NCBI RefSeq assembly: GCF_003722075.1 | Contig: NZ_RDSK01000017.1 | Span: 1 to 64,000, forward strand | From: Methanohalophilus sp. RSK | Lineage (GTDB): Archaea; Halobacteriota; Methanosarcinia; Methanosarcinales; Methanosarcinaceae | Direction: 5' to 3' | Length of the DNA: 64,000 nucleotides | Shown: positions 1 through 64,000 of the stretch, one piece after another | Numbering within the stretch: the stretch's first letter is position 1 | How the letters are laid out: each line of letters starts with the position of its first letter | Position numbers and translations under genes: made by a program | The notes under the pieces: model-generated | The model's database searches: none | The model's input: only the letters and a program-made list of their open reading frames with translations | What the model was told of the DNA's origin: nothing

Positions 1-2869
1 CATTGGTTGATTTCTCGATATCAATAAGGGGTGTGGAACCGAAGTAGTGGCTTGGATCCTCATCGGTTACATCTGCTTCAGTTGGATCAGTACCTGTGAC
101 GTTACCCAGGTTGGCGTACTGGCCTTCCTCAGCGATACCTGTGGCATTGTACATCCAGACTTCACCGGGTTCCAGGATACCGTCATCGTTTGTATCACCG
201 CTGAGATATGCTGGAGTGACTCCAGTGATGTTATCCTGCACATCGATGGAACTGAGGTTGACGTTACCTGTGTTTGTAACGTTGTAGACCCATTCGACGT
301 CAGCTCCGACAGGTACAAGCGGACCTGTAGGAGTATCGGCGTCATCTCCATTGGTTGATTTCTCGATATCAATAAGGGGTGTGGAACCGAAGTAGTGGCT
401 TGGATCCTCATCGGTTACATCTGCTTCAGTTGGATCAGTACCTGTGACGTTACCCAGGTTGGCGTACTGGCCTTCTTCAGCAATACCTGTGGCATTGTAC
501 ATCCAGACTTCACCGGGTTCCAGGATACCGTCATCGTTTGTATCACCGCTGAGATATGCTGGAGTGACTCCGGTTATGTTATCCTGCACATCAATGGAAC
601 TGAGGTTGACGTTACCTGTGTTTGTAACGTTGTAGACCCATTCGACGTCATCACCGACAGGTACAAGCGGACCTGTAGGAGTATCGGCATCGTCTCCATT
701 GGTTGATTTCTCGATATCAATCAGGGGTGTGGAACCGAAGTAGTGGCTTGGATCCTCATCAGTCACATTCTCTCCGACTTCAGGAGTACCTGTGACGTTA
801 CCCAGGTTGGCGTACTGGCCTTCTTCAGCAATACCTGTGGCATTGTACATCCAGACTTCACCGGGTTCCATGATACCGTCATCGTTTGTATCACCGCTGA
901 GATATGCTGGAGTGACTCCGGTTATGTTATCCTGCACATCAATGGAACTGAGGTTGACGTTACCTGTGTTTGTAACGTTGTAGACCCATTCGACGTCATC
1001 ACCGACAGGTACAAGCGGACCTGTAGGAGTATCGGCATCGTCTCCATTGGTTGATTTCTCGATATCAATCAGGGGTGTGGAACCGAAGTAGTGGCTTGGA
1101 TCCTCATCAGTCACATTCTCTCCGACTTCAGGAGTACCTGTGACGTTACCCAGGTTGGCGTACTGGCCTTCTTCAGCAATACCTGTGGCATTGTACATCC
1201 AGACTTCACCGGGTTCCATGATACCGTCATCGTTTGTATCACCGCTGAGATATGCTGGAGTGACTCCGGTTATGTTATCCTGCACATCAATGGAACTGAG
1301 GTTGACGTTACCTGTGTTTGTAACGTTGTAGACCCATTCGACGTCATCACCGACAGGAATGAAGGGACCTGTAGGAGTATCGGCGTCATCTCCATTGGTT
1401 GATTTCTCGATATCAATCAGAGGTGTGGAACCGAAGTAGTGGCTTGGATCCTCATCGGTTACATCTGCTTCAGTTGGATCAGTACCTGTAACATTACCCA
1501 GGTTGGCGTACTGGCCTTCTTCTGCAGTACCTGTGGCATTGTACATCCAGACTTCACCGGGTTCCATGACCAAGTCATCGTTTGTATCTCCACTTACGTA
1601 TGATGGAGTTACACCCATGTTGTCCTGGACCATGATGTCAGTCAGGTTCGAATTACCGGTGTTTGTGACATTGTAAGTCCAGACAACATCTCCACCAACT
1701 GTAACGTAAGGTCCTGTTGGAGTATCGGCATCCTCACCATTGGTTGCTTTCTCAATATCGATTGAGGAATTTACACCAAAGTAGTGACTTGGGTCTTCAT
1801 CAGTAACCGTTATCAGTCCATATTCACCAGTTACTGTGGCATTGTTCTTATACTGGCCTGCTACCGATATACCAGTTGCGTTATAAATCCATACTTCATC
1901 CGTCTGGAGTATATTATCTCCGTCATCACCACTTTGATATACAGCAGTTACACCTTTATCGTCCGTTACCGTGATGTTTGCCAATGGTATGTTACCTGTG
2001 TTTGTAACGTTGTAGACCCATTCGACGTCATCTCCAACTGGAATGAACGGTCCTGTAGGAGTATCGGCATCGTCTCCATTAGTTGATTTCTCGATGTCGA
2101 TTCCTGGTTCAGGTATTTGGAATACAATGCTTCCGAAATCCTCTCCCACTTGATCAGGTGTGGCACCTGCAGCAATTTGTACTTCAAATGTAGCACCTGG
2201 AACGAGTGTAAAATAGTTACTGAAATTACTGATACTTATCTCGTATACCGAATTCACTGCATCGTTTGACAGGCGTGCATCAACATCAGAATAGGTCATA
2301 CCGGTGTTAGTATCTACAGACCAATCATTGTTACTCACTGTAATAATTGAATAATTGGAATCCTGATATAAGTTGATAGTCCATGATTCACCTACACCAA
2401 GTCCAGAGCCTGCCGGGCCTGCAGCCCCTATGGTGTCCGGACTGGTATTAGATACGTCACCATCGCCATCATAATCACCGGGGATTCCATAGACTTCCGA
2501 CATTCCATAAAGTGTATCGTTTACCATATCATAGTGGGCATATATTTTTGAAATATCAGAACCACTGGATTCACCTGCTGATGCCATTGAATCATCAAAA
2601 TCCTTACCAGAATCATTCTTTGGATCAATCATGTTCCATTCAGAAGTTACCAAGATATTTACTCCACCTTGCCTTACTTCCATACGATCTCCAAAGGGCC
2701 CTTCAGGGTCATAAGTGTGTGAAAGATTATTGTTTTGCCCAAATGCCCAATTCACATCCCACTCCCCGGTATCATTGTATCCATCCACTGTTATAGCCGA
2801 GGCTGCGGGAATTGTAATAATTAACATTAGTGCTGCGCATAGAGCCAGCGCTATCTTCATTTGATTCAT
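1..2869 (-). CDS. Secreted surface protein with tandem DUF11-type repeats (3' part outside window)
   Basis: Reading from ATG at 2869 (GGAG 8 nt upstream; in-frame ATGs at 2887 and 2860 are alternatives) gives a signal peptide (charged MNQMK start, hydrophobic stretch, cleavage near PAASA), a unique domain of about 230 residues, then repeats of about 116 residues that each open with IDIEKSTNG and contain EWVYNVTNTGN and EVWMYNATG. These are hallmarks of the DUF11/DUF7507 beta-sandwich repeats of archaeal surface proteins. The frame stays open to base 1, so the C-terminus and any membrane or S-layer anchor are not visible. First repeats start at 2101 and 1762, later ones every 348 bp. Likely role: long stalk or adhesin outside the cell. 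The family is secure; the function is inferred only from architecture. Confidence 0.85.
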   Translation of the reverse strand, partial: MNQMKIALALCAALMLIITIPAASAITVDGYNDTGEWDVNWAFGQNNNLSHTYDPEGPFGDRMEVRQGGVNILVTSEWNMIDPKNDSGKDFDDSMASAGESSGSDISKIYAHYDMVNDTLYGMSEVYGIPGDYDGDGDVSNTSPDTIGAAGPAGSGLGVGESWTINLYQDSNYSIITVSNNDWSVDTNTGMTYSDVDARLSNDAVNSVYEISISNFSNYFTLVPGATFEVQIAAGATPDQVGEDFGSIVFQIPEPGIDIEKSTNGDDADTPTGPFIPVGDDVEWVYNVTNTGNIPLANITVTDDKGVTAVYQSGDDGDNILQTDEVWIYNATGISVAGQYKNNATVTGEYGLITVTDEDPSHYFGVNSSIDIEKATNGEDADTPTGPYVTVGGDVVWTYNVTNTGNSNLTDIMVQDNMGVTPSYVSGDTNDDLVMEPGEVWMYNATGTAEEGQYANLGNVTGTDPTEADVTDEDPSHYFGSTPLIDIEKSTNGDDADTPTGPFIPVGDDVEWVYNVTNTGNVNLSSIDVQDNITGVTPAYLSGDTNDDGIMEPGEVWMYNATGIAEEGQYANLGNVTGTPEVGENVTDEDPSHYFGSTPLIDIEKSTNGDDADTPTGPLVPVGDDVEWVYNVTNTGNVNLSSIDVQDNITGVTPAYLSGDTNDDGIMEPGEVWMYNATGIAEEGQYANLGNVTGTPEVGENVTDEDPSHYFGSTPLIDIEKSTNGDDADTPTGPLVPVGDDVEWVYNVTNTGNVNLSSIDVQDNITGVTPAYLSGDTNDDGILEPGEVWMYNATGIAEEGQYANLGNVTGTDPTEADVTDEDPSHYFGSTPLIDIEKSTNGDDADTPTGPLVPVGADVEWVYNVTNTGNVNLSSIDVQDNITGVTPAYLSGDTNDDGILEPGEVWMYNATGIAEEGQYANLGNVTGTDPTEADVTDEDPSHYFGSTPLIDIEKSTN
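26..1417 (-). repeat. Four near-identical 348-bp tandem coding repeats
   Basis: Units at 1417-1070, 1069-722, 721-374 and 373-26 keep an exact 348-bp period (116 codons) and differ by few bases; a further unit starts at 25 and leaves the window. The two upstream units (2101-1763 and 1762-1418) are more diverged and 339 and 345 bp long. Variation clusters in one segment, where units encode either ADVTDEDPSHYFG or ENVTDEDPSHYFG. The pattern points to recent unequal crossing-over or gene conversion, so repeat number may vary between strains. Confidence 0.95.
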
Positions 2870-3054
2870 CGTATCCACTCCATTCATACCACCGTTATTA
2901 TAGGATGATTAAATCTATGAAGTGGATGATTTATACTTATGTAGTAAACTAAGTTTCTAACTATACGTATACTTTGTTTCTAAACAAAAAATTGCACGCA
3001 AAAGTAGGAGATTGGAAGACAAGTCAGGTTCAGAAATGTCAATGAACAATTAGT
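2870..3054. other. AT-rich intergenic region, upstream of the repeat protein
   Basis: No gene is visible. It should carry the promoter of the minus-strand surface gene starting at 2869. It contains the 12-bp inverted motif TGTTTCTAAACA at 2975-2986 and a shorter relative at 2953-2961. The core GTTTCTAAAC recurs at 3928-3937 and 10298-10307, again in intergenic DNA, so it may be an operator. Confidence 0.4.
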
Positions 3055-3786
3055 TTATACTTTGGTGAAAACCGAACCATCGAAAATTTGGCTCATTAAT
3101 TTAGTAGCATTATCCGGTATTTTTGTCTTTTTCCCTTTATCTCCGTATTCCATATTCAAATAATCGGAAGGAGTCTTGCAGACACCGTTTTTATTATCAG
3201 AGGGGTCATAGTCCTCTATGAAGATAACACATCCTGTAAACCCCAGATCTTTTTCCACATGATCCAGTGCATAGTTTACTCCATAAGGGCAGCCCACACC
3301 CGGCATGAAATATTTGTATCCTTCTTCTTTCTTCTGTTTAAGCCAGGGAAAAAGGTTCGAATCGCTATCAATAATGAATATCCTGTCACTTGTAAATTCA
3401 TGCTCCTTAAGGACATCAATCATTTTTCCCAGAGAACATGGTATATTACATTTTTTGTCATTTAATTTAAGGCAATCCTGACTTTTCCTGCCATCAGAAG
3501 GAGTATTTAAGGGGCAGGAATTTTCACCCAGGGGTTTTGCACAATAAGGAAGGAATGACACACATTTATCCAACTCTTCTTCAACAACCCTGCTTATGTC
3601 CATTGAAGGAGGATAAACAGCAACGTTCGGGTTTTTGGGTATTGTTTTTTGCCTGTTCAATCCGCATTTCCTTGCCACCATAAATTTGCTGATTGAATAT
3701 GGAGTCAAAGCATACACTAACTCTTTAAAAGTAAGGGAACTTTGTTGTTTCGTGCAGTTTGGGGGGGTGTGTTGTGTCATGCTCAT
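3055..3786 (-). CDS. Cysteine-rich DUF116-like protein
   Basis: A 243-residue soluble protein with no signal peptide or membrane segment. It has about ten cysteines, including CSLGKMIDVL near residue 115 and a GVGCPYGVNYALD segment near residue 165, followed by a predicted hydrophobic core strand. This resembles the archaeal and clostridial DUF116 family, whose cysteines probably bind metal, though I match it by recall of conserved segments and cannot score it. No clear Shine-Dalgarno precedes the ATG; an AT-rich stretch lies just upstream, so the mRNA may be leaderless. It stands alone between surface-protein genes. Function unknown. Confidence 0.6.
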   Translation of the reverse strand: MSMTQHTPPNCTKQQSSLTFKELVYALTPYSISKFMVARKCGLNRQKTIPKNPNVAVYPPSMDISRVVEEELDKCVSFLPYCAKPLGENSCPLNTPSDGRKSQDCLKLNDKKCNIPCSLGKMIDVLKEHEFTSDRIFIIDSDSNLFPWLKQKKEEGYKYFMPGVGCPYGVNYALDHVEKDLGFTGCVIFIEDYDPSDNKNGVCKTPSDYLNMEYGDKGKKTKIPDNATKLMSQIFDGSVFTKV

Positions 3787-3974
3787 AATTATAATTAGTG
3801 TTATTATATATCTATTTCTATCTAAAATATTATATATTTACTGAATGTATTATACTTATGTAACTGGGTTTTTTAACTAACACAAGGCTGGCTAATAAAA
3901 TCCATCGTAATTAAGATTCGAAACATAGTTTCTAAACATTGTTTTTGGCTTTATATTTATGGTTTTAATACAAT
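3787..3974. other. Intergenic region with GTTTCTAAAC motif
   Basis: AT-rich spacer between the winged-helix gene and the DUF116-like gene, both on the minus strand. It holds the promoter region of the latter and a copy of GTTTCTAAAC at 3928-3937, about 140 bp upstream of that gene. No other feature is seen. Confidence 0.35.
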
Positions 3975-4220
3975 TCAAAGTTTCAGTATCATTGCGAGAT
4001 CGTGGAAGGTTTTTCCTTTTTCGGTAGTAACATAACGGCCTCCTTCCTTACGTATCAATTCTTTTTTTTCCAGCATTTCCAGATATTTTTTTGCAATACT
4101 GAAGTTTAAATTTGCATTATATACGATCTGGGTTTTGTTTGCCCCACTCATTGCTGCGTCTAATATCTCAGCCGAAATATCGATTCTGCTTCTTCGTTTA
4201 ATGGCCACCACCTCCACCAT
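3975..4220 (-). CDS. Small winged-helix DNA-binding regulator
   Basis: An 81-residue basic protein. The order is a KRRSRIDI start, a helix-turn-helix (ILDAAMSGANKTQIVYNANL, about residues 20-39, then a recognition helix FSIAKKYLEML), and a beta-wing (IRKEGGRYVTTEKG, about 57-70). This matches the small archaeal ArnR1-like/HTH_45 winged-helix family, usually transcription repressors or activators that dimerise. The start is uncertain: a strong GGAGGTGG lies inside the first codons, so the true start may be a few codons further in. It lies amid surface-protein genes and is a plausible local regulator, but no target is proven. Confidence 0.8.
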   Translation of the reverse strand: MVEVVAIKRRSRIDISAEILDAAMSGANKTQIVYNANLNFSIAKKYLEMLEKKELIRKEGGRYVTTEKGKTFHDLAMILKL

Positions 4221-4298
4221 TTACTCTTTCAAAGGGGACAAATAAACCTCAATAAACCCCACAAAGTAAAGGCTGAGCATTTCAGACTCCCCATATAT

Positions 4299-4802
4299 TC
4301 ATTTTGACCGGTACCTGACCGCTACAAATACGGCTATTATAATTATTAATCCCAGTAAGACAAATTGAAACACAGAATTATCCTGAAATGTTTCCATTTT
4401 GTCTTTATTTACAGTAAGATCCAGTTCGATAGTATCTCCGGGGTTTGCATTTACAAGTTTTTCCCCATCATATTCCGCTTCATTTCCATTTACATAAATT
4501 GCTATATTTTTGAAATCATCAGGCTCAGCTGTCACAATCAGGCTGTTTCCCGACAGATCACCATAAACCCCTGCATTACCGGTTTGGATGCTTCCTATTA
4601 TCTGGTCGTTTATTTTTGCTGTAATGTTCGTACCAGGATCTGCCTGTGAACCATCAATTGTTACATTTCCTTTGATAACTAATGGTAAAGATGGCATTTG
4701 CGGGCTTTCCTCATCTGCTGCTACTGACATTGTTGATACTGAAAGCAACATGAATACTTGTAGTAGTATTATCAGCACACGCCAGGTTCCGGTACATTGC
4801 AT
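4299..4802 (-). CDS. Membrane-anchored surface protein, paralogue of the next gene
   Basis: A 167-residue protein with an N-terminal signal peptide (about residues 1-30, ending VAADEE), an extracellular beta-rich domain (SLPLVIKGNVTIDG, then TVTAEPDDFKN-type segments to about residue 130), and a C-terminal transmembrane helix (about 143-162) ending in basic YRSK, so the body faces outside. The ectodomain matches the protein encoded at 4898-5596 segment by segment (SLPL, a GT-xV-T strand, EPDD, a YV-G turn, PGD-ELxLT). The two are tandem duplicates, and this one lacks the Ser/Gly-rich linker. Family name and function are not known to me; a cell-surface binding or scaffold role is inferred. Confidence 0.75.
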   Translation of the reverse strand: MQCTGTWRVLIILLQVFMLLSVSTMSVAADEESPQMPSLPLVIKGNVTIDGSQADPGTNITAKINDQIIGSIQTGNAGVYGDLSGNSLIVTAEPDDFKNIAIYVNGNEAEYDGEKLVNANPGDTIELDLTVNKDKMETFQDNSVFQFVLLGLIIIIAVFVAVRYRSK

Positions 4803-4827
4803 GGGATCACATCACTTGATTGGGATT

Positions 4828-4851
4828 AGGCCGATCATTGAGGATCGGCCT
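4828..4851. terminator. Nine-base-pair hairpin between paralogous surface genes
   Basis: AGGCCGATC and GATCGGCCT form a perfect 9-bp stem with a 6-nt loop, followed on the plus strand by TTTTT. Both neighbouring genes run on the minus strand, where the T-run lies on the wrong side. It may be an mRNA stabiliser or processing hairpin after the upstream gene rather than a true terminator. Confidence 0.5.
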
Positions 4852-4897
4852 TTTTCACTAATAAGAGGAGCTCTTACTCTGGATATCCCTCTTTATT

Positions 4898-5596
4898 TCA
4901 CTTCTCTGATTTGTATTTCAGGAAGGCAATTACTCCCAGAAGTGCTACCAGTACAATCGCCATCACACCGATTCCTGTCATGGAAGTGGGCTGTGATTCA
5001 GGTGCTGGCACATCATCTCCTGTATCTTCCCCAGAAGAACTGACTCCTGCAGATGCGGTACCATCTGACTCGCTTTCCTCACCTGTGCTTTCACCTGTTG
5101 TTGCCTGATCCACACCATCGGTTGAAGTTGATGAACTTGCCATTCCACCACTGGATCCTGCCATTGAGCCACTGGATTCATCCGAGGATCCTGTGTCTTC
5201 ACTGCTGCCTGTAGATGCTGCTGTAAGACTGAGTTCAACGACGTCACCTGGTTGGGATTCAGCCAGTTGAGCTGTAGCATATTGATCTGTTTCCATACCG
5301 TCTACATAGAACTTCAGGTTCTCGTAGTCATCGGGTTCACAGGTTATTGCAAGCTGATTTTCTTTGCTAATAATTCCATCTGATTGCAGAGTGGTTGAAC
5401 CAACCTCTTTGCCATCAAATTCTACTGTAACTTCCGTTCCGGCAGGTGCTGCATTATCTCCCTGCATTACTTCGCCCTCTACTATAAGGGGCAATGAAGG
5501 TGAAGCACTGCATGCCGGTATCGTTGCTATTGCGAATAATAATACGAATACCTGTAAGATTATTGTGTATCTGGTAAAGCTCCCCTTTTTGATCAT
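4898..5596 (-). CDS. Membrane-anchored surface protein with Ser/Gly/Thr-rich linker
   Basis: A 232-residue protein preceded by AAGGTGATTAA before ATG at 5596, a good ribosome-binding site. Signal peptide about residues 1-30 (ending PACSAS), a beta-rich ectodomain about 31-128 homologous to the protein of the downstream gene, a low-complexity linker about 129-205 rich in Ser, Gly, Thr, Asp and Glu, then a transmembrane helix (about 209-227) and a basic tail KYKSEK. The linker probably spans the S-layer and may be O-glycosylated. Type I topology is clear from the sequence; the role is unknown. Confidence 0.75.
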   Translation of the reverse strand: MIKKGSFTRYTIILQVFVLLFAIATIPACSASPSLPLIVEGEVMQGDNAAPAGTEVTVEFDGKEVGSTTLQSDGIISKENQLAITCEPDDYENLKFYVDGMETDQYATAQLAESQPGDVVELSLTAASTGSSEDTGSSDESSGSMAGSSGGMASSSTSTDGVDQATTGESTGEESESDGTASAGVSSSGEDTGDDVPAPESQPTSMTGIGVMAIVLVALLGVIAFLKYKSEK

Positions 5597-5634
5597 TTAA
5601 TCACCTTGAGTTATTATATGCAAGATTATTTAAA

Positions 5635-5663
5635 TAAAAAAAGGTGAGTTCGCAAACCCACCT
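5635..5663 (-). terminator. Hairpin plus T-run after the cohesin gene
   Basis: On the minus strand AGGTGGGTT and AACTCACCT form a 9-bp stem with one G-T wobble and a 4-nt loop, followed by seven T residues. It lies about 30 bp after the stop of the cohesin gene and fits a terminator for the dockerin-cohesin operon. Confidence 0.7.
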
Positions 5664-5693
5664 CAAATTTTTACTTTTGTCTTGTCCCTCACA

Positions 5694-7523
5694 TCAGAAC
5701 CCGCTAAGGGTGTCTTCCCCGGTCACGTAGACCCAGTGTCCCTCGTATGGTCCCATGTCGTAGACGTCTGTTCCTACGTGGATTCCAGAGATCACTCCGG
5801 TTTCCCCGTTGTGGCCAATCTGCTCATAAGACATTGTGGCAGGGTTGTATGGTCCCTTCACGGTTGTGTAGGAGTCATCGATCGAGACGAGTACCAGTTC
5901 AGCAGACAGTGTGTCCGTTGAATCAGTGTAGCCAATCGCATTCCAGCCTTCGTAGACTGTCATTGTGGCAGGCACTGCTGGAACTTCAGGTTCGAGCATG
6001 TCCTCTGCAATGACCTGAGTGCATTCCTCGGAACTCTTGATCCAGTATCCCTTGAGTGGTTCGAAGTCAGTGACAGTGTCCCAGGTGCCTGCGGATGCAT
6101 TGTAGTATACAAGTGCATCATAGTTGACATCTGCAAGGACATAGCCAACACTGCTGTTGTTCAGTTCAGATGGTACTGATATGAAGTTCCAGCCGGACTG
6201 GATTGCAATTCCTTCTGGAAGGACCACATCGATTGTGGTGTCCCCACCAACTGGATATTCATTCATCTCGGTATCTTCTACTACACCATCAAAGGCGTAT
6301 GTACCTTCCTCGTTAGAGGCACTGACAGTGTATTCGAAGCTTGTGTCACCGTTGAGGATGAATGTTACCTCATTGCCAGCTACTATCACATTGGTTACAT
6401 TCAGTGTGGAACTGACATATTCGAATCCTTCAGGGATCGTCTCAACAACCTGAGAACCTACGCCGTCATTCATCACTTCGATGCTGACGTTGAACTCATC
6501 GCATGGTCCGACTTCTGCCGGATCAGGCATGATGTCCCTGGTTGCGTTGACTGTAACTTGATCTTCTACAGTAGCAGTACCACCATTAACTGATACACCT
6601 GCAATAGCTGTATTAGTTTCGTCCTTGAGAACCACATTGTTCAGGCTAAGGTTGTATGTGTCCGCTGCTGCTCCACTCTTGACTTCAAACTCTACTGTTA
6701 TGAAGTCTCCAGCTACCGGTGCATATGTACCTGTTGTGCTTGCCAGTCCATAGGAGATTGTGCCTGCACCGTCATCTCCACTTCCAGGCTCCACAAGTGC
6801 ACTGCTTCCAAGCAAATCATGGTCAGTTATACTGTTCACCATGAGGACACTTGAATCATAGTTCAGATCCATTGTAAGTGCTCTCAGGTCGTCCGCACCA
6901 GAATCAACTTCCACAGTCACACTGAATGTGTCACCGGGTGCGAGACCGGTTGTACTTGCTGGCATTACAGAAACTGCAGCTCCATCGGGTGTTGTTCCAC
7001 CATTTGCAATGGTAGCAGTACCACCATTAACTGATACACCTGCAATAGCTGTATTAGTTTCGTCCTTGAGAACCACATTGTTCAGGTCAAGGTTGTATGT
7101 GTCCGCTGCTGCTCCACTCTTGACTTCAAACTCTACTGTTATGAAGTCTCCAGCTACCGGTGCATATGTACCTGTTGTGCTTGCCAGTCCATAGGAGATT
7201 GTGCCTGCACCGTCATCTCCACTTCCAGGCTCCACAAGTGCACTGCTTCCAAGCAAATCATGGTCAGTTATACTGTTCACCATGAGGACACTTGAATCAT
7301 AGTTCAGATCCATTGTAAGTGCTCTCAGGTCGTCTGCACCAGAATCAACTTCCACAGTCACACTGAATGTATCGCCGGGTGCGAGACCGGTAGTATCCGA
7401 CGGATTGATAGACACCGACGGCTGTGCTGCTGCAGAACCTATACCCATGCATAAGACGCATGCAGCTAATATCAAAAGGGTGGTGACAGATGTCACCCAT
7501 CCCCCGAATTTTATTTCATTCAT
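5694..7523 (-). CDS. Secreted protein with two type I-like cohesin domains
   Basis: Start chosen at ATG 7523 because GGAGGTG lies 8 nt upstream; an in-frame TTG at 7541 overlaps that site. The 609-residue product has a signal peptide (about 1-34), two near-identical cohesin-like domains (about 35-165 and 180-312; each with GLAPGDTFSVTVEV, LRALTMDLNYDSSVL and AGDFITVEFEV), a DUF11-like domain (about 322-430), and two C-terminal SGWNFISVP / EGWNAIGY segments seen in methanogen surface proteins. Cohesins bind dockerins through calcium-stabilised loops. The gene lies 34 bp after one whose product ends in a dockerin, so the two proteins probably assemble outside the cell. No transmembrane anchor is visible. 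Domain identity is confident, the pairing is inferred. Confidence 0.88.
   Translation of the reverse strand: MNEIKFGGWVTSVTTLLILAACVLCMGIGSAAAQPSVSINPSDTTGLAPGDTFSVTVEVDSGADDLRALTMDLNYDSSVLMVNSITDHDLLGSSALVEPGSGDDGAGTISYGLASTTGTYAPVAGDFITVEFEVKSGAAADTYNLDLNNVVLKDETNTAIAGVSVNGGTATIANGGTTPDGAAVSVMPASTTGLAPGDTFSVTVEVDSGADDLRALTMDLNYDSSVLMVNSITDHDLLGSSALVEPGSGDDGAGTISYGLASTTGTYAPVAGDFITVEFEVKSGAAADTYNLSLNNVVLKDETNTAIAGVSVNGGTATVEDQVTVNATRDIMPDPAEVGPCDEFNVSIEVMNDGVGSQVVETIPEGFEYVSSTLNVTNVIVAGNEVTFILNGDTSFEYTVSASNEEGTYAFDGVVEDTEMNEYPVGGDTTIDVVLPEGIAIQSGWNFISVPSELNNSSVGYVLADVNYDALVYYNASAGTWDTVTDFEPLKGYWIKSSEECTQVIAEDMLEPEVPAVPATMTVYEGWNAIGYTDSTDTLSAELVLVSIDDSYTTVKGPYNPATMSYEQIGHNGETGVISGIHVGTDVYDMGPYEGHWVYVTGEDTLSGF
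6571..7452 (-). repeat. Tandem 441-bp cohesin-coding repeat
   Basis: The segments 7012-7452 and 6571-7011 encode the first and second cohesin and are almost base-for-base identical over most of the 441-bp period (147 codons), including silent positions. They diverge only at the edges. This indicates a very recent duplication or continuing gene conversion. Confidence 0.9.
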
Positions 7524-7557
7524 TAATTCTACACCTCCCAACGAAGTTGGTAGTTAT

Positions 7558-9759
7558 TTATCCCTGGTATACTCCAGAGAATTCAACAAAGTCGCCGAAG
7601 TCTACATCTCCATCGTCATCGAAGTCTGCAATTGGATTGTAGTTTGCATCCCCGGTGGACGTATCATATGCTCCAGAGAATTCAACAAAGTCGCCGAAGT
7701 TGATTACTCCGTCGTCATTGAAGTCTCCCTTTGTTACATCTCCACCATTCTGATCACTGATCATGTCTGGTGGGATGAACAGCCTGAAGTCACCGTGGGT
7801 GACAGCCATGTTGTCAGTGCAGAACTCATCATCGATCTGCAAATACAGTGCATCCACACAGGTCCAGTCCCCACTGCAGTCAGTGTCGAAGAGACCGACT
7901 GTAAAGGTTGGCCAATCTGCGGGATCTTCTTCAGGATCAAAGTTTGGAACTACACCCAGCAGGTCCACATCAGAATTCATTAGATTTTCATCCGCGTCAT
8001 CCAGGGTCTGTCCAAGATCCAGAGCATGCTGGTCCATTACCTTAGTGTTGTTTGGATAGAATGCTTCCTTAATGGAGACATCAGTCAGTCTGACATCATA
8101 GAGTGTTACAACGCCTGTTTCATTAGCAACTCCATCCATGTCGATGTATGCGTGGTCTACACCTTCAGTGAACTCATCATCGTTGTTTCTGTCAACGTAT
8201 TTTATGAGGTCATAGTTTGAGAACACCTCTGTAAGTGCATATTCTACATCGATATCACACAGGGTTACCTTGGTACCACATTCTGGCCACTCTTCCATTT
8301 CAAAGAATGGACTGTTCGGGTCGTTTACAGGTACGTACAGTCTGTGATCTCCGACTGTAACAGCCTTGTCATACTGGAATTTGTCTGTCATCTGCTGGAA
8401 GTAGAGTTTGTCCGGGCAGGTCCAGTCTCCGGTACAGTCAGAATCGATGTATCCGATCATATCGTTGAATTCAGCGTCCTGTTCCCAGCTAAATGACTCA
8501 AGGAGTCCATCCCAGAAGAAGCCAAGATCAAGGGTATCTACATCCCCATCTTCAACAACAGACCATGCATCATACACGTAAGTGTCGCCAGTAAGGCTCA
8601 CTTCAACTTCAACTAGCCTGACATCACCGGCATCTACTTGGTAATTGCCATTGACATCAAGATAGAGTGCATCTCCCAGTGTGTATCCTGGCAGCTCATC
8701 GTTGTCCATATACCGGATTAAAGTCTGGTCTGCGGTTGTGAGGTCGTGTCCGAGATCGAATTCATCACTGACCTTTACCTTGGTGTTTGGACCATATTGG
8801 GTTGAAACGTTCGTAAGCCTGACATCGCCGAAGGATACTTTTGAATCGTTATCCATGTCAACATACCATTCAGTGCCGCCACCATAGGTGTAGGATGCAA
8901 GTTGTGCATCAAGGTTTGTCATTAACATGTAGGTTGCATCGTGGTCACCCTGTATGACCTTTGTACCACATTCAGGTACACATTCATCCCCTGGGGGGAT
9001 GTAGAGTCTGGTGTCACCGATTGTGACGGTTTCATCCATCCAGTATGAGGATTCATTATGTGGCTGGATAAGGTAGAATTTGTCAGCAAAGCTCTTGTCA
9101 TCGCTGTTGTCGGCATCAACCCATTTTATAAGGTCACCGACACATCCTTCTCCGATTGGTGCAACTTCCATTCCGTATGCAGGATGTCCCTGGTCAATCT
9201 TGTCCCAGGACTGTCCATCTACACCCTGTGACTCTACGAAATCACCGGCATTAGATTCAGCAAGGGAATAAACATCCACTGCAGGCAGATCTGTTAACAG
9301 TATGTCACCTGTTGAAATTTCCGTATTTTCGTCAAGGTCAAAAGCTACACCATCATAGAGGTCATACATACCGTTGTCGTTGACATCTACATAGACGATC
9401 GGACAGTCAATTACTTCCTGAACAACATTCTGATTGTCCATATCGTTTGATGCAACCTTTGTGTTTGGCTCATAATTTGTGTGCCAGTTAGAAATACGAA
9501 TATCACCGGCAGTAATAATTCGTTCATCCTGACCATTGAAATCGGGCTCCAAGTCAACATAGTAATAACCATGTAGCGACTTTACTACAGTCGCATTTAG
9601 AGCATCATACAGGACAAATGTAGTCTCATTATCACATTGTTCTACTTCTGTGCCACAGGGTTTATCCCAGGTGCACTTTACGTCCTCTGCCGCAGCTGCG
9701 CCTGTGAAGGCCAGGCATAACATTGCTGCAAGCAAGAACACACTTATTTTCCATTGCAT
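7558..9759 (-). CDS. Secreted acidic triple-repeat protein with C-terminal dockerin
   Basis: ATG at 9759 follows GGAGGT by 8 nt. The 733-residue protein has a signal peptide (about 1-24, ending GAAAAED), three acidic modules of roughly 210 residues, and a C-terminal dockerin. Each module carries CGTKV, then a V-x-x-GDxRL-type strand, PNTKV, a CxGDWTCxDxLYxQ segment and a closing GDxRLFIPP or GDHRLYVPV. The dockerin (about 675-733) has two EF-hand-like loops, DFNDDGVINFGDFVEFSG and DFDDDGDVDFGDFVEFSG, with the expected D-x-N/D-x-D-G spacing. It is upstream of and co-directional with the cohesin gene. Acidity and many D-x-D-x-D loops suggest calcium binding. The module family is unknown to me; it shows no recognisable enzyme motif. 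Confidence 0.88.
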   Translation of the reverse strand: MQWKISVFLLAAMLCLAFTGAAAAEDVKCTWDKPCGTEVEQCDNETTFVLYDALNATVVKSLHGYYYVDLEPDFNGQDERIITAGDIRISNWHTNYEPNTKVASNDMDNQNVVQEVIDCPIVYVDVNDNGMYDLYDGVAFDLDENTEISTGDILLTDLPAVDVYSLAESNAGDFVESQGVDGQSWDKIDQGHPAYGMEVAPIGEGCVGDLIKWVDADNSDDKSFADKFYLIQPHNESSYWMDETVTIGDTRLYIPPGDECVPECGTKVIQGDHDATYMLMTNLDAQLASYTYGGGTEWYVDMDNDSKVSFGDVRLTNVSTQYGPNTKVKVSDEFDLGHDLTTADQTLIRYMDNDELPGYTLGDALYLDVNGNYQVDAGDVRLVEVEVSLTGDTYVYDAWSVVEDGDVDTLDLGFFWDGLLESFSWEQDAEFNDMIGYIDSDCTGDWTCPDKLYFQQMTDKFQYDKAVTVGDHRLYVPVNDPNSPFFEMEEWPECGTKVTLCDIDVEYALTEVFSNYDLIKYVDRNNDDEFTEGVDHAYIDMDGVANETGVVTLYDVRLTDVSIKEAFYPNNTKVMDQHALDLGQTLDDADENLMNSDVDLLGVVPNFDPEEDPADWPTFTVGLFDTDCSGDWTCVDALYLQIDDEFCTDNMAVTHGDFRLFIPPDMISDQNGGDVTKGDFNDDGVINFGDFVEFSGAYDTSTGDANYNPIADFDDDGDVDFGDFVEFSGVYQG

Positions 9760-9829
9760 TCCTTTTTACCTCCGTTGAGATCTGATCTTAGTTTCATTTC
9801 ATAGCGGTCAAAAGGGATGCAGTTAACCG

Positions 9830-9943
9830 GAACAGCCCACATGCCATAAGGGAAGGAATTAACAGTCCCGATAAACATCGGGAGGTCAACACCTTCAACA
9901 ACAAACGCTCTCACTTCCTTCCCCTTGGCAAGTGAAGCTGTTC
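9830..9943 (-). other. Long imperfect inverted repeat in the leader of the dockerin-cohesin operon
   Basis: Arms 9830-9858 and 9915-9943 (29 nt each) are complementary apart from a few mismatches: GAACAGC pairs with GCTGTTC, CACATGCCA with TGGCAAGTG (one mismatch), and GGGAAGGAA with TTCCTTCCC. The 56-nt loop contains a second perfect hairpin, CCCGAT-aaac-ATCGGG at 9867-9882. The element lies between the predicted promoter near 10000 and the ATG at 9759, so the minus-strand transcript should fold it in its roughly 210-nt 5' leader. It could control translation or RNA stability. No known riboswitch is recognised. Confidence 0.7.
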
Positions 9944-9995
9944 GGGTACCACCACCATACCCCTTACCACTTCACATTAATCTACATCACGAATG

Positions 9996-10005
9996 GTTAT
10001 ATACT
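9996..10005 (-). promoter_or_regulatory. TATA box for the dockerin-cohesin operon
   Basis: Minus strand reads AGTATATAAC, a good archaeal TATA box. Transcription would start near 9970-9975, giving a leader of about 210 nt that contains the inverted repeat at 9830-9943. Confidence 0.55.
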
Positions 10006-10017
10006 CCTACGAACCGC

Positions 10018-10042
10018 AGATTAGTACCATAAGTACGAATCT
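10018..10042. promoter_or_regulatory. Imperfect palindrome upstream of TATA box
   Basis: AGATT-a-GTAC and GTAC-g-AATCT face each other around a 5-nt centre, giving a 25-bp dyad 13 bp upstream of the TATA box of the dockerin operon. Position and symmetry fit a dimeric regulator site. No protein is assigned. Confidence 0.4.
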
Positions 10043-10425
10043 ATAATAGGTAAGTCAAAAAAAGTAGATATATCAAAAAACACTCATCATATTTGCAGCA
10101 TTGCGTTTTTGGATCATCTATGCCTGTCTATATAATATCTATATGATTATGATTATATTGTTCAGGCAAATCTTCAGGTCTTACTACTAAATATTCAGTA
10201 ATTACCGGATATTATATTTCATATGTTACAACAACTTCGCAGCAATGTGTTTTTTTAATAAGCATGCAATACATCCTCTTTTACTCAAAAAAACAATGTT
10301 TCTAAACTCATATCTTCATTTTGTCTTAGTAAAATCAATAAAAAGAGTACAAACGGACCTTTCGGGAAAAGTTATTTACATTTCAAAACAGAAGTTGTTT
10401 GCAGTCATTATTATGGGGGTATTTA
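10043..10425. other. Intergenic region between divergent genes
   Basis: AT-rich DNA between the minus-strand surface operon and the plus-strand nitroreductase gene. It contains another GTTTCTAAAC at 10298-10307. No convincing gene or RNA was seen. Confidence 0.35.
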
Positions 10426-10926
10426 ATGGAAGTTTTTGAAGCAATAGAGAAACGCACCAGCATCCGGCAGTTCCTTTCCCGCGAGGTCGCTGCCGATACT
10501 CTGGATAAAATACTCTATGCAGGCACCCAGGCACCGAACGCCTTTAACAGCGAACCCTGGGAATTCATCCTTGTCAAAGAGGAGAAACTAAGGGCACAGC
10601 TTGCCAGTATGAGAAAAAAGGCATCAGAACAGCAGAAGGCCATCGAGACCGCACCCGTTATTGTCGTGGTTTGTTATAACAAGAAGTTCGGGGACGAAGC
10701 TGTAGGTTCAGCTTTTGCCTGCATAGAGAACATGCTGCTTGCTGCAACTGCTGAAGGACTGGGAAGTGTAATCCTTACATTCCATGGCAAAAAAATAATG
10801 GACATGTTCGCCATTCCGGATGGTTTTGAAGTGGCAGCCGTAATTGCTATGGGGTACCCTGCAGAATCTCCTGAAAAACCTTCTCGTGTGGCAGTCAGGG
10901 ATAAAATGCACATAGATAAGTTTTAA
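10426..10926 (+). CDS. Nitroreductase family flavoprotein
   Basis: A 166-residue protein starting MEVFEAIEKRTSIRQF, chosen because GGGGGT lies 5 nt upstream of ATG 10426; a TTG 27 nt upstream is less likely. The N-terminal R-x-S-x-R-x-F motif contacts the FMN phosphate, and the APNAFNSEPWEF segment is the usual second conserved block. The family uses FMN and NAD(P)H or another carrier to reduce nitro compounds, quinones or flavins. It precedes a ferritin-like and a flavodiiron gene, all co-directional, which suggests a redox stress cluster. The substrate cannot be told. Confidence 0.85.
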   Translation: MEVFEAIEKRTSIRQFLSREVAADTLDKILYAGTQAPNAFNSEPWEFILVKEEKLRAQLASMRKKASEQQKAIETAPVIVVVCYNKKFGDEAVGSAFACIENMLLAATAEGLGSVILTFHGKKIMDMFAIPDGFEVAAVIAMGYPAESPEKPSRVAVRDKMHIDKF

Positions 10927-10976
10927 TTACTCATGTTGTCAAATATGATAGCTACTGATTGTGGGAGTTGAATAAA

Positions 10977-11465
10977 TTGCAAGACATACTCAAAGATGTA
11001 GATATAGAGCTCGAGAACATTCGTACGGTTGAAGAGGCAGTGGAAATGGCAATTGCCCTGGAGGATCAGGGGCATGATTTCTATCTTGAAAGAGCAAAAC
11101 TTTCCGGCAATCCCGGGGCAAAGAAAACCTATGAGTTCCTGGCCGAGGAAGAAAAACACCATGCTCAGTACCTCCACAAATTTCTTGAGGGAAAAGAAGT
11201 CGAAATACCTGAATCCAGTATCCCGGATTTCCGTGGATCGTTGAACGTGGAATTCACAGAAAACAATCTGGAAGAGATTGGTATTATGCTTGGTGCACTG
11301 CGTTTTGAAAGAAAGAGTGAATATTTCTATCTTGAACTCGAAAAGAAAGCCACCGAAAGGGCAGAACAGGAATTTTTCAGCAAGATAGCCAAAGTTGAGC
11401 GGGGCCACTATGAACTCATTGATGGTTTGCTGGATGAGGCCACCGGTTTCAGGATGCAGACATAA
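10977..11465 (+). CDS. Ferritin-like (rubrerythrin-type) diiron protein without rubredoxin domain
   Basis: Start set at TTG 10977, 9 nt after GGAG; an upstream in-frame TTG at 10959 would place the ribosome site inside the gene. About 162 residues form a four-helix bundle with the ligand pattern E (ALEDQGHDFYLE), E-x-x-H (EEEKHHAQYL), E (FERKSEYFYLELE) and E-x-x-H (VERGHYELI). There is no C-terminal rubredoxin CxxC pair, unlike classical rubrerythrin. Such proteins reduce peroxide or store iron. The gene ends 18 bp before fprA, which supports a joint role in oxygen and peroxide removal. Confidence 0.82.
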   Translation: MQDILKDVDIELENIRTVEEAVEMAIALEDQGHDFYLERAKLSGNPGAKKTYEFLAEEEKHHAQYLHKFLEGKEVEIPESSIPDFRGSLNVEFTENNLEEIGIMLGALRFERKSEYFYLELEKKATERAEQEFFSKIAKVERGHYELIDGLLDEATGFRMQT

Positions 11466-11483
11466 ATTTGGCAGGTGAATTTT

Positions 11484-12686
11484 ATGGATACTCCAGAAGA
11501 GCCACTGGAAATTGCAGAAGGGGTTTACTGGGTTGGTGTAATCGACTGGAACCTGCGTGATTTCCACGGCTATGAAACTCCCCGCGGGGGCACATATAAT
11601 GCTTACCTTATAGTAGATGAAAAGATCACTCTCATAGACACTGTAAAAGCATCCTTTGCAGACGAGATGATCGAAAGGATCAGCAGGATAGTGGACCCCG
11701 CAAAGATCGATTATATAGTAGCCAATCATGTGGAGATGGACCACTCCAGTGCCCTGCCAAGGATCCTGGAAGTTGCTCCGAATGCCAGGATATTTGCCAC
11801 CGAAAGGGGCAAAACCGGACTAAATGAATATTATGCCGAATCCGGGTGTAGTGGCTGGAACCTTGAGACCGTGAAAACCGGGGACGAATTAAATACCGGC
11901 AAAAGGACCCTTATGTTTATTGAAGCGGTCATGCTCCACTGGCCTGACAGTATGCAGACTTACCTCAAAGAGGATCACATTCTCTTTTCCAATGATGCAT
12001 TTGGACAGCACATTGCCACCTCCAAGAGGTTCGATGATCAGGTAGAAGACGTGATGGAAGATGCCGCCATATATTTTGCCAATATACTGACTCCCTTTGC
12101 ATCCCGAATACTCAAACATCTTGAAACTGTCGGGAAACTAGGATTACAGATCGACATGATCGCTCCTTCCCATGGTGTTATCTGGCGCAATGATCCGCAA
12201 CGGATAATCGATGCCTATGCAAAATGGGCTTCCGGGGCAAGTGAGCAAAAAGTGCTTGTGATCTATGATTCAATGTGGGGCAGCACAGAGATGATGGCAA
12301 AAGCAATTGCCGACGGAGTGCGGGCCTCAGGCACTGAGGTTGTCTTGTTCCACCTGCGCAAAAATGACTGGAGCATGCTCATCAAGGAATTAATGGAATG
12401 CCGGGTCTTTGCCCTTGGATGCCCCACAATGCACAATGGGATGTTCTTTACAATGGGTGGTTTCCTGACGTACCTGAAAGGTTTGCGCCCCAAAGACAAA
12501 AAGGTATCATTCTTCGGGTCCTATGGCTGGGGTGGCGGTGCAATCAGGCAGATGGAAGAAGCTCTCAAGAATACCAAAATGGAGTTTGTGGAAGACCCTT
12601 TGAAGGTGAAATTCAGACCTGAAAAGGAAGATTTAGAGGGTTGCAGGCAACTGGGAATAAAACTGGGTGAAATTGCCCGGTCCTGA
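11484..12686 (+). CDS. fprA: F420H2 oxidase-type flavodiiron protein FprA
   Basis: ATG 11484 is preceded by AGGTGAA at the right distance; GTG 11475 is within that site. The 400-residue protein has an N-terminal metallo-beta-lactamase-like diiron domain with HVEMDH (H82, E84, D86, H87) and further His/Asp ligands, then a flavodoxin domain from about residue 254 (VLVIYDSMWGSTEMMAKAI). In methanogens this enzyme oxidises reduced F420 and reduces oxygen to water in the cytoplasm. It follows a ferritin-like gene at 18 bp, and the three genes from 10426 form a likely oxygen-defence operon. Confidence 0.9.
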   Translation: MDTPEEPLEIAEGVYWVGVIDWNLRDFHGYETPRGGTYNAYLIVDEKITLIDTVKASFADEMIERISRIVDPAKIDYIVANHVEMDHSSALPRILEVAPNARIFATERGKTGLNEYYAESGCSGWNLETVKTGDELNTGKRTLMFIEAVMLHWPDSMQTYLKEDHILFSNDAFGQHIATSKRFDDQVEDVMEDAAIYFANILTPFASRILKHLETVGKLGLQIDMIAPSHGVIWRNDPQRIIDAYAKWASGASEQKVLVIYDSMWGSTEMMAKAIADGVRASGTEVVLFHLRKNDWSMLIKELMECRVFALGCPTMHNGMFFTMGGFLTYLKGLRPKDKKVSFFGSYGWGGGAIRQMEEALKNTKMEFVEDPLKVKFRPEKEDLEGCRQLGIKLGEIARS

Positions 12687-12739
12687 TTATTCCCAAATCT
12701 TTTTATCCATATTGAACAAAGAAAACAAGGAGTGATATA

Positions 12740-13015
12740 ATGAAATTCGAAGATGAACTTGAAATGAAATTCTATGAACGTTCCAAGAAAAATGCTGAAA
12801 CTACCGGGTACAAACTTAATTCAGACTATGATGTTGTCACCACTGCGGTAAAAAATATCGCTAACAATAAGCGCAAGTATGGTGAATGGTACTGCTTCTG
12901 CCAGAAACGAACAGGTGATAAAGAAAAAGATAAGAAGATTATCTGCCCGTGTGCACGCCGTGCCCGGGACGTTGAGACCCGTGGTGCATGTAAGTGTGGA
13001 TTGTACATTAAGTAA
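12740..13015 (+). CDS. Ferredoxin-thioredoxin reductase catalytic-chain-like protein (ferredoxin:disulfide reductase)
   Basis: A 91-residue protein with the full cysteine signature of the FTR catalytic chain: CFC (about residues 53-55), CPC (about 71-73) and CKC (about 85-87), which bind a [4Fe-4S] cluster next to a redox-active disulfide. AAGGAG lies 8 nt before ATG. Methanosarcina has a characterised homologous type, ferredoxin:disulfide reductase, which uses reduced ferredoxin to reduce protein disulfides or thioredoxins. No variable chain gene is adjacent, as usual in methanogens. It stands behind fprA, probably with its own promoter (TTTTTAT at about 12696). Confidence 0.85.
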   Translation: MKFEDELEMKFYERSKKNAETTGYKLNSDYDVVTTAVKNIANNKRKYGEWYCFCQKRTGDKEKDKKIICPCARRARDVETRGACKCGLYIK

Positions 13016-13040
13016 TAATGTTAGAAGATTGCAATGTATG

Positions 13041-13073
13041 AAAGGTCAAATTTGAACTATTTTGTTGACCTTT
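13041..13073 (+). terminator. Hairpin after the FTR-like gene
   Basis: AAAGGTCAA and TTGACCTTT form a 9-bp stem with a 15-nt loop, followed by a pyrimidine-rich stretch with T-runs up to 13091. It lies 25 bp after the stop codon and fits a transcript end. Confidence 0.5.
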
Positions 13074-13413
13074 TCATCCTCCTTCTTTTTTGATCGCTGC
13101 TTTTACAGGCTTTTATATCTATCTTTTTATTCCTTCAGGTGCACCACAGGGCCGTTATCAGGTATATCTGGTAAAAGCAACCTGGATTATGATACATAAT
13201 AGGATTTCTATTCTATTGACAATTACTGTTGTGGTACAATGGCTGTCATGCATGACACGCAATCTACTGGGAAACTCTAAAGAGTGTGAAAGATAATCCG
13301 CCGCGATGGTTAGATATATTTATATGGGTGGTTCAATCTAAAGTCTGTGTTCACCGGAGGCTATCCGTTATATCGGTGTATTATATCATTGTTATCACAT
13401 GGAGAATATTAAA
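13074..13413. other. Intergenic region with serA promoter
   Basis: No credible gene is seen; a 68-codon open frame at 13090 lacks a ribosome site and homology. An archaeal TATA box (TAGATATATTTATA, 13311-13324) lies about 90 bp before the serA start. Confidence 0.5.
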
Positions 13414-14985
13414 ATGAAGGTACTAGTCAGTGATTCGTTATCAGAGGAAGGAGTGGCAAAACTTGAAGAACATTTCGATGTGGAGGTTTCAACAGGCCTT
13501 TCCGAGGATGAACTTGTTGAGAAGATCGGAGAGTTTGACGCCCTGGTCATACGCAGTGGAACACAGGTTACTGCCAGAGTGATCGAAGCCGCGGATAAAC
13601 TCAAGATTGTGGGGCGTGCAGGAGTTGGAGTGGATAATATAGACATTCCTGCAGCTACAGAGAAAGGAATTATTGTGGTGAACGCACCGGAAGGCAACAT
13701 GCTTTCAGCTGCGGAACATACAATTGCAATGATGCTTTCAATGGCACGCAACATTCCGCAGGCAACTGCATCACTTAAAGCAGGCAAATGGGAACGTAAG
13801 AAATTTTTAGGCGTTGAGGTAAATGGAAAGACCCTTGGAGTGATAGGCCTGGGCAGGATAGGTGCCGAAGTCGCCAAAAGAGCACAGGGACTTGAAATGA
13901 ACATTCTTGCCTATGACCCGTTTGTAAATGAGGACCGAGCAAAAGAACTGGGTGTGGAACTGGCATCTGTAAAAGACATTGCAAAACGTGCCGATTTCAT
14001 CACCGTACATACACCACTGACCAAAGAAACCCGCAATATTCTCGATACTGAAGAATTTGACCTGATGAAACCTAATGCAAGGGTCATTAATTGTGCCCGT
14101 GGCGGAATTATCAATGAAGATGCCCTGGGGCAGGCTCTTAAAAATGATCAGATAGCGGGTGCTGCCATAGATGTATTTACAAATGAACCACCTGAGAACT
14201 GTTCTTTTGTTGGATTGGACAATGCTGTTGTCACCCCTCATCTTGGTGCATCGACCGAAGAAGCACAGGTCAATGTGGCTGTATCCGTAGCAGAAGAAGT
14301 GATCTCTGTATTAAATGGCGGACCTGCACGCAGTACTATCAATATCCCCTCCATAAAACCGGAAATAATGTCCACAATTGCGCCTTATCTTGAACTTGCG
14401 GAGACCCTGGGAAGTGCCGTATCCCAGCTGATGGATGGCAACTATGAAAAAGTGGAAATTGCCTATAAGGGAGATGTTGCCGGCAAGGACACCCGGCATC
14501 TCACACTTGCGGCCCTCAAAGGTGTACTGAAGACCATAATGGGTGCTGCTGTAAATTATGTAAATGCTCCTTCAATTGCTAAATCCCGGGATATTGAAGT
14601 CGTGGAAAGTAAATCCGAAAGGGTAGAAGAATATTCATCCAGTGTAACGATCAAACTCAGCAAGGATTCCATTTCCAAAAGTATTACCGGTACAGTGGTA
14701 GAGGATGACTTGAGAATAATCATGATCGACGGGCAGCGGGTAGATCTTGCACCATCCGGTTACATGATCGTTTCCAACCATATTAACAGGCCCAATGTTA
14801 TAGGCCCATGCTGCATGATACTGGGGGATAATGAGATCAATATTTCCGGTATGCAGGTAGGTCGTGTCCAAATATGTGGGAAGACCATAATGGCATTGAA
14901 TGTGGATTCCGAAGTATCAGAGGGTATCCTGGAACAAATTCGCCATGTTGATGGTATCATAGATGCCAAACTGGTGTCCCTCTAA
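13414..14985 (+). CDS. serA: D-3-phosphoglycerate dehydrogenase
   Basis: Begins MKVLVSDSLSEEGV at ATG 13414 with GGAG 9 nt upstream; an earlier ATG at 13399 overlaps that site. The 523-residue enzyme catalyses the first step of serine synthesis, oxidising 3-phosphoglycerate with NAD. Seen in order: substrate domain, GRAGVGVDNIDI, NAD fold with GLGRIG (about residue 145), catalytic Arg in NCARGG, catalytic His in TPHLGAST, an intervening ASB-type domain from about 315, and a C-terminal ACT regulatory domain (about 450-523, HINRPNVIGPC). The long form with ACT domain implies control by serine. Probably first gene of its unit. Confidence 0.95.
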   Translation: MKVLVSDSLSEEGVAKLEEHFDVEVSTGLSEDELVEKIGEFDALVIRSGTQVTARVIEAADKLKIVGRAGVGVDNIDIPAATEKGIIVVNAPEGNMLSAAEHTIAMMLSMARNIPQATASLKAGKWERKKFLGVEVNGKTLGVIGLGRIGAEVAKRAQGLEMNILAYDPFVNEDRAKELGVELASVKDIAKRADFITVHTPLTKETRNILDTEEFDLMKPNARVINCARGGIINEDALGQALKNDQIAGAAIDVFTNEPPENCSFVGLDNAVVTPHLGASTEEAQVNVAVSVAEEVISVLNGGPARSTINIPSIKPEIMSTIAPYLELAETLGSAVSQLMDGNYEKVEIAYKGDVAGKDTRHLTLAALKGVLKTIMGAAVNYVNAPSIAKSRDIEVVESKSERVEEYSSSVTIKLSKDSISKSITGTVVEDDLRIIMIDGQRVDLAPSGYMIVSNHINRPNVIGPCCMILGDNEINISGMQVGRVQICGKTIMALNVDSEVSEGILEQIRHVDGIIDAKLVSL

Positions 14986-14995
14986 TAGGAAAGAA

Positions 14996-15490
14996 TTGAC
15001 CAAACCCATGATGAAGAAAAGGATTTACCACCGATTCCCACATAGGGAGGTCCAGTTTGAACAAAAGAACCGGTATTATGCGGATTTGCCCTATCTTGTG
15101 AAAGTGATGGCTAATACGGATGGCAGGTTCGGTATGTTCGTCACCGAATCTGTTACAAGAAGAGGTTACCGAATACAGGCAAAACGTGAACTCAAAGTTG
15201 AAATTGTCATGAATGGTATTGATTTTTCACCATTGAATTATCGTAATGCTGATTCGGTTGTTGGCACAATTGAACCTGAAGGGATGGTGGATTTCCGTAT
15301 CTCACTGAAATACAGTTATCTGGATGGTGAATATAGCAGGGTCCCTTTCAAAGGTGATGTCTTCCTGGTAAGGGCAATTCTTGAAGGGGATGTCCTTACC
15401 CTTCGTATCAATCATATTGATGGACCCGGCAGAACCGAATGTGGAAGAATTGCTGATACAATTGTTGAAGAATTAAGACGTGGCTCCTGA
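14996..15490 (+). CDS. Conserved archaeal hypothetical protein
   Basis: About 164 residues, basic N-terminus (MKKRIYHRFPHREVQFEQKN) followed by a beta-rich body without signal peptide, membrane helix or catalytic motif that I can name. The start is unsure: TTG 14996 has AGGA 5 nt upstream, whereas ATG 15008 and 15011 have no well-placed site. It overlaps the next gene by one base (TGATG), so the two are translationally coupled and probably act together. Function unknown. Confidence 0.65.
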   Translation: MTKPMMKKRIYHRFPHREVQFEQKNRYYADLPYLVKVMANTDGRFGMFVTESVTRRGYRIQAKRELKVEIVMNGIDFSPLNYRNADSVVGTIEPEGMVDFRISLKYSYLDGEYSRVPFKGDVFLVRAILEGDVLTLRINHIDGPGRTECGRIADTIVEELRRGS

Positions 15491-15954
15491 TGGATGAATT
15501 GAAGTATGTGGTAGCGGCTCCCTTCAAAAGGAATGAAGGTAGTTCGATGCTTCCACAGGATTTTGAATTTTCTCTCTCCTTTGACCTTAAATGGATGACA
15601 CCCGAACAGGCATCCAGAATACTGGATATTGCTTTAAATTCTCATTTGCTTTATATGGAAGATGAGCATTTACACCCTGCATTTGACCCATCGACAGTTG
15701 ATATCCCGAGAGGATTCATCCCTTCAAAAGACATCCTGCAACAGGTAACCCTTGTTGATCAGATTCTGGAATACATCGCATCCTGCAGTAATATGGACCT
15801 AAAACAGGTAGTATCACTTGTGAATAATCGGCATGAGAATCTTTCAGGTATGGTGGATGTTGAAGTTGCCGCCCTTATTATCGGGAGAGAACTTGGTTGT
15901 GATGTGGACAGATTCTATGAAAAGGTCCTGCAAAACGTTTCAATTAACGGTTGA
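15490..15954 (+). CDS. DUF2240 family protein
   Basis: A 154-residue soluble protein that matches the archaeal DUF2240 pattern: an N-terminal helical winged-helix-like block (LSFDLKWMTPEQASRIL), a middle DIPRGFIPS segment and a C-terminal helical block (ALIIGRELGCDVDRFYEKV). No biochemical function is established for the family. Its ATG overlaps the stop of the preceding gene. The ribosomal operon starts after it, and its cytoplasmic role is unknown. Confidence 0.75.
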   Translation: MDELKYVVAAPFKRNEGSSMLPQDFEFSLSFDLKWMTPEQASRILDIALNSHLLYMEDEHLHPAFDPSTVDIPRGFIPSKDILQQVTLVDQILEYIASCSNMDLKQVVSLVNNRHENLSGMVDVEVAALIIGRELGCDVDRFYEKVLQNVSING

Positions 15955-16069
15955 CTAATACACAATCTTTATCTATTAGTAATTTAATTACACCCCACAC
16001 TCCCTATCTATTCACCATGTTCGAACGCAAATTGTGCGTGAGTGAGAGATATTCTTGCAGAGGGACATT

Positions 16070-16450
16070 ATGAGTAAAAAAACACAAAACAAGATTAAAA
16101 GGAAATCAGATCCAAGGGTTCCTTCCCTGATTGTCAGCCTTAAGGAACAGGCACGTCAGGAAGATGCTCCTATCTGGAGAGATATAGCCAGAAGATTGGA
16201 GAAACCAAGGAAGAACTATGCCGAAGTAAACCTGAGTAAACTCAACAGGAACGCAACAGAGGGCGAAATCGTTCTTGTTCCGGGAAAGGTACTTGGTGCC
16301 GGCACTTTGAAACGCTCCGTGGCTGTTGCAGCACTTGGTTTCAGTGCATCTGCAAAGGAAAAAATCGCAGAAAATGGCGGCAGATGTGTCACTATTGAAG
16401 AGATTATGAACGAAAAACCGGCAGGCTCCGGTATCAGGATCTTGATCTAA
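16070..16450 (+). CDS. rpl18e: Large subunit ribosomal protein L18e
   Basis: Start at ATG 16070 with GAGGG upstream gives a 126-residue basic protein starting MSKKTQNKIKRKSDPRV; a TTG 15 nt earlier is unlikely. Conserved blocks RRLEKPRKNYAEVNLSKL and PGKVLGAGTL identify L18e, archaeal and eukaryotic counterpart of bacterial L15-type proteins. It opens the classical archaeal cluster L18e-L13-S9-RpoN-RpoK-S2. The promoter region lies in the AT-rich stretch 15957-16000. Confidence 0.95.
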   Translation: MSKKTQNKIKRKSDPRVPSLIVSLKEQARQEDAPIWRDIARRLEKPRKNYAEVNLSKLNRNATEGEIVLVPGKVLGAGTLKRSVAVAALGFSASAKEKIAENGGRCVTIEEIMNEKPAGSGIRILI

Positions 16451-16466
16451 AGGCAGGTGTTCTATA

Positions 16467-16886
16467 ATGACAGTTATCAATGCAGATGGACTTATTATGG
16501 GAAGGCTTGCAAGCAAGGTTGCACATAGACTTCTTGCTGGTGAAACCATATCCATAGTCAACGCCGAGAAAGCTATAATCTCTGGAGCAAAAATAGCTAC
16601 CTACGAAGATTACGAGCACAAAAGGTCACTTGGAAGCCATGAATTTGGCCCATTTTTCCCAAAAAGGGCAGACAGGATACTTAAAAGATCTGTCAGGGGA
16701 ATGCTCCCATACAAAAGAGCACGTGGTAAAGACGCTTTTGCACGCCTCAGGGTTTATATTGGCATACCTGAAGAATTTGGAAATGCTGAATTAGAGGCTG
16801 TAGAAGGAACAAATATCGACCGCCTGAGTACTGCAAAATATATTACCATCGGGGAATTGAGCAGAAAAATGGGTTCAAAATTCTAA
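16467..16886 (+). CDS. rpl13: Large subunit ribosomal protein L13
   Basis: A 139-residue protein, the normal archaeal length. MGRLASKVAHRLLAGE near the N-terminus and RGMLPYKRARGKDAFARLRV in the middle are L13 signatures. It binds 23S rRNA early in assembly of the large subunit. It lies 16 bp after rpl18e and 12 bp before rps9, so it belongs to one transcript. Confidence 0.96.
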   Translation: MTVINADGLIMGRLASKVAHRLLAGETISIVNAEKAIISGAKIATYEDYEHKRSLGSHEFGPFFPKRADRILKRSVRGMLPYKRARGKDAFARLRVYIGIPEEFGNAELEAVEGTNIDRLSTAKYITIGELSRKMGSKF

Positions 16887-16898
16887 GGAGAATCATAA

Positions 16899-17303
16899 AT
16901 GACCAACAAAGTTTGTAATACTTCAGGGAAGAAGAAAACAGCCATTGCCCGCGCAACTGTTAGTAAGGGCGTTGGCAAAACCCGTGTTAACAAGAAACCT
17001 CTGGAAGTTTTAGAACCAGAGTTTGTAAAACTTAAAATCATGGAGCCCCTCATGCTTGCTGAAGATGCCGCATCCGGCATTGATATCGATGTAACAGTAA
17101 GCGGTGGCGGAATTATTGGCCAGGCAAATGCAGTGCGTACTGCTATTGCAAGGGGTATTGTAGAGTGGACAAATGACACTGCTCTTCGTGATGCATACAT
17201 GGCATATGACCGCAGTCTTCTGGTAAACGACTTCCGACAGAAAGAATCCAAGAAATTTGGTGGACCTGGCGCTCGTGCCAAATACCAGAAATCTTACAGG
17301 TGA
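16899..17303 (+). CDS. rps9: Small subunit ribosomal protein S9
   Basis: A 134-residue protein. [13 protein letters not shown] at the start, [20 protein letters not shown] in the middle and the C-terminal RAKYQKSYR tail, which reaches tRNA in the P site, are diagnostic of S9. AGGAG precedes the ATG. Part of the L18e operon. Confidence 0.97.
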
Positions 17304-17311
17304 AAGCATAA

Positions 17312-17500
17312 ATGTTACCAGTTCGCTGTTTCACATGTGGCAAGGTAATTGCAAATAGCTGGGAAGATTACAAAAGGCGAGTTGAACAAGGAGAAGCACC
17401 TGCTGCAGTACTTGATGATCTTGGTGTCACCCGTTACTGTTGCAGACGCATGATCCTTGCACACGTTGAACTTGTCGATGTAGTTGCACCATACCAATAA
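17312..17500 (+). CDS. rpoN: DNA-directed RNA polymerase subunit N (Rpb10)
   Basis: A 62-residue zinc protein with CFTCGKVI at residues 6-9 and RYCCRRM near 41-45, the zinc ribbon of archaeal RpoN/Rpb10. It helps assemble the Rpo3-Rpo11 platform of the polymerase. It lies 8 bp after rps9. Its TAA stop (17498-17500) is followed without any gap by the first base of tRNA-Pro. Confidence 0.97.
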
Positions 17501-17575
17501 GGGACCGTAGGGTAGGCTGGACCATCCTTCGGCGTTCGGGACGCCGGTACCTGAGTTCGAATCTCAGCGGTCCCA
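17501..17575 (+). tRNA. tRNA-Pro (anticodon CGG)
   Basis: Acceptor arm GGGACCG/CGGTCCC with discriminator A, a D-arm, anticodon stem CGGCG/CGCCG with loop TTCGGGA (CGG at 17537-17539), and T-arm CTGAG-TTCGAAT-CTCAG. CCA is not encoded. It starts directly after the rpoN stop codon, so it must be cut out of the ribosomal mRNA by RNase P and 3' processing. The same gene order is common in euryarchaea. Confidence 0.95.
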
Positions 17576-17743
17576 TCCCTTTATACTAAAGGAATTGGTA
17601 AGTGTATGAATAGTTAGCAAACCACATTCGGAGGGACTCCGGATATTCCTATATATTTCCGATTAATATTGATAAATGGACTTTTCTAGATCCAGTAAAT
17701 TCCACGTCATCCATCCTATTGTAACTTCTGCCAGGGTGATTAA

Positions 17744-17926
17744 TTGAGCAATGAGAAATTTACAAAGTATGAACGTGCGAGGATCATTGGAGCCAGGTCC
17801 CTACAGATATCAATGGAAGCTCCTGTGCTGACTGATATTGACAGCAATGATTCCTTACAAATCGCTAAGATTGAATTTGAAAAGGGTGTCATCCCTATTA
17901 CAGTAAAAAGAGATATTTCATCATGA
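17744..17926 (+). CDS. rpoK: DNA-directed RNA polymerase subunit K (Rpb6)
   Basis: A 60-residue protein with [20 protein letters not shown], the diagnostic RpoK/Rpb6 segment that clamps the two largest subunits. Start TTG 17744 after GGGTGA; the second codon AGC gives [10 protein letters not shown]. The gene ends just before rps2, 10 bp between stop and ATG. An AT-rich stretch at 17640-17700 may hold a separate promoter after the tRNA. Confidence 0.95.
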
Positions 17927-17936
17927 GGTGAACTTT

Positions 17937-18665
17937 ATGGAAGAAGATCAGGTTATTGAAGAAACATTAGATGAACAGGTTGAACAAAAGGTGGAGGAGG
18001 CTCCTGTAGAAGCAGAGACTCCAAATGTCGAAACTACAAAAGAGGATACAACAGAAACAGCTGGTCCGGAAGGTCCTGCACCGGATTCAACTTCCCTTGT
18101 TCCGATAGACGAGTATCTTGCATCCGGAATACACATCGGTACCCAGCAGAAGACACAGGATATGATGAAATTTGTATATCGTGTGCGTACAGATGGACTT
18201 TATGTTCTGGACATACAGGCTACAGATAGCAGAATAAGACAGGTATCTCACTTCCTTTCAAAATACGACCCTGCAAAAATACTGGTCGTATCCGCAAGGC
18301 AGTACGGCCAGTTCCCTGCCAAAATGTTCTCCAAAGCAATTGGGGCAAAATCAATGGTAGGACGTTTTATCCCGGGTACCTTAACCAACCCTTCAAATGA
18401 AGGATTCTTCGAGCCCGATGCAATAATGGTTACCGATCCTGCAGGTGATGCCCAGGTAATCAAAGAAGCTGTCAACATCGGAATTCCCGTTATAGGACTT
18501 TGTGATACCAATAACATGATATCAAATGTTGATCTGGTAATTCCAACAAACAATAAGGGACGTAAAGCACTTTCCCTCATATACTGGCTTCTTGCAAGGG
18601 AAATCTCAAAAGAAAAGGACATTCCATTCAATTATACCATGGATGATTTCGAAGCAGGTCTGTAA
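17937..18665 (+). CDS. rps2: Small subunit ribosomal protein S2
   Basis: Start ATG 17937 with AGGTGA upstream; GTG 17928 is inside that site. The 242-residue protein has an acidic N-terminal extension of about 45 residues (rich in Glu, Thr, Pro) before the conserved S2 core ([17 protein letters not shown], then [10 protein letters not shown] and [10 protein letters not shown]). The extension is longer than in many archaea. Enolase, which often sits between rpoK and rps2 in euryarchaea, is absent here. Confidence 0.96.
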
Positions 18666-18667
18666 GG

Positions 18668-18687
18668 CTCCCGGTTAATTCCGGGAG
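18668..18687 (+). terminator. GC-rich hairpin after rps2
   Basis: CTCCCGG and CCGGGAG form a perfect 7-bp stem with a 6-nt loop, 3 bp after the rps2 stop codon. No long T-run follows, so it may stabilise or process the 3' end. Confidence 0.5.
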
Positions 18688-18710
18688 TAACTTGCTCCCA
18701 TCCATATCAC

Positions 18711-18720
18711 TTATATAATT
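18711..18720 (+). promoter_or_regulatory. TATA box upstream of the MEMO/isoprenoid unit
   Basis: TTATATAATT lies 30 bp before the ATG at 18751, leaving only a very short leader. It fits a promoter for the MEMO-mvk-ipk-fni run. Confidence 0.5.
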
Positions 18721-18750
18721 ATTCCCTCCTAACCATAAGAGGGTATTATT

Positions 18751-19548
18751 ATGAGACAGCCAACAGTAGCAGGCCAGTTCTATCCTCTGGGTATCAAACC
18801 CCTCAAGAAAGAGCTGAGCCATTGTTTCAAGGATTTGGAATTGGTCAGCGAAGATGCATATGGAATAGTTGTTCCTCATGCAGGATACATGTTTTCAGGC
18901 CCGGTGGCGGCTTATGCCTATTCCAAGTTGCCAGAGGCAGACACCTATGTAATATTCGGTCCCAATCATACGGGCTATGGATCTGCAGTGGCACTATCAA
19001 CTCAAACCTGGTCCACTCCTCTGGGAGATGTTGAAGCCGATGAGAAAATGGGAGAAATGCTTGCAGGATCAATAATCGATGTGGATGAAGTTGCCCATAT
19101 GTACGAACATTCAATCGAGGTCCAGTTGCCTTTCCTGCAATATCGTTTCGGCGATTTATTCAAAATTCTTCCAATATGCATGGGTTTGCAGGACATAGAT
19201 ACTGCCCGGGAAGTCGGTTTGGAAGTTGCAAAAGCTGCGGAGAAAACCGGGAAGAGAGTGGTGTTTATAGCGTCAAGTGACTTCACCCATTACCAGCCAC
19301 ATGAAACCGCAAAAGAGACAGATATGTATCTGATAGATGCACTGGTAAATATGGATGTTGAGGAATTTAACCGCAGACGAGAAGAACTTTCCGCAACTGC
19401 ATGTGGATATGGACCCATTGTAGCAATGTATACTGCAGCAGAATATATGGGAGCAAATACTGCAGAACTGCTGAAATATGCTACAAGCGGAGATATGACC
19501 GGGGATTATTCAGCAGTTGTTGGATATGCAGCCATACTTGTGAAATGA
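18751..19548 (+). CDS. amrB: MEMO family protein (AmmeMemoRadiSam system protein B)
   Basis: A 265-residue protein starting MRQPTVAGQFYPL, typical of MEMO. Conserved His/Cys positions of the metal-binding pocket appear in VPHAGYMFSGPVAA, FGPNHTGYG, EHSIEVQLPFLQY and SSDFTHYQ. MEMO is related to extradiol dioxygenases and binds metal, but its reaction is not settled. Its partner family, the AmmeMemoRadiSam radical SAM enzyme, is encoded at 29418-30446 in this window. It is placed directly before mevalonate kinase, a recurrent archaeal arrangement. Confidence 0.92.
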   Translation: MRQPTVAGQFYPLGIKPLKKELSHCFKDLELVSEDAYGIVVPHAGYMFSGPVAAYAYSKLPEADTYVIFGPNHTGYGSAVALSTQTWSTPLGDVEADEKMGEMLAGSIIDVDEVAHMYEHSIEVQLPFLQYRFGDLFKILPICMGLQDIDTAREVGLEVAKAAEKTGKRVVFIASSDFTHYQPHETAKETDMYLIDALVNMDVEEFNRRREELSATACGYGPIVAMYTAAEYMGANTAELLKYATSGDMTGDYSAVVGYAAILVK

Positions 19549-19573
19549 TCCAGTAAAGGGAAAAAGAGTTCAT

Positions 19574-20491
19574 ATGATAACCTGTTCAGCACCGGCAAAA
19601 GTGTACCTTTTTGGGGAACACGCCGTCGTTTATAATGAGTCGGCTATTTGCTGTGCTGTAAATATTCGTACCAGGGTAAATATTGAATATTCAGAAAATA
19701 TTGTGATCAATTCATCCCTTGGAACTACAGGTATTGATTATGAAATTCATCCCTATGTATCTGCCGTTGTGGAAAAAATAAGAAAAAAATCGCCATACAG
19801 AGGAGTGTCAATATCCATTGAATCGGATATCCCTGTGGGTTCGGGGCTTGGCTCCTCTGCGGCGGTGGTTGTGGCAACGATTTGTGCTTTTAACAACCTT
19901 TTAAAACTTGGAATGGACAAGGAATCCATAGCATCCTTTGGGCATTCAATCGAAAAAGAAATACAGGGAGCTGCAAGTGCTACGGACACCTATGTATCCA
20001 CAATGGGTGGGACCGTTGCAATACCTGCACGACAGCATCTGAAAAATCCCCTATGTAACCTGGTAATAGGTAACACCAATGTGTTTTCCTCCACAGGACA
20101 ACTTGTAGCGAAAGTCGCATCTCTTAAAAATATATATCCGGAAGTTATCACCCCCATTCTTTCTACTATAGGAAAAGCGTCTTTGAGAGGAGAAAGCCTT
20201 CTGGAAAATGAGGATTACAGGGCACTTGGGGAACTTATGAATGTAAATCAGGGGTTACTTGAAGCAATCGGCGTGGGTTGTGATGAACTTTCCAGACTTA
20301 TCCACTCAAGCAGAACTGCCGGTGCACTTGGTGCCAAGATTACCGGAGCAGGAGGCGGTGGATGTATGGTTGCCCTTGCAGAAAATGAGAATATTGATGC
20401 CATTTCCAGAGAGATCAAAAATGCCGGCGGAATCCCCATCGTAACAGGAGTTACTGATTCAGGTGTAAGGGTGGATTTTGATAATGAATGA
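19574..20491 (+). CDS. mvk: Mevalonate kinase
   Basis: A 305-residue GHMP kinase that phosphorylates mevalonate with ATP in the cytoplasm, committing it to archaeal lipid synthesis. Motifs: KVYLFGEHAVVYN near residue 10, the ATP loop PVGSGLGSSAAV at about 87-98, and TGAGGGGCMVAL at about 257-268. The stop overlaps the start of the next gene by 8 bp, so mvk and ipk are coupled. Confidence 0.95.
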   Translation: MITCSAPAKVYLFGEHAVVYNESAICCAVNIRTRVNIEYSENIVINSSLGTTGIDYEIHPYVSAVVEKIRKKSPYRGVSISIESDIPVGSGLGSSAAVVVATICAFNNLLKLGMDKESIASFGHSIEKEIQGAASATDTYVSTMGGTVAIPARQHLKNPLCNLVIGNTNVFSSTGQLVAKVASLKNIYPEVITPILSTIGKASLRGESLLENEDYRALGELMNVNQGLLEAIGVGCDELSRLIHSSRTAGALGAKITGAGGGGCMVALAENENIDAISREIKNAGGIPIVTGVTDSGVRVDFDNE

Positions 20492-21263
20492 GAAAACTAG
20501 CGATATTACCGTATTGAAAATCGGCGGTAGTGTCATCACGGACAAGAGCAGTGATGAAGGAGTAGCCAAAGAAAAAACTATAATACGAATAGCCCGTGAA
20601 ATTTCGTTCTTTGAAGGTCGTCTTATTATCGTACATGGTGCCGGTTCATTCGGCCATCCCCAGGCACAACGGTACGCCCTTGCTGACAAATTTTCCGCTG
20701 AAGGCTCCGCAGTCACCCACCGATCGGTTGCTTCATTAAATGAATCGTTTGTAAATGCCCTTGCACAAAGGAATGTTAATGCAGTAGGAGTACATCCTAT
20801 GGGATGTTTTGTAGCAAAAGACGGACGCATATCCGAATCATTCCTCCCTGCACTGCAAATAATGCTTGAAAAAGGAATCACACCTGTACTTCATGGAGAT
20901 GTTGTGATGGACACAATAAAAGGTTCTTCAGTAATCTCCGGGGATCAGATCGTTCCCTATCTTGCTTCAAAGCTCAATGCATACAGGATAGGTGTGGGAA
21001 GTGCAGAAGATGGTGTACTTGATGAACATGGCCATCCTATCCCACTAATTACTCCGGATAATTTTGAAGTTGCCAGTATGCATATTGGAGGATCGGAAAA
21101 TACCGATGTAACCGGCGGGATGCTGGGCAAGGTAAAAGAAATGCTTGAGATGTCCCGGCAAACAAAAGTGCCTTCTTATATCTTCAATGCCAATGCAGGC
21201 GGTAATGTAATGAGTTTTCTGAGAGGGGAAATGATAGGTACTGCAATTAAAGACAGGACTTGA
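20484..21263 (+). CDS. ipk: Isopentenyl phosphate kinase
   Basis: A 259-residue amino-acid-kinase-fold enzyme starting MNEKTSDITVLKIGGSVITDK at ATG 20484 (upstream TTG 20478 is less likely). It converts isopentenyl phosphate to isopentenyl diphosphate in the archaeal mevalonate route. Seen: glycine-rich IGGSVITDK, HGAGSFGHPQA with the catalytic His, and DVTGGMLGKV near the C-terminus. It lies between mvk and fni. Confidence 0.94.
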   Translation: MNEKTSDITVLKIGGSVITDKSSDEGVAKEKTIIRIAREISFFEGRLIIVHGAGSFGHPQAQRYALADKFSAEGSAVTHRSVASLNESFVNALAQRNVNAVGVHPMGCFVAKDGRISESFLPALQIMLEKGITPVLHGDVVMDTIKGSSVISGDQIVPYLASKLNAYRIGVGSAEDGVLDEHGHPIPLITPDNFEVASMHIGGSENTDVTGGMLGKVKEMLEMSRQTKVPSYIFNANAGGNVMSFLRGEMIGTAIKDRT

Positions 21264-21278
21264 ATAATTGGGGTTTTT

Positions 21279-22370
21279 ATGAGTACTTCCAGCAGAAAAC
21301 TAGAACATATGCAACTTTGTGCCCAGCAACAGGTTGAATCCAGAAAAGCCGGGCCAGGATTTAAGGACGTGAAACTTGTCCACCGTGCACTTCCGGAGAT
21401 GGACATGGATTCAGTGGACATTTCCACGAGTTTTCTGGGAAAAAAACTGGATGCACCTTTCATGATAGCCTCTATTACAGGCGGCCATCCCGATACGACA
21501 CCGGTAAATGCGGCACTTGCAGAAGCCGCCGAAGAAACCGGTATTGGAATAGGTGTAGGAAGCCAGAGAGCTGCCATAGAAGATCCGGTTCAGGAAGAAT
21601 CTTTCAGTGTAGTAAGGGACAGGGCTCCTAATGCTTTTGTTTATGGTAACATCGGAGCGGCCCAGGTAAAGGAATACGGTATAGAAGGTGCGGAAAAACT
21701 GGTTGAAATGCTTGACGCCAATGCCCTCGCCGTACACCTGAATTTCCTTCAGGAAGCAATACAACCCGAAGGTGACAGGGATGCCACCGGCTGTATTGAA
21801 GCAATCGAAGAAATATGTTCAATCGATGTACCAATTATAGTAAAAGAAACCGGGGCAGGCATTTCCCGGGAAGATGCCCTGCTTTTGAAAGAAGCCGGAG
21901 TAGCGGCAATCGATGTGGGCGGCGCCGGCGGGACCAGCTGGGCTGGAGTGGAAGTTTATCGCGCCAAACAGAGAGGAGACCGTATTTCCGGCCATCTGGG
22001 GGAACTTTTCTGGGATTTCGGAATTCCAACTATCCCCTCCCTGATTGAATGTCGTGTCTCCCTCCCCCTCATAGCTACGGGTGGTGTACGTACCGGACTT
22101 GACATTGCCAGATCCCTTGCACTTGGGGCAAACCTGGCCAGTGCAGCCCTGCCTTTCGTAGCCCCGGCCCTTAAAGAAGGAAATTCTGTAAAACAACGTC
22201 TTGAAATAATGTTTGAGGAACTGAAAGTTGCAATGTTCCTCTGCGGCTGCCCTGATATTGAAAGTTTGCGGACCTCATCGTCCATGGTACTTCAGGGCGA
22301 GACCCTCGAATACCTGAACCAGCGCGGCTTTGACATCCGCGATATTGAATTACGTTCTAAATTACTTTGA
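21279..22370 (+). CDS. fni: Type 2 isopentenyl-diphosphate delta-isomerase
   Basis: A 363-residue FMN enzyme that interconverts isopentenyl and dimethylallyl diphosphate. Signatures: SITGGHPDTTPVN at about 64-76, IGVGSQRAAIEDP at about 91-103, LNFLQEAIQPEGD at about 150-162 and GVAAIDVGGAGGTSW at about 207-221. It follows ipk by 15 bp and supplies both C5 units for the prenyl synthase at 23805. Confidence 0.95.
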   Translation: MSTSSRKLEHMQLCAQQQVESRKAGPGFKDVKLVHRALPEMDMDSVDISTSFLGKKLDAPFMIASITGGHPDTTPVNAALAEAAEETGIGIGVGSQRAAIEDPVQEESFSVVRDRAPNAFVYGNIGAAQVKEYGIEGAEKLVEMLDANALAVHLNFLQEAIQPEGDRDATGCIEAIEEICSIDVPIIVKETGAGISREDALLLKEAGVAAIDVGGAGGTSWAGVEVYRAKQRGDRISGHLGELFWDFGIPTIPSLIECRVSLPLIATGGVRTGLDIARSLALGANLASAALPFVAPALKEGNSVKQRLEIMFEELKVAMFLCGCPDIESLRTSSSMVLQGETLEYLNQRGFDIRDIELRSKLL

Positions 22371-22432
22371 TATTATTCTACAAATCAAGATCATTAAATT
22401 AAGAAATTGAAAATCATTAAAGAGGACTATAT

Positions 22433-23776
22433 ATGACAGAACTAGGGATTGTTGCAGTAGGCGGCTACAATGAGATGGGCCGTAACATGACTGCCATAAG
22501 AGTTGATGACAAGATCATCATAATTGACATGGGACTACGTCTGGATAGGGTGCAAATCCATGAGGATGTAGAAATTGATAAAATGCATTCTCTTGAGTTA
22601 ATTGAGATGGGTGCTATCCCTGACGACACAATAATGAAAGAGATTGACGGGAATGTATGTGCAATTGTTTGCACACACGGCCACCTTGATCACATAGGTG
22701 CTATTTCAAAACTGGCACACAGATATGCAGCTCCGATAATCGGAACGCCGTACACCTCTGCCCTGATACAACACCAGATCGATTCTGAACGCAAATTTGG
22801 CGTGAAGAACAGGATAATAACCGTAAAGGCCGGCGGCACATACCAGGTTAGCGATGATGTCTCTATCGAAATGATAAGAACCCAGCACAGTATCATAGAT
22901 GCAGTATTTGTTGCAGTCCATACTCCCAGGGGTGCCATTTTGTATGCATGCGATTTCAAACTTGACCGTACACCTACCCTCGGAGAACCACCAGCATTTG
23001 ACAGGCTAAGGGAACTTGGTAAGGAAGGTGTTGTGGCCATGATTGCCGAAAGTACAAATACACCACGTGCAGGTAAAACCCCTTCCGAAAGAATAGCCCA
23101 TGATATGGTGCGTGATGTATTGCTTGGAACTGAAGAATCCGATGTGGGCATGATAATAACCACTTTCGCATCCCATATTGCCCGTCTGAATTCCATAATA
23201 CAGTTTGCGACAGAAATGAAGAGAACCCCGATCCTGCTTGGGCGCTCTATGGACAGATATGTGAACACCGCCCGTGAGCTGGGATACATCGAACTTCCGA
23301 AGAAAACAGAAATATACGGTAACCGCAAAGATATTGACAAAGCATTCAAGAAGATAATGGATAAAGGTAAGGACAAATACCTCCCAATCGTTACAGGCCA
23401 CCAGGGTGAACCGGGTGCAATTCTTTCCAGGGTTGCCAATGGTGATACTGCCTATAAGATTGAATCGGGAGATAAGGTCATTTTCTCAGCAAACACAATC
23501 CCTACCCCGATGACACAGGCAAACAGGTATGCTCTTGAGACAAAACTCAAAATGAAAGGAGCACGTCTCTATGACAACGTCCATGTTTCCGGACATGCAT
23601 ACCGGGAAGACCACTGGGAATTAATAAGACTCGTCAATCCTGAAAATGTAATTCCTGCACACGGCAACATCGATATGCACAGCGCTTATATTGAAATGGC
23701 TGAAGATGCAGGCTATGAACTAGGCCACACACTTCATCTATTGAGAAACGGAGAAGAATTATATATTGAAGATTAA
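22433..23776 (+). CDS. rnj: Archaeal ribonuclease J
   Basis: A 447-residue metallo-beta-lactamase/beta-CASP nuclease. Zinc motif THGHLDHIGAI (H81, H83, D85, H86), then the beta-CASP block and VSGHAYREDHWELI with NVIPAHGNIDM near the C-terminus. Archaeal RNase J degrades RNA 5' to 3' and often sits between IPP isomerase and prenyl synthase genes, as here. The stop overlaps the long frame of idsA, but the likely idsA ATG lies 28 bp later. Confidence 0.94.
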   Translation: MTELGIVAVGGYNEMGRNMTAIRVDDKIIIIDMGLRLDRVQIHEDVEIDKMHSLELIEMGAIPDDTIMKEIDGNVCAIVCTHGHLDHIGAISKLAHRYAAPIIGTPYTSALIQHQIDSERKFGVKNRIITVKAGGTYQVSDDVSIEMIRTQHSIIDAVFVAVHTPRGAILYACDFKLDRTPTLGEPPAFDRLRELGKEGVVAMIAESTNTPRAGKTPSERIAHDMVRDVLLGTEESDVGMIITTFASHIARLNSIIQFATEMKRTPILLGRSMDRYVNTARELGYIELPKKTEIYGNRKDIDKAFKKIMDKGKDKYLPIVTGHQGEPGAILSRVANGDTAYKIESGDKVIFSANTIPTPMTQANRYALETKLKMKGARLYDNVHVSGHAYREDHWELIRLVNPENVIPAHGNIDMHSAYIEMAEDAGYELGHTLHLLRNGEELYIED

Positions 23777-23804
23777 ACCTTCAATCATAATTGGTTGGGA
23801 TAAT

Positions 23805-24770
23805 ATGGATTTAATTGATGAATTAAAAAAACGCAGTACTCAGGTCGATGAATCTATACAGGAATTTTTGCCCATCGACCACCCGGAGGAATTATACCGT
23901 GCAACACGGTACCTTCCGGATGCCGGAGGGAAAAGACTTCGCCCGGCAGTCCTCATGCTTTCCGCTGAAGCAGTGGGCGGGGATTCAGATTCCGTGCTTC
24001 CTGCTGCCGTTGCCCTTGAACTTATCCATAATTTCACACTTATACACGATGATATTATGGACAGGGATGACATTCGCCGCGGAATGCCGGCACTTCATGT
24101 GAAATGGGGTACTGCAGGAGCAATTCTGGCAGGGGATACCCTTTATTCCCGTGCCTTTGAGATCATTTCAAAAATGGATGCTGATCCACAAAAATTACTC
24201 AAATGTGTGGCCTTATTGTCCCGTACCTGTACTGAAATCTGTGAGGGACAGTGGCTGGATGTTGATTTTGAAAAAAGGGATATTGTGGACGTGGATGAAT
24301 ATCTGGAAATGATAGAAAACAAGACATCTGTGCTTTACGGTGCTGCTGCCAAGGTGGGTGCCATCCTTGGAGGAACATCCGATGAAGTTGCTGAGGCAAT
24401 GTATGAATTCGGTCGCCTTACAGGTATCAGTTTCCAGATACATGATGATGTGATCGACCTGGTTACTCCGGAGGAAATTCTGGGCAAATCCAGAGGTAGT
24501 GACCTGAAAGAAGGCAAAAAGACCCTAATTGCCCTTCATGCCCTGAATAATGGCGTTGAACTGGAATGCTTTGGCAAAGCAGATGCGACTCAGGAAGAAA
24601 TCGACAGCGCAGTCGCAAAACTGGAAGAATCAGGAACCCTTGCATATGTCAGGGAAATGGCTGATAACTATCTTCAGGATGGTAAAAACAAACTTGACCT
24701 GCTGGAAGATTCCCCGGCAAAAGAGACGTTGGTTGAAATTGCCGATTATATGGTCAGTAGAGAATACTGA
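23805..24770 (+). CDS. idsA: Short-chain polyprenyl (geranylgeranyl) diphosphate synthase
   Basis: ATG 23805 gives a 321-residue enzyme beginning MDLIDELKKRSTQV; upstream in-frame codons lack a ribosome site. It condenses IPP with allylic diphosphates to build the C20 chain of archaeal lipids. The first aspartate motif DDIMDRDD is at about 82-89 with RRG after it, the second is HDDVIDLV near 213. It completes the isoprenoid run. Confidence 0.94.
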   Translation: MDLIDELKKRSTQVDESIQEFLPIDHPEELYRATRYLPDAGGKRLRPAVLMLSAEAVGGDSDSVLPAAVALELIHNFTLIHDDIMDRDDIRRGMPALHVKWGTAGAILAGDTLYSRAFEIISKMDADPQKLLKCVALLSRTCTEICEGQWLDVDFEKRDIVDVDEYLEMIENKTSVLYGAAAKVGAILGGTSDEVAEAMYEFGRLTGISFQIHDDVIDLVTPEEILGKSRGSDLKEGKKTLIALHALNNGVELECFGKADATQEEIDSAVAKLEESGTLAYVREMADNYLQDGKNKLDLLEDSPAKETLVEIADYMVSREY

Positions 24771-24788
24771 CCACTATTTTTGTGAAAA

Positions 24789-24802
24789 TTTATATATATA
24801 TT
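24789..24802 (+). promoter_or_regulatory. TATA box of the pilus-like operon
   Basis: TTTATATATATATT lies about 60 bp before ATG 24854, giving a short leader that contains GGAG. Confidence 0.55.
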
Positions 24803-24853
24803 ATTCTCCCTATAGTAACCAAAGTTATACTTTATTCTTTGAAGGAGAATGGT

Positions 24854-26500
24854 ATGAAAGATTTGGCGCATAGGATAGAAGATTATAATCAAGCATGCCT
24901 ATATAACAGGTCTTTTCTTAATAAATTACAGTTTTGGAAAGGAGACCCTGAAACACTACCTGCTTATGAGCCTGATATCCATGGTGATCTGGTAGATTTT
25001 GAGATTCCAGAAGGATATGAAGAAATTGAACGCTATTGGGTTGATGAACCCTATGTATTCGTAAGCATTCTCAAAAGACTGGGTATATACCATTATGTGG
25101 TTGTGGAACCTTCCCTTTCTGTGTATGAGAAAGATATTCTGGAGCGCACCTATAGCGATCTGAAAGACGTTCTCACAATCGATGAAACACCGTGTGTCGA
25201 TGCAGATAGAGATATTATCCTTGTTACAAAGGCCCTTTCTCTTTTCAAACGTTACCATATTCCACTGGATGTTTCTTCTGAATACAGGATCCTTTACTAC
25301 CTGAGGCGAAATTTTCTGGGATTTGGAAAAATCAATCCTCTTATGATGGATTCTGGTATTGAAGATATTTCATGTGATGGGGTAGATATTCCAATATATC
25401 TTTATCATCGAAAATATCTGAATATTGAAACAAATATTGCATATACTGAAGACAAACTTAACTCTTTTGTGATCACTCTCTGCCAGAGGTCGGGAAAACA
25501 CATCTCAGTGAGTGAACCACTTGTTGATGCTACTCTTAATGATGGATCGAGACTGCAGGCTACCCTGGGCAAAGAAATTACTACCAGGGGCAGTTCTTTT
25601 AATGTACGTAAATTCAGGGGAGACCCGATTACTCCTGTAGATCTTATCAATTTCGGAACCTCTAATCTGGAAATGATGGTATACTTCTGGCTGGCAATCG
25701 AAAACGGTTTCAGTGCCATTTTTGCAGGAGGAACGGCTTCGGGTAAAACCACAATGCTTAACGCGATCTCATTATTCATACCACCGCTTTCCAAAATAGT
25801 GTCCATCGAGGATACCAGGGAAATCATGATGCACCATGACAACTGGATAGCAGGTGTCACCAGGGATTCCATAAGCAGAAGTGGAGCTGGAGAAGTTTCA
25901 ATGTATGACCTTCTCAAATCAGCTCTGCGCCAGAGACCAGAAACCCTGATTGTAGGAGAAGTCAGAGGCAAAGAAGCCCTTACACTATTCCAGGCTCTTT
26001 CAACCGGGCATACGACCTATTCCACGATGCATGCAGGTGACGTGCAGACGGTGGTAAACAGACTTGAAAATGAACCTATCAATGTACCGCATGTAATGCT
26101 CCAGTCCCTTGATATCCTCTGTATACAAAGACAGGTATATCTGGATGATAAAAGAGTACGCAGACTGGACAGTCTTGTCGAATTTACAGGAATTGATCCC
26201 AAAAGCGGAGATATAAGAATCAATGAATTATACCAGTGGGATTCTACCAAGGATGAGTTTTACCACAATGGCCAATCCAATGTATTGAAACTCATTGTAC
26301 AGAAAAAAGGTTGGTCCCCTCAAAAATTGCGGGAAGAAACGCAGAATCGCCATATGATCCTGGAATATCTTCTGGAGCATGACATCAGAGATTACATAAG
26401 TATTTCACTACTGGTGAAAACCTATGCAACATCTCCTGAAATCGTGCTGGATGCAATTGAAAATGATGCTCTTGTAGAACTGCTGCAGCAGGAAAGGTGA
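24854..26500 (+). CDS. Type II/IV secretion-family ATPase for archaeal pili
   Basis: Start ATG 24854 with GGAG 6 nt upstream; the frame extends further back but runs through the TATA box. 548 residues: an N-terminal regulatory part, then the GspE/VirB11-type motor with Walker A GGTASGKTT (about 292-300), an Asp-box near SIEDTREIMM, Walker B LIVGEVRG and His-box HTTYSTMHAGD. It powers assembly or retraction of type IV pilus-like filaments at the membrane. It is followed by a matching TadC-type membrane protein and a pilin-like protein. It does not sit among archaellum fla genes, so it serves another filament. Confidence 0.9.
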   Translation: MKDLAHRIEDYNQACLYNRSFLNKLQFWKGDPETLPAYEPDIHGDLVDFEIPEGYEEIERYWVDEPYVFVSILKRLGIYHYVVVEPSLSVYEKDILERTYSDLKDVLTIDETPCVDADRDIILVTKALSLFKRYHIPLDVSSEYRILYYLRRNFLGFGKINPLMMDSGIEDISCDGVDIPIYLYHRKYLNIETNIAYTEDKLNSFVITLCQRSGKHISVSEPLVDATLNDGSRLQATLGKEITTRGSSFNVRKFRGDPITPVDLINFGTSNLEMMVYFWLAIENGFSAIFAGGTASGKTTMLNAISLFIPPLSKIVSIEDTREIMMHHDNWIAGVTRDSISRSGAGEVSMYDLLKSALRQRPETLIVGEVRGKEALTLFQALSTGHTTYSTMHAGDVQTVVNRLENEPINVPHVMLQSLDILCIQRQVYLDDKRVRRLDSLVEFTGIDPKSGDIRINELYQWDSTKDEFYHNGQSNVLKLIVQKKGWSPQKLREETQNRHMILEYLLEHDIRDYISISLLVKTYATSPEIVLDAIENDALVELLQQER

Positions 26501-26506
26501 TTTTTG

Positions 26507-28432
26507 ATGATGCCTTTTCAGGATATTGCATACAGGTTATTCGGCAAACATGCATTCCAAAAAAAAGATAAGTATCCGAAATTATATCATTCCCTGAAAA
26601 GTGCACGTTTTGCTATTCCTGCAGATCAGTATATCTCAACAGGATATTTCTATTCACTACTTGCTTTTTTCGTCACAGGTATTATTTTTTATTTTATTGC
26701 ATCGCGTCTTTTCAGGATTCTTGATATATCCATCATCGATGATATGCGCATAATTGCTCTTCTAGCTTCCTTTATTGTGGCCCTGTTATCTTCCACGACT
26801 CTTTTTAAGATCCAGATGAAACTCCCACTCCTCTGGGCAAGCACTCGAAAGGCCTACCTCGACCAATCGTTAACCCACGCTGTAGCATACCTGTACGCAT
26901 TGAGCAAAGGTGGGGGGATGAGCCTTTTTGATATATTTAAATCTTTAAGCCAGCAGAGGCATATTTATGGAGTTGCTGCAGATGAATTCGGCTACATAGT
27001 CAGGGACATGGAATACTTTGGCTATGACATGCTCACAGCACTGAAAAATGCAAATGAAAATTCTCCCTCTGAAAAATATAAGAATTTCCTGGATGGCATG
27101 CTCTCAATTATTTCCAGTGGTGGAGATGTTACTTTATATCTCAAAAATAAAAGTGAACAATATCGTTTTCTTGCAAGCAGGGAACAAAAGACCTTTCTTG
27201 AAACACTCGCAATCCTTGCAGAAGTTTATATTACAGTATTCGTAGTGGGCCCTGTTTTTCTCATAACAATCCTTATCGTATTGGGCTTTATGGGATCGAA
27301 TTCATTAGACATACTCTACACTTTAGTGTATGTCCTCATACCGATTGGCACAGTTTTATTCATAGTGTTCTTATCCACAATATCGGATAACCTGGAAGGA
27401 AGAAGTATTCAAACTTCACAGCAAATTCTCAATGAATTTGATGATATAAGAGTTAATGAATATTCAACTATCGATGAAAAGATGCTGAAGAAAATTTCCT
27501 GGAACTACAGGATCAATAATATTATTGATAAGGTTACCAACCCTTTTAGGTGGTTGACCAGTAAACCTCATTATTCTCTTATATTAAGTATTCCTGCAGG
27601 CCTGATTTGCATTTTATATGGTATCCGGGAGAACCTGACCATATTATCATCGCTCGATTTTTCAAGCATCACTTTAAGTTACATCAATGTAGAGGCAGCT
27701 GCTGCAATCGATGATTACATTGTGTTTGCATTTTTTATCATAAGTATTCCTTTTATTGTATTTTATGAAGCAAAGAGAAGATGGGTTTCAAAAGTTGAAA
27801 GTGAAATGCCCGAATTCTTGAAAAAACTTGCAAGTATCAATGAAGCAGGAATTCGCCTCTCCAGCGCAATATCCCTGGTTTCACGTTCAAAAATCGGGGT
27901 ATTGAATACAGAAATCAAGAGAATGGCTTCCCATCTTTCCTGGGGGGGCAATCTTGAGGAAGTGCTCAAAAAGTTTGAATACAGGGTCAGGACTGAATTT
28001 AACAGCCGAATTATTACTTTTATCATAAGGGCCAGCGAATCGACAAGCGATGTGATCAGTGTACTCAACATAGCTGCATCAGAAGCCGAGATGCAAAATC
28101 AGCTTAAAAAGGAACGCTCAGCTGAAATGACAGTATATGTATTCATAGTTTATGTAGCATTTCTGGTGTTTCTTTTCATTGTTTATGTGCTTGCTGCCTA
28201 CTTCCTTCCGGCAGTACCCTCTTCTGCAGGAGATGCAGCAGCAGGCATGCCCCTGAATATTCAATTTGACATGGAAGCCTATATATTGCTTTTCTTCCAT
28301 GCATCCCTTATACAGGGCGTATGTTCGGGGCTGGTTGCCGGGAAGATGGGATCAGGCAGTGTTTTAGCGGGCGTGAAACATTCACTGTTCCTTGTATTGA
28401 TAGCTTATATCACATTTACACAATTCATCTAA
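26507..28432 (+). CDS. TadC/FlaJ-type pilus platform membrane protein
   Basis: ATG 26507 lies 6 nt after GGTGA and almost overlaps the ATPase gene. The 641-residue protein contains two T2SSF-like cytoplasmic helical domains (about 110-230 and 440-545, the second with EMPEFLKKLASINEAG) separated by paired hydrophobic segments (about 45-105, 240-300, 360-425) and a hydrophobic C-terminus. It is the inner-membrane platform on which the ATPase acts. The double-size form is typical of archaeal pili. Confidence 0.88.
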   Translation: MMPFQDIAYRLFGKHAFQKKDKYPKLYHSLKSARFAIPADQYISTGYFYSLLAFFVTGIIFYFIASRLFRILDISIIDDMRIIALLASFIVALLSSTTLFKIQMKLPLLWASTRKAYLDQSLTHAVAYLYALSKGGGMSLFDIFKSLSQQRHIYGVAADEFGYIVRDMEYFGYDMLTALKNANENSPSEKYKNFLDGMLSIISSGGDVTLYLKNKSEQYRFLASREQKTFLETLAILAEVYITVFVVGPVFLITILIVLGFMGSNSLDILYTLVYVLIPIGTVLFIVFLSTISDNLEGRSIQTSQQILNEFDDIRVNEYSTIDEKMLKKISWNYRINNIIDKVTNPFRWLTSKPHYSLILSIPAGLICILYGIRENLTILSSLDFSSITLSYINVEAAAAIDDYIVFAFFIISIPFIVFYEAKRRWVSKVESEMPEFLKKLASINEAGIRLSSAISLVSRSKIGVLNTEIKRMASHLSWGGNLEEVLKKFEYRVRTEFNSRIITFIIRASESTSDVISVLNIAASEAEMQNQLKKERSAEMTVYVFIVYVAFLVFLFIVYVLAAYFLPAVPSSAGDAAAGMPLNIQFDMEAYILLFFHASLIQGVCSGLVAGKMGSGSVLAGVKHSLFLVLIAYITFTQFI

Positions 28433-28469
28433 AACAGGATAAACATGTAAGCAGGAGTAATGGAACTAT

Positions 28470-29360
28470 ATGAATTCAGGGAAACAGTTTTTCAAATCCG
28501 AATCTGCAGTATCAACAGTCGTTTCATTTGTCCTTTTGCTGGGTCTTTTTGTGACAGTGCTGGCTGTCTTTAATGCTCATTACATACCTGAATGGAAAGC
28601 AGATGCTGGAAAAGCCCATATGGATGATGTCTATGATGACATGTCCCAGTTAAAGGCAAAGGCTGATATGCTTTCCCTTGCCAGTTCTATTGATGCAGAT
28701 AGCACTATTTCTTTGAGCATACCCATTAAGATGGGAGGAGGAGATATTCCCATAGTGGGTCCCACCAAGTCAAGTGGCACACTGTCAGTGAATGATAGTA
28801 ATTACAAGGTGGACATTACGGGAATGAATTCTACAGACTCTTTTATATCAATTGGCTCATATGATCTTGGTACTATCAGTTATGCTTCAAATAATGGTTA
28901 TTATGTTGACCAAACCTTTGCCTATGAAAACGGTGCTGTGATCGTATCACAAAGGGAAAGATCCCTTATGAAACTGAGCCCGTCCATATCAATTAAAAAC
29001 CGATCTGGGTCCCTATTGGAAGTTGATTTAACTTTAATGAAAATTGCCGGCGATAGGGTAGTTATTACCAGCAACGGTATCGAAGAAATAAAACTTACAA
29101 GTAATGATTGGGTTGAGGAGTTTAATTCAACTAAAAATGAGTCTCTTACCAACCTTACAATTTCTATGAATACCAGTTATCCTTCAGCATGGGCAAAATA
29201 TCTCAATGACTCTGCTAAAAGTGAAGATCTTGTTTATTCCGTTGATTACAATATTGATGAAGGAGATGATTATGTTACCTTCGATTTGAATCCACCAGGT
29301 GGCAATATCGATTTTTATCTAAACAAAGCAACAGTGGATGCAAAGGTTGGAACTTTCTAA
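28470..29360 (+). CDS. Pilin-like secreted protein with class III-type signal
   Basis: A 296-residue protein with a short basic leader and hydrophobic helix, SESAVSTVVSFVLLLGLF (about 10-27), as in archaeal type IV pilins and the DUF7289-like family, followed by an extracellular beta-rich domain with many N-x-S/T sequons (for example NES, NLT, NTS). A prepilin peptidase of the FlaK/EppA type would cut before the hydrophobic stretch. It directly follows the ATPase and platform genes, so it is probably the filament or a minor pilin. The signal is visible; the exact subunit role is inferred. Confidence 0.8.
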   Translation: MNSGKQFFKSESAVSTVVSFVLLLGLFVTVLAVFNAHYIPEWKADAGKAHMDDVYDDMSQLKAKADMLSLASSIDADSTISLSIPIKMGGGDIPIVGPTKSSGTLSVNDSNYKVDITGMNSTDSFISIGSYDLGTISYASNNGYYVDQTFAYENGAVIVSQRERSLMKLSPSISIKNRSGSLLEVDLTLMKIAGDRVVITSNGIEEIKLTSNDWVEEFNSTKNESLTNLTISMNTSYPSAWAKYLNDSAKSEDLVYSVDYNIDEGDDYVTFDLNPPGGNIDFYLNKATVDAKVGTF

Positions 29361-29417
29361 TCTACTGGCAGATAGTTTTTTATCATTCAAAGTACCCAGT
29401 TAAAGGGGGGTATAAGT

Positions 29418-30446
29418 TTGTTAAAAGAAGCTATGTTCTATGAACAACTTGAGGATAAAAAGGTACGTTGTAATTTATGTAATCACAGGTGTCATATAGC
29501 AGAAGGTAAAACCGGTATTTGCAGGGTGCGACAGAATAAGGAAGGAAAACTGTATAGCCTGATCTATAATACGGTTTCAAGTGAAGCCGTTGATCCGATC
29601 GAAAAGAAGCCTTTATTCCATTTCTATCCGGGCACTTACGCCTATTCACTTGGAACCATTGGCTGTAATTTCCGCTGTAAATATTGCCAGAACTGGACCA
29701 TCTCGCAGGTTAACCTGGATGAAGCACAATCGGTGGAGATCACTCCTGAGCAGGCAATCGAGCGGGCAGTTGCAGCAGGTTGCAAGAGTATTGCCTGGAC
29801 CTATAATGAGCCGACTATATGGTATGAATATACCTATGACAGTGCAAAGCTTGCTAAAGAGGCAGGCCTGGCTACGGTTTATGTGACAAACGGCTATATC
29901 ACACCGGAAGCATTGAAGCATATATCTCCTTATCTGGATGCTTTCCGGGTGGATATCAAGGCGTTTACAGAAAGGTTCTATCACGAACTCACTTCTGCCC
30001 ATTTGCAACCCGTACTTGATTCAGCCAAACTGGCCCGTGAACTGGGAATGCATGTAGAAGTGGTGTATCTGGTGATTCCCACATTCAATGATTCAAGGGA
30101 TGAATTGAGGGATGTTTGTCGATGGGTAGTGGAAAACCTGGGTAAAGAAACACCGGTTCATTTCACACGCTTTCATCCGGACTATAAACTCCAGAATGTC
30201 CCTCCAACACCTATTGAGACTCTCGACCTGGCCCATGAAATAGCAACTGAAGAAGGACTGGAATATGTATACCTGGGCAATGTTATGTCCTCTAAATATG
30301 AGCATACGTTCTGCCCTTCCTGCGGCAATATGATTATAGGCAGGGGAGTTTTTGATGTGGAAGAAAATCATCTGACAGAGGATAACAAATGTGAATACTG
30401 TGGTGCAGCCATTCCGATCTCTGGTAAATATGGGGGTTACCTGTAA
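29418..30446 (+). CDS. amrS: AmmeMemoRadiSam system radical SAM enzyme
   Basis: TTG start 29418 after a strong GGGGGG. The 342-residue protein has an N-terminal CNLCNHRCHIAEGKTGIC segment, then the radical SAM motif CNFRCKYC (C83, C87, C90) for a [4Fe-4S] cluster, the GxIxPE region (NGYITPEALK), and a C-terminal zinc-type pair CPSCG...CEYCG. This is the AmrS family that co-occurs with MEMO (18751-19548). The reaction is unknown to me. Confidence 0.92.
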   Translation: MLKEAMFYEQLEDKKVRCNLCNHRCHIAEGKTGICRVRQNKEGKLYSLIYNTVSSEAVDPIEKKPLFHFYPGTYAYSLGTIGCNFRCKYCQNWTISQVNLDEAQSVEITPEQAIERAVAAGCKSIAWTYNEPTIWYEYTYDSAKLAKEAGLATVYVTNGYITPEALKHISPYLDAFRVDIKAFTERFYHELTSAHLQPVLDSAKLARELGMHVEVVYLVIPTFNDSRDELRDVCRWVVENLGKETPVHFTRFHPDYKLQNVPPTPIETLDLAHEIATEEGLEYVYLGNVMSSKYEHTFCPSCGNMIIGRGVFDVEENHLTEDNKCEYCGAAIPISGKYGGYL

Positions 30447-30489
30447 AATCCTCTGATGTAACCCCTTTTTCCCGGCGCCAAACAAAAAG

Positions 30490-30497
30490 TTTAAATC
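30490..30497 (+). promoter_or_regulatory. Box A upstream of tRNA-Asn
   Basis: TTTAAATC about 45 bp before the tRNA fits an archaeal TATA-like box A of a tRNA promoter. Confidence 0.5.
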
Positions 30498-30541
30498 AGA
30501 TTAATGCATTAGAAGCGCTCGCGACAAGTCGCATACAAGGT

Positions 30542-30614
30542 GCCGCCATAACTCAGTTGGTAGAGTGTCTGGCTGTTAACCAGAATGTCACAGGTTCGAG
30601 CCCTGTTGGCGGCG
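30542..30614 (+). tRNA. tRNA-Asn (anticodon GTT)
   Basis: Acceptor GCCGCCA/TGGCGGC with discriminator G, anticodon stem TCTGG/CCAGA with loop CTGTTAA (GTT at 30575-30577), and T-arm ACAGG-TTCGAGC-CCTGT. CCA is not encoded. It is followed 20 bp later by a second tRNA, so they are probably cotranscribed. Confidence 0.95.
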
Positions 30615-30634
30615 CTCCTTTCATCATTTTCTAT

Positions 30635-30709
30635 GGGCCTATAGCTTAGTCTGGTTAGAGCGCTCGGCTCATAACCGAGCGATCACCGGTTCGAATCCGG
30701 TTAGGCCCA
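30635..30709 (+). tRNA. tRNA with CAT anticodon (Ile2 or elongator Met)
   Basis: Acceptor GGGCCTA/TAGGCCC with discriminator A, anticodon stem CTCGG/CCGAG with loop CTCATAA (CAT at 30670-30672), T-arm ACCGG-TTCGAAT-CCGGT. The initiator signature is absent. The G1-C72 acceptor resembles archaeal tRNA-Ile2, whose C34 is modified to agmatidine, but elongator Met cannot be excluded by eye. Confidence 0.9.
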
Positions 30710-30855
30710 CTATAATATTTTACTAATTCCCAAACTTCCAATGTTTTCATCAGAACATCCTTTTTTTTACCACAGCAGGCACAGCCTTGTTTCAGGAAAA
30801 TGAAACCCTTTTTGGTGAAATGGAACAGGAAAACCGGGATTGAATAGACATTCAG

Positions 30856-30956
30856 CAACTTTCGATGGGTATTCCAGTGGTTGCGGGATTGTTGTCGAGG
30901 AAGGAGCCACGATTGTAAGTGTGGGTTCTGCCATCTTCGAAAAAGGGGATTATTGA
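30856..30956 (+). pseudogene. Remnant of a YggS/PLPBP-family gene
   Basis: One frame gives QLSMGIPVVAG, the other, after a shift, IVVEEGATIVSVGSAIFEKGDY and a stop. Joined, these match the C-terminal hallmark of YggS-family pyridoxal-phosphate-binding proteins (LSMGMS-x-D, then EEGATxVRVGTAIFG). Only this last segment is recognisable, with at least one frameshift, so it is a decayed fragment. Confidence 0.55.
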
Positions 30957-31068
30957 AATTCCCTGTCAGGAAACATGCAATCACTGTAGACATACTCCAT
31001 ACCAGTATTTGACCCACACAACCCGGATCCCAATCCGATAAGTCTCATCCCTGCCCCAGGCGAACAAG

Positions 31069-31101
31069 TAACAAGTAACCGAACAAGTAACCGAACAAGT
31101 A
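31069..31101. repeat. Short repeat shared with the AlbA_2 gene in the BREX operon
   Basis: A 12-bp period sequence (GTAACCGAACAA) identical over about 31 bp to 42352-42382, where it encodes the QVTEQVTEQV linker of an AlbA_2-type protein. Here the frame is broken, so it may be a leftover of a related gene or a simple-sequence coincidence. Confidence 0.4.
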
Positions 31102-31530
31102 CACTAGTTAGCGAACTTTGCTACCTTCTAATTGACCCATCTCAAACGCTGTTCCAACACCTGAATCCTGAGTTTTCTTCAAGCAGTGTTTAATATAATG
31201 AATCCTGCAAACCTGAAACTATCTCCATCAATTGTTGGTGGCCCTCTCCTAAAGGCAATTTTGAGGTTTTGCGTTTAAAAGAAGCCATATACTTTTTGCC
31301 TTTTTACGGACAACTTAAAGATTTATATTAAAACCTGTTTTCATTAATTTTAATTAATATTGTATTACGATTTGTATGAATTTATATTTGAAACTAATCA
31401 ATCAAGGAATAGATCTCCTATATGTACAGTGAGAAAGTAAACGTTCAATCATAAAAGTTTGCAGGTATTTTTATAGGATATCAGATAAACCATAATGTGC
31501 CTGCTTTTATGTTTTTGGAGGACATAATAA

Positions 31531-32877
31531 GTGAACTACGAACATGATATTCAAAAAATGACGGAGTCTCTGAATAATAAACAACGATGTGACCTGATCG
31601 AGTATCTCATATCAAATAACCCGGAGGTTCCTTATTTAATTCTGGAGTGGTACAAAGAAATGTTGGAACTGCCAGAAAATTCACTCCAAAAGGAAACTTC
31701 TGAACAGCTGGATGATGCCCTGTTAATGGAATACTGGGAATATGCAGGATACATCATTTCTGAATTCAATGAATATGGCGGTGGGCCGGAGGAGAAAGAG
31801 GAAACAGCATATTATTGGCTTGATAAACTTTCCGAACTTATAGAAGAAGGAAACATATCCCATGAGGCAAAGATAACTTTTATAGATAGTGCATTTATTG
31901 AATATGACAAGTATAACTCCGGTTTTGAAGATAGTCTGGCAGAGATATTTTTTGAGTTGTGCCAAACAGAAGAGGAATGGAGATACCTGATCGCAAAACT
32001 TGAAAATCACCCATCGGATTGGAAAAACAATCTTATCATGGAAATACTTCGGTACCATCTTAACGATAATGATGCTTACCTGGAACTACGTTCAAAGAAC
32101 CTTGAATACGGAATTGATTACTGCCAGCTGGCATATTTTTATTTTGAACATGACAACACTAAAAGGGCTGTGGAAACTGCCGAAGAGGGTCTGTTGAAAG
32201 GAAAAGGACGCCTTACAGTACTGTTTGAGTTCCTGTTCGATTATTTTGCCAGAATCGGGGATATTGCAAATGTGGAACGTATTGTCCATACTGCAATGGA
32301 ACGTAGAGAAGATGAAAAGGAAATGCTGAATAAACTATTCGAATATTACAGGTCGCAAGGTAACTATGGAAAAGCCAAAAATGCTCTTTTGAGATCTTTT
32401 GTATATGATGCTGGCAATGAATACAAAGAATACAGGAAGATTAAGAGTTATCTCAAAAGTGAAGACTGGAGTAAGATCGAACCTAGTATTTTCGAATCTC
32501 TCAGGGACAGGAATATAATTGCTTATCTGCATGTCTGTATGGACAGAGGCATGAAAACCCAAGTAATGGATATGCTTATCAGTACGCTGGAAAATCCCCG
32601 CTTGAGGTTACGGTCCGATGAACTCGATGAGTTTGCAGACCAATTGAAAGACGATTTTCCCAAAAGGGCTATAGAATACTACTGGCAGAAAGCCTACTGC
32701 AATATCCCCGGAGGCAACAGAAAAACGTACAGGGTTGCAAATACCTATCTGGATAAAGCCAGGGAGATATACATTGACATTTTAGAGGAAAAGCCTGCAT
32801 GGAATGAGAGGTTAAATGCCCTGAAACTTGAATTTAAGAACAGGCCCGCCTTCCTTGAAGAAATAAGCAAATTGTAA
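31531..32877 (+). CDS. TPR-like helical repeat protein
   Basis: GTG start after GGAGG. A 448-residue soluble acidic protein made almost wholly of helices. Helical pairs resembling TPR units occur in the middle and C-terminal parts (for example CQLAYFYFEHDNTKRAVETAEEGL about 207-230 and LFEYYRSQGNYGKAKNALLRSF about 269-290). No catalytic motif or zinc SWIM motif is visible. Such proteins are scaffolds for protein partners. It stands alone at the entrance of the defence region; function unknown. Confidence 0.7.
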   Translation: MNYEHDIQKMTESLNNKQRCDLIEYLISNNPEVPYLILEWYKEMLELPENSLQKETSEQLDDALLMEYWEYAGYIISEFNEYGGGPEEKEETAYYWLDKLSELIEEGNISHEAKITFIDSAFIEYDKYNSGFEDSLAEIFFELCQTEEEWRYLIAKLENHPSDWKNNLIMEILRYHLNDNDAYLELRSKNLEYGIDYCQLAYFYFEHDNTKRAVETAEEGLLKGKGRLTVLFEFLFDYFARIGDIANVERIVHTAMERREDEKEMLNKLFEYYRSQGNYGKAKNALLRSFVYDAGNEYKEYRKIKSYLKSEDWSKIEPSIFESLRDRNIIAYLHVCMDRGMKTQVMDMLISTLENPRLRLRSDELDEFADQLKDDFPKRAIEYYWQKAYCNIPGGNRKTYRVANTYLDKAREIYIDILEEKPAWNERLNALKLEFKNRPAFLEEISKL

Positions 32878-33316
32878 TTTTTAAAAGGTTTTTATTGATT
32901 TTTCTTATAGGTGGAATTTGTTCAAATCTTAAGATAGTTATCCTTCATTTATCCATGAAGTGGTTCACTGTAGTATTCTTCTTATTTGTTCCCAAATGGA
33001 AGTTCTGGAACTCTCATTAAATCTATGGAGCTTATTCCAAAACTCCGGATAACCTATCCCAGCATAGCACAAGTCCAATATCTAGATTCCTCTGAAAGGC
33101 CACAGCCATCAGACCTACATACTATTATTCAGATCCATCTTAAATCATGCGAAGAAGCGGTCTATTCCATGTGCTTCTTTTCAGATATGATCCATAATCA
33201 ATTTTTGTCCTGCAATTATTTCCTAGTCTTTTTACAGTTGCTTGTTGCATACGTACATACGATGCTACGCATCGTAGATGATAGTAGAATATGGAAGGCA
33301 TGGATATGCATGTAAA
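32878..33316. other. AT-rich intergenic region
   Basis: No credible gene. A 17-bp perfect dyad ACGATGC-tac-GCATCGT lies at 33259-33275. A 109-codon open frame starting at 32986 has no ribosome site or recognisable content. Confidence 0.35.
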
Positions 33317-33446
33317 GAGACTGTCGGAAAAGTGGTAAAATCGAAACATTTCAAGCAATGACTGAAAGTAAAACGCTATGCTGTGTTGCACTGTATTTAA
33401 TGGATATGTTATAATTTTCTTGAATATGGGCTTTTCCGACAATCTC
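33317..33446. mobile_element. MITE, 130 bp, copy 1
   Basis: Terminal inverted repeats GAGACTGTCGGAAAAG and CTTTTCCGACAATCTC (16 bp, one mismatch) bound a 130-bp non-coding element. The whole element is the reverse complement of 61118-61246, with only one substitution and one 1-bp indel between them. No transposase is inside, so it is a non-autonomous element mobilised in trans. Target duplication is not clear; short TA-rich flanks make it ambiguous. Confidence 0.88.
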
Positions 33447-33896
33447 TATAAATTAAAAAGATGGTATACTACTTGATGGGAAGTATAATAGTTAGCCATA
33501 GAACATATATTAAAAGTTTACAATGCACTCAGAAGGTAACGTTATCCTGCAATTCAGCTGAGAACAAAATGTGCAAAAATATCTATTTTCTTTCTCACTC
33601 AAAACGCTATAAAGCCACTCAATCTTCAAAAACTATTCTTTTAAATATTTTTAACATACAGTTGATTGATAGCGTTTTTCATTACTATTAATTATATAGA
33701 GACAAGTTTCTGATTGGATGTTGAAAATGTAAATCAAACCGACATTTAATGTATAATTTTTATTCTCTAAAAACTCCATTTTTTGCTATTAAGTCAATAT
33801 TAATAAGGGAAGAATGCCTTGATTTATATGTAGCAAAAAGAGAAAATTGCGTTCTCTTGATGCTGATATAAGTATAAAATTAGTGGAGAAATAAAA
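33447..33896. other. AT-rich intergenic region before the acidic gene
   Basis: About 450 bp, very AT-rich, no credible gene. It should hold the promoter of the gene at 33897. Confidence 0.35.
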
Positions 33897-34241
33897 ATGA
33901 GTTCTGAAGATGAAAGCTACATTAAGGGCACTGAAACTGTCTACCTAAGTGAAGGTGAGAAAGCCATTTCAAAAATATATTATAAAGATGGACATGTCCT
34001 ATATCTGAATTCCATTGGGATGTTCTTCGAAGAAATAGGCAATGAATTCCACGAAGATGAATATGGCAATATCCTTAATGACAGAGATGAAATTGTGGAT
34101 TTGGATGATGACCTTCTTTTCACATATTATGGAAAATGGGCTTTAGAAGACAAAGTGAAAGATGTTATTGAAGATGACATGGCCTACACCCTTCCCTGCA
34201 TTTTTGAAGCAGAGAATGAAGAAGCAAAAGAAGATTCTTGA
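33897..34241 (+). CDS. Small highly acidic hypothetical protein
   Basis: GGAG 9 nt before ATG. A 114-residue protein with roughly a third Asp and Glu, no signal or membrane segment and few basic residues. It has clusters such as NDRDEIVDLDDD (about 60-72). I do not recognise the family. It is convergent with the SF2 helicase gene. High acidity could mean a DNA mimic or simply adaptation to salt. Real gene likely from codon content and ribosome site. Confidence 0.6.
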   Translation: MSSEDESYIKGTETVYLSEGEKAISKIYYKDGHVLYLNSIGMFFEEIGNEFHEDEYGNILNDRDEIVDLDDDLLFTYYGKWALEDKVKDVIEDDMAYTLPCIFEAENEEAKEDS

Positions 34242-34333
34242 ACAGTGAGTAGCTTTTTTGCTCCCAATATTTCTAAATTAATCACTTGGTAGTAAATTTT
34301 GTGTCAAAAAGTAGGATGATATAATCAAGAACT

Positions 34334-36562
34334 TTATTCATAAGATTCCAGAAATTCTTTCAACTTACGTGGATTCCTACCAGAAATAATTAACAACCAT
34401 CTATGGTTGGGCAAATCCACCATTTTTATATTTTCATGAATGTTTTGTTTTTCATGAGCCTCTCTTAACAATTTCAACCACATACTATCAGATATAAATC
34501 CATGGATGCCATCCAGCAAATCAATTAATTTTTGTTTTGGTTCTTCAGAGATAGATTGTACAATATATCTCATATTAATGGTACCAAAATCATTGGAAAT
34601 GATTTTCTTATTTTTAAAATAGTAATCATAAGCAAATTTTTCTGATTGTTTCTCAAGTTTCAGAATTTCAGGATTATTGGGATCATACATTTGGGCATCG
34701 ATTCCCATTTTGGTCGTAATGTCATATATCCAGGCCAAATCATTTAGATAACTAAATGAGTCTTCAGAATCAATGAATGTATGGGGCAAAGCAACAAAAT
34801 GGTGGAATATTGGTTTTTTACCTGGGCTCTTTCTTAAGATTCTGCCCATTCTTTGCACAAGCTGAAGTTCAGTTTTTGCTGAAGAGACATTTATTCCTAC
34901 ATCTGCATCAGGAATATCAATTCCCTCGTCCAGTATTTTTGGAGCTATTAATACACCTTCTGAACAATTCCTAAATTCACGCATTGAGTTTTCTTTTTGT
35001 CGTTCATTTAAATCCGAATGCACAATATATGCATTAATATCACCGTTTAGTGCTTTGTATATATTTTCACATGTATCAATATTCATAGCAAAAAGAACAC
35101 ACTTCTTTTTTGATCCTACATTTTTAGCAAGCTTTATCGCGTTTTCAATTTTAGGAGAAGATTTGTGAATAATTGGTCGTCTTTTGAATATAAGGCCTTG
35201 TAGTTTAAGCCACTCTTCAGGAATTCTTTTTCCATTGTAGTTACATTTCTTAACTAATGAAATGAAATCAGATATACTATCAAAACGAGAAAATTTGCCT
35301 TCTGACAATTCACGAATTCTTTTAGAAGAAGTTGAATTAATGTAATCAAACATATTAATTATCTTTTTAGAAATGTCCTTGAACTCTCTGTCTTCAATAG
35401 GAGCTAGATATGTCTTATGAATAAATAATTTGAATTCTGGAATCACTCCTTTTTTGCAAGCATCGGATAAACCAAATTTAAAACACGTTTTACCGATATG
35501 AGAATACAGTACATTTTTACCTTCGCCTTTTCCTGTAATCGTTGCTGATAATCCCATTTTCCATTTACATGGTACATTTAAAGCTTCACGGTATTCCTTA
35601 CCAGCGCCATGGTGTACTTCATCAACAATCAATAAATCGGTTTCATAAAGATGAGGATATTTATATACTGTTTGAAGTGTATTAAATTCAATTCTGAAAT
35701 TACCTTCACGGAATAATGAAGAATTGTAGTCTAGATCAGGATCTGCAACTATACCTAATTTATCGATTGCTTCTCTCCTCCATTGATTCAATATTGCTCT
35801 TGAATGAGTAAGCACAAGTACCCTCAGATTATCATTAAATTGTGCAAGATGGCTGATTGCTGCCAGTCCAATTACTGTTTTTCCAGTAGCAGTCGCCATT
35901 TCCAATATTCCTTTTTTATCTGCTTTCAACCATTCTTCAAGAGCCATTATCTGATGAGGCCACATATTCAAATGCATGAATGGTTTGTTAGCAAGATATT
36001 TGAGTTGGGATTCAGGCAATAACAACTTATCAAAAAAATCATATAATTTTTTATTTGCATTTAATACAGCAAATAAATCAATTGAAAAGAATAAACTATT
36101 GAGTGGAAAACGACCCAATACATCTCTTATAACAGAATAATCCAATGATATTATGTTTGAAATTTTTTTAAATAAATATGTTGTTTCTGTATTCGAAAAT
36201 GATTGATTTAAAAAAATTAACGCATAATTAAATTGTGAAATGTCATCCAGTATTTTATCACTAATAGTGTCATCGATTCTCTCTTTAATTACATTTTGCA
36301 AATTTGTGAATGTGAAATATTCCAATTCCTGGTAATTTCTTTTATTGTATGGATCAAGGCGAAAAAAGAATCTATTGTTATCAGGATCCAATTTTAAATT
36401 ATAATAAGTCAAAAGTTCTTCATCTGCAATACCCAAGGCTTCAGCTACAGTATTTTTATTAGTGTTTAATACGTTGTTATAAAAATACTCGTAGGTGTAA
36501 GTTTCAGGATTTCTAAAGTAATCTCTTTCATAGGGTTTTACAGCAGGCATGTCTACATTCAC
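34334..36562 (-). CDS. SF2 DEAD/DEAH-type helicase, restriction-like
   Basis: A 742-residue protein. An N-terminal domain of about 200 residues of unknown fold precedes the helicase core: Walker A ATATGKT (about 220-226), DEVHHG box (about 312), SATITG, and the C-terminal motif QRMGRILRKSPGKK, as in type III restriction subunits and related defence helicases. No PD-(D/E)XK or PLD nuclease motif is visible. The gene is AT-rich and diverges from brxB across a 381-bp spacer. It may be a defence partner of the BREX locus or an independent module. Start ATG 36562; ATG 36550 is possible. Confidence 0.85.
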   Translation of the reverse strand: MNVDMPAVKPYERDYFRNPETYTYEYFYNNVLNTNKNTVAEALGIADEELLTYYNLKLDPDNNRFFFRLDPYNKRNYQELEYFTFTNLQNVIKERIDDTISDKILDDISQFNYALIFLNQSFSNTETTYLFKKISNIISLDYSVIRDVLGRFPLNSLFFSIDLFAVLNANKKLYDFFDKLLLPESQLKYLANKPFMHLNMWPHQIMALEEWLKADKKGILEMATATGKTVIGLAAISHLAQFNDNLRVLVLTHSRAILNQWRREAIDKLGIVADPDLDYNSSLFREGNFRIEFNTLQTVYKYPHLYETDLLIVDEVHHGAGKEYREALNVPCKWKMGLSATITGKGEGKNVLYSHIGKTCFKFGLSDACKKGVIPEFKLFIHKTYLAPIEDREFKDISKKIINMFDYINSTSSKRIRELSEGKFSRFDSISDFISLVKKCNYNGKRIPEEWLKLQGLIFKRRPIIHKSSPKIENAIKLAKNVGSKKKCVLFAMNIDTCENIYKALNGDINAYIVHSDLNERQKENSMREFRNCSEGVLIAPKILDEGIDIPDADVGINVSSAKTELQLVQRMGRILRKSPGKKPIFHHFVALPHTFIDSEDSFSYLNDLAWIYDITTKMGIDAQMYDPNNPEILKLEKQSEKFAYDYYFKNKKIISNDFGTINMRYIVQSISEEPKQKLIDLLDGIHGFISDSMWLKLLREAHEKQNIHENIKMVDLPNHRWLLIISGRNPRKLKEFLESYE

Positions 36563-36943
36563 TCAAAATTTCGATGGTAATGCATAAAGATTAACTTCAA
36601 TATAATATTTGTCATTTATTTTAGGATTATTATTGTTATTTTAAGCGTGAATTTAGAAATAGGAACTACGTAAAATTACGTACGTTTGTTTATTGTATGC
36701 ATGTCTTATCTTATTTTTAGTCTTACGATGTAATTATGGAGATATATTATTATATTGTTATATTGTGAGATTGGTGTACATATCCGAAAGAGATTTCCTG
36801 ATATTTTGACACTGCAATAAAATATAACTATTACCATTATATACTATCATAAGTAAATAAAATATCCAAGGTCTGTTAATACAAAATAGACAATCTTAAC
36901 AATTAGAAAAACACCTATACACCATAAAAAATATTCAATAACC
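36563..36943. other. Divergent promoter region between SF2 helicase and BREX operon
   Basis: Very AT-rich, without a gene. ATTATATACT at 36836-36845 is a TATA candidate for brxB about 100 bp upstream of its ATG. No brxA-like frame is found here. Confidence 0.45.
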
Positions 36944-37528
36944 ATGACCATCGAAGAACGCCTAGATGCACTTGAAGAAACCATCCAGAGTGAGGAGTTT
37001 CTACAAGGTAGAGGATTGGGGAATGAAGTCCCTTTTTGGATATTTGATTATCCACCAGAGAAAGAACTGCTTATACGTTCCAGGATTCCTAAATTAAAAG
37101 AGAATTTAAAACTTAAATCAGTAAATATCCTGGAAATTGATCTGTATGAACTGTGTCTTGAAATTGTCACAGTTATAGTTCCTATGCAAAGAATTCTTCA
37201 ATTTGAATCTGACAATGGATCTGACAAGTTGTTTGAAAAATTAAGATTGATGCTTGATCCTGAGGACATCCAGAGAACCATCAAGAAAAAAATCGATGAT
37301 TTTGGTGATGTGAATATAATTATCGTCACAGGGGTGGGCAAAGCCTGGCCTCTTGTAAGGTCGCATTCAATTCTGAACAATTTACAACCAGTTGTGGATG
37401 TTATGCCTCTGATATTGTTTTATCCCGGAAAATACAGCGGACTGGATTTAAGCTTATTCGGTAAGTTCAAAGATGGGAACTACTACAGGGCTTTCAGGCT
37501 TGTGGATGACAGTGCTATAGACAGTTGA
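36944..37528 (+). CDS. brxB: BREX protein BrxB (DUF1788)
   Basis: A 194-residue protein of the usual BrxB length, with ERLDALEETI at the start, the conserved VGKAWPLVRSHSILNNLQ segment (about 130-147) and LFYPGKYSGLDLSLFG (about 158-173). BrxB is a core BREX component needed for methylation or exclusion of phage DNA; its biochemical action is not known. It opens the operon and lies 10 bp before brxC. BrxA, usually encoded upstream in type 1, is missing. Confidence 0.9.
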   Translation: MTIEERLDALEETIQSEEFLQGRGLGNEVPFWIFDYPPEKELLIRSRIPKLKENLKLKSVNILEIDLYELCLEIVTVIVPMQRILQFESDNGSDKLFEKLRLMLDPEDIQRTIKKKIDDFGDVNIIIVTGVGKAWPLVRSHSILNNLQPVVDVMPLILFYPGKYSGLDLSLFGKFKDGNYYRAFRLVDDSAIDS

Positions 37529-37538
37529 GGGTGGGAAT

Positions 37539-40500
37539 ATGACTAATGATATTATGATACAGGATCTTTTTGAAAAGGACATAAAAAGGGATATAAAGGG
37601 AGTTATCAAGGTCGATCAGTATGACGAAGATGTTGTCTATACCGAACTTGATGAATATGTAATCACAAGAGAGACATCAAAACACCTGGATGTCTTTTTC
37701 CAGCGCTATTATGATGCAATGCTTACCCCTACAGATAAAATAGGTGTGTGGGTTTCCGGCTTCTTTGGATCCGGTAAATCCCATTTTATCAAAATGCTGT
37801 CTTACCTTCTGGAAAACCGTAATGTGAAAGGTAAAAATGCTCTTAACTTTTTCCAGGAGAAAGTTGAGGACCCGTCAATCTACAGCAATATTGAAAATTC
37901 CGTTAATTTTGGCACCAAAGATGTAATACTTTTCAATATTGATTCTAAAGCCAGTACAATCCATGCAGATTCGGAACCGATAGTCAATATATTAATGCGA
38001 GCTTTTAATGAAAAACGCGGTTTCTATGGGAAGGTATTCTGGATAGCAGAGCTTGAAGAGGATCTGACTGAAAAAGGATTGTATGAGCAGTTCAAACTTG
38101 AATTCCAGAAGATTGCAGGGAGTCCCTGGGAAGAGAGACGGAAGTCATATAGTTTTGAGCAGGATCTTATTGTCGATGCCCTGGTTGCTTGTAATTATCA
38201 AAGCAGGGAATCATTGAAGATTCTCTTTAAAAATGATGGGGCGAACTATCATCTGGATGTAGAGACGTTTGCCCAAAAGATTAAGAAATACTGTGAATCC
38301 CGGGGGAAGGACCACCAGGTTATTTTCCTGATCGATGAGATCGGGCAATATATTGGTGAAAATAGTAAAATGATGCTGAATCTGCAGACGATTGCGGAGG
38401 AGTTGGGCACAAAACTGGCAGGAAAGGCGTGGCTGATGGTTACTGCCCAGGCGGATATTGATGCTATTACAGAAGACCGCGTTAAAGGTTATGATTTCTC
38501 AAAGATCCAGGGGCGATTCGATACCAGGTTGAGTCTTTCCAGTGCCAACGTGGATGAGGTTATCAAGAAGAGAATACTTGCCAAAAAGCAAGAACATAAT
38601 GCAACTCTTGCCGCCTTTTTTGCTGAGAAGAGATATGAACTTAAGAACCTGCTGGCTTTTTCCAAAGATTGTGCTGAAATGAAATTCTATAATGGAGAAG
38701 AGGATTTCATTGATGTGTACCCTTACGTACCTTACCAGTTCTTTGTCCTGCAGAAGGTGTTTGAGAGAATCAGAAGAAGTGGTTTTACAGGTAAACACCT
38801 GGCCAAAGGCGAACGTTCAATGCTTAATGCTTTCAAAGAGGCGACTGAAAAGTATGCTGAAGAGAATCTGGGCAGGCTTATTCCGTTCTATTCTTTCTAT
38901 GATACTGTGGAGGGTTTCCTGGACCCCATTATCAAGTCTACGATCACCCAGGCTCAGGACAATTCAGAGTTAGAGGAGTTTGACAATCAGATTCTAAAGT
39001 TGCTGTTTTTGATAAGAAATGTACAGGAAGTGGTTCCAAATCTGGACAATCTGGTCGTACTTTCAGTAAGTTCTGTCGATGAGGACAAGTTGGAATTAAA
39101 GAAAAAGGTGGATGACTCCCTTAAAAGGTTGGAAAAACAGACCCTTATCAGTAAGTCTGGAGATAGGTATCATTTCCTGACCAATGAAGAACAGGAGATA
39201 AACAGGGAAATCAAGAATACTGAAGTTGAGAATTACCGTATTCTGGATACCATTTATACGTATGTTTTCGGCGATTCCAGCGAGGTATGTCCTGCCAGGT
39301 ATAAGGATTACAAGTTCAACAGAGCAGTTGATGAAAAGTACAAATCTGCTGGCGCTGACCTGTCTGTCAAGTTCCTGACACCTCTTTCAGATGAATTATA
39401 TGATAAAAGTGATCAACAATCCCTGTCCGGAGATGTGTTGAGCAATGTGGATTCCAAGGATACTTTATTATTTGTTTTCCCGCAGGATAGTAAAGTAGTT
39501 GATTTGGTTCGCAACCATCTGAAGATAGAGAAATATCTGCGTCAAAACACTTCAAATTCTGGCATAAAAGAGATCAATGAAATACTGAGTTCCAAGGATA
39601 AGGATAAGGATAAATTGATTGATGAGGCTAAAAGGGAAGTATTTGAAAGTGCGAAGAATGCACGCGTTTTTGTTGATGGGAAAGAAGTCAGCAGTATTGA
39701 AAAGAAGAACCCTAAGGAGAGGGTTAAGGATGGGCTCGATATCCTTTCCCAGAATGTTTACAGCAAGGCTTCCTATGTGACCTATGACTATGAGTCGGAC
39801 AGAGATGTTTTGCGAGTATTGAAATCAGATGACCTGGAAAAATTCGGAGCCGGGACTTCTGATACAAACAAGAATGCTCTGGCGGAATTGCGTGATTATA
39901 TAAATATCAGGCATCAGAAGAATGATAAACTGGTTTTGAAGGACATCAAAGAGAGGTTTTCGAGCAAACCATATGGCTGGAAGGATATGACCATTGCCGG
40001 GCTTGTTGCCACTCTTTTTGCCAATGAGGAAATCAAACTCTCCTACCAGAAAACTGCTTTGATCCTTAAATCCGAGAATGCCGATGAGATTGCCCGCTAT
40101 CTGACCAAGAGGGAAGATGCTGACAGGATAGTTGTAAAGATCCGGGAAAAGTCCAATAAGGAGACAATAAAGGCTGTCAGGGATGTATTGAATGATGTGT
40201 TTGACAGGACGGCAATCCCTGAAAAAGAGAATGATCTTTTTGAATATACAAAGCAGGTTTTCAGCGAGAAAAGGGATGCTGCAGAAAAATATGCTGGACG
40301 TTATCAAGAAGTAGAAGTTTATCCGGGCAGAGAAGAGATCAGGGCTTACAGTGATTTCCTGAAGGAGATAAATCAGATAAATGATCCTTCTGATTTCTTG
40401 CAGGAGGTTGCCGATAAGAAGGATGAATTGGTGAGACTGAGCGAAGAAGCCAGACCTGCAATCAGTTTCTTTGAAAGCCAGATGGTTGATATTTTCAGTA

Positions 40501-41102
40501 AGATGTACAAGAGAGCAGATAATTATGAGCGAAATCTGCAGTTTCTCGATGCAGATATGCAGGATAATGTGCGGACTGTAAAAGAAATCCTGAAAATGGA
40601 CAAACCCTATGGACGTATCAAGGAACTACCCCAGCTGGGAAGCAAAATTGATGAGGCTCTGCAGCAGAGTCTTGATACTCTAAAGGAAGAGGCATACGAG
40701 AAGCTGGATAGCCGCAGGACAGAAGTTGCCCGGGACATCGATTCTTATGGAATCCTGGAAGAGGATTTCAAAGACCGCATTTTGCAGCGCTTTGACAATC
40801 TAAGGGACAGGATTGCAACATGTGAGGAATGTGTCTATGCAAAGAGCCTGAATGATTCTATTGATGATTTGTACGAGGATGTTAGTGGTGAGATTATCAG
40901 ACAAGTACAGATAATCCGGGAAAAAAATGTTGATGATGGTGGAGAAGAACAACCTCGTGTGAAGCCTACAAAGGTTGTTAAAGCATCGGAATTTACAAGC
41001 CAAAAGAAAATCGAGACCGAAGAAGACCTTGAAGAATATCTGGATTATATTCGCCAGCAACTGAAGAAATTGCTTGAAGAAAATAAAATCACAGTTATTT
41101 GA
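37539..41102 (+). CDS. brxC: BREX ATPase BrxC
   Basis: A 1187-residue P-loop protein, normal for BrxC/PglY. Walker A SGFFGSGKSH (about 73-82), Walker B VIFLIDEIGQ (about 260-269), then long helical and coiled segments to an acidic, Lys-rich C-terminus. BrxC is required for both host methylation and phage block and forms a complex with the other Brx proteins. Base composition is close to the core genes, unlike the AT-rich neighbours. Confidence 0.93.
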   Translation: MTNDIMIQDLFEKDIKRDIKGVIKVDQYDEDVVYTELDEYVITRETSKHLDVFFQRYYDAMLTPTDKIGVWVSGFFGSGKSHFIKMLSYLLENRNVKGKNALNFFQEKVEDPSIYSNIENSVNFGTKDVILFNIDSKASTIHADSEPIVNILMRAFNEKRGFYGKVFWIAELEEDLTEKGLYEQFKLEFQKIAGSPWEERRKSYSFEQDLIVDALVACNYQSRESLKILFKNDGANYHLDVETFAQKIKKYCESRGKDHQVIFLIDEIGQYIGENSKMMLNLQTIAEELGTKLAGKAWLMVTAQADIDAITEDRVKGYDFSKIQGRFDTRLSLSSANVDEVIKKRILAKKQEHNATLAAFFAEKRYELKNLLAFSKDCAEMKFYNGEEDFIDVYPYVPYQFFVLQKVFERIRRSGFTGKHLAKGERSMLNAFKEATEKYAEENLGRLIPFYSFYDTVEGFLDPIIKSTITQAQDNSELEEFDNQILKLLFLIRNVQEVVPNLDNLVVLSVSSVDEDKLELKKKVDDSLKRLEKQTLISKSGDRYHFLTNEEQEINREIKNTEVENYRILDTIYTYVFGDSSEVCPARYKDYKFNRAVDEKYKSAGADLSVKFLTPLSDELYDKSDQQSLSGDVLSNVDSKDTLLFVFPQDSKVVDLVRNHLKIEKYLRQNTSNSGIKEINEILSSKDKDKDKLIDEAKREVFESAKNARVFVDGKEVSSIEKKNPKERVKDGLDILSQNVYSKASYVTYDYESDRDVLRVLKSDDLEKFGAGTSDTNKNALAELRDYINIRHQKNDKLVLKDIKERFSSKPYGWKDMTIAGLVATLFANEEIKLSYQKTALILKSENADEIARYLTKREDADRIVVKIREKSNKETIKAVRDVLNDVFDRTAIPEKENDLFEYTKQVFSEKRDAAEKYAGRYQEVEVYPGREEIRAYSDFLKEINQINDPSDFLQEVADKKDELVRLSEEARPAISFFESQMVDIFSKMYKRADNYERNLQFLDADMQDNVRTVKEILKMDKPYGRIKELPQLGSKIDEALQQSLDTLKEEAYEKLDSRRTEVARDIDSYGILEEDFKDRILQRFDNLRDRIATCEECVYAKSLNDSIDDLYEDVSGEIIRQVQIIREKNVDDGGEEQPRVKPTKVVKASEFTSQKKIETEEDLEEYLDYIRQQLKKLLEENKITVI

Positions 41103-41144
41103 TAAAGAGACGAATATAGGAATGTGATTTACAGGATGGAATTT

Positions 41145-42614
41145 ATGCGGTTGGCGATATCTGAAATTGTTAAATTGCCTGAGGGCAAGACACTGGAATT
41201 TAAGCGTGATGTGTCTTCTCCAAAAAATATACTGAAGTCGCTAGTAGCATTTGCCAATACTGCAGGAGGGAGCCTGTTCATTGGTGTTGAGGATGGGACA
41301 AAGGAGATAATAGGAGTCTCGAACCCGCTTGACGAGGAAGAGCGGCTTTGCAGTCTCATTGCTGACAGTATTTCGCCCAGGCTTGTTCCAAATGTCGAGT
41401 TAATGACAGTTGAAGGTAAAACCGTGCTGGGTGTTGAGGTATATCCCAGTGGTTCACGTCCTCACTGGATCAGTAGAGAGGGTCATATCGACGGGGTTTA
41501 TGTAAGGCTTGGTTCCACTAACAGAAAAGCTGATAGGGAACTTATAGGTGAACTTCAGAGAAGTGCTTCAGGTATCTCTTTTAATGAGATGCCGATGCCT
41601 GATCTGTCTCCTGATGAACTTGATATCGATGTTGCTAAAAAGCGCTTTAAGGGAGTACGGGAACTAAGCGAAGAGGAGTTGATAACGCTCAAGCTCCTGG
41701 TCAGGGAGCAGGGCAGGCTGGTTCCAAGCACAGGTGCAATGCTTCTCTTTGGAAAACAGAGGGATTTCCATTTCCCTGATGCATGGATACAGTGCGGGCG
41801 CTTCAAGGGAAAGGATAAGGCATACATTTTCGACCATACTGAGATCCATGAAGATCTGCCGGGCTCTGTTGATTCCGTAATGCTCTTTTTGAAAAAGCAT
41901 GCTTTCAGAGGCGCTGATTTCTCAGATATCCGGCGCAAGGATGTGTGGAGCATTCCTCTTACGATACTGCGTGAGGCTCTTATCAATGCCATCGTGCATG
42001 CCGATTATTCCCAGAAGGGGGCACCTATCAGAGTGTCCTTCTTTGATGACAGAATAGAGATAGAAAATCCCGGCATACTCCTCCCGGGTATGACCATTGA
42101 AGATGTCAAGCAGGGTGTATCAAGGATCAGGAATCGTGTTATTGCCAGAGTCTTCAGGGAACTTGACCTGATAGAACAGTGGGGTAGTGGTTTCCGCCGT
42201 ATCCTGAAGGACGCTGAAGAACTCGGGCTACCCCAGCCGGATATAATCGAGATAGGTATGAGAGTGAGGTTTATTGTCTACCTGGCAGATTCCATTGCGG
42301 TATCCACAGAGGGCCATGTCGGTAAAGAAGAAACCCCGTCCCGATCAGGCAAACAAGTAACCGAACAAGTAACCGAACAAGTAAGATCTTTAGTTATCTG
42401 CCTTGAAGATAAGGCATTAGGAAGGAAAAAAGTAATGCAACGTGTCGGTATAAGTAGTCGTTCGACGTTTGTTTATGATTACCTCCAGCCCGCTATCCAG
42501 TCAGGCCTGGTTGAAATGACACAACCGAATTCACCAAAAAGCCCGACCCAAAAATACTGCCTGACTGCGAAAGGTCGGGAATACCTGCAAGAAGAAAAAG
42601 ATACAAAATTATGA
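41145..42614 (+). CDS. AlbA_2 (Schlafen-type) ATP-binding protein with winged-helix tail, inside BREX
   Basis: Start set at ATG 41145 (AGGATGG upstream); ATG 41136 and GTG 41124 are alternatives. About 489 residues: AlbA_2 domain (LEFKRDVSSPKNILKSLVAFANTAGG... type, about 10-130), an ATP-binding GHKL-like segment (LREALINAIVHADYS about 275-289, GSGFRRIL later), a QVTEQVTEQV linker and a C-terminal winged-helix region (GISSRSTFVYDYLQ). This family is annotated as putative transcription regulator or DNA-binding ATPase and occurs in many defence loci. It lies 42 bp after brxC and 16 bp before pglX, so it is part of the operon. Possible role: operon control or sensing. Confidence 0.85.
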   Translation: MRLAISEIVKLPEGKTLEFKRDVSSPKNILKSLVAFANTAGGSLFIGVEDGTKEIIGVSNPLDEEERLCSLIADSISPRLVPNVELMTVEGKTVLGVEVYPSGSRPHWISREGHIDGVYVRLGSTNRKADRELIGELQRSASGISFNEMPMPDLSPDELDIDVAKKRFKGVRELSEEELITLKLLVREQGRLVPSTGAMLLFGKQRDFHFPDAWIQCGRFKGKDKAYIFDHTEIHEDLPGSVDSVMLFLKKHAFRGADFSDIRRKDVWSIPLTILREALINAIVHADYSQKGAPIRVSFFDDRIEIENPGILLPGMTIEDVKQGVSRIRNRVIARVFRELDLIEQWGSGFRRILKDAEELGLPQPDIIEIGMRVRFIVYLADSIAVSTEGHVGKEETPSRSGKQVTEQVTEQVRSLVICLEDKALGRKKVMQRVGISSRSTFVYDYLQPAIQSGLVEMTQPNSPKSPTQKYCLTAKGREYLQEEKDTKL

Positions 42615-42630
42615 GATTCAAGGTGGTCTA

Positions 42631-45600
42631 ATGGATAAAAACAGTATCATTACATTTTCCAATTCATTAAGAAAGAAACTGAAGCAGGAAGTGGAGGATA
42701 GGGCTACCTTTTGCGGTATCCTGTCGGATAAAGTATTGCCCGTGGATTCAGAACATGCGGATTCCATTGTTATCGGGGGTAAGGTCTACAATAAGAAGAT
42801 CAAGCACCAACGAGAGCGACTTGTAAAGGAAGTAGCCGAGAAGGGTTATGAACAGGTGATGGACGAGGTGACCTATACCTGGTTTAACCGGTTCGTGGCC
42901 CTGAAGTTCATGGAAGTTAATGATTATCTGCCTGTAAAGATATTCTCCTCGTCAGAAAAGGGAAGAGCGGAACCCGAAATACTGACAAAAGCAGCCGACC
43001 TGGATTTTTTGCAACTGGAGCTTGATTATGTGCTGGACCTCAAAGCAGAAGGCAAGGATGAAGAACTCTATCACTACCTGATCCTCAAAATCTGCAATTA
43101 TCTGCATGAGATCATGCCATTCCTGTTTGAGCATATCGAGGATTACACCGAATTGCTCATCCCGGAATACCTGCTCCATACCGATTCGGTCCTTGTGGAA
43201 TTGAATGACATTATTCCTGAAGAGGACTGGCAGGAAGTCGAAATCATCGGCTGGATTTATCAGGATTATGTGGCACCCCGCAAGGAAGAGGTGTTTGCCA
43301 ACCTGAAGAAGAACGTAAAAATAAATAAGGAGAATATTCCTGCAGCGACCCAGTTGTTCACTCCGAAGTGGATTGTCAAGTACATGGTGGAGAATTCCCT
43401 GGCAAGATTGTGGCTGGAATCCAATCCGAATCCCACTCTGCAGGACAAGTTTGAGTATTTCATCGATCAGGAGACCCCTGAACCGGAAGAAAAAGTCTAC
43501 AGCCCTGAAGAAATCACCCTGCTGGACCCGGCGATGGGCTCAGGCCATATTCTGGTCTATGCGTTTGATGTTTTTTATGAGATCTACCGCTCCATGGGTT
43601 ATCTGGACAATGAGATCGCACCCCTGATCCTGAACAAGAACCTCTACGGTCTGGAGATAGATGACCGAGCCACCCAACTTGCAGGATTTGCCCTGATGAT
43701 GCAGGCTCGCAAATACGACCGCAGATTATTCGAAAAAGACATACAGCTCAATCTCTGCTCCATCCAGGAGACCAATAATATAGATTACATCCCTGAGCAG
43801 ATGTATCCAGAACTGCACCGCTTCATCGAATTCTTCGGGGATGCCAAGGAATACGGCTCCATCCTCAAACTTCCCAGGTTCGATTTCGACATGATCGATG
43901 CCGAATACACCCAGTTCAGCAAGAATCCTGCCATAGATACTTTCGGAGATGTCCCAAACAGCCCGGATGCCATCATCAAACAGGCCAAACTGATGAGTAG
44001 TCAGTATGATTGCGTGGTGACAAATCCGCCGTATATGGGTCATAAGGGAATGAATCCGGTTCTCAAGAAGTATGCTAAGGATAATTATCCAGACAGCAAG
44101 TCCGATTTATTTGCTATGTTTATAGAAAGGAATTTCAATTTTACGAAACCTGCGGGCCAACTTGGATTTATGACACCTTATGTATGGATGTTTATTTCAT
44201 CATATGAAAAACTAAGAAATTATTTGATAGAGCAGAAAACTATCACTTCATTGATTCAACTTGAATATTCGGGTTTTGATGGTGCAACAGTGCCAATTTG
44301 TACATTTACAGCTAAAAATACCCATCTTCCTGATTATAAAGGTGGATATGTAAGGCTTTCTGATTTCCGTGGGGCAATAAATCAGGCTCCAAAAGCTATA
44401 GAAGCTATAAAGAATCCAGAATGTGGTTGGTTTTATACCGCCTCAGCCGCCGATTTCAAGAAGATTCCAGGGAGTCCTATTGCTTATTGGGTGAGTGAAA
44501 AAGTGGAGGAAATTTTTAAAATAAATGATAATCTAGAAATTTTTGCAGAGCCAAGGCATGGAATGTCTACTGGAAACAATGACAAAATGCTAAGATTGTG
44601 GCCTGAAATAAATTACAAAGATATAGGAATAGGGAAATTTAGTCATACTCAATTTTTAGAAGAGCAATACAAATTTGTACCTTACAATAAAGGTGGCAGT
44701 AAAAGAAAATGGTATGGCAATAATGATTATGTACTAAGATACGATATGCAAGGAATAAAATTGCTTAAAAGTTTTTCTGGTTTTCGTATAGATAGCAAAA
44801 ACTATTTTTTTCAACCTGGAATTACTTGGAGTTCCTTAAGTAGTGGTAGTTTTAATGCGCGAATATTTGGAAATGGTTTTGTGTTTGACGCAAAAGGACA
44901 ATCTTGTTTTTTGAATGAAGATTATAAAGAAAAAAGATATGAATTATTAGGTTACTTAAATTCATGCATTTCGGATTATCTATTAGAAGTATTATCTCCA
45001 ACACTGGATTTCAATTCAGGCATAATCCGAAAATTGCCAATAAATATTCAAATTTTAGAAAATAATACCATTAATAGCCTAGTTAGTTCATCAATAAACA
45101 TTTGTAACACAGAATGGGATTCTAGGGAAATTTCTTGGGATTTCAATAAAAGTGAATTATTGACTCATAGATCTACAAATAGAATTAAAGATGCTTATGG
45201 AAATTATTGTAGATATTGGGAGAGTGCATTTACCCAACTTCATCGAAACGAAGAAGAATTAAATCGCCAATTTATCAACATATATGATTTAATCAATGAA
45301 ATGAATCCTGATGTCCCCCTTGAAGATATAACTATTCTCAAAGATGAAACACGTATAGAAGATGGGAAACTTGTTTTCAAGAAAGATGTTATTGTGAAAC
45401 AGTTCATCTCCTACGCCGTGGGCTGCATGTTCGGGCGATATTCTCCGCATAAGGAAGGTTTGGTCCTTGCCAATCAGGGTGAAGGGAGGCAGGAATTTAT
45501 GGAGGAAGTACCGGATGCAGAGTTCTTGCCGGATGATGATGGCATCATTCCTATACTGGATGAGGAGTATTTCACCGATGACATTGTGGGCAGGTTCAAG

Positions 45601-46098
45601 GAGTTTTTGAAAGTGACCTTCGGGCCGGAGAAGCTCTCAGAGAATATGGATTTCATTGCCCAGGCGCTCTCCTCCGGGGGTAAGAAGAAAACGAAGTCTT
45701 CCGAGCAGGTCATCCGGGATTATTTCCTCAAGGATTTCTACAAGGACCATGTGAAGATGTACAAGAAGAGGCCGATCTACTGGCTGTTCACTTCAGGGAA
45801 GAAGCGGGCGTTCAATGCACTGGTCTACATGCACCGCTATGACAGGACCACGCTTGCCAGGATGCGGACCGAGTACCTGCTGAAACTGGAAGGGAAAATG
45901 GATGCTCAAAGGCAGATGCTTTCCAGTGAGGATGCCCGGAATGTGAAGGAGAAGGCTAAACTGGCCGGGTATATCGAAGAGATCATGGCTTATGATGAAG
46001 TGTTCAAGAATAAGGCGGCTAAGCCTATCGAGATCGATCTGGATGACGGGGTCAAGGAGAATTACAAGTTGTTCGAGGGTTTGGTGGGGAAGATATGA
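42631..46098 (+). CDS. pglX: BREX-1 adenine-specific DNA methyltransferase PglX
   Basis: A 1155-residue N6-adenine methyltransferase that marks host DNA at the BREX site. SAM motif DPAMGSGHIL (about 297-306) and catalytic NPPY (about 464-467) are intact. The C-terminal half carries target recognition and helical spacer regions. Bases about 44100-45390 (central to C-terminal specificity part) are much more AT-rich than both ends of the gene, which suggests an exchanged specificity segment. The stop overlaps the ATG of the next gene by 4 bp. Confidence 0.94.
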   Translation: MDKNSIITFSNSLRKKLKQEVEDRATFCGILSDKVLPVDSEHADSIVIGGKVYNKKIKHQRERLVKEVAEKGYEQVMDEVTYTWFNRFVALKFMEVNDYLPVKIFSSSEKGRAEPEILTKAADLDFLQLELDYVLDLKAEGKDEELYHYLILKICNYLHEIMPFLFEHIEDYTELLIPEYLLHTDSVLVELNDIIPEEDWQEVEIIGWIYQDYVAPRKEEVFANLKKNVKINKENIPAATQLFTPKWIVKYMVENSLARLWLESNPNPTLQDKFEYFIDQETPEPEEKVYSPEEITLLDPAMGSGHILVYAFDVFYEIYRSMGYLDNEIAPLILNKNLYGLEIDDRATQLAGFALMMQARKYDRRLFEKDIQLNLCSIQETNNIDYIPEQMYPELHRFIEFFGDAKEYGSILKLPRFDFDMIDAEYTQFSKNPAIDTFGDVPNSPDAIIKQAKLMSSQYDCVVTNPPYMGHKGMNPVLKKYAKDNYPDSKSDLFAMFIERNFNFTKPAGQLGFMTPYVWMFISSYEKLRNYLIEQKTITSLIQLEYSGFDGATVPICTFTAKNTHLPDYKGGYVRLSDFRGAINQAPKAIEAIKNPECGWFYTASAADFKKIPGSPIAYWVSEKVEEIFKINDNLEIFAEPRHGMSTGNNDKMLRLWPEINYKDIGIGKFSHTQFLEEQYKFVPYNKGGSKRKWYGNNDYVLRYDMQGIKLLKSFSGFRIDSKNYFFQPGITWSSLSSGSFNARIFGNGFVFDAKGQSCFLNEDYKEKRYELLGYLNSCISDYLLEVLSPTLDFNSGIIRKLPINIQILENNTINSLVSSSINICNTEWDSREISWDFNKSELLTHRSTNRIKDAYGNYCRYWESAFTQLHRNEEELNRQFINIYDLINEMNPDVPLEDITILKDETRIEDGKLVFKKDVIVKQFISYAVGCMFGRYSPHKEGLVLANQGEGRQEFMEEVPDAEFLPDDDGIIPILDEEYFTDDIVGRFKEFLKVTFGPEKLSENMDFIAQALSSGGKKKTKSSEQVIRDYFLKDFYKDHVKMYKKRPIYWLFTSGKKRAFNALVYMHRYDRTTLARMRTEYLLKLEGKMDAQRQMLSSEDARNVKEKAKLAGYIEEIMAYDEVFKNKAAKPIEIDLDDGVKENYKLFEGLVGKI

Positions 46099-47120
46099 AA
46101 TATGATGATAAAAATTTGGAATATTTTAATAACACTGAATCATTTCAGTCAATTACTACTAAGAAACAATACAATCTTATTGATTTAAATGAGATGGAGA
46201 TTTGCTACTTAAAGCAAATAATACATGATTTAGAAAAAAGTAATGATGTAATTCTCTGTTGCAGAGGAGATTCAAAAAAGAACCATTCCAAATTCATCTC
46301 AAAAGATTTATATGATTTTTTTGTTGCAGGAACAAAATCAAAATATCACGAGGAGGCACCTGAATCCTTATATGATCACTGCGAAATTAATGACGAATTC
46401 AATTTGGAAGCATTGGTCGAAAAATGTAATAGTATTCTTGAAGATATTAAGGAATGTAACTCAGATGTGGAAGGAAGAATAAATCCTGAATATGTTTCGG
46501 AGATGAAAAAGCAGAGCATAGGAGTTCAAAATGATTTTCGATTTCTTTTATTGTCTTTTTTACATAATAAAGGCATGACTTATGCAGATGAAATTGATTC
46601 CGATTTCAAACCCTATTCATGTTTTGTATCTCTAGCTTACAATAAATCAAAATATGATACTGCAAAAAAATATGCTTTAGGCAATAATAAAATAAAAAAT
46701 AAGGACGGACTTATCTATATTTATATTGTTCAGAAAAATTGGAAGAATTACATTACTATAGAAGAAATGACATCAATTTTGAATGATTGTGGTGTAAAAT
46801 GGAAAAAGGGTCTTGATGAAGAAATAATGATTATGAATGGATTGTATCCTCATTTCTTAGTAGGTTTTTTCGAAATGAAGAATGAAAAATGTTCTCGATT
46901 TATATTAAATTCATGGTTTCATAAGCAAATAAAACATGATTTGGAAAACTTAGATACAAGCAAATACACTAAAGGAATGTATGTAAATCAAGAAGATTTT
47001 GAACAATCTGCACAAAGACTAGGTTATAACACTGTTTTTTTGAGAAATAATATACTCAATGGAAATGAATTTATTCTGAGTAATGGAGAAACTAAAAAAA
47101 CAATTGAAAGACTTCAATGA
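46095..47120 (+). CDS. Unknown AT-rich protein embedded between pglX and pglZ
   Basis: A 341-residue soluble protein, ATG overlapping the pglX stop by 4 bp and its stop overlapping the pglZ frame by 4 bp. I do not recognise a family. Visible: an N-terminal helical part (NEMEICYLKQIIHDLEKS), a mid-region with LLLSFLHNKGMTYADEID, a C-terminal IFE-type segment and few cysteines (CCRGDSKK). No nuclease, ATPase or methylase motif. Strongly AT-rich and lysine/asparagine-rich compared with pglZ, so it was probably acquired separately. Tight coupling argues for a working part of this BREX locus. Confidence 0.7.
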   Translation: MKYDDKNLEYFNNTESFQSITTKKQYNLIDLNEMEICYLKQIIHDLEKSNDVILCCRGDSKKNHSKFISKDLYDFFVAGTKSKYHEEAPESLYDHCEINDEFNLEALVEKCNSILEDIKECNSDVEGRINPEYVSEMKKQSIGVQNDFRFLLLSFLHNKGMTYADEIDSDFKPYSCFVSLAYNKSKYDTAKKYALGNNKIKNKDGLIYIYIVQKNWKNYITIEEMTSILNDCGVKWKKGLDEEIMIMNGLYPHFLVGFFEMKNEKCSRFILNSWFHKQIKHDLENLDTSKYTKGMYVNQEDFEQSAQRLGYNTVFLRNNILNGNEFILSNGETKKTIERLQ

Positions 47121-49762
47121 ATTACAAGGGAATTAAAACCATGCTCAACGCTGAAAAGACCGCACAGGCCATACTCAAGAAATTCAATGATACCGAAGGA
47201 TACAGTGATCGCAGGATCATCTTCTGGTATGATAAGGACGAGACTGCAGCAGATGGCGGGCTTGAGGAGATCGAACCGATCCTCGAGGAGAACAATATCC
47301 AGGTCCACAGGCTTGAGCAGAACTTCTTTGAGACCAAGAAACTCATTGAAGAGGATAAAACTGATACCCATTTCCTGATATATTCATCCAGGGGCGAACC
47401 GCAGCCTGACAAGAACTGGTTGCTTGATATACAGCTGTACTCCGAGCGGTTTGAAAACAGTCGGATATCCGATATAAAGAGTGAATTTGGCATCGAAGGC
47501 TATGATCTGGATAACTTCCTGGAAGAGCATTACAAGTTCTTTGAAAGCAAGGCACGTGTGGAGCCATTCCGCAAATTCTATGACCCCAAATGGCGCCAGG
47601 ATGAAATGGTACTGGGCTTTCTGACAGTGCTCACAGGCTCAGATACCATCGATTTTAAAGACATAGTCCGCAAACTATTCCTCAAATCCCTGTATGAGAC
47701 CGAAAATCCCGCCTGGGCCGAGATACAAAGACTCAATCTTGAAGACGATTTCTGGGAACTTGCAGGCAAATATTTCGGATTTATACAATCTGATCCCACA
47801 TTACGCAAACTATTCCTGAGCATACTCCTAACCCATATAAAACGAAACACATCACTTCCCCTGAAGAAATATAAAAACTACATCAACTCCATGAGTAATG
47901 AATGTGAGATATTCATCCGCACATGGATGGACCACTCCAAAGATGGGACTTATTTCGATCAATACAGCAGGGAAACCTTTGAAGACAGCCAGCTCAAACT
48001 CGAAAAATACCTCAAGCAGGAGATCAAAGAAACTGAACCTTGCGATTACCTGGATGCAGAAGCCTTTGACGTATTCGATAGAGCGATCATAAGACAGATC
48101 GTGGACAGTTTATGTAACGACCTGGAAGAATATGAAAAATATCTGGACTGGATCTTCCAGAGAAAATCCAAACACTGGTATCCGCAATTCCAGCACATCT
48201 ACAGTGCTTTGGAATATGCAATCAAACTCCATCGGTTTGCCAAAGGCTTTGAAAAAACGCTTGCTTCCTGTAAAGATGTACGTGGATTCATAGCCCGCTA
48301 TGAGAAAGACCTCTACCAGATGGATTATTACTATCGTAAATTTTACTTCCATTATGATCTCGACAACAAGACGGACGTTCTTTCTAAGATCAGGGAACGT
48401 GTGGAAAACCTGTACAACAATAACCTTATCGACAAAATGCTCGGCCACTGGAGTGAACTGATCGATACAGATGTTGGGGATTACTGGAAAGTAGAACTTG
48501 CAGACCGACAGGATGAATTCTACAAGTTATATGTGCAAAACACCATTCAAAAGAATGACAAAGACAAAATTGCAGTCATAATTTCCGATGCAATGCGCTA
48601 CGAGGTCGCTGTAGAACTTCAGGAAAGACTCAACAAATCCAGCCAGGGTACAATGGAACTTAAAACAATGGTTGGCTCCCTTCCTTCCTACACCAAATTG
48701 GGAATGGCATCCCTGCTACCTCATGATTCATTGCAACTCAAGGATAACCATTATTTGGCCGATGGTATTAGCACTGAGGGCACTCCCAACCGAGCAAAAA
48801 TAGTGGACAAGGCAACTCCTGACAGTGTTACTTTGACCTCTGATGAACTACTGAGTCTAACACAAAAAGAAGCCCTGAAGAAATTCAAAAATATCAGGAT
48901 TTTCTATATTTATCACAATGTCATTGATTCCACCGGTGACAAAGAATCTTCGGAAGACAAAGTCTTCAAAGAGACAGAAACCGCCATACAGGAAGTCCAT
49001 CAAATGATTTCCAAACTCACTACTTCCCAGCTTCTGAATAATGTTATCGTCACAGCTGATCACGGCTTCATCTACAGACGGGATGACCTGGAAAGTGTTT
49101 ACAAACTCGATAAAGCAACCTTTGATAAAGACAGAATTATCGACTCTAAAAAACGCTTCATCCTCACTACAGAAGATATCGATGTTATGAACACTCACAA
49201 ATTTAAGATCAATAATCTGGTTGAAGCAGAAAAGGATCTTTATGCCTATGTCCCGGTAGCCGATCTGAGATTCAGGATGCAGGGAGGCGGACTCAAATTT
49301 GTCCACGGTGGTCTGGCTCCCCAGGAAATAATCATTCCTGTCCTCAAATATAGCTATAAAAAGAGTGCAGAGCTGGAGCGCAAAGGAATCAAAAAAGGCA
49401 AAGTTGGAGTAACTGTTACCAATCCGGGTCGAAGGATCACAAGCAATTCCTTCTCTGTAAACCTGCTGCAGACTGAAAAGGTAAGTGACAAACTTAAACC
49501 TTTGAAAGTCCGTATAGCCCTCTGGGACAGCGAGTTTGACGGCGAAAAGGTAAGTGATGAAAAGACCGTGATCCTAGAACGTTCTTCAGAAGAACCTACA
49601 GAACGCCAACAGAAGGTCATATTAACCCTTGGGAATAATGTAGAGAACAAAACATATTATCTCAAGTTGATAGACGATGATCCAACTGCGATTAATAAGA
49701 ATGTAATAGAGCCGATACCTTTTGAAGTAGATCTACTACTGAAAGATGATTTTGATTTTTGA
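47117..49762 (+). CDS. pglZ: BREX-1 alkaline-phosphatase-like protein PglZ
   Basis: An 881-residue (or 873 if ATG 47141, which has AAGGG 10 nt upstream) PglZ type A protein. The phosphatase-like domain shows IISDAMRYEVAVEL (about 488-501) and TADHGFIYRRDD (about 645-656), the metal-binding Asp/His pair regions of the alkaline phosphatase superfamily. PglZ is a core BREX factor of uncertain activity. It precedes brxL by 9 bp. Confidence 0.92.
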   Translation: MNYKGIKTMLNAEKTAQAILKKFNDTEGYSDRRIIFWYDKDETAADGGLEEIEPILEENNIQVHRLEQNFFETKKLIEEDKTDTHFLIYSSRGEPQPDKNWLLDIQLYSERFENSRISDIKSEFGIEGYDLDNFLEEHYKFFESKARVEPFRKFYDPKWRQDEMVLGFLTVLTGSDTIDFKDIVRKLFLKSLYETENPAWAEIQRLNLEDDFWELAGKYFGFIQSDPTLRKLFLSILLTHIKRNTSLPLKKYKNYINSMSNECEIFIRTWMDHSKDGTYFDQYSRETFEDSQLKLEKYLKQEIKETEPCDYLDAEAFDVFDRAIIRQIVDSLCNDLEEYEKYLDWIFQRKSKHWYPQFQHIYSALEYAIKLHRFAKGFEKTLASCKDVRGFIARYEKDLYQMDYYYRKFYFHYDLDNKTDVLSKIRERVENLYNNNLIDKMLGHWSELIDTDVGDYWKVELADRQDEFYKLYVQNTIQKNDKDKIAVIISDAMRYEVAVELQERLNKSSQGTMELKTMVGSLPSYTKLGMASLLPHDSLQLKDNHYLADGISTEGTPNRAKIVDKATPDSVTLTSDELLSLTQKEALKKFKNIRIFYIYHNVIDSTGDKESSEDKVFKETETAIQEVHQMISKLTTSQLLNNVIVTADHGFIYRRDDLESVYKLDKATFDKDRIIDSKKRFILTTEDIDVMNTHKFKINNLVEAEKDLYAYVPVADLRFRMQGGGLKFVHGGLAPQEIIIPVLKYSYKKSAELERKGIKKGKVGVTVTNPGRRITSNSFSVNLLQTEKVSDKLKPLKVRIALWDSEFDGEKVSDEKTVILERSSEEPTERQQKVILTLGNNVENKTYYLKLIDDDPTAINKNVIEPIPFEVDLLLKDDFDF

Positions 49763-49771
49763 GGCAAAAAT

Positions 49772-51811
49772 ATGAACGGGACAGAAATTGATACATCCAT
49801 TGATGAAAAATTGCAGCAATACTTTGCAGGCCGTGTGGTACGCAAAGACCTCACCAAAATGATGAAAGTAGGCTACAATGTCCCGGTTTATGTCCTCGAA
49901 TACCTGCTGGGCTCCAACTGTGCCACCGAAGATGAAGACCTGATAGCAGCCGGTGTAGAAAAGGTAAAAAATATCCTGTCCCGAAATTATGTCCGACCGG
50001 ATGAGGCGGAAAAAATAAAATCCCGCATCAGAGAAAGCGGTTATTACACAATAATAGACAAGGTAACTGTAAAACTGAATGAGAGACGGGATGTCTATGA
50101 AGCCGTATTTTCCAATCTGGGAATTGCCCAGGTGGAAGTTGAATCTGATTATGTAATGCGCTACGATAAACTGCTTGGTGGCGGTATCTGGTGTATCGTC
50201 AAGATGGAATACGAACCAGACCAGATGGGATCACCCTTCACAATTTCGGACTTAAAACCCATTCAACTGCCCAACATCAATGTAAACGAGATCCTTGAAA
50301 ACAGGAACTTTTTCACAAAAGAAGAATGGATGGACGTCCTGCTGCGCTCTGTAGGGATGGAGCCTTCCAATCTCGAAGAAAGAACAAAGTGGCATCTTCT
50401 TGAAAGGCTTGTACCCCTTGTCGAAAACAACTATAATATGTGTGAACTCGGCCCCAGGAGTACAGGCAAATCTCACGTTTACAAAGAGATCTCACCAAAC
50501 TCAGTCCTTATCTCCGGCGGACAAACCACTGTAGCAAACCTGTTCTACAATATGTCCACACGTCAGGTAGGACTGGTGGGCATGTGGGATGTTGTGGCCT
50601 TTGATGAGGTTGCAGGGATTAATTTCAAAGATAAGGACGGCATCCAGATTCTGAAAGACTACATGGCTTCAGGTTCCTTTGCCAGAGGTAGAGAGCAGAT
50701 CAATGCCAACGCCTCTATAGCCTTTGTAGGTAATATCAACCAAAGCATATCCTCTCTTTTAAAAACGCATCACCTATTTGCTCCCTTCCCTGAAGCAATG
50801 AATAATGACAGTGCCTTTTTTGACAGGATACATTATTATCTCCCGGGCTGGGAGGTTCCAAAATTTAGGCCTGAACATTTCACCGATAAACATGGTTTTA
50901 TTGTAGACTATATTGCCGAATTCTTCCGTGAAATGCGTAAATACTCCTACGCAGACAGTCTATTCAACTATTTCAAGATGGGGTCCAATCTGAACCAGAG
51001 AGATGTAATTGCTGTGAAAAAAACCTATTCAGGGCTTGTCAAATTAATCTATCCCAATGGAGAAATCACCCGGCAAGAGGCTGAAGAAGTACTTCAATAT
51101 GCTCTGGAAGGCAGAAGGCGTGTAAAGGAACAACTCAAAAAGATCGGCGGTATGGAATTCTTTGATGTGAACTTCTCCTATCTGGATAATGAAACTATGG
51201 AAGAAGATTTTGTAAACGTTCCGGAAAGTGGTGGTAACAAGATTATTCCTCCAGGACTTGGAAAACCAGGTGAAGCTTTTGCTGTTGCTCCAAATGAAAA
51301 CGGAAAAATCGGTGTCTATAAGTTAGAACTGCAAATTGCCACCGGGAATGGAAAATATGAAGCCACAGGGCTTAGCAGCAATTCAGCAGCCAAAGAATCG
51401 GTCAAAACCGCTATCAATTACTTCAAAGCCAATGCCAAATCTATCAGCCAATCCATATCCACCAAAGAAAGTGATTATTTCCTCAACTTCCAGGACATGT
51501 ATGGAATCGGACTGGCGGATGGTCTGACACTTTCGGCTTTTATCAGTCTCTGTTCCGGAGCCCTTGACAAACCACTGCATGAACAAACTGCCATAATTGG
51601 CGATATGACAATAGGTGGCTCCATTAATGCAGTGGACAATTTAGCAGACCTTCTGCAGGTATGTCTTGATGCCGGAGCAAAGAAAGTATTGATCCCATCT
51701 GCGTCCACAGCAAGGTTGGGAAGCGTACCGCCTGAAGTGTTGAGCAAGTTCCAGCTCTCTTTTTATGATGACCCGATAGATGCTGTTCAGAAAGCGTTGT
51801 TCTTTATGTGA
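49772..51811 (+). CDS. brxL: BREX Lon-like AAA+ protein BrxL
   Basis: A 679-residue protein. AAA+ core with Walker A GPRSTGKSH (about 227-235) and Walker B VVAFDEVAG (about 272-280); C-terminal Lon-protease-like domain (about 515-679, GLADGLTLSAFISLCSGAL and IGDMTIGGSINAVDNL). The usual Lon catalytic GPSAG is not seen, so protease activity is doubtful, as for the family. BrxL marks type 1 (and type 4) BREX and is needed for phage restriction. It ends the operon and is convergent with the next gene. Confidence 0.92.
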   Translation: MNGTEIDTSIDEKLQQYFAGRVVRKDLTKMMKVGYNVPVYVLEYLLGSNCATEDEDLIAAGVEKVKNILSRNYVRPDEAEKIKSRIRESGYYTIIDKVTVKLNERRDVYEAVFSNLGIAQVEVESDYVMRYDKLLGGGIWCIVKMEYEPDQMGSPFTISDLKPIQLPNINVNEILENRNFFTKEEWMDVLLRSVGMEPSNLEERTKWHLLERLVPLVENNYNMCELGPRSTGKSHVYKEISPNSVLISGGQTTVANLFYNMSTRQVGLVGMWDVVAFDEVAGINFKDKDGIQILKDYMASGSFARGREQINANASIAFVGNINQSISSLLKTHHLFAPFPEAMNNDSAFFDRIHYYLPGWEVPKFRPEHFTDKHGFIVDYIAEFFREMRKYSYADSLFNYFKMGSNLNQRDVIAVKKTYSGLVKLIYPNGEITRQEAEEVLQYALEGRRRVKEQLKKIGGMEFFDVNFSYLDNETMEEDFVNVPESGGNKIIPPGLGKPGEAFAVAPNENGKIGVYKLELQIATGNGKYEATGLSSNSAAKESVKTAINYFKANAKSISQSISTKESDYFLNFQDMYGIGLADGLTLSAFISLCSGALDKPLHEQTAIIGDMTIGGSINAVDNLADLLQVCLDAGAKKVLIPSASTARLGSVPPEVLSKFQLSFYDDPIDAVQKALFFM

Positions 51812-51829
51812 TTACTTTCTAATTGGAAA

Positions 51830-52492
51830 TTATCTATAAGGGAAAATTTCAAGGTAATCGTTACAAGATATATGATGATTTGAGTTAGTATCATCTATAT
51901 TTATATTGTTATTTTGGAACAACTCAATAGCTGGATTTACTACAAGTTCTTGTAAAAAATCACTATTGCAAATATTTAGCAAACGGAGGGTTACAAAAAT
52001 ATTTTCTGTTAATCCATAAAAGTTTATAGATGATTTGTCAGTTGTTGGATTACTACAAATTAAATACTTGTTTTCTTTTTTTAATTTCCAATCTCTGCCA
52101 AGCATGAATGGCCAATAAAGTAACCAGTGATCCCCAATTCCAAATTTTTTATTTACAACATTTCCATCATATGTAAATAACCCATATGAGATAACTGGTG
52201 CCACTTCATTATGAAAAACTATATTGATTACAATTTGTTTATGACCTTGTTCCTCACCCTCAACAAAATAATATGGTCTGGCAATACCGTCAACTAGCCA
52301 ACCTCCAAATTCAGAAACACGATCACTGCGCCATCGACAAATTGCGTTTGGATTATTTAAATTCGGTTGAAATCCATTATTAGCAAACTGTTGGTCCATC
52401 TCAAGAATAAGCTTAGAAATTTGCTCATAAAATGTCTGTACATTTTTAAATGAAGTAGTAATTGAATTTTCATTTTCTGTTTGATCAAACAT
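51830..52492 (-). CDS. Hypothetical protein, third gene of the UvrD operon
   Basis: A 220-residue AT-rich protein with no signal, membrane segment or known motif. It has aromatic-rich strands (WLLYWPFMLGRDWKL about 124-138; ICRWRSDRVSEFGGWLVDG about 51-69) suggesting a mixed alpha/beta fold. It lies 39 bp after the PD-(D/E)XK gene and in the same direction, so it is probably coexpressed with it and the UvrD gene. Function unknown. Confidence 0.65.
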   Translation of the reverse strand: MFDQTENENSITTSFKNVQTFYEQISKLILEMDQQFANNGFQPNLNNPNAICRWRSDRVSEFGGWLVDGIARPYYFVEGEEQGHKQIVINIVFHNEVAPVISYGLFTYDGNVVNKKFGIGDHWLLYWPFMLGRDWKLKKENKYLICSNPTTDKSSINFYGLTENIFVTLRLLNICNSDFLQELVVNPAIELFQNNNINIDDTNSNHHISCNDYLEIFPYR

Positions 52493-52531
52493 CTTAATTC
52501 CTCTTAAAAGAATAAAAAATATATTATTGTT

Positions 52532-53332
52532 TTACTTTTTACTAAAAAAACAATATGTAGGCTTGCAGCATTCCATTTCCCAATCAAATATAATCTTTTT
52601 CGGATAGAAAAAATATTCAAAACGTTTGCATTGTCTGGAATAAGAACTAAATCCTGTAAATGACCAAAAGTTTTTTGCTTTTAGATAATCGCTCAAATCA
52701 CTCAAAATACTTAACTCAAATTCCTTGAGATCTAAAATTCCAATATTATTATTTAATTCATCATAAAGATTATACCAGCTCATCCATAAAAAGTAATTAG
52801 ATGGATTTATTTTTTCATACCTTTTTATTTCATTTATCGCACTAATAAAATTATCAGATGGCAATGAATAATCGGCTGTTAAATAAATTAAAAATCGTTT
52901 TGCATCCTTAGCTATTTCAAATTGACCAATATTCTTCACCTGAAATAGATTAAAGAATTCACGCGAGAGTTGGTTTTCATACTTATGTGATTCAAATTCA
53001 TAAGATACTGAGTACATATTTTGCTGAGAAAAATATTTCACTTCTATTAAAAATAGATATTTTATTTGTAAGGATGTATCTTTTATTAATAGCAGCAAAT
53101 CAGGTTCAGAATTGTCATGAAATCTTGGCCAGAAAATTAATTCAAAATCCCAATTATCTGGTATACAGGAAATATTAAATTGTTCTCCTTTTAAACTTCG
53201 AGCTGCACTAAGAAAAGCATGAGAAAAAGTACGCATTGTACAATATTTTATTAAACCAAAATAGTTAGAAGTTAAAATATCTTCACGATTTTGTACTTCA
53301 GGTATTTTCCCTTTCAATTCTGCATCAATCAT
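52532..53332 (-). CDS. Putative PD-(D/E)XK nuclease, second gene of the UvrD operon
   Basis: A 266-residue protein. The segment SEPDLLLLIKD (P77, D78) is followed 19 residues later by FLIEVKYFS (E97, K99) on a predicted hydrophobic strand, the spacing and context of a PD-(D/E)XK restriction-like nuclease core. The C-terminal half is helical. It begins 21 bp after the UvrD-nuclease stop in the same direction. AT-rich, like the gene after it. I infer nuclease activity from the motif only; it might also be an inactive DNA-binding relative. Confidence 0.65.
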   Translation of the reverse strand: MIDAELKGKIPEVQNREDILTSNYFGLIKYCTMRTFSHAFLSAARSLKGEQFNISCIPDNWDFELIFWPRFHDNSEPDLLLLIKDTSLQIKYLFLIEVKYFSQQNMYSVSYEFESHKYENQLSREFFNLFQVKNIGQFEIAKDAKRFLIYLTADYSLPSDNFISAINEIKRYEKINPSNYFLWMSWYNLYDELNNNIGILDLKEFELSILSDLSDYLKAKNFWSFTGFSSYSRQCKRFEYFFYPKKIIFDWEMECCKPTYCFFSKK

Positions 53333-53353
53333 CTATTAGCAACCTTATAACAA

Positions 53354-56300
53354 TTACTTGTTCTCATTGTACCACTCACAAATCCCCTTATAATCACAGA
53401 AATAACAATTCGGCTCTTCCTTGACCTCAAAATCCTCGGCTTTAATATCTGCCACAATCTGCCTTACACCATCAAGTACAGAATTAATCTGTGCTTCGTC
53501 CACATCCATTAACCTGAGGTCACGTATCTTCGGATTGACATACATCAGTCCTGCTTTGACCGGATATTTTCCATACCTCTCTCTGACAGCCTGGCAGTAA
53601 AGGGCAAGCTGTACATCTTCTGGCATCTTATTCTTGCTCAGTGGACTTTTGCTGGTCTTGTAATCGATAACAATATACTCGCCCGCAGGGGTTTGGTCGA
53701 TTCGGTCAATTACTCCTCCAAACTGTGCTCCATCAAGTTTGAGATTGAACTTCTCCTCCACAGCAATCGTTTCATTGAGATTGCTTTTTTCAAACTCAAA
53801 CCAGTATTCCAGCATCTGCCTGACTCTTTCAAGTTCCTGCTGCTCGTGGGTCTCTGAATCGAAAACAGAACCATCCCAGGTTTTATCCAGGATACGAGTG
53901 GCAAGTTCCATATCAATGGACTCGCCCTGCATCTTGTGCCTGCAAAGCTGTTCAAACACAGAATGTACATCGGTTCCTGTCTGGAAGAATGTCTTTTGAG
54001 GAATCGGTATATTCAGTACATTGCTATACTTGAATTTCAGAGGACACTCCATGTATTGCCTGATCTTGGACGCCGAGAAACGCATATCAGAATCCACAAG
54101 AGGTGGTAAATCTTCATTCACCAGTGCCTCCAATTCTCCCATCTCTCTGGGTGTGATGTTCAGAAAATCCTCAATATCAAAAACAGACAGGTTGCCCTTT
54201 TCCTCTATCTCTTTTAACTGAGTTAGCACAACCAGTGCTTCCAGTGCCTGCTTCATCTGGCCCTGGCCGGCATACATGTCCAAAAGCCTGAGATATTCAT
54301 CCTGTTTTCCTTTCAATGGCGATTCCGTGGTAACAGTCTCTGTATCCTGTAATTTGTCAGTTTCAATGTATTCAATCAGGGAATTGGATTCATAATCTAA
54401 CTGGCTGACAAACTCACTGGGTTTGATACCTCGCTTGTTGCCTGTATATTTTTCAGGAAATGTGAGATACAAATTTTCCCTGGCTCTGGTCATGGCTACA
54501 TAGGCCAGCCTGCGTTCTTCCTCCAGATGCAGGATCTTATCCTCCACATCCCTCTGCACACCTCTCTCAAGTTCCCGGGGGACACGAAACTGCTTTTTGG
54601 TGAATCTCAGAGGCAGATGGCGGTCAGCCATATCACAGACAAAGACAACCTTTGCTTCCTTACCCTTTGACTGATGAATGGTCATGACCTTAACAGTATT
54701 TTCCTCACTGGTTTCCTCATCCCCGATATCCAGATTGAAAACCAGTTCCAGATATTCAACAGCCCTGGCAAATTCAGAACCCCCGTCCACAAGTTCCAGA
54801 TCTTCTACCATACTGGTCAGGGAGTTGAGGATATGAATATTCCTTCTGGAAGCCAGGGTATCTGCAAGCAACTGGGCCCTGTACAGGTCGGTATTCTCGG
54901 ATAACAGATATTTCACAGTATCAGATGGCAGGTGATTCTTCCTGTAATCGATAAGTTCATTGAGCCTGGCAAGGATGGACTTGACAAGTGCCTTTTGAGT
55001 TATTGAAACGTTGTCAAGATGGTGTTGCAGCACAGAATATATTCCATCCCCTTCCAGTTCAGTCTTCCTGCTGAGTTTTTTTGCCACAGTATTGATCTTC
55101 TGGAGGTCATGTTCACTTACTCCTTCCCTTGCAAACACTTTGGCAAAAGCAATTCCATTATTGAAGGGATCAGCGACAATATGCATGTAGGCCAGGGCTT
55201 CCTGTACAATGGGATAATTCTTAAGCTGCAGATTGCCCACATATTCCACAGGGATCATTCTGCCTTTCAATGCATCACTGTACTTTTTCCCATCAGCACG
55301 TTTCCTGGTAAGTACAAAGATCTCTTCAGGAGCAATATCCTCTTCTTCAATCAGCCGCTGAATCTCATCTGCAACCCATTGAGCCTCACTGGAATCATCG
55401 GGTGTTTTTACTACCTTTATTTTCTCCCCATCCCCATTGTGGGAATGTAGAGTCTTAGCTTCCCTTTCCGGGTTTGTTGCAATCAATTGCTGGGATAATT
55501 GTACTATCTGTGAGCTGGACCTGTAATTGCGATCCAGGGGTATTTTCTCAAGAGATGCGTAGTAATCCTGCAGTTGTTTGATATTGGAAAGATAGGCACC
55601 CCGGAATCTGTAGATGCACTGGTCATCATCAGCAACACAGGTCAGGTTAGTGCCATCGGCAATTAGATTGATAAGATAAAGCTGGGCATAATTTGTATCC
55701 TGGAATTCATCTACCAAAACGTAATCATATCTGTTGCGAATCTGATTTCGAACAACTTCATTGTTTTCCAGCAGGCGACATGTCATTGTGATCATGTCAT
55801 CGTAATCCATGAAATTATGGTCCCGTTTGTACTGCTGGTAATGTGAATAGAACCTGGCAAGGTCGGCAAGTTTGAGCAGTTCATCCCTTTCTTCTTCATC
55901 AACGGTTTCATCCAGCTTTCGCGTGACAAAATCCTGCAACTCCTGCGGACCTACCAGATGGTCATGTAGCTGAGACACACCCTCCAGCAGGCTTGTGATG
56001 AGATCATAGGGTCTGTTGGGAATCGCAATATTCTCAAAACCAAAGGAGTCGATATTGTTTATTCCCCACACATGAGAATGTTCCTGTGAAATTAATCTGG
56101 TACCCTGATTAATGCCAACATACAGGGAGAACTCCTTGAGCAAATCATTGCAGTAGGAATGGAAGGTGGATACCGTAATTGCGCTGGATTCTCCAATACG
56201 GTTTTCAATTCTCTCCTCCATCTCTCCTGCGGCCTTTTCAGAGAATGTCAGGGCAAGTATCCGGTCAGGAGAAAATCCTTCATCCACAAGGTTTACTACC

Positions 56301-56413
56301 TTTTTCGTAATGGTCAGGGTTTTGCCAGAACCAGGACCTGCGAGTATTAGAAGTGGGCCGTCTGTATAATCAACTGCCTGTGATTGTGAAGGATTGAGTT
56401 TAATATCTCCCAA
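53354..56413 (-). CDS. UvrD-type helicase fused to RecB-like PD-(D/E)XK nuclease with Fe-S cysteines
   Basis: A 1019-residue protein. SF1A helicase motifs: Q-motif NPSQSQAV, Walker A GPGSGKT (26-32), DEFQD (about 234-238), ADDDQCIYRFRG, TIHQSKGKE and VAMTRAREN. The C-terminal third (about 800-1019) is a RecB/AddB-like nuclease: CPLKFKY, GGVIDRIDQ, VIDYKTSKS (catalytic D and K) and final CYFCDYKGIC, so four cysteines likely bind a [4Fe-4S] cluster. Such fusions process DNA ends. Its base composition is core-like, while the two genes behind it are AT-rich. It may be a core repair enzyme or the motor of a defence module. Confidence 0.9.
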   Translation of the reverse strand: MGDIKLNPSQSQAVDYTDGPLLILAGPGSGKTLTITKKVVNLVDEGFSPDRILALTFSEKAAGEMEERIENRIGESSAITVSTFHSYCNDLLKEFSLYVGINQGTRLISQEHSHVWGINNIDSFGFENIAIPNRPYDLITSLLEGVSQLHDHLVGPQELQDFVTRKLDETVDEEERDELLKLADLARFYSHYQQYKRDHNFMDYDDMITMTCRLLENNEVVRNQIRNRYDYVLVDEFQDTNYAQLYLINLIADGTNLTCVADDDQCIYRFRGAYLSNIKQLQDYYASLEKIPLDRNYRSSSQIVQLSQQLIATNPEREAKTLHSHNGDGEKIKVVKTPDDSSEAQWVADEIQRLIEEEDIAPEEIFVLTRKRADGKKYSDALKGRMIPVEYVGNLQLKNYPIVQEALAYMHIVADPFNNGIAFAKVFAREGVSEHDLQKINTVAKKLSRKTELEGDGIYSVLQHHLDNVSITQKALVKSILARLNELIDYRKNHLPSDTVKYLLSENTDLYRAQLLADTLASRRNIHILNSLTSMVEDLELVDGGSEFARAVEYLELVFNLDIGDEETSEENTVKVMTIHQSKGKEAKVVFVCDMADRHLPLRFTKKQFRVPRELERGVQRDVEDKILHLEEERRLAYVAMTRARENLYLTFPEKYTGNKRGIKPSEFVSQLDYESNSLIEYIETDKLQDTETVTTESPLKGKQDEYLRLLDMYAGQGQMKQALEALVVLTQLKEIEEKGNLSVFDIEDFLNITPREMGELEALVNEDLPPLVDSDMRFSASKIRQYMECPLKFKYSNVLNIPIPQKTFFQTGTDVHSVFEQLCRHKMQGESIDMELATRILDKTWDGSVFDSETHEQQELERVRQMLEYWFEFEKSNLNETIAVEEKFNLKLDGAQFGGVIDRIDQTPAGEYIVIDYKTSKSPLSKNKMPEDVQLALYCQAVRERYGKYPVKAGLMYVNPKIRDLRLMDVDEAQINSVLDGVRQIVADIKAEDFEVKEEPNCYFCDYKGICEWYNENK

Positions 56414-56609
56414 TTTTTAGTACCCCATTTACAATTTTATTATATAGCAAATGATTAAATCCAATTTGTATAAGTTTTTCTATTTTTTTGTATAACTGAG
56501 GTGTTGCAATATTAATATGTCATATTTTTCAATATATCAAATAAGAACTGATAAATGCATAGCAGGAGGGAATAAAAAATAAGAAACTGTCGAGGTAACA
56601 TACTTCTCT

Positions 56610-57065
56610 TTATACATTAGGATTTAATATAACGTGTTTTAAAACAAATTCTTTAGCCTTTTGATAACCTGTTTCCTTTCCGTCAAGAAATATGGCCCCT
56701 ATCAGTGCTTCCAACACATTTGATGTACGTGTATTTATACCATCTTCATTATTAGATTCGCCATTTCCTTTCATTAAGAAATTATCTAACCTTAAATTAT
56801 TAGCTATTTCCGATAGATAATCGTTTTTAACAAATTTTACCCTTTCTTTATGAAGCTCGCCTTCCTGCCCGATCAAATTTTCATACATATGTTCTGTAAC
56901 CACTAATTCCAGAACAGCATCTCCCAAAAATTCAAGTCTTTCATTACATTGATTTAGTTCATTATGTTCGTTAAGATAACTACTATGAACAAAAGCCTGA
57001 TTTAAAAGATCTTCATCGTCAAATTCAAATCCAATCTTTTTTTCCAGATCTGTCAGTTTATTCAA
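56610..57065 (-). CDS. Ribonuclease III family protein without dsRNA-binding domain
   Basis: Start set at TTG 57065, 6 nt after AGGAGAGG, giving MNKLTDLEKKIGFEF, a normal RNase III beginning; the longer frame to 57149 merely reads the cas1 end in another frame. About 151 residues. The signature NERLEFLGDAVLELV (about 43-57) and SNVLEALIGAIF with the second catalytic Glu are intact. RNase III cuts double-stranded RNA as a dimer; the missing dsRBD resembles mini-III. It follows the broken cas1 by about 25 bp in the same direction, which suggests it was part of a CRISPR operon. RNase III is uncommon in archaea. Confidence 0.88.
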   Translation of the reverse strand: MNKLTDLEKKIGFEFDDEDLLNQAFVHSSYLNEHNELNQCNERLEFLGDAVLELVVTEHMYENLIGQEGELHKERVKFVKNDYLSEIANNLRLDNFLMKGNGESNNEDGINTRTSNVLEALIGAIFLDGKETGYQKAKEFVLKHVILNPNV

Positions 57066-57090
57066 AATATCCTCTCCTAAAATTATTGTA

Positions 57091-57663
57091 TTATTCAATA
57101 GCAGGAACTCTCTGTTTCCATTCTTCCAATCTCTCCCTAACATGAGCATTCAAAATAAACGGTTTCCCAGATTTAGCATTCTGTTTCATATAATGCAAAG
57201 TACCCTTTGAGAACCCCAATTTTTACCACTCAACATAGGAAATATCAAGAATCAACTGCCTTATTTCCATGTTGTCCTGTCTTTCAATTTCATACACAGG
57301 AGACACGAAATCAACGGTTTTGCGTTTGCCAACAAGGTATTGAGCCAATTCTCTTGTCTTCAGGAGCAATATAGCACTCCATGTATGCTGTTTATTCCTG
57401 TGTTTGGCACGTTTATTCAACCATTGATTAACTTCTTCAGTAACCTTCCTGGCCCCTATAGGCTTAAGCCTTAGCGCATAAGTCTCTGTCCGGATGAAGT
57501 CCTGCTTATCCATTGCTCCTTTCTCAACCAGTGAAAAAACAGCCAGGCCAACAATAAACCTGAATGGTTCTTGCAAATCATAAGCAAGGCTATTCTTGCT
57601 CGAACTCGTCTCATGTAAAAACCCAACATGAGGATCTAGGCCAACTGAGTTTATGGCCCTCAG
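57091..57663 (-). pseudogene. cas1: cas1 3' fragment with in-frame stop
   Basis: Minus-strand reading gives RAINSVGLDPHVGFLHE, then SLAYDLQEPFR, the Cas1 integrase core with the metal-binding His and acidic residues, and continues to TLHYMKQNAKSGKPF and VRERLEEWKQR, the usual Cas1 C-terminal helices. A TAA stop at 57223-57225 interrupts it (the sister fragment has a Lys codon there). The N-terminal half is absent: homology ends at about 57663 where a second, inverted cas1 end begins. The gene is therefore inactive. TAA cannot be read as pyrrolysine. Confidence 0.82.
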
Positions 57664-57863
57664 TATGAGACAAAGAGACAAGACTCAAGCGACATACGAA
57701 AAAAGATTCTAAGCATTTCTTATTCAGACTGGAAAAAGCTAGGATTTTTAAAGGTACTTTGCACTATATGAAGAAAAATGCGAAAGCAGATAAGCCTTTT
57801 ACGCTTAATGCTCATAACAAAGAACGTTTGGATAAGTGGGAAAAGCTTGTTGCAAATGAGTAA
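57658..57863 (+). pseudogene. cas1: Second cas1 3' fragment, inverted, frameshifted
   Basis: Plus-strand reading gives QYETKRQDSSDIRKKIL, SYSDWKKLGF, then, after a 1-bp deletion near 57752, KGTLHYMKKNAKADKPF and NKERLDKWEKLVANE before a TAA. It aligns residue by residue with the end of the minus-strand cas1 fragment but is clearly diverged, so it comes from another cas1 rather than a fresh copy. The two fragments abut head-to-head at about 57660. Confidence 0.78.
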
Positions 57864-58230
57864 TTATGGTGTCTTTTAGCTTTCTTTTTGTGCTGTTTTC
57901 TACATGAATTCAGGAGACAAATGCAACGACAGACTAATGACATAGGAGACAATTCCAGGAGACAGACACAACGGACAAAACGACTGACAAAAACAGAAAT
58001 AACATTATATTAGATGTGTGGACTATAAAGTTAGTATCTATCACATGTTAAAATAATGGTAAACTCTCATTCTACAGTATTGTTTTTATAGGGTTTTGTT
58101 GATAAATCAATGGTACGGGAAGGTGTTGATGATACCTTTGTAAGTGACATTAAAGAAGAGGTTGAAATATTTACAGATATATTCGTACATGCAATTTTAA
58201 ATCCCGCTAATAAGCAAACCGGTGATCAGT
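57864..58230. other. Intergenic region before the ABC operon
   Basis: Contains three copies of AGGAGACA near 57912, 57943 and 57957, purpose unknown. A 45-codon open frame at 58111-58248 (MVREGVDDTFVSDIKEE...) without a ribosome site overlaps the ABC gene start and may be a relic. No RNA gene was seen. Confidence 0.35.
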
Positions 58231-58980
58231 TTGAATCCAATAATTGAGGTCAGAGACCTCAGGAAAATATTCCATTCAAGGGGAAGGAAAATAATCGCAG
58301 TGGACGATGTAAGTTTCGATATAATGGAAGGGGAAATATTTGGTATGATAGGGCCAAACGGAGCCGGCAAGTCAACCATATTCTCCATGCTTACAACACT
58401 GGTAAAACCCACAAGTGGCAGCATAAAGGTTGCAGGTTTTGATGTATATAAACAAGATGGAAAAATAAGACCTGTCATAGGCATAGTTCCCCAGAAACTC
58501 AGTCTGTACCCTGATCTGACTGCAAAAGAAAACCTGGAGCTAATGGGCATGCTCTATGATGTACCTAAAAATCTCATGGAAGAACGAATAGAATATTACC
58601 TGAAACTTGTGGGTCTTTCAAGCCATGCAAATAGATATACAGGAGGATTCTCTGGTGGTATGAAACAACGCCTTTCGGTTATCTGCGCAGTATTACACGA
58701 CCCACAGATCATATTCTGGGACGAACCCACGACCGGCCTTGACCCTCAGACTAGGCAATCAATATGGAAACTTGCAAAGAAGTTCAACAGTGAAGGAAAA
58801 ACACTGGTCTTTACTACCCATTATATGGAAGAGGCAAACAATTTCTGTGACAGGGTTGCTATCATGAACCTGGGTAAACTTGTGGCCTTGGATGCACCGC
58901 AGAGTCTGAAAGAAAAGGCAGGGTCAGATAATCTGGAAGATGTATTTATTAGTCTTACAGGCGCTGAGGTGCGTGATTAA
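58231..58980 (+). CDS. ABC transporter ATP-binding protein (drug/ABC-2 type)
   Basis: Start TTG 58231 (GGTGATC 4 nt upstream, matching the 16S tail; GTG 58222 lies in that site). About 249 residues with Walker A GPNGAGKST, Q-loop, signature FSGGMKQR, Walker B IIFWDEPTTGLDP and H-loop TTHYME. It energises the permease encoded directly after it (adjacent start, no gap). DrrA-like family, exporting a small molecule, peptide or lipid. Confidence 0.92.
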   Translation: MNPIIEVRDLRKIFHSRGRKIIAVDDVSFDIMEGEIFGMIGPNGAGKSTIFSMLTTLVKPTSGSIKVAGFDVYKQDGKIRPVIGIVPQKLSLYPDLTAKENLELMGMLYDVPKNLMEERIEYYLKLVGLSSHANRYTGGFSGGMKQRLSVICAVLHDPQIIFWDEPTTGLDPQTRQSIWKLAKKFNSEGKTLVFTTHYMEEANNFCDRVAIMNLGKLVALDAPQSLKEKAGSDNLEDVFISLTGAEVRD

Positions 58981-60087
58981 ATGACAGTAAAGAATGAACT
59001 CAGGCATGCATGGATAATAACTGTAAAAGAGATAAGGCAGCTTTCAAGGAAGAAAGCACTTATGGTCCCTTTGTTCCTTTTTCCAATAATTATGATAATC
59101 TTTTTTGGTTATGGTATGGGCGGAACCGTAAAGAATGCACCTATTTTGATAGTTAATGATGATACAGGTACAGATTCAGCTTCCCTTATACAGGAAATAG
59201 GGGCTTACACATCCAGCTACAACGGAAATCCGATGTTTACAGTTACATACACTAGGGACATGTCGCAGGCAGAAGCTGAAAGTAAAATAGATGCCGGGAT
59301 ATACAAAGCCGTTTTGCTTATTCCGCATGACTATAGTGAACGACTGATTAAAAACGACGATGTGACGCTGACTCTTCTTACTGACGCATCGGACCCCACT
59401 ACAAGTGGTATTATCATAAGTTTCATGCAGCAGCTTATGTCACGGCCAGGACCCGTTTCCCTTGATATTCCCAATATTTACGGAAATCTTGAGTATCTCG
59501 ATTTCCTTACACCTGCCGTCATAGCTCTTACCATTTTCATGGGTTCTGTTGCAACTACAGGTTCTGCCATTGCAGGTGAAAAGGAAGATGGTACCATTGT
59601 TCGTATCCTTATGACTCCCGTAAGCAGGAGATCTGTAATTCTTGGAAAAACGATTTACCAGCTTATATTACAGCTAGCCAGAGCTGTTATCCTGATACTT
59701 GCAGCTTATTTCCTCGTGGGGTTTCATATGAATGGAAGCTGGCTCCTTGTTGCCCTGGTACTCACCATTTTCACACTGGGAGGTGTGGGTATGGGTATAG
59801 TCATGTCTACAAGGGTGGATGATATGGAGTCTTTTTTCCAGCTCAACCTGCTGTTCACCCTTCCATCTATGTTTATCACAGGAGTCTTTTTCCCCTTAAG
59901 TTCGATTCCTGACTGGATGCGCTACATCGCCTATTGTTTGCCTCTTACCTATGCAAACGATGCCATGCGAACAATAATGATAAAAGGTCAGGGACTAAGC
60001 GCTATATCAACTGATTTAATAATTCTAACTCTGTTTGCACTCATTACTTTCAGTTCAGGTGTTCACTTATTCAGGAGGGAAGCATAA
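58981..60087 (+). CDS. ABC-2 type permease
   Basis: A 368-residue membrane protein: one N-terminal transmembrane helix (about 28-48), an extracellular loop of about 130 residues (NAPILIVNDDTGTDSASL...), then five helices in the C-terminal half (about 175-365), the ABC-2/DrrB layout. ATG directly follows the ATPase stop. With it forms an exporter for an unknown substrate. Confidence 0.9.
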   Translation: MTVKNELRHAWIITVKEIRQLSRKKALMVPLFLFPIIMIIFFGYGMGGTVKNAPILIVNDDTGTDSASLIQEIGAYTSSYNGNPMFTVTYTRDMSQAEAESKIDAGIYKAVLLIPHDYSERLIKNDDVTLTLLTDASDPTTSGIIISFMQQLMSRPGPVSLDIPNIYGNLEYLDFLTPAVIALTIFMGSVATTGSAIAGEKEDGTIVRILMTPVSRRSVILGKTIYQLILQLARAVILILAAYFLVGFHMNGSWLLVALVLTIFTLGGVGMGIVMSTRVDDMESFFQLNLLFTLPSMFITGVFFPLSSIPDWMRYIAYCLPLTYANDAMRTIMIKGQGLSAISTDLIILTLFALITFSSGVHLFRREA

Positions 60088-60088
60088 T

Positions 60089-61081
60089 ATGAAAATGAAG
60101 AATGTAATGATATCCTCGATTCTATTGATCTTGATGTTCTCAGGTCTTGCAGGAGCCTATGACACGCCGGATAATTACAATTATCCCCAGAGTTTTGATC
60201 TTGGGATGAACTTCTACGATGTGTATGGCAGCCCGTATCTCAGCGCCACGATAATAGGAAGCAATGAATTTGACAGGGGTCAGACGGTGACCCTGAACAT
60301 CGATCTTGTTAACAAAGGCAAACTTCTTGGCTTCAAAAGTGACAGGACTCCCAGGGACAGAGACGAGATTTTTGCCGCTCAGACAGAAATGAAGCTTGAA
60401 AGCAATGTGGTGGAAGCTACAGGAATTGTTGCTTCTCTTTCAACCGATCCGGACAGCCCCATCGAAATCAAATCCGTCAGCCAGCAGCTGGGTTCCATAA
60501 AGAGCGGACAGAATTCACTTTCACCGGCAAAATTCGATATAAAGATAGATAAGAATGCCAAAGCAGGTGAATACAATCTTTATCTGGATATTGCCTATGA
60601 TTATCAGAAAAATGTGCAGGTAGAAGATGCCAATGTGACTGACCAGACCTACGATGTAAATCACTGGTATGGTACAATGGCTCAGAACCAGACTTTAAAG
60701 ATCATCGTCAACAAGCAGGCAGATTTTGAAATTGTAAAGACAACAGGAAGCCTTTATCCTGGTGGAGAGGAAGTTATTGAAATAACAGTAATGAACACCG
60801 GTGAGGAAGAGGCAAGAGAAGTTAAGCTGATTGTCAATCCTTCGGATCCTTTAAGCACAACCGACGATATGGCGTATCTCTTCACAATGGATCCAGGCAG
60901 TACTGCGGTTGCAAAGATTAAAATCAAGGCAGATAGTGAAGCTGTAGCGAAGGACTATGGAATCGATACCACACTAAGATACGAAAATCTTGATGGGGAT
61001 ACAGAATATTCAGATGCCCTCCAGGCCAGGGTGGAAGTGAAAAAAGCAGGGCTTTTCCAGAGACTCTTCGGATGGCTCTGA
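60089..61081 (+). CDS. Secreted CARDB/COG1361-like surface protein of the ABC operon
   Basis: ATG 60089 lies 8 nt after AGGAGGGA and 2 bp after the permease stop. About 330 residues: signal peptide about 1-24 (ending SGLAGAYD), an exoplasmic region with repeated beta-sandwich features, the second about 225-320 (LYPGGEEVIEITVMNTGEEEAREVKL), typical of S-layer-related COG1361 proteins fused or linked to ABC-2 exporters in methanogens. No C-terminal transmembrane helix is evident, though the tail LFQRLFGWL is amphipathic. It may help the exporter or bind its substrate. Confidence 0.82.
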   Translation: MKMKNVMISSILLILMFSGLAGAYDTPDNYNYPQSFDLGMNFYDVYGSPYLSATIIGSNEFDRGQTVTLNIDLVNKGKLLGFKSDRTPRDRDEIFAAQTEMKLESNVVEATGIVASLSTDPDSPIEIKSVSQQLGSIKSGQNSLSPAKFDIKIDKNAKAGEYNLYLDIAYDYQKNVQVEDANVTDQTYDVNHWYGTMAQNQTLKIIVNKQADFEIVKTTGSLYPGGEEVIEITVMNTGEEEAREVKLIVNPSDPLSTTDDMAYLFTMDPGSTAVAKIKIKADSEAVAKDYGIDTTLRYENLDGDTEYSDALQARVEVKKAGLFQRLFGWL

Positions 61082-61099
61082 TTATTGGAGGGTAAGAAA

Positions 61100-61117
61100 A
61101 TGAAGTTGCCTATAATT
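61100..61117 (+). pseudogene. Start of a fourth ABC-operon gene cut by the MITE
   Basis: A strong GGAGGG 7 nt before ATG 61100 starts a frame MKLPII that runs straight into the MITE at 61118. The spacing from the preceding stop (19 bp) is operon-like. Most likely a fourth gene, such as a second permease, whose body is lost or displaced. Only six codons remain, so this is an inference. Confidence 0.4.
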
Positions 61118-61246
61118 GAGATTGTCGGAAAAGCCCATATTCAAGAAAATTATAACATATCCATTAAATACAGTGCAACACAGCATAGCGTTTGACTTTC
61201 AGTCATTGCTTGAAATTTTCGATTTTACCACTTTTCCGACAGTCTC
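61118..61246. mobile_element. MITE, 129 bp, copy 2 (inverse of copy 1)
   Basis: Bounded by GAGATTGTCGGAAAAG and CTTTTCCGACAGTCTC. Reverse complement of 33317-33446 with one substitution and one 1-bp indel. It lies between the ABC operon and the CRISPR array, ending 23 bp before the first repeat. Confidence 0.88.
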
Positions 61247-61269
61247 TTTTACAGGACCAGATTAAAATT

Positions 61270-64000
61270 GTTACCATTCCCTATTTTCTCGGGAGCTACT
61301 TTCAACCGAAAAGAATGGTATCGGCGACGGTTGTGCTACACACTGTTACCATTCCCTATTTTCTCGGGAGCTACTTTCAACCAATCATGCACAAACTGTA
61401 TCATAATCTGTGCTGATTGAGTTGCCATTCCCTATTTTCTCGGGAGCTACTTTCAACATGAGTATGGCAGAATAAAACTAGAATCTGATCTAAAGGATCT
61501 GTTACCATTCCCTATTTTCTCGGGAGCTACTTTCAACGGTTTGATACCGAATGCGTCTTTTCTTCTATCAAGTAGTTACCATTCCCTATTTTCTCGGGAG
61601 CTACTTTCAACTGACAGATACAGAAATCAAAGAAAATAAAGAACCTGAACGTTACCATTCCCTATTTTCTCGGGAGCTACTTTCAACCCGATTTCAGCCA
61701 GATCTTTTCTCTCCAGTATTTACCGTTACCATTCCCTATTTTCTCGGGAGCTACTTTCAACAATTTAAGCCGGCAGACGGACGTGCATTGTTCCGCATGT
61801 TACCATTCCCTATTTTCTCGGGAGCTACTTTCAACATACGGTAATGGTCTCTGATAAGGATTTAGGCACTATGTTACCATTCCCTATTTTCTCGGGAGCT
61901 ACTTTCAACAATAGACGCGATTATGCAATTGTGGTCAGCGCACAGGAGTTACCATTCCCTATTTTCTCGGGAGCTACTTTCAACGGGATTTCGTCGGCAG
62001 GCAGTCGACCAAAATTATTTGTGTTACCATTCCCTATTTTCTCGGGAGCTACTTTCAACAAAATATGCCAGAAATAATTGACTATAATACAGTTGTGAGT
62101 TACCATTCCCTATTTTCTCGGGAGCTACTTTCAACGGTACAATTTAGTACAGTGAAATACTATATAGATTCGTTACCATTCCCTATTTTCTCGGGAGCTA
62201 CTTTCAACTGGTGCAGAAGATATGCAGCATTATAAACTGGTTGCAGTTACCATTCCCTATTTTCTCGGGAGCTACTTTCAACAAGATGAGTCTAATTAGA
62301 GGGCTCGAATCCAAAATTGGTTACCATTCCCTATTTTCTCGGGAGCTACTTTCAACGCAATCCTGAATACCGTTAGTCAAGAGGTACTGTTGGTTACCAT
62401 TCCCTATTTTCTCGGGAGCTACTTTCAACATAATGCAGTTATCAAAAAAGATTGACACATTTGTTAAGTTACCATTCCCTATTTTCTCGGGAGCTACTTT
62501 CAACCTATCTGCCACGGTTTGCAGGGGGAAGGCTTTCTCTCTGTTACCATTCCCTATTTTCTCGGGAGCTACTTTCAACATCAGATCCATTTCAGGGGTT
62601 AGATCTTCGTAGTTGATAAGTTACCATTCCCTATTTTCTCGGGAGCTACTTTCAACCAATGAAACAGCAAATCAAACGTTTGAAGGAAAGTGGTTACCAT
62701 TCCCTATTTTCTCGGGAGCTACTTTCAACAAGATACAGAAAGGGCTATCATTGAAATAGTATTTGCAATGTGTTACCATTCCCTATTTTCTCGGGAGCTA
62801 CTTTCAACTGAAAGCAAAAAACGAGAAAAAAATCAATCATATAATAAGTTACCATTCCCTATTTTCTCGGGAGCTACTTTCAACAACTGGATGAAGGTTT
62901 TGAACTATCATTTATTTCTAATGTTACCATTCCCTATTTTCTCGGGAGCTACTTTCAACGGGAATTCCTGGCAATCAATGTATGAAATAATGAGGGTTAC
63001 CATTCCCTATTTTCTCGGGAGCTACTTTCAACCTAATTATTTTAGTAGAAAATAAACTTTAAGAGGTTAGGTTACCATTCCCTATTTTCTCGGGAGCTAC
63101 TTTCAACACACCAACTTGCAATGTGCTGTAGTATTTATCCTCTTGGAGTTACCATTCCCTATTTTCTCGGGAGCTACTTTCAACTGCAGGTATGGCCTTT
63201 GGTGGCAAGGCTGCACGAGCAGTTACCATTCCCTATTTTCTCGGGAGCTACTTTCAACAATTTGAACAGGAGCTGGAAAAAAACGGTTGTGCGGGTTACC
63301 ATTCCCTATTTTCTCGGGAGCTACTTTCAACAATATTGGATACTGGATATTGGATATTGGATATTACGTTACCATTCCCTATTTTCTCGGGAGCTACTTT
63401 CAACTCATCCACACAAATGAGAATTGAACCAACAGAGGTAGTTACCATTCCCTATTTTCTCGGGAGCTACTTTCAACAGAAGTCACAACATCGTGGAACT
63501 CACCATGATGCTACTTCTAGCAAAGTTACCATTCCCTATTTTCTCGGGAGCTACTTTCAACTGTAATTGCTCTTGTAATTGCTGTAATTGCTCTTGTAAT
63601 TGTGTTACCATTCCCTATTTTCTCGGGAGCTACTTTCAACAGATGGATCAATGAAAATGTGGGTGAACTGACCCAGAAACGTTACCATTCCCTATTTTCT
63701 CGGGAGCTACTTTCAACACCTGTATATGGGGAAGCGGTCGACAAGGAGTTCTTCATGTTACCATTCCCTATTTTCTCGGGAGCTACTTTCAACTGTGAAC
63801 AGATTGAATATGGTGGAACTGAATGCCCATGTTGGTTACCATTCCCTATTTTCTCGGGAGCTACTTTCAACTCACGAATATCGCAATGTCAGGACCATCA
63901 TCATCAATTAGTTACCATTCCCTATTTTCTCGGGAGCTACTTTCAACCATTGAAAAAGGCAGTGATTCGGTTTGGAAGTAATCAAAAGTTACCATTCCCT
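61270..64000 (-). CRISPR. CRISPR array, 36 complete repeats plus a partial one at the window edge
   Basis: The 37-bp repeat begins GTTACCATTCCC and ends GAGCTACTTTCAAC on the plus strand. Repeats start at 61270, 61345, 61421, 61501, 61575, 61651 and so on to 63911, with a partial one at 63988. The 36 spacers are unique, mostly 36-39 bp, with extremes of about 34 and 43. Repeat 3 (61421) has one substitution (GTTGCC); the others seen are identical. The left end has no AT-rich leader and abuts a MITE, so the leader and cas genes are probably beyond the right edge and transcription leftward; this is inferred. No intact cas gene lies in the window, so the subtype is open. Confidence 0.97.

Follow-up and report, generated by a model that had tools for sequence, protein, structure and literature searches.

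Gene content of the operon

The window, i.e. the whole stretch of 64,000 nucleotides of Methanohalophilus sp. RSK DNA that was analysed, harbours an operon on the minus strand with the gene order A-B-C-D, which ends with a small gene for a winged-helix-like protein (Table 1). The product of gene A carries a signal peptide and three related acidic modules, with a net charge of −124. The modules matched no Pfam or NCBIfam family, in agreement with the initial annotation, which had described a dockerin borne by a triple acidic module of unknown family. An AlphaFold model of A calculated with 12 sequences reached a mean pLDDT of 43. Thus, no claim is made on the fold of the modules. The body of A is patchy among close relatives: its DNA is 88% identical to that of genome G007, which we take to be Methanohalophilus mahii, and only fragments were found in common with G006 (presumably M. 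halophilus) and G002. Such hypervariability of the modules is as expected for an exposed surface protein. Homologues of A with a different tail are present in Methanohalophilus, Methanohalobium (G012 by our assumption), Methanosalsum (presumably G013) and Methanococcoides.

The start of gene B is an ATG at position 7523 that is preceded by a good ribosome site. The distance from the stop codon of A to the start of B is therefore exactly 34 bp, as had been stated at the outset. An alternative upstream TTG start for B at position 7541 is contained in the list of open reading frames. B has no recognisable membrane or wall anchor and its attachment to the surface is thus inferred from the neighbouring genes C and D, which are candidates for the membrane anchors of a surface complex. 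Both are syntenic in relatives. An Rfam scan across the operon gave no match. In A and B, neither a glycoside hydrolase nor a CBM above the curated cut-off was detected. The reported absence of glycoside hydrolases from both proteins thereby held true, and the pair was not classified as a cellulosome, which can be ruled out on these grounds.

Table 1. Positions of the genes, domains and sites of the operon in the window.
Feature	Position	Strand	Basis or remark
Gene A, secreted triple-module acidic protein, 733 aa, C-terminal dockerin	7558-9759	-	ORF
Dockerin of A, aa 672-733, two F-hand repeats sharing an identical FGDFVEFSG segment	7561-7746	-	
Dockerin calcium loop 1, aa 679-690, DFNDDGVINFGD	7690-7725	-	sequence, alignment
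Dockerin calcium loop 2, aa 712-723, DFDDDGDVDFGD	7591-7626	-	sequence, alignment
A-B gap, 34 bp, with ribosome site GGGAGGTG (7532-7539)	7524-7557	-	
Gene B, secreted scaffold with two cohesins, one DUF11-like repeat and a C-terminal double GWN region	5694-7523	-	
Cohesin 1	7020-7403	-	PF00963, E 1.4e-17; Foldseek to cohesins
Cohesin 2	6579-6959	-	PF00963, E 7.9e-18; Foldseek to cohesins
One DUF11-like repeat, the fourth of the array of the relatives, native part of B	6210-6542	-	90 bits, alignment
C-terminal double GWN region of B, native	5697-6209	-	
Putatively replaced block: dockerin, gap, B signal peptide and both cohesins	~6553-7759	-	DNA comparison, cohesin tree
Gene C: signal peptide, Ig-like part, Ser/Thr-rich stretch, C-terminal membrane helix	4898-5596	-	
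Gene D, resembles C but shorter	4299-4802	-	
Small winged-helix-like protein, end of the operon	3975-4220	-	also kept in Methanolobus

Dockerin and cohesin modules

By sequence and predicted fold, the assignment of the two cohesins of B is unquestionable. They scored 65.5 and 64.7 bits against PF00963 (cut-off 24.1), and the whole protein reached 111.6 bits with E 4.4e-32. Their protein sequences are 97.7% identical and their DNA agrees in 373 of 384 positions, which bears out the two near-identical cohesins of the initial annotation. The AlphaFold model of B has pLDDT values of mostly 70-89 for residues 35-315 and of partly under 50 for the GWN part. Cohesins were the best Foldseek matches of the model, with a TM of about 0.8 over single cohesins. 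Among them were the type II cohesin dyad 3l8q (E 4.5e-13) and the Archaeoglobus cohesin 2xdh (TM 0.80 across the 2xdh length). Two other, divergent cohesins are encoded in the genome on contig C14.

The anticipated Pfam matches were obtained in part. The cohesins lay far above the cut-off, whereas the window dockerin alone scored 15.3 bits against Dockerin_1, with positions 1-49 of 57 aligned, and remained below the cut-off of 22.9. Its relatives score higher against this profile than the window sequence does, and PF00404 was matched at E ≤ 0.01 by 11 of the 19 members of the dockerin family (best value 2.8e-10). In a phmmer search against the PDB, the window dockerin matched the dockerin 2y3n_B with E 4.8e-5. 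With the profile of the 19-member family, the value for 2y3n_B was 3.5e-12, ahead of all non-dockerin EF-hands. The calcium ligand positions 1, 3, 5 and 12 are occupied by D or N in both loops. Judged from these sequence comparisons, the C-terminal module of A is homologous to known dockerins, and the two-loop dockerin that had been proposed for the end of gene A can be maintained.

Comparison of the two repeats within each of 39 dockerins showed agreement at positions 10, 11, 13, 14 and 15 in 171 of 195 cases, with 90 expected (p 5e-5). The agreement at these positions also holds in 18 non-redundant dockerins. The agreeing positions differ widely between dockerins, and no such agreement is present at other variable positions such as 2 and 4. 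In the literature, specificity is ascribed to positions 10 and 11 of dockerins, and the dual binding mode to the symmetry of the repeats (PMC8063739). As far as can be deduced from the alignment, the two-fold symmetric recognition positions that are a feature of this binding mode are present in the dockerin.

The distances among dockerins and the distances among cohesins were correlated with r 0.88, and with a partial r of 0.87 (p 0.0005) when the GWN region of the same gene was used as control. Codivergence of dockerin and cohesin would also be yielded by genetic linkage alone. Linkage could contribute to the values observed because the dockerin and the cohesins lie closer to each other than to the GWN region.

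A dockerin profile built from three sequences was run on 186 genomes of the order Methanosarcinales, of which 22 were hit. Among the eight genomes of the genus of the window, the dockerin was found in the window genome only, where A is the sole protein with such a dockerin according to the profile search. Most of the remaining hits belong to Methanolobus. There, the carrier is a protein of about 1130-1215 aa without sequence relation to A, followed by a gene with two to three cohesins and the same GWN region and then by a C-like membrane-anchored gene. In Methanolobus, CAP-domain proteins and NosD-like proteins also carry the A-type dockerin. For all large dockerin proteins of the order (18 of 18, comprising those of at least 1130 aa that end in the dockerin module, plus that of the window), a gene with two to three cohesins lies directly downstream on the same strand. 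This count leaves out a frame of 1233 aa in G107, which has a membrane helix at its C-terminus and only a weak match (31 bits) that lies internally. In G207, a genome from another family of the phylum, both dockerin proteins likewise have a cohesin gene directly downstream, and the gene order of dockerin and then cohesin is kept at 20 of 20 loci.

Given the agreement of the repeats, the codivergence and the fact that A is the sole carrier, A and B are inferred to bind each other. The surface complex suggested initially, in which B would serve as scaffold and carry up to two copies of A, is supported, with its binding and stoichiometry being inferred.

Proposed exchange of the docking pair

The operon is syntenic in G007, G006 and G002 of the same genus. 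The DNA identity to G007 amounts to 88% over positions 7760-12698 and 87% over positions 3900-6552, and none was found between these two regions. G006 and G002 display the same gap in similarity with flanks that are 92-94% identical. The insert is colinear with DNA of Methanolobus (66% identity over 1131 bp, E 5e-69) and reaches from the linker before the dockerin to just past the second cohesin. The signal peptide of B also resembles Methanolobus, and the cohesin tree places those of the window as sister group of the Methanolobus scaffold cohesins with a support of 0.98. The GWN region and the DUF11-like repeat of B have 83-92% protein identity to the Methanohalophilus relatives. At the site of the block, A of the relatives ends in some 50 residues that form two helical halves and contain a single EF-hand loop (EF tail), and their B begins with three DUF11-like repeats. 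This mosaic with conserved flanks indicates that one block exchange altered tail and receptor at once and spared the cargo modules of A and the C-terminus of B. On the basis of these comparisons, the dockerin-cohesin pair is not ancestral to the operon and has taken the place of another domain pair in one block. The locus is accordingly read from its DNA as a natural one-block exchange of docking pairs, in which the docking role of the replaced pair is inferred.

The EF tail contains a calcium loop in its first half only, by which it fails as a two-loop dockerin, and its score of 18.2 bits against Dockerin_1 is under the cut-off. Its halves agree at positions 3, 6, 7, 13 and 14 with p 5e-5 each in 36 distinct sequences and with p 0.0008 or lower in 18 non-redundant ones. 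Owing to this internal two-fold covariation, the tail may work in a dockerin-like manner, though it is not classified as a dockerin. The distances of EF tails and DUF11-like repeats were correlated with r 0.76, and the partial values were 0.73 with the GWN region and 0.71 with the A body as control.

The exchange at the A-B locus was observed in a single genome only. The strongest pointer to the second pair is given by orthologous CAP proteins, the bodies of which are 44-49% identical and which bear the EF tail in Methanohalophilus including the window genome and the dockerin in Methanolobus. The same switch of tails was found for NosD-like proteins (32-33%) between G101 and Methanolobus. CAP and rhodanese-like proteins of the window genome still bear the EF tail and, together with the one DUF11-like repeat of B, this suggests that the cell may run both codes. 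Docking of the EF tail on DUF11-like repeats is a candidate for a second docking system, which is an inference without binding data. The arguments are evenly balanced as to whether the two domains form a second docking system of the methanogen surface that is interchangeable with cohesin and dockerin, with lineages swapping tail and receptor together. The literature searched contained nothing relevant on DUF11 together with dockerins or on the exchange of docking pairs.

Proposed docking, alternatives and known systems

It is quite probable in our opinion that A and B clip together outside the cell and that their docking pair is a Methanolobus-like block of ~1.2 kb that replaced a native pair; binding, calcium dependence, stoichiometry and anchoring are inferred. 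Both proteins would be exported and docking would take place outside the cell. Calcium would fold the dockerin of A, which would then attach, in two alternative orientations, to either of the B cohesins. As the dockerin would bind a single cohesin of B, one B could hold two A molecules. B may be kept near the membrane by its GWN region and/or by the membrane-anchored products of C and D. The block would have entered from a Methanolobus-like donor by recombination within the linkers, and the native pair, namely, the single-EF-hand tail on A and the DUF11-like repeats on B, would have been lost.

Neutral recombination at a hypervariable surface locus, e.g. under virus or grazing pressure, could have replaced both halves together only through their adjacency. 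The locus apparently recombines often, since the body of A is 88% identical to G007 but present only in fragments in G006 and G002 despite their 92-94% identical flanks. This explanation is nevertheless rather unlikely: a mixed pair was not encountered at any locus, the dockerin tails of the large operon proteins all lie beside cohesins and the A-type EF tails all lie beside DUF11-like repeats wherever the sequence of the neighbour was available. The codivergence also surpasses that of the control regions. Dockerin and cohesins might also be functional with other partners and not with each other, if A docked on the C14 cohesins or on cohesins of a neighbouring cell and B held other cargo. This is improbable with A as the only carrier of this dockerin in the genome and with C14 cohesins that are far weaker matches (33 bits) at another surface locus, and the block transfer of the pair as well as the 20/20 adjacency favour mutual binding. 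Still, two further cohesins do exist in the genome, and the dockerins on CAP and NosD-like proteins of Methanolobus imply that scaffolds there can take several cargos.

An assembly chimera with a wrongly joined cassette would explain its occurrence in one genome only. We give hardly any credence to it as both reading frames are open across both joints, the joints are located in inter-domain linkers, the contig has 100 kb and the genome is 99.6% complete with 0.21% contamination. No sampled genome is nearer to the insert than about 66-73% DNA identity, and there is thus no obvious contaminant.

Docking of A on B, the reading preferred here, has counterparts in known systems. The best matches of both partners belong to the cellulosomal type II class (B. 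cellulosolvens DocCel48, 2y3n; A. cellulolyticus ScaA, 3l8q). Like DocCel48, the symmetric repeats of which support dual binding (PMC8063739), A has a pair of symmetric F-hand repeats whose recognition positions are equal, and like the ScaA cohesin dyad 3l8q, B has tandem cohesins on one chain. In contrast to this class, A and B are archaeal and acidic and are devoid of a glycoside hydrolase, a cellulose-binding module and an SLH anchor, and three modules of unknown family make up the cargo protein. Among archaea, cohesins and dockerins occur in Archaeoglobus and in large numbers in ANME, which have proteins with up to five cohesins as well as S-layer/dockerin proteins (PMC9012536). A and B resemble Archaeoglobus fulgidus 2xdh, the fold of which is matched by the B cohesin, and the scaffoldin-like proteins of ANME as archaeal surface proteins without cellulase partners. 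They differ in being a fixed two-gene unit across genera, with exchange between two pair types. A is also similar to the S-layer tile proteins of Methanosarcinales (DUF1608/PF07752) as a secreted, acidic protein with tandem modules from the same order, but has no PF07752 match. No PF07752 domain was found in A or B and the PF07752 proteins of the genome lie elsewhere (C13 and C1); A was rejected as main S-layer protein. The domains belong to the wider archaeal cohesin-dockerin kind. Judged from the literature searched, novelty lies in the conserved two-gene unit, in the exchange of the block and in the alternative pair.

To our knowledge, the cohesins and dockerins of archaea, though long known, have had no clear use. 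With a two-gene unit that is compact and conserved and occurs in methanogen genera amenable to culture, the choice of partners becomes directly testable, and the swap of both binding halves in one step is a natural experiment that predicts domain partners. The undescribed pair of EF tail and DUF11 could explain how several proteins of these methanogens (CAP, NosD-like and rhodanese-like) are mounted and may serve protein engineering as an orthogonal, salt-tolerant coupling pair.

Surroundings and modules of the dockerin protein

The operon of A, the secreted three-module protein with a C-terminal dockerin, and B, the scaffold gene with two cohesins, adjoins a tandem array of 4.6 copies of a 348-bp unit (95% identical); on the minus strand each unit encodes a 116-aa repeat of a surface-type protein. 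Numerous D-x-D-x-N/D...GD-x-R-L motifs occur in the modules of A and, judged by sequence, look like additional calcium loops. Neither family nor fold of these modules was identified by family search or in the structure model of A (mean pLDDT 43). In the alignment, the second module of a Methanococcoides homologue of A is enlarged by an insertion of some 150-200 aa.

Coordinates of the features (L-numbers are loci with their own numbering)
Feature	Position	Source
348-bp tandem array	1-1609	window
Modules of A	7750-9684	window
Second cohesin locus	L051:4398-8032	contig C14, window genome
EF-tail proteins	L221:6171-7115, L221:8982-11028, L222:5776-6195	contigs C1 and C9, window genome
Homologue of A	L147:5480-8156	Methanococcoides
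B gene with insertion	L142:10007-12355	Methanosarcinaceae
Dockerin and single-cohesin genes	L252:10476-13501	G207
Cohesin-dockerin frame	L106:1830-3662	one Methanolobus-genus genome

Related loci in the same genome

A second cohesin locus, also present in another genome of the genus (G007), encodes two proteins, one of GLUG-PKD-cohesin architecture and one that combines a cohesin with a membrane helix; the C-terminal stretch of the larger protein is half-dockerin-like. The single-EF-hand tail is retained on a CAP protein, a rhodanese-like protein and two unknowns.

Cohesin and dockerin arrangements in other genomes

One B gene carries, by alignment, an insertion between its cohesins that, by inspection of the sequence, resembles a fasciclin domain. 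In G207, from another family of the phylum, the pair of A'-B type has as its neighbour another dockerin gene, and immediately downstream of that gene lies one for a membrane-anchored protein with a single cohesin. The Methanolobus-genus frame, of which 610 aa are present before the contig end cuts it off, joins a cohesin and a dockerin of A's family and is possibly a self-linking unit.
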